This document shows positions 1 to 21,380 of a stretch of 21,380 nt of DNA, piece by piece; the stretch's first letter is position 1; every line of letters begins with the position of its first letter. Made by a program: the position numbers and the translations under genes. This DNA is from a virus, in the IMG/VR virus record IMGVR_UViG_3300027746_000110, positions 1 through 21,380 of that record; one strand, 5' to 3'. The notes under the pieces are model-generated. The model saw only the letters and a program-made list of their open reading frames with translations. It was not told the origin of the DNA and did no database searches.

Positions 1-1
1 C

Positions 2-172
2 ACCCGCACTATTAATAATCAAATAAAATTTGTTTTAAACATATTGAAATTAAGCTCAGAATATTCTATTGAACATATCGGTAGAATGTTAAAGGTATCT
101 GGTAATGCGGTAAGAAAAAAAATAAAAAAACTAAAAGAAAATAGTTTACAAATAGAAAACCAGATGATATAG
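2..172 (+). CDS. C-terminal end of a helix-turn-helix protein, cut by window edge (possibly an HNH-type endonuclease)
   Basis: An open frame runs from the left edge to a TAG stop at 170-172, giving 56 residues with no start inside the window. The core, about residues 18-42, contains IEHIGRMLKVSGNAVRKKI, which matches the helix-turn-helix found at the C-terminus of many phage HNH homing endonucleases and related DNA-binding proteins (pattern: I..IG..L.VS.NAVRK..K.). It is followed by a Lys-rich tail. From this fragment the role can only be given as DNA binding; the catalytic part, if any, lies outside the window. The AAAAAAATAAAAAAA stretch in the gene is a possible slippage or sequencing-error site. 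The gene lies 43 bases before the tRNA on the same strand. Confidence 0.6.
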   Translation, partial: TRTINNQIKFVLNILKLSSEYSIEHIGRMLKVSGNAVRKKIKKLKENSLQIENQMI

Positions 173-215
173 TAAGAGACTAGAGATTGATAGAAAAAGC
201 TTGAAAAATGAATAC

Positions 216-300
216 GCCTGGGTGCTGGAATAGGTTTACAGAATTGACTTAAAATCAATCGGTCTTTATGACCATGTGGGTTCAAGTCCCACCCCAGGTA
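216..300 (+). tRNA. tRNA-Leu(UAA): tRNA-Leu, anticodon UAA (class II)
   Basis: The cloverleaf can be drawn by hand. The acceptor stem is GCCTGGG (216-222) with CCCAGGT (293-299), one G-U pair at the end, and discriminator A300. The short D stem is CTG (225-227) with CAG (239-241). The anticodon stem is ATTGA (243-247) with TCAAT (255-259), and the loop CTTAAAA (248-254) reads TAA at 34-36. The long variable arm GGTC/GACC (261-264/270-273) marks a class II tRNA. The T arm is GTGGG TTCAAGT CCCAC (276-292). Discriminator A and the variable arm both agree with leucine. The 3' CCA is not encoded, so it must be added by a nucleotidyltransferase. A UUA-reading tRNA suits the AT-rich codon use of the neighbours. 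Confidence 0.95.
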
Positions 301-315
301 TCTTTAGAAAACAGT

Positions 316-1071
316 ATGCGAACACCAGAAGAAATAAGTAAGATACGTGAATGCTGGCATAATCAGGTTAATCAATCTGAAGCATCACGTCTTCTTAATA
401 TATCTCGGGCTACAATCAGAGATTATTATAATCGTTTCTCCAATGGAGAGTTGCTGGAAACTAAACCAGTCTCTCTGTTGGAGATTTTGCTTTTAGATCA
501 ATCTAAGCAAGAAGCATATGCTTATCTTTTAGGATTATATCTTGGTGATGGTCATATAACAAAAACTAAATCATTGAAAAATGGAAATGAGGTATATAAA
601 TTCCGCATATTTCAAGATGCAAAATATATAAATCTTATACAGCTTTGTATTCATAAAATGAAAGCGGTTTTTGAAACTGAAATAAACATTTGCAACATGC
701 CTGGGTGCAAAGAAATAATATGTTATAAAAATAATATACCAGAGATATTTCCGCAACATGGACCTGGGAAGAAACACGAAAGAGAAATTGTTTTACGAAA
801 CTGGCAAAAAGAAATTATAACAGAATATCCGAAAGAATTTTTAAAAGGTCTTATTCATTCTGATGGATGTAGATATCTTTCAGCACCTAACAATTTAAAT
901 TCTGTCAAATATGAATTTAAAAATATGTCTTCTGATATTTTAGGATATTTTGATTGGGCATGTAGTTTAATAGATGTTGATACTCGGCGTCATTCTTGCG
1001 GTAAAGCTTCTATATTGAGAACAAAGAAAGATGTAGAGATATTTGAAAGTTTTATTGGACCGAAGAGTTGA
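316..1071 (+). CDS. LAGLIDADG homing endonuclease-like protein with N-terminal helix-turn-helix
   Basis: The 251-aa protein has two LAGLIDADG helices: YLLGLYLGDGHI at about residues 70-81 (acidic residue D78) and FLKGLIHSDGCR at about 175-186 (D183). It is therefore a single-chain, two-motif enzyme expected to cut a long asymmetric DNA site. Residues 3-40 (EEISKIRECW...NQSEASRLLNISRATIRDYY) form a helix-turn-helix that probably adds DNA specificity. The open frame extends upstream into the tRNA, so I chose the first ATG after the tRNA, at 316, 15 nt past its 3' end. No Shine-Dalgarno sequence is visible there. A hairpin terminator follows the stop. The gene is free-standing: the tRNA is intact and shows no intron. 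A regulator derived from a homing enzyme is an alternative. Confidence 0.85.
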   Translation: MRTPEEISKIRECWHNQVNQSEASRLLNISRATIRDYYNRFSNGELLETKPVSLLEILLLDQSKQEAYAYLLGLYLGDGHITKTKSLKNGNEVYKFRIFQDAKYINLIQLCIHKMKAVFETEINICNMPGCKEIICYKNNIPEIFPQHGPGKKHEREIVLRNWQKEIITEYPKEFLKGLIHSDGCRYLSAPNNLNSVKYEFKNMSSDILGYFDWACSLIDVDTRRHSCGKASILRTKKDVEIFESFIGPKS

Positions 1072-1080
1072 AGAAAAAAT

Positions 1081-1125
1081 AACAAATACCGCTAGGATTA
1101 ATTTCTTAGCGGCATTTGTTGTTAT
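1081..1125 (+). terminator. Hairpin terminator after the LAGLIDADG gene
   Basis: A 16-bp stem pairs 1081-1096 with 1105-1120, with one A-C mismatch and one G-U pair and an 8-nt AT-only loop. It begins 9 nt after the stop codon and is preceded by A-rich and followed by T-rich sequence (TTTGTTGTTATT). The T tract is broken by G residues, so efficiency is uncertain. Confidence 0.6.
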
Positions 1126-1144
1126 TATAAATCTATTTATATAT

Positions 1145-1360
1145 ATGCGATTTCAAGAGTCACCTTGGTACATAAAATTATGGCGATACCGTTGGTATTT
1201 GCTTGTACCTTTTTGGAGTTTGAAGTATTATTTATTTCAATTTATTGATGCATTTCCTTTGACATGGAATCAATGTTTTAATATAGCGAAGGGTGAAGCC
1301 AGATATAAAATGGGATGGATATATACTTACGAAGAATTGAAACGACAAATTATTAAATGA
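1145..1360 (+). CDS. Small conserved-looking aromatic-rich protein, 71 aa, function unknown
   Basis: The frame is open from a TTG at 1043, but that start overlaps the previous gene and would have to read through the terminator stem at 1081-1120. The ATG at 1145 is therefore preferred and gives 71 aa. The protein is rich in Trp, Tyr and Phe (MRFQESPWYIKLWRYRWYLL at its N-terminus). It has a hydrophobic stretch around residues 17-35 (LLVPFWSLKYYLFQFIDAF) that may be membrane-associated, and ends in a charged helix (YTYEELKRQIIK). I recognise this style of short phage protein but know of no assigned function. No Shine-Dalgarno sequence is visible before 1145, which weakens the start call. A strong terminator follows directly. 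Confidence 0.55.
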   Translation: MRFQESPWYIKLWRYRWYLLVPFWSLKYYLFQFIDAFPLTWNQCFNIAKGEARYKMGWIYTYEELKRQIIK

Positions 1361-1361
1361 G

Positions 1362-1400
1362 AGCGGCTTTATTACGAAGCCGCTTTTTCTTTTTTGTTTT
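1362..1400 (+). terminator. Rho-independent terminator after the 71-aa gene
   Basis: AGCGGCTT (1362-1369) pairs perfectly with AAGCCGCT (1377-1384) around a 7-nt loop, followed by TTTTTCTTTTTTGTTTTT. It starts 2 nt after the stop codon of the 71-aa gene. Confidence 0.9.
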
Positions 1401-1418
1401 TATAATTTTATAAATAAG

Positions 1419-1446
1419 TTGATAATATAATTTAGTGTTGTATAGT
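1419..1446 (+). promoter_or_regulatory. Sigma70-like promoter for the 345-aa gene
   Basis: TTGATA (1419-1424), a 16-bp spacer and TATAGT (1441-1446) each differ from the sigma70 consensus by one base. The site lies between a terminator and a gene with a strong ribosome binding site (AAGGAG, 1455-1460), so the leader would be short. TATAAATA, the T4 late-promoter consensus, also occurs at 1409-1416. It may be chance in such AT-rich DNA, and I favour the sigma70 reading. Confidence 0.55.
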
Positions 1447-1467
1447 AGATGAATAAGGAGATAGCAA

Positions 1468-2505
1468 ATGACCTTTCGAACTGTACAGCATCGTTTTTGT
1501 TCTCGTTGTCGTTGTGAGCTTAGTGATTATGCTTCAATGGAGCGAGGGATGGGTCCACAGTGTGCGGGAAAGAGCACGGCATTGTATGCCAAGACTATTC
1601 CAGCGAATTATGCTATGGCTAATATTTTTGGTCTAGCGATCAATGATACTTTTGTTCATGCAGATTGTTTGCCTATTTGGCTTGAAACGAAGCAGAAGCT
1701 TTTGGAGGCAACTCAGTACACTGCTTCTTTGGAACAGAGTAATACTTTTTCTTGGACTGGAGAAGATCTTCGTAAGATTGTAAAGAATATTGATTATATT
1801 CTTTCTTATCGACATCCTCGTGAAACTACTCGTGAGAATCTAATCAAGGTTGTTATGCATCTTGGTTACATTGGTTTGGCTGGAGTTCTTTCTGGAGAGG
1901 CTTCTACTGGCGAGGCACGTCTATGGTTTGAGGATGGTTTTATTAAGCTTCAGGGTAGCCGCAACAAGCACGCTTATAGAGCATTTGCGATGCTTCGTGG
2001 AACCAAGCTGCCTCGGACTGTTGGACAGCCTTACGTGGCTCCTATTAGCCTCCTAGAGCCGTTTCTATCTCTTGTGTTGCAGTACTACCCTATGTATGCA
2101 GGAGACTTTGAGATGATTCGTAGAGAGGTTAATGCTTGGGTGCCGCCGCCTCTTTCTCAGCAGCCGATTTCTACATCTCCCGTTGTTCCAGATTCATTGG
2201 ATGGAATTGCCTATATTCGAATTAGGAGTGAAGACTTTACTCTCCAGTTTAATTGGATGCGACAGCATAATATGAATTCTTTTATCGCTAATCTAAAGAA
2301 TTCAATTCCATATAATGAGCGTGCATTTGATGTTGTTACAAAGCTGTGGCGATTCAAGCATTCTCATTTGGAAACTGTGAAGAATCTAATTAACAATACA
2401 GGATTTTTTACAGAAACTATTGAGTTTAATACTGGAGAAAACACTCCAGCAAATTCATACGCCAGATCAAGTACAGGTTATTCTAACCATCGTTATCATT
2501 ACTGA
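1468..2505 (+). CDS. 345-aa protein with N-terminal DUF6011-like zinc motif and C-terminal HARP-like segment, function unknown
   Basis: Residues 11-35 carry FCSRCRCEL...GMGPQCAGK, a C-x2-C (C11, C14) with a later C32 in the GxGPxC context seen in the DUF6011 type of phage zinc motif. Near residues 253-313, YIRIRSEDF...IANLKNSIPYNERAFDVVTKLWRFKHSHLETVKNLI resembles the short HARP-like module (bulky residue pattern, Ip..R.fd...k.W.f) found beside helicases and in phage zinc proteins. The middle part is unrecognised. The start is well supported by AAGGAG 7 nt before the ATG. The gene is monocistronic, with its own promoter and a terminator shared with the convergent gene. Its codons are less AT-extreme than those of the neighbouring plus-strand genes, suggesting high expression or a different history. 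A DNA-binding or processing role is only an inference. Confidence 0.75.
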   Translation: MTFRTVQHRFCSRCRCELSDYASMERGMGPQCAGKSTALYAKTIPANYAMANIFGLAINDTFVHADCLPIWLETKQKLLEATQYTASLEQSNTFSWTGEDLRKIVKNIDYILSYRHPRETTRENLIKVVMHLGYIGLAGVLSGEASTGEARLWFEDGFIKLQGSRNKHAYRAFAMLRGTKLPRTVGQPYVAPISLLEPFLSLVLQYYPMYAGDFEMIRREVNAWVPPPLSQQPISTSPVVPDSLDGIAYIRIRSEDFTLQFNWMRQHNMNSFIANLKNSIPYNERAFDVVTKLWRFKHSHLETVKNLINNTGFFTETIEFNTGENTPANSYARSSTGYSNHRYHY

Positions 2506-2515
2506 GAGAAACAAA

Positions 2516-2543
2516 GAAAAAGCCACCTTGCGGTGGCTTTTTT
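2516..2543. terminator. Bidirectional terminator between convergent genes
   Basis: AGCCACC (2521-2527) and GGTGGCT (2532-2538) form a perfect stem with a TTGC loop. An A run on the left and TTTTTT on the right let it work on both strands. It separates the 345-aa gene (plus) from the DUF1599-like gene (minus), whose stop codon falls at 2543-2545. Confidence 0.9.
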
Positions 2544-3010
2544 CATTCTACTGTATTAATGGTTTCGGTTGGTATTATATTTGTTTTATTCTCTGATTGG
2601 TATTTTTGAAAACATTCTAAATGAACATAATTTCCATCAGATTTATATTCACTTAATGGTATTGCAGCTTCAATCATTTCATTACATATTTTACATTTAA
2701 CAGAGATCTTTTCTTCTTCAGGGATCTTTTTTTTATTAGCTTCAAGATCTTTATTAAGACCTAAAAGACCATATCCGATAATATCGCCATATGGAGATTC
2801 CGAAAAAGCATCTTTACGTGTAGCAATACGTTTAAGCTTATCAAAGATACGAACTACACAAAGCATGTCCCCATAAGATTCTGGAGGGATACCGTTTGGG
2901 TATAATAGTCTTAGGAAATCTCCTGCTTGATCAAAGGAATTTCCATAAGCGGCATTTTTCTCTTCTACAAGGTTGCCGATTTGCTCTGCTAATTCTTTAT
3001 ATTTACCCAT
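2543..3010 (-). CDS. DUF1599-like (nucleotide modification-associated domain 1) protein with C-terminal zinc finger
   Basis: From ATG at 3010 the protein has 155 aa. Residues about 6-90 contain the phage family pattern KNAAYGNSFDQAGDFL, then VVRIFDKLKRIAT and ESPYGDIIGYGLLGL, which recalls PF07659 (DUF1599, a helical domain linked to nucleotide modification or turnover in phages). The second part, roughly residues 100-140, has CKICNEMI...YVHLECF, a C-x2-C...H-x2-C zinc-binding arrangement. The frame is open to a TTG at 3025, but GGAG lies 6 nt before the ATG at 3010, and that start avoids overlap with recA. The gene directly follows recA and is probably co-transcribed with it. The enzymatic activity is not known; a nucleotide-pool role is inferred from the family name only. 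Confidence 0.7.
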   Translation of the reverse strand: MGKYKELAEQIGNLVEEKNAAYGNSFDQAGDFLRLLYPNGIPPESYGDMLCVVRIFDKLKRIATRKDAFSESPYGDIIGYGLLGLNKDLEANKKKIPEEEKISVKCKICNEMIEAAIPLSEYKSDGNYVHLECFQKYQSENKTNIIPTETINTVE

Positions 3011-3021
3011 TTTATTCTCCA

Positions 3022-4248
3022 TCAACTAATTTCTTGTTCAGCTTGATTAATTGCAGCGGCTCTTACTTCTTCATCTGAATCTGTATTAACACCGGTATAT
3101 GTAATATGATCCGCAGAGTTATCTCTCATAATCAAAGCTGAATCTAGTATTGCATCGATATATTTTTTATATTCTGGAATTGAAAGAACTTTGCTATCGA
3201 AATCAGTTTTATAGAACTTAACTTCTGTTTCTAGTTCTCCAGTTTTAGCATTAGTTACTGTAAAATTTTTCCAAGCTCCAGTACCGGTAATTGCGACAAG
3301 TTTATTATCTGGAGTTTTTATTCCTTCTTTAGCCGTATCACAATGTTGTCGTAGAAGGTCAAACAACTCTTCATGTTCTACGATACCTTTACCGAAATGA
3401 ATTTGGAACATACATTCTCTGAATGGTTTAGCGACTTTATTTTTAATTGTTTTGGCAGTAACCTGAATGCCAATAACTCTACCATTATGTTCTATTTGTT
3501 TTCCACCATGTAATTTGATACGGATAGAACTTGCATATGGGATTGCCATACCACCAGGAGTGGTAGTTGGATCACCATACATTACGCCAATTTTTTGACG
3601 CTGTTGATTCATAAGAACAAATAGTGTTTTTGTACCGCCGATTATATTTGTAATTTTACGGAAGCCTTTACCAAGAACACGAGCTTGAAGACCTATAGTA
3701 TTGGTATCGTAATCGCCTTCTAGTTCTGCTTTTGGAGAAGAAGCAGCTACGCTATCCCAAATGATAGTTACAGGTACATCCTTATTCATTGATTTAGCTT
3801 TAACGATTACAGTTTCTGCGTGTTCAAAAATCTCTTCTGTACAAGTAGATTGAATAAATACGAAATTTTTAGCGACATCAATTCCAATAAGCTTTAGATT
3901 ATCTAATGAAGTTGCATTTTCTGTATCTATATAAACAACGATGCCACCCATTTTCTGGGTATGTTTAGCTATTTCAAAGCCAATGTGTGATTTACCGATA
4001 GAAGGTGGTCCTTGTATTTCTATAATCCTTCCTTCTGGTAAGCCGCCATCTCTTACATTTGAAAGAATATAATTTAATTGTTTTGAACCTGTAGAAACCC
4101 AACGATGAATATTTGTTGGAGCATCATCACTACTAAGATTAAAAGCTACTTTTTCGTTATGTTTTTTATTAATTTCTTTTATGAGTTCGCTAGCGAAATC
4201 ATCTACTGTATCTGTTTGAGCAGTAGAATTTTTTGGTTGTTTTGCCAT
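3022..4248 (-). CDS. recA: RecA-family recombinase
   Basis: This 408-aa ATP-dependent strand-exchange protein shows the RecA core in order. Walker A is GPPSIGKS at residues 80-87. YIDTENA at about 106-112 has the glutamate that polarises the hydrolytic water. Walker B is TIIWDS at about 161-166. The DNA-binding loops follow (L1 in NTIGLQARVLGKGFRK, L2 in NQQRQKIGVMYGDPTTTPGG), and then NKVAKPFREC, typical of RecA. It should coat single-stranded DNA and drive recombination-dependent replication or repair with the neighbouring SSB. The open frame starts at a TTG (4260), but GAGGT precedes the ATG at 4248 by a normal distance, so 4248 is chosen. The C-terminal half is longer and more divergent than in E. 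coli RecA, and the tail is acidic (TDSDEEVRAAAINQAEQEIS). A near-consensus promoter lies just upstream. Confidence 0.95.
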   Translation of the reverse strand: MAKQPKNSTAQTDTVDDFASELIKEINKKHNEKVAFNLSSDDAPTNIHRWVSTGSKQLNYILSNVRDGGLPEGRIIEIQGPPSIGKSHIGFEIAKHTQKMGGIVVYIDTENATSLDNLKLIGIDVAKNFVFIQSTCTEEIFEHAETVIVKAKSMNKDVPVTIIWDSVAASSPKAELEGDYDTNTIGLQARVLGKGFRKITNIIGGTKTLFVLMNQQRQKIGVMYGDPTTTPGGMAIPYASSIRIKLHGGKQIEHNGRVIGIQVTAKTIKNKVAKPFRECMFQIHFGKGIVEHEELFDLLRQHCDTAKEGIKTPDNKLVAITGTGAWKNFTVTNAKTGELETEVKFYKTDFDSKVLSIPEYKKYIDAILDSALIMRDNSADHITYTGVNTDSDEEVRAAAINQAEQEIS

Positions 4249-4265
4249 AATATACCTCAACTGTT

Positions 4266-4294
4266 ATTATAGTAGACTAAAAATTTAATGTTAA
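4266..4294 (-). promoter_or_regulatory. Sigma70-like promoter for recA
   Basis: On the minus strand, TTAACA (4294-4289), a 17-bp spacer and TATAAT (4271-4266) make a near-perfect sigma70 promoter 17 bp before the recA ATG at 4248. It lies immediately downstream of the ssb terminator, so recA and the DUF1599-like gene form a separate transcription unit. The leader would be very short, about 10-12 nt, yet it still includes the GAGG ribosome binding site. Confidence 0.75.
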
Positions 4295-4311
4295 CAGACA
4301 TGAATAAGAAC

Positions 4312-4340
4312 AAAAAAAAGACCGCATTTTCATGCGGTCT
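4312..4340 (-). terminator. Rho-independent terminator after ssb
   Basis: On the minus strand AGACCGCAT (4340-4332) pairs perfectly with ATGCGGTCT (4327-4319) around a GAAA tetraloop, followed by TTTTTTT. GNRA-type loops stabilise such stems. It ends the ssb transcript before the recA promoter. Confidence 0.92.
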
Positions 4341-4346
4341 TCTGTG

Positions 4347-4392
4347 GTTAAGATGTTAGGACAGGAGGAACATTATTTTTTTACATCTTAAC
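4347..4392 (-). other. 3'-UTR stem-loop of ssb with a CCUCCU-containing loop
   Basis: A perfect 10-bp inverted repeat, GTTAAGATGT (minus, 4392-4383) with ACATCTTAAC (4356-4347), encloses a 26-nt loop. On the transcribed strand the loop is A-rich first and then TTCCTCCTGTCC, complementary to Shine-Dalgarno sequences. It begins 6 nt after the ssb stop and is followed by the terminator. The loop also contains a five-codon ATG...TAA reading frame, probably meaningless. Confidence 0.6.
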
Positions 4393-4398
4393 AACAAC

Positions 4399-5250
4399 TC
4401 AATCATCTAGTGCAGAGAAAGCATCATCAATTTGTTTTTTGCTGTTCTTTCTAACTGCCGGTTTTTTTTCTTCTGAAACCGTTTCTTCTTGACTAGATGA
4501 CGTTTTATCTGAAACCTCCATTGACTCTACAAGAGATGACTTACTTGCTAAGAAGTTTTCGATGATTTCATTCATTTGTTCAGAAGATTTTACTTGTGAT
4601 TTGAAAATTTCTTCAAGATTTGGAATTTGTTCAAGAACCTTTGAACGTTCTGAATCTGAACCAAGTAGAGGACTTGGTTTACGGCGGGGCTGAAGCTTGA
4701 GATCCTTAACAGCGAAACCATTGAAGGTCTTATCAGTAGGGGTTACAGTTACTGTAAAATCATAACCGTCTACTGGGTCTGTAAGATCTTCATCAGCATA
4801 GTCTGGATGAGCGAAAACGCCATACAGGTCTTTTAGCATTTTGCTATTGAACTCCCATAGCTGAACACCCTTGGATTCTTCACCACGAACAAGGATTGGG
4901 ATATAGTAGCGTTCACGAGGCTGAAGCTGTAGAAAGAGCTTCCATGAAGCCTTGCTGCTGCGATCTTTACGAAGATCAGTAAGCATTTCAAAGATTGGAT
5001 CTGGAAGATTAAATTGAGCAGGAGCTACGAAACGACGCTCTGAAAGAAGACGACTATCGTAATATGAAACTTCCTGTACTGGTTGACCATTTGAATCCTT
5101 ATATGGAAGAATTCGGATATCATGTTGACCGATCTGTGGTTTCCAATAAGTTAGTTTTGGTCTATTAGATTCTGATGTTGTTGTTTTGGCTTTACGGTCG
5201 CCGGATAGAGCGGCGATTTTACGTTTAATTGATTCGATATCGTATGACAT
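4399..5250 (-). CDS. Single-stranded DNA-binding protein, T4 gp32-like
   Basis: The 283-aa protein has the layout of T4 gp32. A short basic N-terminus (SIKRKIAALSGDRKAK, residues 7-22) would serve cooperative binding. A central OB-type core (about 33-195) has aromatic and basic patches such as YWKPQIGQHDIRILPYKD and FLQLQPRERYYIPILVRG. A Ser/Glu-rich linker leads to an acidic C-terminus ending KKQIDDAFSALDD, which in this family recruits partner proteins. It protects single-stranded DNA at the fork and should work with the RecA and polymerase beside it. T4 gp32 holds one zinc through a His and three Cys; this protein has no cysteine at all, so it must fold without that metal. The ribosome binding site is weak (AAAGAAAG), and two operator-like repeats precede the gene. 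Codons are more GC-rich than in the polymerase gene, consistent with high expression. Confidence 0.88.
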   Translation of the reverse strand: MSYDIESIKRKIAALSGDRKAKTTTSESNRPKLTYWKPQIGQHDIRILPYKDSNGQPVQEVSYYDSRLLSERRFVAPAQFNLPDPIFEMLTDLRKDRSSKASWKLFLQLQPRERYYIPILVRGEESKGVQLWEFNSKMLKDLYGVFAHPDYADEDLTDPVDGYDFTVTVTPTDKTFNGFAVKDLKLQPRRKPSPLLGSDSERSKVLEQIPNLEEIFKSQVKSSEQMNEIIENFLASKSSLVESMEVSDKTSSSQEETVSEEKKPAVRKNSKKQIDDAFSALDD

Positions 5251-5273
5251 GTTTTATTTTCTTTCTTTGGTTA

Positions 5274-5290
5274 GGGTTGCACTAATGGCG
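5274..5290. repeat. Operator-like direct repeat, copy 1, in the ssb leader
   Basis: GGGTTGCACTAATGGCG (plus strand) matches copy 2 in 15 of 17 positions. It lies 24 bp upstream of the ssb ATG, inside the probable leader. I found no further copy elsewhere in the window by eye. Confidence 0.55.
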
Positions 5291-5320
5291 TTTGAAAAAT
5301 AAGTTAAATTGTTAATAAAT

Positions 5321-5337
5321 GGGTTGCACTAGTGGCA
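5321..5337. repeat. Operator-like direct repeat, copy 2, with palindromic core
   Basis: GGGTTGCACTAGTGGCA contains the 8-bp palindrome CACTAGTG. With one base removed it would be the 14-bp palindrome TTGCACTAGTGCAA. The copies are 47 bp apart start to start, about four and a half helical turns. Placement between the HD gene and ssb suggests a regulatory site for ssb. Confidence 0.55.
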
Positions 5338-5369
5338 ATGATAAATATGTGTTATTCAAAGCAAATTGT

Positions 5370-5984
5370 TCAAGTTTGCATAAGATTTTTAACACCATTA
5401 TACTTCACACAAGATGCTCTAACTGCTTGCTGCAAAATGATACCAAGCCAGCTTTCCTTGTAAGAAGGAACATATGAAATAGTCTCATTTGATTTTACAT
5501 TTAGAGATGAAATAGAACCAATTTCATCTTCAGACAAAGGACAACGATATTGACTTAGCCAATGTAATGAACGATTAGCAACAGACAAATTATATAGTTC
5601 TGGATTGATCTCGTAAATCATTCCTTTGTCCCTGTGCCATTGAGAGTTTTGTGGCAAATAATAATCTTCTTCTTTTGTTCCTAGTTTACCGATGTCATGA
5701 AATAAACCAGCGATAATAAGACTATCAACTGGAATATCTGCTCCATATAGTTTGGACAACTCTTTCATAAGTTTTACAACATTAAGGCTATGCCAAACTA
5801 ATCCTCCAGGAAAACAACCAATGTACTCGGTTTTTGTCGAAGCAGGACAAACGGCAGCACGATCTACAACATCTTCACAAAGCTCTAACAAAGCTGCTTG
5901 TTTATCTTCGTCTTCTATCTTGGAAACAATATTTTTAAAATTGTTCCAATTAGTAGTAATCTTTTGTACTATTTGATCGTTCAT
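5370..5984 (-). CDS. HD-domain phosphohydrolase-like protein
   Basis: The 204-aa protein has the metal-binding pattern of HD-superfamily hydrolases: H65 in LVWHSLNVV, the HD pair H96-D97 in IIAGLFHDIGKLG, and a further histidine at H141 in RSLHWLSQY. HD proteins hydrolyse phosphate esters of nucleotides or act as nucleases. In phages, genes of this type next to replication proteins are usually annotated as metal-dependent phosphohydrolases, possibly acting on the dNTP pool. The substrate cannot be read from the sequence. The start is supported by GAGGAAT shortly before the ATG. It lies 49 bp after the polymerase stop and 119 bp before ssb, so it is probably co-transcribed with the polymerase. 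Confidence 0.8.
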   Translation of the reverse strand: MNDQIVQKITTNWNNFKNIVSKIEDEDKQAALLELCEDVVDRAAVCPASTKTEYIGCFPGGLVWHSLNVVKLMKELSKLYGADIPVDSLIIAGLFHDIGKLGTKEEDYYLPQNSQWHRDKGMIYEINPELYNLSVANRSLHWLSQYRCPLSEDEIGSISSLNVKSNETISYVPSYKESWLGIILQQAVRASCVKYNGVKNLMQT

Positions 5985-6033
5985 TTATTCCTCAGTATCT
6001 ATTAGTAACAAACAGATAAAATTTTGTTAATGA

Positions 6034-7272
6034 TTAAAAATTATCTTCTTTAAGAAAGAAATTGATTTTTTCAAAACTTTTAATATTTGAAGAACCAATG
6101 CTACATAGCTTATCAATAGCACCAAAAAAATCTTCATGAATATCCAGAATTAATCCATCATGTAATATAAACAATGGAATAATATGATTTTGATAATTCG
6201 CTTTATGAATCTTTTTTACTATATTAGTGAATCCTTGCATAGCCACATCTACTGCCGTTGATTGAATATAATAATTTAACAACACATAAGGTTTTGCACC
6301 TTCACAAGAAATCTTTCTTCCATAAAAGTTCTTTATGTATTTGCCATTGTTAGTATTAAATTCTTCTTTAAGTTTTTGCTTTAAAGTTTCAATACCAAAA
6401 TAATCTTTTATAATTGCAATTAATTCTTCTGGCTTTTTAACATGTCCAAGCAATTGTTTATGTAATGTTTCCTCATTGGCTCCATATAACTGAGATAATA
6501 AAGCAATTTTTACTATCTTCCTTGATATGTCCAAATTATATGTTGACATGAAATGCTGATATATGTCTTGCGGCAAATCGTTGTCTTGGCAATCCCTTGT
6601 TATTGATAAAAGTACTCTTGGTTCCAAAGAAGAGAAATCTAAATAAACAATTTTCCCTTCAGAACCAAACCTGGATGTTATAATATTTCTATATTCTTTT
6701 TTAAGAATTAAAATATTTGGACCTTCTTCAATTATTAAACGTCCAGTTGTTGAATTTATTCTTCCATATATTGGTTTTTTTGAGTAACCATTATTGGGAC
6801 TAAAACTTTTTAAAATCTCTTTTTGTGTTTGTTCTGTTCCAAGATAGTATTTTTTTTGTTGTTCCTCATCAATCGCAGTTGGCTGTAATGATTTAAATAA
6901 AAAATCATATGAATGAAATTGATTTAAGTATTCTTGATCTATCTTATCTATTTCGCTAGAAACTCTATGAATATAACTTTGCACTTCATTCTTGAAATCT
7001 TCTCTTTTTAAGAAATAAATCCAAGGTGTAGATGTGGCGTTATTCTTCTTGCCATTTAAAGTTTTATAGATGTTCAACCATTTATTAGAAGGAAATCCAA
7101 TTCTTTCTAAACAAAATAATTGATTTATTATCTTTATTTCTTCTTCATTTAAATAAAGATCTGAATTTATAACTTCATCATTGGAAATTTGATGAATGTT
7201 TTTGCCATCATAATGGACATCGTTAATTCTATTGCCAAATAGATTTCTGTCAAATATAATGGTGTGAGGCAT
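6034..7272 (-). CDS. Family A DNA polymerase, polymerase domain only
   Basis: The 412-aa protein carries the family A polymerase motifs. GRINSTTGRL...GPNILILKKEYR (170-195) precedes motif A, YLDFSSLEPRVL (210-221), with metal ligand D212 and steric-gate E217. Motif B is RKIVKIALLSQLYG (251-264), with R251, K255 and Y263. NYYIQSTAVD (333-342) follows, then motif C, FILHDGLILDI (368-378), with D372. Compared with E. coli Pol I, position 762 is Leu (L259) instead of Phe, and the Glu after the catalytic Asp of motif C is Gly (G373). There is no room for a 3'-5' or 5'-3' exonuclease domain, since full-length Pol I is about 928 aa, so proofreading must come from another protein. Rhodothermus phage RM378 is a known case of a split family A polymerase. 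The ribosome binding site is weak. Confidence 0.93.
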   Translation of the reverse strand: MPHTIIFDRNLFGNRINDVHYDGKNIHQISNDEVINSDLYLNEEEIKIINQLFCLERIGFPSNKWLNIYKTLNGKKNNATSTPWIYFLKREDFKNEVQSYIHRVSSEIDKIDQEYLNQFHSYDFLFKSLQPTAIDEEQQKKYYLGTEQTQKEILKSFSPNNGYSKKPIYGRINSTTGRLIIEEGPNILILKKEYRNIITSRFGSEGKIVYLDFSSLEPRVLLSITRDCQDNDLPQDIYQHFMSTYNLDISRKIVKIALLSQLYGANEETLHKQLLGHVKKPEELIAIIKDYFGIETLKQKLKEEFNTNNGKYIKNFYGRKISCEGAKPYVLLNYYIQSTAVDVAMQGFTNIVKKIHKANYQNHIIPLFILHDGLILDIHEDFFGAIDKLCSIGSSNIKSFEKINFFLKEDNF

Positions 7273-7309
7273 TTCTGTATAATGCCATAGTATATTATAT
7301 GTTTAAACC

Positions 7310-10300
7310 TCAAGTGGTAGCAGGAGCTGCGGGCGCACTGGGGGAGGCAGCAGAGGCTTGAGCAGCAGCTTGATTTGTAATACTTAACATATTTGCAATT
7401 CTTGAATTGATGTTATTGTATTGTTGGTATGCATCATTTGCTGAGAATTGAATTGAAGTTGTAAATTTACCAGCTTCAATAGTATGAGACAACCCTGTAA
7501 CATAATAAATGTTATCTAAAGTAGTTCCAGTTTGTAAATCAACAAAGAAATTTTGCATGTATGATACAAGAGGATTTCCCATTGTTGTCATGTTTAATTG
7601 AGATGGAATAACTTGCATTGGCAATCCTCCAGGCTGTTCTCCTGAAGGTAAAAGACTACTCTGTGATGGAGATCTTTGAAGTTGTATTGTTTGTAAAGTA
7701 GTGTCTGGTTGAGAACTAATTTGCATATTTAATACTGTTGTTCCTGCGGCACCATAAATAATATGAGGAGCAGTTTTCATTAAAAATTCTTTTATTTTTC
7801 TTGAACCGCCGAGAATTCTAATATTTCCAGTGTTATTAATTATTGCATTCATAGCCGCCGACTGAGTTAATGTAACCCCATTGGCATTTTGAACTTCTAT
7901 TATTCCAAATTCAATAGCAGCTTGCAGTGTTTGTTGAAAAACTTCTCTTCGATTTTCAGAAACTTCTGTAGTATCCCCCGCTGTGGGAGATGCACTTGGC
8001 AACACAGTATTTAAAATTCCCATTTGGTCTTCTCTGGAAGCATTTAAAATAGCTGATTCTGTAGAAAAGGTTGTAGCACTTGCATCAAAAATATGTATTC
8101 TAAGGATATTCTTAGTGCCATATTCATAATCAGTAGTTGCTTCCCCTTCTCTTCGGGGAGTTTTAGAAGGTAAACATTCTAATAGCATTTCAACTTGTGG
8201 TAATTGAAAATCACCATTTGGCGTTCTTTGTCGTAAAATATTATTCAAACTTGTTTGATATTGAGGCAATTCCCCCGCAGGAGAAACACTTGTAGTCCCT
8301 GTAGTTCTGTCTATTGCTTCCCTTACAAGAGAAGCTCCACTTTCCCCCCACAATCCATAAGAATATGAAGATTGATCATCAAAAAAATTGACTTGCATAA
8401 ATCTTATAAATTCTCTAATTGTCATTGATGTTGTAGAATTTACATTCTCCAATCTATTTCTTATAATTTGTTCTTCAAAGTGACGTAGATCAATTAAAAA
8501 ATTTGCGGTTGTTATTCCATTTGCATATCCTGCTTTGTCATTAAATGGATAATACATAAATTGTATTTCATCAAAATTATGAGTAGAAGCCAAAGGTTTA
8601 CCAACCATATGTAACATCAAAGTTGCAAAGGAACAAAAAGAATTCTCATTAAGAATCAAATCGCCAAATTGTGCATGATAATCTTGTAATGCAGTCTGAT
8701 CTGCACGAGTAGTAGGTGCTTGAAGGTTTCTAACTCCTGGTGTCCTTCCCCCAGCGGTATTGCTTTCACCGGGACGATAAAAAGGATCTTCAATACCGTT
8801 TAAATTTAATAAAGTTCTTAATTGATCCTGAGCATTACTTATTACAGAATTTCTTAGTTGACGTATAGAACCAGGCGCTCCTGGTTCCGCAGTTCTTTGT
8901 TCTGTAATCTCTCTAAACAAAACTTCTAATTGTTGTGCCAATTCTGTTGAAACTGGATTATCATAACCATTTAGGCGATTTCTTAAATCTCTTAATTGTG
9001 TCAATTGTGCTGTAGAAAATCTAATTGTAGCATTTGCATCTACAGCAGCATCAATAATTTGTGTTGCTCTTGGATCTCTGGGTCTTTGTCCTTCTGCTGG
9101 AGCTGGATATAATCTATCTCTAAGACGTGCAATTGTTTGTTGCAATTCCCTCATGTTTCTCATGTAATTTCTTGTATTTTCACTGTAATCGAATATCGAT
9201 TGAGTCATTGTTTCTACAGCACCACGAGTAAATAATTGCAATTCAATGTCTACACCCGTACCAGCATCCAAAAAAGTAAAAGTAGAACCCATTACACCAT
9301 AACGTTCTTTAACTCTCATTCCATTGATTAAATCTGCATAATCATTTGGAACATTAGCCACAATGTTATTGTCCGGATGTGACCATCCATATTCTATGTC
9401 TATTTCCTGTGAAGAATATAAATCTGCTTTTAATAAATCTGCAATGTCATTCATTCTAGAACGATCATGAAGTCTTAATTTTAATTTTGCAGTTTTAGTA
9501 CACATGTCTCCATGAGAAGGACGTACTTCTACCTCAAAAGACATAATAGAAAGAAATGGTCTAAATTTATCTAAAATCGGATTAGCTCTTAATGAAGCGT
9601 CATCTGCTTCATCTGCATTTACTAATGTTTGTGGAGATAAAAACAATTCCATTCCAGCTTTTGTATAAGAATCTATCTGAGGAAATCTAGAAACTTCAGA
9701 ACCTCTCATTTGATTTGCCTGCGCCATCAAATATGCTGGATTTGATGAAGCTAAAGGTCTTATTTCTTTGGCTCCATCTAAAAATTTTGAGATACTTGTA
9801 GCAAATAATCGATTATCTGAAGATATTGCTGGTCGAGGATAAAACATTGTAATTTCCATATAAGGAACTGCTCTAGATAATTCATATGAAGGCATCCCAT
9901 TGAAAAATATTGTACATGCATTGGCATTTTTTAAATTTAAAGAAATTCTAGGATGCTTAGAAACATATACCGCTATATTCGGGGAAGCATTTCTATCAGA
10001 AGTAAGATTTTTATTAATAATGTCACTTTGGATAATGCCATTTCCATCTGGACCTACAGTTCCTACTATTCCTTTGTATCTTTTTAAAAAATCCATTGGG
10101 CTATAATAGCGATGAGTTTCATCACTTTTTCCATAATAAAGTTCAAATAAATTAAAAAATTGTATTTTTTGTTCTTTAGTAGCGTTTGTTAATAATTGAT
10201 TAAGTTCAATTAATAAATCAGAAGTTAAAAAAGCACCATTAGAAGTATCTATAATGTTTTTTATTAATGTTCCTTGTCTGGGATCAGGTCTTAAATCTCT

Positions 10301-10576
10301 TCTTAAAGCATCCAATTCCCGAGGTAAGAAAGTTTGATTACCAAGTTGTGTAAATTCACTAATATCTTCAGGCGAATTAGGTCTACGACCAATTGTTTCA
10401 TTTATTTCTAATCCCGCCTGGGTTGCCCGTTCTCTTTCCCCTGTAATAGCAGACAGACCTTCCCTTCTTTCTGATGTAACTAAAGCGCCATTAATAAGGT
10501 CATCAATAGAATTAATACCAAAATATTTGGCTAAATTATTAATAGCTGTTTGTAAACGTAATTCTCTATTAGGCAT
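7310..10576 (-). CDS. Very large baseplate-hub-like structural protein (1088 aa)
   Basis: This is the last gene of the tail run. I recognise segments common to large phage baseplate or hub proteins: ISLNLKNANACTIFFNGMPSYE (about 211-232), FLSIMSFEVEVRPSHGDMC (341-359) followed by EIDIEYGWSHPD (391-402), and near the C-terminus IYYVTGLSHTIEAGKFTTSI, the pattern seen where hub proteins contact the tube (..GlsHsi..G.F.T.i). The last 20 residues are Ala/Pro-rich and probably flexible. Residues 470-640 are polar and helix-rich and may be an insertion or linker. Only 3 nt separate it from the 97-aa gene upstream, with GGAT before the start, so translation is probably coupled. The exact baseplate position is not certain, and no lysozyme or peptidase motif was seen. 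Confidence 0.7.
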   Translation of the reverse strand: MPNRELRLQTAINNLAKYFGINSIDDLINGALVTSERREGLSAITGERERATQAGLEINETIGRRPNSPEDISEFTQLGNQTFLPRELDALRRDLRPDPRQGTLIKNIIDTSNGAFLTSDLLIELNQLLTNATKEQKIQFFNLFELYYGKSDETHRYYSPMDFLKRYKGIVGTVGPDGNGIIQSDIINKNLTSDRNASPNIAVYVSKHPRISLNLKNANACTIFFNGMPSYELSRAVPYMEITMFYPRPAISSDNRLFATSISKFLDGAKEIRPLASSNPAYLMAQANQMRGSEVSRFPQIDSYTKAGMELFLSPQTLVNADEADDASLRANPILDKFRPFLSIMSFEVEVRPSHGDMCTKTAKLKLRLHDRSRMNDIADLLKADLYSSQEIDIEYGWSHPDNNIVANVPNDYADLINGMRVKERYGVMGSTFTFLDAGTGVDIELQLFTRGAVETMTQSIFDYSENTRNYMRNMRELQQTIARLRDRLYPAPAEGQRPRDPRATQIIDAAVDANATIRFSTAQLTQLRDLRNRLNGYDNPVSTELAQQLEVLFREITEQRTAEPGAPGSIRQLRNSVISNAQDQLRTLLNLNGIEDPFYRPGESNTAGGRTPGVRNLQAPTTRADQTALQDYHAQFGDLILNENSFCSFATLMLHMVGKPLASTHNFDEIQFMYYPFNDKAGYANGITTANFLIDLRHFEEQIIRNRLENVNSTTSMTIREFIRFMQVNFFDDQSSYSYGLWGESGASLVREAIDRTTGTTSVSPAGELPQYQTSLNNILRQRTPNGDFQLPQVEMLLECLPSKTPRREGEATTDYEYGTKNILRIHIFDASATTFSTESAILNASREDQMGILNTVLPSASPTAGDTTEVSENRREVFQQTLQAAIEFGIIEVQNANGVTLTQSAAMNAIINNTGNIRILGGSRKIKEFLMKTAPHIIYGAAGTTVLNMQISSQPDTTLQTIQLQRSPSQSSLLPSGEQPGGLPMQVIPSQLNMTTMGNPLVSYMQNFFVDLQTGTTLDNIYYVTGLSHTIEAGKFTTSIQFSANDAYQQYNNINSRIANMLSITNQAAAQASAASPSAPAAPATT

Positions 10577-10579
10577 ATT

Positions 10580-10873
10580 TTATCCAACGTAATTTTGTAC
10601 ATCACTCAATAAAGGAATAATTAAAATAGTTCCTGCTGGAACTTGCAAGCCCCAACCTACGTTAGAAGCTGCTGCAATAATCCACCATAATGAACTATCA
10701 TTATATTGTTCGCCCGCAATTATATCTAATCTTTCATTCTCTGTTAAAATATAAATTTGTGTTCGTATATTTCCAGCACTAATATTACTTCTTATAGATA
10801 AAATAACATTAGATGTTCCATATTTTTCGCCAAGTTTTAATATTGGAGTCCTTGCATATCTTCTAATTGACAT
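10580..10873 (-). CDS. Baseplate wedge gp53-like / LysM-like protein (97 aa)
   Basis: The second half contains ERLDIIAGEQYNDSSLWWII and then AAASNVGWGLQVPAGTILIIP. This is the pattern of short phage tail proteins annotated as gp53-like baseplate wedge or LysM-type proteins (..Y.d.slWW.Ia..N......vp.Gt.l.IP). In T4, gp53 helps wedges join into the baseplate; T4 gp53 is about twice as long, so only the conserved fold is present here. AAAGG lies upstream of the ATG. It sits between two large baseplate-like genes and 3 nt before the next, which supports a structural role in the baseplate. Confidence 0.8.
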   Translation of the reverse strand: MSIRRYARTPILKLGEKYGTSNVILSIRSNISAGNIRTQIYILTENERLDIIAGEQYNDSSLWWIIAAASNVGWGLQVPAGTILIIPLLSDVQNYVG

Positions 10874-10929
10874 ATATTAAACCTTTGTTCAAATAATTCG
10901 TTGCCCAAATAATCTGATTCCTGTTCTTC

Positions 10930-13900
10930 CTATTCCACACCGAATCGTCGTGCCCATCCGGCTACGCCACGAAATGATGGGATTCCCGATCTTCCTATAC
11001 CTGGTATTGATATATTATTACCTGTTGTTGGCTCGGTAGTAGGTACTGAAATGTTTCTAGCAGAGCGTGCTTTATAAGAATTAAATGAATTAATCTTATC
11101 TTGTGTTGTATTTTCCGTTTCAGTATCAATAATCATTGCGTTAGAAGAATTACCAACAGGGTATACAGGTGCATTCATAAAGCCATTAGAATCAAGTCCT
11201 GGTGGAAGATCAAAGATTGGTTTAAATTGAATTGTAATTTTACACATAGTTGGAGCACGATTTCCATAACCACTGGTTTCCCATAATGCTTCATCCATCA
11301 TCCAGTCCATTCCAATATTTGAAATAAATCCAGCCATGCCATCTCCTCGTGTGGTTTCAAAGGCTCTCAAAATAGGATTGTTGGTAGTTGATAAAAAACT
11401 TTGAGTTGCACTTAGACCTTCCGTCCTGGCTTGGTTTTCAGCGACACGAGCAGCGTTGAAGACAGCGGTATTTGCCACTCTTGTAATCTCACTTTCAATA
11501 ATTGCAGATCTCCATCTTGTTGGAGATGGTCCCGAAGTGACATCTCCAGTGCCTAATCTAAATAAAAAAGGAAAATCTAATTTCCTTCCAGGATGTCCAT
11601 GTAAATCGGGAGGTTCTATGGCTGTTACAATGTACACTTTATTTTCGGCATCTTCAACTGCTGTTACTCTCACATCTACTGCATTACTCGAAATTGTAGT
11701 TGCAATAACTTGATCATTAACACTGCTTGGAAGACCAGTGGACCTGGGTTGACAATTAAATGGTCCTGTCATACTAAGACCAGATATCCAATTTAATATG
11801 AATTTTTCTCCTATGTTAAATTCCCCGCTTTCCATTCTTTGTCTAACTTGAGCTGTTTGTTCCTCCGATGCAGCACTGTTAGTTCCAAGTCCTTGTAATT
11901 GTGCAAGACCAAAAAGTCTGCCCATACCAAAAGTACTGTAATTACTTTTAACTAAATCACCAACTCGCATTCTAATCATTGGTGAAGCCGCAGGAACTTG
12001 AGAAAAGGGTTGATAAAAATTTTTATTTTCAAAAGATAATTGTCTTCCTGCGGTATATTGAGGATAAACCATAGTTATAAATTTATTTATTTTATACCAC
12101 ATTTGATCAAAATCAGATTCATTAACAGCAGCAACTATAAAAGATAAACCAATAGTTCTTTCTGTATTTTTATAAATGTGAACAGGATCTGCTCTGCCAT
12201 AAACTACATCTGATTGATAATTTGCTTGAAATGTATCCTCTAAAGTTTTAAGGAAAGCATGAAATGAAATTATTTCATTTGTTCTAAGATCATGAAAATA
12301 AAATGGAACATAACTAGCATCTAATACTTGCTCAATTGCTTTCGATTGAACTCTGGTTAGTCTATTCGTTTCTGTAGACTTTACATATTTTTTAGATGCT
12401 AGATTATTTAAATAATTATTATTTCCTGTTAAACGAGCTTCTGCTGTTTTAACAGAATTTGGTAAAATGTATAGAGAAGGAGTAGAACCCATAGCCCAGG
12501 ATGTTTTAGTGCCATATAACCAATCTTGACTTGTTGGAGATAATTTTGTTCTAGAAATCAGTGAAGCAGGATTTATTTTCGTATCATCCAAATCAAGATC
12601 GTCTCTTTTTGAATTTATTATATCAGCTACTTGTCCAATATAATCATCTGGATTAATAGATGCTTGTCTTGCTGCTGTTATGGTATGATCACCCATTAAC
12701 AAAATAATATTCATCATATTAATAAATTTAGAATTTACTAAATTTTTTGCAATATTTGCCATTGCCAATGGATCTGGAACTGTCAAGGTATCTAAACCGA
12801 GTTCTTGAAAAAGAATTTGCATTAATCTTCTTAAAATTGTAGCTTTAAATCCTTGATCAGAATGCATTAGATCATATACAGGTAATGTTGACTTTTCGGA
12901 AAAAAACAAATTGAATCCAATTAGAAGACATTCAGTTGCTTTATTGGCAGTAGGAATTAAAGGAGGATGAGGAACAAAGCTTCCAATTCCAGAGGGTATT
13001 GCTGAAGCTACATCAGCAAGTTGTGCGATTGCAAACATGATTGTTTTTACAATGTTATATGCACCTAATGCTGAAAATTTTGAATTAAAGACTTCTGCTG
13101 GAGTATACATTGAGCCATAGGAATAACGTGTTTCATCGGACAGGTCTATTTCAACTTTAGGCTTTACATAGTCTGGGTTTGCTGCTTGAACAACTTCTGT
13201 AGCAGTAAATCTATTGAATGGTATTTTAACCCCATATTTTGTTTCATCTGGAGGAATTATATCTATTTCTGATTGAGTAATTCCTTGTTTAACTTCTCCA
13301 CCTCCAGCGGCGAATAATATTCTAGAGCCTAAATTTTTTAATTCTTCAATAGTTAATGTTTGTAATCTCTCACCAGTGACTTGTACTGTATTATCACTTT
13401 CTACATTAGGAAATTTTCTTGGAGAATGTGAACCCAATTTGGGTTGCAGAATTAAAGAGCCAATTTTACTTGTATTTTCTTTAGTAGTAGAATCGCCATA
13501 AATTAGTTTATTATTTGGATTTAATAAATTATTTTCTGCTAATTTTTCTTGTGTTGTCTTTGGTAATAAACCAGGATCAAATTCATTTTCCGGATTTATT
13601 TGATTAAATAATTGAATCACACTAGGATCTTGAGAATTTAATCCTTTACCTTTTCTTACATTTAATTTTAAGAATTGTGAATCTGATGATTGTTTAAAAG
13701 CAGATAAAGCTTTCTGAGAATCGTCGGTAGAAAATTCATTAGAAAAACTTTTTACAACACCAGCAGGTTGATCCGAAATAACAGCAGGACTTCCATCTGG
13801 GTTTTTTAATGTTGTTGGATTGGAACCTACAGAAAGTCGATATTCATTACCAGCATTTTGGGTTTGTTTACTAATGTGATTTACTGTAACTTCTTTATAG

Positions 13901-14073
13901 TATTGAGCTACATCATCTCCATTAGTATTCCCTCCTCCAATAGTGACTTCATTAAAAGCAGCGGGTCTTTGTTCTTCCATGTTTGTTGTATATACAATAA
14001 CTCTACTCCTTGAAGGTTCAATTTTTTTCAAGGAAGTTTTTGTATCAAATATGGAATTGTCATCTATTGTCAT
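10930..14073 (-). CDS. Large tail/baseplate structural protein (1047 aa), exact role unknown
   Basis: The region of residues 585-675 carries a recognisable tail-protein pattern: VPFYFHDLRTNEIISFHAFL, then VVYGRADPVHIYKNTERTIGL, then a helix ending in ITMVYPQY. A little later comes PMIRMRVGDLV. Proteins with this order (R.dpv.iY..t.R.i.lsF.., ..YPqY, .ir.RiGdl) lie between tape measure and hub genes in many large myophages and are annotated as baseplate or tail tube initiator-like. The N-terminal 300 residues are polar, low in complexity and probably extended. Residues 335-470 are helical and partly hydrophobic. The gene starts with an ATGA overlap on the 58-aa gene, so the two are translationally coupled. 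T4 gp48/gp54 would be the comparison to test; I cannot assign it by eye. Confidence 0.7.
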   Translation of the reverse strand: MTIDDNSIFDTKTSLKKIEPSRSRVIVYTTNMEEQRPAAFNEVTIGGGNTNGDDVAQYYKEVTVNHISKQTQNAGNEYRLSVGSNPTTLKNPDGSPAVISDQPAGVVKSFSNEFSTDDSQKALSAFKQSSDSQFLKLNVRKGKGLNSQDPSVIQLFNQINPENEFDPGLLPKTTQEKLAENNLLNPNNKLIYGDSTTKENTSKIGSLILQPKLGSHSPRKFPNVESDNTVQVTGERLQTLTIEELKNLGSRILFAAGGGEVKQGITQSEIDIIPPDETKYGVKIPFNRFTATEVVQAANPDYVKPKVEIDLSDETRYSYGSMYTPAEVFNSKFSALGAYNIVKTIMFAIAQLADVASAIPSGIGSFVPHPPLIPTANKATECLLIGFNLFFSEKSTLPVYDLMHSDQGFKATILRRLMQILFQELGLDTLTVPDPLAMANIAKNLVNSKFINMMNIILLMGDHTITAARQASINPDDYIGQVADIINSKRDDLDLDDTKINPASLISRTKLSPTSQDWLYGTKTSWAMGSTPSLYILPNSVKTAEARLTGNNNYLNNLASKKYVKSTETNRLTRVQSKAIEQVLDASYVPFYFHDLRTNEIISFHAFLKTLEDTFQANYQSDVVYGRADPVHIYKNTERTIGLSFIVAAVNESDFDQMWYKINKFITMVYPQYTAGRQLSFENKNFYQPFSQVPAASPMIRMRVGDLVKSNYSTFGMGRLFGLAQLQGLGTNSAASEEQTAQVRQRMESGEFNIGEKFILNWISGLSMTGPFNCQPRSTGLPSSVNDQVIATTISSNAVDVRVTAVEDAENKVYIVTAIEPPDLHGHPGRKLDFPFLFRLGTGDVTSGPSPTRWRSAIIESEITRVANTAVFNAARVAENQARTEGLSATQSFLSTTNNPILRAFETTRGDGMAGFISNIGMDWMMDEALWETSGYGNRAPTMCKITIQFKPIFDLPPGLDSNGFMNAPVYPVGNSSNAMIIDTETENTTQDKINSFNSYKARSARNISVPTTEPTTGNNISIPGIGRSGIPSFRGVAGWARRFGVE

Positions 14074-14246
14074 GGCTTACTTGGTTCTTTAAAAGGTTTT
14101 ATATAAACTTCTTCTACTCTATTAAATAGCAATTTTAAAAAATTATGAACCTGTTCTTTTGATTCTTCTTTTGTGTTTTCCTCAATATCTTTTTTGAATT
14201 CATCAGAAGATATAAATGTTTCATATAAAGTTTTATTTTCAGACAT
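14070..14246 (-). CDS. Small acidic/basic helical protein, 58 aa, in the tail operon
   Basis: The 200-bp gap between the tape measure gene and the 1047-aa gene holds a complete reading frame on the minus strand. Its N-terminus is MSENKTLYETFISSDEFKKD and its C-terminus VEEVYIKPFKEPSKP. AAGGATG lies 8 nt before the ATG. Its TGA stop overlaps the next ATG in an ATGA arrangement, which is typical of coupled phage tail genes. The protein is charged and predicted helical, with no membrane segment or signal peptide. I do not recognise the family. A small tail assembly or chaperone role is possible from its place after the tape measure gene. Confidence 0.75.
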   Translation of the reverse strand: MSENKTLYETFISSDEFKKDIEENTKEESKEQVHNFLKLLFNRVEEVYIKPFKEPSKP

Positions 14247-14273
14247 AAAATTAACATCCTTGTGAAACTTTTA

Positions 14274-17200
14274 CTATGGCGGTGGACCTTTTACTAAATG
14301 TCCAGCTTTCTGCAAGCTAGTAGATAGTTCTTCAGAATCAAGAGTAACATTTACTTGAATATTGAAATTAATATTGCCATTAGAAATCTTATATTCTGTT
14401 GTTTTACCAAGAACAGTTTCAGATATAGATTTCAATGTAGCTGGAATTGTGATTGGATTCTTAGAGAAATTTTTCAATTGTTGGTCTATATCTGTAACAT
14501 TTTTCAACATTGCATTTAATGCTTTAGTCGAAGGAGCAAGGATAGTTGCCGGATCTAATTCTGAAGTATATTCTTGAATCTCAATTAATTTTGTCGTCAT
14601 CGATTCAAAAGATGTATGTATTCTGCCTACTTCATCATTAATTTTACTTATTGATCCCGCTGCTGCTTGTAAGCCTGTAACATCATATGTTTGAAATCCC
14701 ATCTGTATTCTTGTAATCATTCTCATGAAAGCATTTCCACCGGCAGTTACTCTTTCAGTAAGTCCGCTGAAATTTTTCAACAAACTACCAGTTGCTTGTA
14801 CTGAGCTAACTGCTGTTCCCATTTCATTGAAAGTAGTGCTTACTTGATTGAATATACTTGTAATACTTTCTAATTTACCTATTGTCTGTTGATTCTCAAA
14901 ATATGTTTTAAGCTCATTTACTTTAACTTGAATACCTTCAGGACCAGTCCATTTTCTAAAAATTACTCCAAATCCTTGCCTTGTTGCATTAAGATTTGTT
15001 TCTAAAATTTTAGGATTTACACTTGTCGTATTAATTGATGTAAAAATTTCTTTAACACTAGCAAAAATACCAGCTATATTTTGGAGTAATGTACGTAATT
15101 CTTCTCCAGTGCCACCAACAGCATCCTTTAACTCCTCGGATATGTTTCTTAAATCAGTCAATGGTCCTTCTAAACTTTCCCCGATGACTTCATTTATTGA
15201 AATAATTCTTGTTGATAATTCTCTTATTTGTGCCCGACTTGGTAACATTCTAGAAATAGCTCTAAGTTGTCTTGCTGTTGGAAGTTCTTGTACTTGTTCT
15301 AATAAACTACTTGATGTAGGTTCTTCTACAGTTGATGCTGCAACGGCTGGGGGAGTGTTTGCTGCTACTCGGGCTGCGGGAGCATTTGGCATACCACGAA
15401 CAGTAGTTTTTGGAACAGCTTCTTGTCCAAAAAGTGCATTCAAACCTTTTTCTAGATAACCACTAGCCTTGGATAAACTTTGAGTAAATGAATTACCTAC
15501 TTCAGCTCCAGCAGCAGTAGCCGCAGCAGCCAATCCAGTACCCACTAAGAATCCAGATAAGGGACTCCCTGGATTTCCTTTAATGAATTCATCCATACCT
15601 TTAGACATACCTTCTAACATTTGTCTGCCTAATGTGGTGAAAGTTGCAACTATTCCTCCACCAGCAGAAGCTGCTATTTCTGAATCTTCACCAAAAATAC
15701 TTTTTAACAACGATGTAAAGGCACCTGACAAGGAATCTCCTAAACCAACAGAATCAAATAAACTACCAAATGTGCCCCCTATGTCTGAAAATAAAACACC
15801 TAAAGATTCAAAAATGCCTGTTACCAAAGCACCACCTTTAGAACCTTCACCAAAAGCACCTAGCAATGCTTCTTTAAGAGTATTCCAAACATCAGTAGCT
15901 GTAGTAATAATTTGCTGTATTATACCAGGTTTATTTTGTTCTCCTGGAACAAACATTTCAGCAAATACCTTTTGGACTTCTACAATGCTTGCTTTTAAGA
16001 TGCCTAACATTCCAAAGATTAAAGCTTTTATAAAATTGCCTGCCCCCTTTAGAATTTTTGTAAATCCACCACCACTTGCTGAGAAGAATTTAGAGAATAT
16101 ATTTTGTATTCCTTGAATGAAATTTTGACCAGCAGCTTCAGGATTTATGTTTACATTTTTAAAGAAACTTTGTAGCACTTCTCTTACAGAGTTCATCATC
16201 GCACGCCAGCGTGCTGGTTGAAATATATCTGCCAAACCTCCAAATATTTCTTGTACGCCTGGAAAATATTTTACGAAATCTCTTCCGATACGAATACCTT
16301 CAGTAAATACGATTCTCATTACTTGTCGTATTTCCATCATGATAAGCCGGAATTCCCGTGACCGCATTATGCCTTTAGTAAAGCCCTCAAAGAATATTTG
16401 GAAGAATCCACCTTGCATTTGTTGTCCAGATTGCACCATTCGATCTATAGAATGTGACAATTCTTGCATTGCTTCTGTTTGTGATAATTGTTTTTTCTGT
16501 GCCGATTCAGATTGTTTTTGAACATCTGCATAAGATTTACTTTGATTCTTTAAAGAAAACCCTAATCTAACTGCTGATTCATCCATGTTTGTAGCAGAGA
16601 CTAAAGCAGCTATTTGCTGTCTGCTCATTGTTTCAACAGATTGTCCAGTAGCAAAGAATTGCTTACGCAGCGTTTCAAATCGTGCGGCTGGGTCTTGTTC
16701 TTTCATCATTTGCAATGCATCAACTTGTATACCGAATTGCTGTGCTAATGTTGCGGAATTTTTAGCAGCAGTTTCAAAGTTATCAAATCCTTCAACTACT
16801 CCAATAACGTTTTTAACTGTCAAACCAAGTTGACGCATATGTGCAGAAATGTTACCTAAAATTTGAGGAGAAATTCCACCAAAATTTTTCACATCTGCGA
16901 TCATTTCTCCTATATCACGACCTATTTGTCTCGCTGATGATCCGAATCGGTTTGCTAATCCAAGTGATACTTGTGCAATTTGTCTACCTTGTTCTTCCAA
17001 AGTGGTTCCAGTTGTAATCGCACGAAGACCTAAATTTCTCATTCCATCTTCTGAAAGATCAAAAACTTTTCTATAGGTTAAGAAATGTTCTGCCTGTCCT
17101 TCTAGTTGACTGCCTAATTGTGAAATGGTTGCTCCTAATTCATTAGAAGCTTTTAAAAATTCTTGCGCCATTTGACCACGGCTACCAAATACCCTTCGAA

Positions 17201-17795
17201 CGGTCAATCCAGTTTCTGCTAACATTCCATTGATATTTTTAACTGCTCCATATACTTGTCCACCAACTCCAGATCTTAAATCACCGAATGATTTTCTTAT
17301 ATCTTCAATAGCTTTTCTATATTCGTTAGAACCACCACCAGCTTGAGCTGTAGTAAATAAAGCATCTAAAGGAGCAAATACAAGATTTACTAATCCTTTA
17401 CCTATATTAAAAAGAGAACTAAATGATTGAGTTAACAATTGGAAAGTGGTTCCAAAAACATTTCCAAGCGCACCAAGATGTCCTTCAATTTCTTGAAAAA
17501 TATTTCCCATTTCTGTCATCATGGTACCAATGACTCCTCCGACCACTGGGATTTGACTCATGGATGATGCTAGAGTATTGAATGCAGAAGATGCGTATAA
17601 AGCACCAGCTCCAGCAGCACGACTTATTTCTGCTGGAATAAATGATTGTCCGTTTGGAGTTAATGCTTCTTTACCAGATGCAGCAGCGGCTGTTGGACTA
17701 AAACCAGCACTTCCAGTTGCTGTACTTCTAGATGAAGTATTTCTGTCAACAGAAGCAACAAGTCTATTAATTGCATTTATTAAATCTGGATCCAT
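14274..17795 (-). CDS. Tail tape measure protein (1173 aa)
   Basis: The length, the position two loci downstream of the tube gene, and the composition identify the tape measure protein: long helical, Gln/Ser/Ala-rich stretches broken by hydrophobic segments. Visible features are a polar N-terminus (MDPDLINAINRLVASVDRNT), hydrophobic Gly/Ala-rich stretches at about 80-150 (including VVGGVIGTMMTEMG), long helices through residues 200-500, and further hydrophobic stretches at about 590-760. In long-tailed phages this protein fills the tube and sets its length at roughly 1.5 angstroms per residue, which would give a tail near 175 nm (inference). No peptidase or muramidase motif is evident. The ATG is preceded only by weak ribosome-binding sequence (TAGTAG). 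A 107-bp, almost purely A/T leader separates it from the divergent DUF5872-like gene. Confidence 0.88.
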   Translation of the reverse strand: MDPDLINAINRLVASVDRNTSSRSTATGSAGFSPTAAAASGKEALTPNGQSFIPAEISRAAGAGALYASSAFNTLASSMSQIPVVGGVIGTMMTEMGNIFQEIEGHLGALGNVFGTTFQLLTQSFSSLFNIGKGLVNLVFAPLDALFTTAQAGGGSNEYRKAIEDIRKSFGDLRSGVGGQVYGAVKNINGMLAETGLTVRRVFGSRGQMAQEFLKASNELGATISQLGSQLEGQAEHFLTYRKVFDLSEDGMRNLGLRAITTGTTLEEQGRQIAQVSLGLANRFGSSARQIGRDIGEMIADVKNFGGISPQILGNISAHMRQLGLTVKNVIGVVEGFDNFETAAKNSATLAQQFGIQVDALQMMKEQDPAARFETLRKQFFATGQSVETMSRQQIAALVSATNMDESAVRLGFSLKNQSKSYADVQKQSESAQKKQLSQTEAMQELSHSIDRMVQSGQQMQGGFFQIFFEGFTKGIMRSREFRLIMMEIRQVMRIVFTEGIRIGRDFVKYFPGVQEIFGGLADIFQPARWRAMMNSVREVLQSFFKNVNINPEAAGQNFIQGIQNIFSKFFSASGGGFTKILKGAGNFIKALIFGMLGILKASIVEVQKVFAEMFVPGEQNKPGIIQQIITTATDVWNTLKEALLGAFGEGSKGGALVTGIFESLGVLFSDIGGTFGSLFDSVGLGDSLSGAFTSLLKSIFGEDSEIAASAGGGIVATFTTLGRQMLEGMSKGMDEFIKGNPGSPLSGFLVGTGLAAAATAAGAEVGNSFTQSLSKASGYLEKGLNALFGQEAVPKTTVRGMPNAPAARVAANTPPAVAASTVEEPTSSSLLEQVQELPTARQLRAISRMLPSRAQIRELSTRIISINEVIGESLEGPLTDLRNISEELKDAVGGTGEELRTLLQNIAGIFASVKEIFTSINTTSVNPKILETNLNATRQGFGVIFRKWTGPEGIQVKVNELKTYFENQQTIGKLESITSIFNQVSTTFNEMGTAVSSVQATGSLLKNFSGLTERVTAGGNAFMRMITRIQMGFQTYDVTGLQAAAGSISKINDEVGRIHTSFESMTTKLIEIQEYTSELDPATILAPSTKALNAMLKNVTDIDQQLKNFSKNPITIPATLKSISETVLGKTTEYKISNGNINFNIQVNVTLDSEELSTSLQKAGHLVKGPPP

Positions 17796-17902
17796 TTTTT
17801 ACTACTAATAAATTAATACTTTATTAATTACAATCAAATAAATTTTTTTATATGAAAAAAATATCTTTTATATTGTATTTATGTTAGAATAAATTTGGAG
17901 TT
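17796..17902. promoter_or_regulatory. Divergent intergenic region, extremely AT-rich
   Basis: This region drives the tape measure gene leftward and the DUF5872-like cassette rightward. No clean -35/-10 pair was found. The minus strand has CATAAATAC at 17885-17877, one base from the T4 late consensus TATAAATA. It is a weak candidate for a late promoter of the tape measure gene. The plus strand ends in TTGGAG, the ribosome binding site of the rightward gene. Confidence 0.35.
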
Positions 17903-17905
17903 ATG

Positions 17906-18391
17906 ATGAGTAAAGAAAAATTAAAATTATTTATTGAATCAGTTGTTGCTGAAGAATTGGCTGCTGAAGCTGATTTGGAAGGTACTATCAAAGATGTTTT
18001 AGTACAGCTTTTTGATTCATTTATAGAATTAGATGGAATTGAAGATATTAATGAAATAGAAAATGTAATAGTTAATCATTTATTCTCTTTGCCACAATTT
18101 AAAGATGGTCTTCAAGCCGCCGCAGAAGAATTGGTAAGAAATTTAAATGAAGCAAAATATCATGGCAGGACAGTTACTCTAAATAAACGTATGAAAGGAG
18201 ATGTTAAAAAAAGTAAAGTTTATGTTAAAGATCCAAAGACCGGTAACATTAAAAAGGTAAACTTTGGTGATCCAAACATGAGAATTAAAAAAAGCAATCC
18301 AAAACGTAGAAAATCTTTTAGAGCCAGACATAATTGTGAAAATCCAGGTCCAAAAACAAAAGCTCGTTATTGGTCTTGCAAAGCTTGGTGA
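17906..18391 (+). CDS. DUF5872-like phage protein, function unknown
   Basis: The C-terminal 60 residues carry the highly conserved DUF5872 pattern: KVYVKDPKTGNIKKVNFGDP, then RRKSFRARHNCENPGPKTKA and RYWSCKAW at the end. It is strongly basic, with two cysteines (HNC and WSC), and is found in many phages without a known role. Residues 1-95 form an acidic helical domain with EELAAEADLEGTIKDVLVQL. Two ATGs are adjacent, at 17903 and 17906. GGAG lies 2 nt from the first and 5 nt from the second, so the second is preferred (161 aa). It is the first gene of a plus-strand pair with the Nudix gene, 3 nt apart, inside a minus-strand tail operon. A structural or packaged DNA-binding protein would fit the basic tail, but this is inference. 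Confidence 0.8.
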   Translation: MSKEKLKLFIESVVAEELAAEADLEGTIKDVLVQLFDSFIELDGIEDINEIENVIVNHLFSLPQFKDGLQAAAEELVRNLNEAKYHGRTVTLNKRMKGDVKKSKVYVKDPKTGNIKKVNFGDPNMRIKKSNPKRRKSFRARHNCENPGPKTKARYWSCKAW

Positions 18392-18394
18392 TTC

Positions 18395-18931
18395 ATGAAA
18401 AAAATATCAGAAAAAATTCTTAACTTACATCATCCAAAAAGTGGATATAAAAAAACCATTAAAGTAAAAAAATATAAAGCACCAGATGGTAATTTAATAA
18501 CATCCTATGTTGATGCTGGAATGCAGGATTCTGTTCAAATATTTGCTTTAACAGAAAATAACAATGTTATAATTGTTAAACAGTATCGTCCTGGTTCTGA
18601 GAAAGAAGAGATTGAACTTCCTGGTGGAAGAATTGATGAAGGTGAATCAAAAGAAAAAGCTGCTCATAGAGAACTTAAGGAAGAAACTGGATATACAACA
18701 GATAAACTATTTTATCTTGGCAGCAAAACATATTCTCCTTATTCAGAAGGAAGAATCTATTTCTTTGTCGCCCTAAATTGCTCTAAAACCGACAATCTCA
18801 AGTTAGATAGAGACGAGTATCTATCAGCACATGAAATGCCTTTAAAAGCCTACAGGGAGCTTATGAAGAAGTCTAACACTCGTGGTGTTGATTGTGCCTA
18901 TATGGCTTTAGATAATCTTGATATGCTTTGA
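18395..18931 (+). CDS. Nudix hydrolase, ADP-ribose pyrophosphatase-like
   Basis: The 178-aa protein has a complete Nudix box, G-x5-E-x7-REUxEExGU, at residues 78-100. The metal-binding REL..EE core is at 92-97 (HRELKEETGY). The N-terminal strand pattern (VDAGMQDSVQIFAL, VIIVKQYRPG) and a proline 16 residues after the final box glycine (P115 in YSP) match the ADP-ribose pyrophosphatase subgroup. That subgroup cleaves ADP-ribose or similar nucleoside diphosphate sugars to AMP and a phosphosugar. The substrate remains unproven. The gene starts 3 nt after the DUF5872-like gene, without a clear own ribosome binding site, so it is probably coupled to it. It ends at a bidirectional terminator. A role in NAD or ADP-ribose turnover during infection is inferred from the family. 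Confidence 0.9.
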   Translation: MKKISEKILNLHHPKSGYKKTIKVKKYKAPDGNLITSYVDAGMQDSVQIFALTENNNVIIVKQYRPGSEKEEIELPGGRIDEGESKEKAAHRELKEETGYTTDKLFYLGSKTYSPYSEGRIYFFVALNCSKTDNLKLDRDEYLSAHEMPLKAYRELMKKSNTRGVDCAYMALDNLDML

Positions 18932-18948
18932 TTTAAAACAAAATAAAT

Positions 18949-18980
18949 AAAAAAGCCCAGATAAATTCTGGGCTTTTTTT
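18949..18980. terminator. Bidirectional terminator between Nudix gene and tail chaperone-like ORF
   Basis: AAAAAAGCCCAG (18949-18960), a 7-nt loop, and CTGGGCTTTTTTT (18968-18980) form a symmetric terminator working on both strands. It stops the plus-strand cassette and the minus-strand transcript of the gp26-like/104-codon pair, so that the tape measure gene downstream needs its own promoter. Confidence 0.93.
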
Positions 18981-18982
18981 AT

Positions 18983-19297
18983 TCAGGTAAATCTTCTTAA
19001 TCTTGCAGGAGATTCAGGTCTATGCCTTCCAAGAAGTGCTCTGGTTTGAGCATCATTATGATGAGTACCTTTTGTTAATTCGTTACCGTTATCTTTACCT
19101 TTTTCAATTTCTTTCTTTATTCGTTCTATTAGCCATCTTTTATATGTTACAGGGAAATCGTAATAATCCTGCCATGTCATGCCAAAATAATAACCTAATA
19201 AAAAAAATGGCTCTAATAGAACTTGTTCTTTACTTTCTGGAGTTAGGCCAAAAAAACGTAGATCCCATCGGAAGGGCACCCTCCTCTGTATGATCAC
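18983..19297 (-). CDS. Small tail protein ORF overlapping the gp26-like gene; probably expressed by frameshifting
   Basis: The 104-codon frame is open from a GTG at 19297. Recognisable protein starts at FFGLTPESKEQVLLEPFFLL (residues 15-34), followed by GMTWQDYYDFPVTYKRWLIE. This matches the short phage family with a FFGLTPE... beginning and a WD..Y..P...R hallmark, found next to gp26-like genes. The first 14 residues look like antisense-free readthrough of the overlapping frame and not like protein of this family. No good independent start exists: GTG at 19297 has no ribosome binding site, and GTG at 19279 directly abuts AGGAGG (zero spacing). The next Met lies inside the conserved part. A +1 frameshift at the T7 run (19256-19250) would join FF of the gp26-like protein to GLTPE. 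The protein would be a T/gp51-like tail assembly factor. Confidence 0.75.
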   Translation of the reverse strand: MIIQRRVPFRWDLRFFGLTPESKEQVLLEPFFLLGYYFGMTWQDYYDFPVTYKRWLIERIKKEIEKGKDNGNELTKGTHHNDAQTRALLGRHRPESPARLRRFT

Positions 19298-20114
19298 AAT
19301 TTCTGCAATTAAAAGTAACGCTCATATGAACGCCAGGTTCATGATCTTCAATATACTTTCTTAGCTCTAGTGAATCTCTAGCTGGCATATAATTAACAAG
19401 CTTAGAAATAAGTCCTCTTTCACGATTACCATCAATTTCTACAATAGAATTAAGAAGTCTGGTTGTTACAACGTTTTCTGTAACAATTCCTTTCTTTTTT
19501 CTCATTTCCATTTGTTGAGCAATTTCTTCTTCTTCTTTACCAGTCAAGAATTTAAAGCCAACTGTTTTATTTGAGACAGGCAATTTAAATCTAAATAAAT
19601 TTTCACCAGCATTGGCTGGTTCTAAATCTAGTGGTTTAATTGGTAATTCAGTTAAATCAAATTCAATTTCATTTTTAAATTCACAACTTGGGCAATTCCA
19701 GTTAGCTGCATATTCTCTTCCATAACCAGAGATTCTTACTGCAATCATAAGTGCATTTCTGTCACCAGTTAATAAAGAACCGACATCAACTGCTGGATTT
19801 ATTAAACAAGCTTTTATTAATTCAGAAATAACAGTGCCTTTTTTAATAAGAGCACGAGACATGAGAATATCTTCATCTCTTGCCGTCATAGCTCTATATT
19901 CTATCTGTGTTGCATTGTGTAATGGATGTTCTAATCCATATACTTTACCGGCTGATGGAAGCGGAACAGCATCGATTGGAATTTCTATTCCTAGTTCTCT
20001 TTTAGCATATTCTTCTCTAGAGACTACAGGAACTCCATTACTATTTGAACTCATAGCTGCTTGCTGTGCAGCAAAGATTGAATTTCTTAATTCTCGATTG
20101 TCATTTTCAGACAT
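19230..20114 (-). CDS. T4 gp26-like (PF12322) protein with zinc motif; candidate tail assembly chaperone
   Basis: The 294-aa protein shows the pattern of the T4 baseplate gp26 family: VPLPSAGKVYG (50-60), YRAMTARDEDILMS (73-86), then LLTGDRNALMIAVRISGYG (114-132). CPSC (141-144) and CRNC (270-273) form a split four-cysteine zinc site. The C-terminus FFWPNSRK matches the FFWP ending usual for the family. T4 gp26 is shorter and acts in baseplate hub assembly. AGGAGAAG precedes the ATG at good distance. The gene lies between the tube gene and the tape measure gene, which is where tail assembly chaperones sit in other phages, and its 3' end overlaps a small ORF by 68 nt in the +1 frame. The tube terminator upstream implies an own promoter in 20115-20180, which I could not define. 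Confidence 0.85.
   Translation of the reverse strand: MSENDNRELRNSIFAAQQAAMSSNSNGVPVVSREEYAKRELGIEIPIDAVPLPSAGKVYGLEHPLHNATQIEYRAMTARDEDILMSRALIKKGTVISELIKACLINPAVDVGSLLTGDRNALMIAVRISGYGREYAANWNCPSCEFKNEIEFDLTELPIKPLDLEPANAGENLFRFKLPVSNKTVGFKFLTGKEEEEIAQQMEMRKKKGIVTENVVTTRLLNSIVEIDGNRERGLISKLVNYMPARDSLELRKYIEDHEPGVHMSVTFNCRNCDHTEEGALPMGSTFFWPNSRK
19250..19256 (-). other. Candidate +1 programmed frameshift site (T7 run)
   Basis: On the coding (minus) strand the zero frame reads ACG TTT TTT TGG. A +1 slip lets both Phe tRNAs re-pair perfectly (TTT to TTT) and continues as GGC CTA ACT, giving ...STFF-GLTPE. A -2 slip with only the P-site tRNA re-pairing would give FFF-GLTPE. The joined product would be about 376 aa: 288 residues of the gp26-like protein plus 88 of the small ORF. 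AGGAGG lies 23 nt upstream, too far to be a standard stimulator. Confidence 0.6.
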
Positions 20115-20137
20115 AAATTTTTACTTCTCCTATTCAT

Positions 20138-20157
20138 GTTTAGTATGAAAACTAAAC
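20138..20157 (-). other. Small hairpin in the leader of the gp26-like gene
   Basis: GTTTAGT and ACTAAAC pair perfectly (7 bp) around a 6-nt loop, ending about 10 nt before the ribosome binding site AGGAG. It has no following T tract on the minus strand, so it is not a terminator there. It may protect the 5' end or tune initiation. Confidence 0.4.
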
Positions 20158-20179
20158 AAAATATGTATTATTAAAATGT

Positions 20180-20215
20180 ATAAAAAATAAGCCGCTTAGT
20201 TATAAGCGGCTTATT
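20180..20215 (-). terminator. Strong terminator after the tail tube gene
   Basis: AATAAGCCGCTTA (20186-20198) and TAAGCGGCTTATT (20203-20215) form a perfect 13-bp stem with a 4-nt loop. On the minus strand it is followed by TTTTTTATAC. It lies 25 bp after the tube stop codon and would isolate the highly expressed tube transcript from the genes downstream. Confidence 0.9.
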
Positions 20216-20239
20216 AAAATATGATTTGAGAATTTTAGA

Positions 20240-20731
20240 TCAGTATTGAAGTACAGCGTTATCGTATTTTAAAGTAAGTTGGATTTCTGTCATATCAGCA
20301 TCGCTTGAATAATCTAGATCACTGAATGTTGCTTTTTCTACGAACGCACCTTTGATATCCCAAAGTTGAACTACTGTACCAACTGGGTCTAACATTTTAA
20401 TTTGAATATCACGTTTATAGAAATCTGCATAACCACCACGACCAGAAACGCTTTCAAAACAGGAACGAACCCATTCCATTACTTGTTGAGCGCCGGATGG
20501 AGCAATTGGATCATGCAATGTTACATCGATAGATTCAAATTTTGTTTTTCCTGCTAAGTAACGTGTGCTGTTAATCCATGGTACTTCAATTGTTGAAGTT
20601 GAAGTAGAAGGACGTTTGCCTGATTTTACTAAAAATGAATCGATACCTTCAATTGCAAATACGAATCTACGTTTTTGCAATGGTTCAAACTTGGTTGGTA
20701 ACATGTCTGTTACTGATAATGTCTCTGCCAT
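20240..20731 (-). CDS. Tail tube protein, T4 gp19-like
   Basis: The 163-aa length equals that of T4 gp19. Family patterns are visible: KRRFVFAIEGIDSFLVKSG (21-39) early; FESIDVTLHDPIAPSGAQQV followed by WVRSCF in the middle; then YADFYKRDIQIKMLDPVGTV, WDIKGAFVEKATFSDLDYSS and a C-terminal EIQLTLKYDNAVLQY. This protein stacks as hexamers to make the inner tube through which DNA passes. AAGGGA precedes the ATG by about 9 nt. A dedicated terminator follows. A contractile-tail sheath gene would be expected further upstream on this strand, outside the window. Confidence 0.93.
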   Translation of the reverse strand: MAETLSVTDMLPTKFEPLQKRRFVFAIEGIDSFLVKSGKRPSTSTSTIEVPWINSTRYLAGKTKFESIDVTLHDPIAPSGAQQVMEWVRSCFESVSGRGGYADFYKRDIQIKMLDPVGTVVQLWDIKGAFVEKATFSDLDYSSDADMTEIQLTLKYDNAVLQY

Positions 20732-20767
20732 AGTATTGTTCCCTTATTTCTTAATTAAATATTGTTA

Positions 20768-21358
20768 TCAAATAGAATTTGATAAAATTTCTTTTACCAT
20801 TTCTCTAATTTTTTCTTTCATAGATTCTGCAACAGCAGATTGTCTTGGTGCTTCTTCTGGGGAGACTTTTCTATGTAAAGAAACTTGTGCTGGTTTTAAT
20901 TTTTCTTCAACGCCAGCAATTGCTTCTTTAACAGTTTTTTTCTTCTTTTTGGCTGCTGTTTTTTTGGCAGTTATTGCAAAGTTAATTCTTTGTAATAATT
21001 TTAAATCATGAGCAGATAGCTTTTTATCGCCTGCACCTTTCTTTTGAAGAGCAGCTTTTTTCTTTTCTAGATCTGCCATAGAAAGATTTTTCTCTTCTGG
21101 CACACCAAGTTGTTTTGACAATGCTCCCTTTTTCTTAACAGCAGCTTGCATCCATTTTTGTTTTTTCTCTTGCATTGGTAATACAAGAACAATTTCTTCT
21201 TCTTCAGGATTATGACGACCTTTTCGGGCGCTAAGAGTATCGAACAGATCTTTCATGCCATCATGGTCTTCCATGCCATGATGAGCTTCCATATCGTGGT
21301 AACATTCGTTTACTGCTTCAGAAATCATCTTTTTTAGTTCTTTTATTGTAATTTGCAT
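20768..21358 (-). CDS. Lys-rich phage protein with a WMQAAVKKKGAL module, function unknown
   Basis: The 196-aa protein begins MQITIKELKKMISEAVNECY, an amphipathic helix of a type often seen at the start of structural proteins of large phages. After an acidic His/Asp-rich stretch (residues 20-55) comes a module with KWMQAAVKKKGALSKQLGV (68-86) and LSAHDLKLLQRINFAITAKK (114-133), like the short W.q.Ai...GaL...lg module that recurs in phage proteins. Then follows a poly-Lys segment (AAKKKKKTVKEA), and the C-terminus again is an amphipathic helix (ESMKEKIREMVKEILSNSI). AGGA lies upstream of the ATG. It sits directly before the tube gene in the late direction, so a virion or head/tail accessory role is likely, though not shown. 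The full gene lies inside the window. Confidence 0.7.
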   Translation of the reverse strand: MQITIKELKKMISEAVNECYHDMEAHHGMEDHDGMKDLFDTLSARKGRHNPEEEEIVLVLPMQEKKQKWMQAAVKKKGALSKQLGVPEEKNLSMADLEKKKAALQKKGAGDKKLSAHDLKLLQRINFAITAKKTAAKKKKKTVKEAIAGVEEKLKPAQVSLHRKVSPEEAPRQSAVAESMKEKIREMVKEILSNSI

Positions 21359-21380
21359 TTTATATCCTATTATTCTAAAT

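Follow-up and report, generated by a model that had tools for sequence, protein, structure and literature searches.

Overlapping frames and a conserved slip site point to a +1 programmed frameshift in gp26/gp51-type tail assembly chaperone genes of phages

How might a small open reading frame (ORF) be expressed when it overlaps the end of a phage tail gene and has no convincing start of its own? This question is raised by a viral DNA of 21,380 nucleotides (positions 1 to 21,380 of IMG/VR record IMGVR_UViG_3300027746_000110), the whole of which we call the window. The original prediction for this locus was that a +1 programmed frameshift joins a gp26-like protein to the small ORF. The genes and sites concerned are as follows:

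20240..20731, minus strand: tail tube protein (gp19-like), directly upstream (PF06841, E 8.6e-10; phrog_4542, E 1e-30)
19230..20114, minus strand: PF12322 (T4 gp26/gp51-like) ORF, 294 aa (Pfam T4_baseplate, E 1.6e-19; phrog_150, E 4.4e-24)
19250..19256, minus strand: slip site TTT TTT T(GG), with the P-site Phe codon TTT at 19253-19251 and the A-site codon TGG at 19250-19248
18983..19249, minus strand: +1-frame extension GLTPESKEQ...RRFT, 88 aa after FF (conserved core, pN below pS)
14274..17795, minus strand: tape measure protein, 1173 aa, downstream (phrog_1272 tail length tape measure, E 3.2e-8)

The 294-aa ORF matches the PF12322 profile with 71 bits, against a gathering cut-off of 24.5, and covers profile positions 13-219 of 219; the PHROG label of phrog_150 is 'baseplate hub'. 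It ends in ...GSTFFWPNSRK* (ACG TTT TTT TGG CCT AAC TCC AGA AAG TAA), with the frame-0 stop TAA at 19232-19230 (minus strand). Past the second TTT, the +1 frame reads GGC CTA ACT CCA GAA AGT AAA GAA CAA and stays open until a stop at 18983. The gene end FF-WPNSRK, the +1-frame sequence FF-GLTPESKEQ and the TTT TTT that both share within seven T (19256-19250) are as originally described, and the predicted +1 fusion, at 376 aa, agrees with the product of about 376 aa that had been expected.

From the sequence, we infer the following course of events, including the occurrence of slippage, its rate and the binding partners of the products. Most ribosomes would stop at TAA 19232-19230, giving a 294-aa short form (TAC-N, corresponding to lambda gpG and T4 gp26). 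The remainder, a minority, would slip one base forward with peptidyl-tRNA-Phe on TTT 19253-19251 and TGG in the A site, a move that re-pairs TTT to TTT, and would then read GGC CTA ACT to give the 376-aa long form (TAC-NC, corresponding to lambda gpGT and T4 gp51). In analogy to lambda, the N-terminal part would hold the tape measure protein and the extension would recruit tube subunits.

Ten relatives were retrieved with the window protein itself and 80 further loci via the short pattern [RK][AYF][ML]TAx[ED]ED. This pattern falls ~75 residues into the PF12322 protein, far from the slip site, so that loci were sampled independently of that site. An alignment of 21 proteins held no stretch conserved enough for a scan of the collection, and closer relatives were therefore used. 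Because the small ORF had no tblastn match among named phages, relatives were located via the N-terminal domain. At least 594 relatives exist. The tabulated set comprises 87 loci, among them the window, MelJY01 and immuto, or 79 once near-duplicates are removed; this non-redundant set, mostly from IMG/VR, reaches down to ~33% identity. Scans with the 121Q, SP-15 and LR756511 proteins found just 1-3 relatives each.

Every one of the 79 non-redundant loci carries YTT followed by T at the slip site with the +1 frame open (YTT TGG in 76, TTT TAC in 3). Among all 87 loci, the P-site codon is TTT in 77 and CTT in 10, and never TTC or another Leu codon; the A-site codon is TGG in 84 and TAC in three, and the residues encoded are FF or FL, then W or Y. 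At the CTT loci, the P-site tRNA-Leu would move one base forward onto TTT. The probability of an all-YTT P site by chance, given the loci's own codon usage, is ~10^-18 on the assumption that the 87 loci are independent, which does not hold for related loci. A second, independent contig (L001) is identical to the window locus and a 95% relative (L002) keeps the T run; together with conservation in 79/79 loci, this argues that the site reflects neither chance nor an assembly error. The T run as a whole reads TTT TTT T in 72 of the 87 loci, TTTCTTTGG in ten and TTCTTTTGG in five. What is invariant is YTT, then T, then GG (AC in three loci). The check suggested with the original prediction, conservation among PF12322 relatives, thus held for the slip site, the overlap and the relative frame but not for the seven-T run.

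All 87 loci keep the +1 frame open through the frame-0 stop. Complete extensions (n=83) are 59-92 aa long and share the core FFGL..E....E..F.L.YYG......YNLP...R.WF..RL (one version begins FFGL..EY). Past the frame-0 stop, the extension had pN below pS in 16/16 pairs, mostly several fold (0.05 vs 0.51 between the window and L002; 0.17 vs 0.68 between the window and L026), and pN was likewise below pS in the gp26-like gene. Judging by these substitutions, the +1 extension is under purifying selection. Homology searches with the extension returned only weak matches to unnamed PHROGs (phrog_30750, E 0.0011), and the small ORF had no Pfam match. A tube-like ORF lies upstream in 68/77 loci and a large ORF downstream in 51/55.

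The start codon of the small ORF, by contrast with the slip site, varies. Between the upstream stop in the +1 frame and 15 codons past the slip, 33 of the 87 loci are devoid of ATG, GTG and TTG, and 69 of ATG; L007 and its near-duplicates have a stop in the +1 frame ~8 codons ahead of the slip, with no start following it. This agrees with the earlier impression that the small ORF lacks a convincing start. Gene order, overlap, slip codon, an open and selected +1 frame and an unconserved start can all be read directly from these sequences. With the conserved site, overlap and frame supporting the predicted joining of the gp26-like protein to the small ORF, we consider it very probable that a +1 programmed frameshift makes the long form of a gp26/gp51-type tail assembly chaperone.

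The sequence context of the slip codon shows further regularities, two of which correspond to the following positions in the window:

19280..19284, minus strand: Shine-Dalgarno (SD)-like GGAGG, 26 nt 5′ of the P-site codon
19264..19284, minus strand: upstream hairpin region (from synonymous-codon randomisation and pair counts)

At base -4, T occurs in 5/79 loci against 34.3 expected, and C or G in 70/79. A T there would create the -1 heptamer T_TTT_TTT, and -1 users (described below) do carry T at this position; its avoidance would disfavour backward slips. GGAGG is found between -36 and -16 in 50/79 loci versus 27/1734 control windows. It mostly starts at -31 or -25, so that its distance to the slip codon is mostly 20 or 26 nt, and GAG is preferred over GAA by 33:7 at -30 and 22:0 at -24, against a background of 613:1082. 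GGAGG as a start signal for the small ORF was considered and rejected, as just 8/79 loci have a +1-frame start in range (4-12 nt).

Folding of the region from -27 to -3 is more stable than that of synonymously recoded versions, with a mean z of -1.80 and 46% of loci in the best 5%; shifted controls gave z of -0.09 to -0.34 and 1-6% of loci. Averaged over 51 sequence clusters, z was -1.52 (Wilcoxon P 1.5e-7). Among strong stems, 36/39 end at -9 to -4. Stem register varies between groups, with some two-sided changes within registers. Since those sets are small and exceed shuffle controls only moderately, it is the synonymous-codon test that carries the claim of a hairpin. The window has a weak version (rank 0.11-0.22 versus synonymous versions), either a GGAGGG/CTTCC-type stem or CCC 19276-19274 with GGG 19266-19264; the hairpin is stronger in relatives L003, L004, L005, L026 and L028. 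For a downstream stimulatory structure, the region +6 to +102 showed no clear excess stability, its mean z being close to the control. The avoidance of T at -4, the GGAGG and the upstream hairpin are selected at synonymous positions. This synonymous-site selection for a 5′ hairpin, an SD-like GGAGG before the hairpin and no T at -4 is what is new here.

Across the relatives, a hairpin refolding behind the ribosome, with the SD-like GGAGG before it, would promote slipping in the forward rather than the backward direction. Folding of the hairpin would bring the SD-like motif to 1-16 nt, mostly 5-9 nt, from the slip codon, distances that are uncertain as they come from minimum-energy folds of short stretches; otherwise, it is 20-26 nt away. 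Whether the SD-like GGAGG, a refolding hairpin that brings it to within ~5-9 nt of the slip codon and YUU_UGG together form a natural composite +1 signal in many PF12322 phages is, from these comparisons, an even call. Such a signal would be the natural counterpart of a designed upstream-hairpin stimulator and of the T4 split ribosome-binding site, used in elongation. The designed stimulator, a hairpin that refolds beside the E site, stimulates +1 slippage on CUUUGA and attenuates -1 slippage on A6G with E. coli 70S ribosomes in vitro; its +1 effect is ~60% as large as that of an internal SD (PMC6321510). It resembles the PF12322 loci in having a hairpin just 5′ of the site and differs in being a designed construct.

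At the junction of T4 genes 26 and 25, a hairpin brings the gene 25 SD, otherwise 27 nt away, to a distance of 11 nt (PMC3014915). The gene 25 and gene 38 split sites share with the PF12322 signal the order of SD, hairpin and site, and the gene 25 site falls at the end of gene 26, which belongs to PF12322. Unlike the PF12322 signal, however, they serve initiation, and in the T4 sequence the gene 25 hairpin overlaps and spans the FF codons of gene 26. It may be coincidental that a split site is found where a PF12322 gene ends. T4 gene 26 (L025 7803-8429, minus strand) also has an internal-start product, 26'.

The slip site is itself reminiscent of the CUU_UGA of prfB (RF2), with a P-site YUU followed by U and +1 re-pairing, and ten relatives carry CUU_UGG C, a single base from CUU_UGA C. 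In prfB, however, the stop codon UGA occupies the A site and the SD lies 3 nt before the slip codon, whereas the PF12322 loci have UGG (UAC in three) and a GGAGG mostly 20-26 nt away with a hairpin between. The PF12322 site therefore lacks both the A-site UGA and the SD at 3 nt that define the prfB type. Because UGG is a sense codon, unlike the prfB stop, the source of an A-site pause is not obvious.

Several other routes could bring the small ORF to expression. It might be a separate gene with its own start (GTG 19297, a nearer GTG, or an ATG 24 codons in), translationally coupled to the gp26-like gene, with the T run incidental. The +1 frame of the window does contain GTG at 15 and at 9 codons ahead of the slip, the MelJY01 annotation gives the extension as a TTG-started ORF, short downstream ORFs are annotated in SP-15, immuto and Alone3, and LR756511-like loci, whose extension uses the -1 frame, conserve an ATG in frame with it. 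A separate gene nevertheless leaves the invariant YTT-T, with its codon bias, and the avoidance of T at -4 unexplained, and is at odds with the 33 of 87 loci that have no start and with the rarity of +1-frame starts 4-12 nt after the SD-like motif (8/79). We regard it as very unlikely.

Slippage could also be transcriptional, RNA polymerase producing mRNAs with one base less or two more on the T7 run present in the window and in 72/87 loci. Against this, the +1 frame is kept in loci that have no more than 3 or 4 T in a row (TTTCTTTGG in ten loci and TTCTTTTGG in five) and in the BRock group, which has TTTC alone; the bias is moreover tied to codon phase (P-site YTT), which fits translation, and this explanation is hardly credible. 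A ribosomal slip of -2, as in phage Mu, would enter the same frame and add one residue, and the U-rich codons permit some re-pairing after such a move. Yet C or G at -4 in 70/79 loci would keep the penultimate tRNA from re-pairing, an upstream hairpin is able in vitro to block backward slips and aid forward ones (PMC6321510), and YTT-T is the prfB type of +1 site. A -2 slip is therefore improbable, and we strongly favour +1 ribosomal frameshifting.

A well-known chaperone frameshift in tail genes, that of lambda G/GT, was reportedly described by Xu, Hendrix and Duda in 2004. In the window, as in lambda, the gene in question lies between tail tube and tape measure, and its short and extended frames overlap at a conserved predicted slip site. 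The extension is separated from the tape measure gene by two genes, for a phrog_7595 protein and a Nudix hydrolase (17903-18931, plus strand), which run opposite to the tail genes. T4 gp26 and gp51 both belong to PF12322 (E 8.8e-64 and 3.9e-52), gp51 consisting of a gp26-like domain plus ~48 further residues. The extension and the gp51 C-terminus are co-linear but weakly similar (hhalign, one comparison: E 0.004, probability 8%), and an HMM of the extension gave no significant match to T4 gp51. A model of the fusion has a mean pLDDT of 87. Its best VIA-align matches among solved structures were YqbN (3klu, Z 6.4), which we take to be a chaperone-type protein of a prophage-like element, and the HK97 tail assembly chaperone (2ob9, Z 5.7), both over residues 36-136 and with the next match at 4.3; Z values under 8 may reflect a common arrangement. 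Foldseek of the fusion model against the PDB returned nothing significant, and a sequence search against solved structures, including those of tail assembly chaperones, gave no match. The modelled N-domain fold is thus supporting evidence, short of proof.

Given the position between tube and tape measure genes, the chaperone-like model of the N-domain and the membership of gp26 and gp51 in the same family, the locus most likely encodes a tail assembly chaperone pair like lambda G/GT in a T4-related phage with a contractile tail. The original prediction had drawn an analogy to chaperone frameshifts between tube and tape measure genes; the position bears this out, but the locus is most likely the G/GT pair of its own family rather than a mere analogue. 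In lambda, the gene between tube and tape measure gives a short and a frameshift-extended form (reviewed in PMC5009743). The window locus shares this position and the two forms, here predicted, and its modelled N-domain resembles the HK97 chaperone, whereas lambda uses a -1 slip on a heptamer and the window would use +1 on YTT-T in a PF12322 gene whose short form (294 aa) is longer. The same review describes frameshifting between G and T as widespread among long-tailed phages, T4 excepted, and considers +1 very likely for the archaeal myovirus HSTV-2 (PMC5009743). T4 encodes the gp26 and gp51 forms in separate genes, whereas the window has one gene and a predicted frameshift. As cited by PRFect (PMC10885494), Vladimirov et al. 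2022 found that some T4-like phages have one short chaperone gene and one long fusion gene and no frameshift. Since Vladimirov, Gautam & Davidson 2022, as cited in PMC10885494 and PMC12846349, had already identified the tail assembly chaperones of T4-like phages, the novelty here is lower than first hoped. Chaperone genes of other myoviruses (Vandenendeviridae/Andersonviridae, phage Adele) have a -1 site, GTTTTT (PMC12846349). As at the PF12322 loci, their extension is usually annotated as a separate gene; they differ in slipping by -1 and in slip geometry.

The +1 layout recurs at 24-39% identity in LR756508, MelJY01, immuto, GXN1, SP-15, LIS04, RM378, BRock and Alone3; loci of the BRock group have it on TTT-C (13/13 read). 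The extension is instead in the -1 frame in the jumbo phages 121Q (with L107 and L108), PA5oct and LR756511 (with L110 and L112), and each -1 user has the canonical heptamer T_TTT_TTC at its FF codons. Loci with the -1-frame extension on T_TTT_TTC include L022 (3700-3711), L023, L016, L107, L110 and L112. The original prediction of a frameshift in the gp26 family thus applies widely in the +1 frame but not uniformly, as 121Q-, PA5oct- and LR756511-like phages would use -1, and the sequences indicate that the direction of frameshifting is switched within one chaperone family. In the LR756511 group, with its conserved in-frame ATG, independent initiation of the extension is possible. The PF12322 chaperone forms would accordingly be made in three ways: by +1 frameshifting, by -1 frameshifting and from two genes.

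These comparisons suggest a function and a missing half for a gene that databases call 'baseplate hub'. Short ORFs that are hypothetical or unannotated in SP-15, immuto, RM378, BRock and others can now be read as a putative chaperone extension, which is mis-annotated in several of the roughly hundred related viruses that keep the skip signal. The comparisons would also tie T4 gp26/gp51 to the lambda-type chaperone scheme through a family in which the frame and mechanism (+1, -1 or gene pair) vary and the two-form output stays. If the hairpin works as proposed, these loci provide a natural bacterial system, in many variants, for mRNA structure that pushes the ribosome forward from behind.

Terminator-like hairpins are found on the minus strand of the window at 20186-20215, after the tube gene, and at 18949-18979, after the extension; in SP-15, a terminator is annotated in the corresponding position behind the tube gene. 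A terminator there could lower chaperone expression relative to that of the tube. Elsewhere in the window, 6034-7272 (minus strand) encodes a short (412 aa) family A DNA polymerase-like protein of which the polymerase part alone was matched. A tRNA-Leu(taa) gene at 216-300 overlaps the start of an HTH/LAGLIDADG-like ORF (268-1071; both on the plus strand), possibly a homing endonuclease adjoining the tRNA gene.
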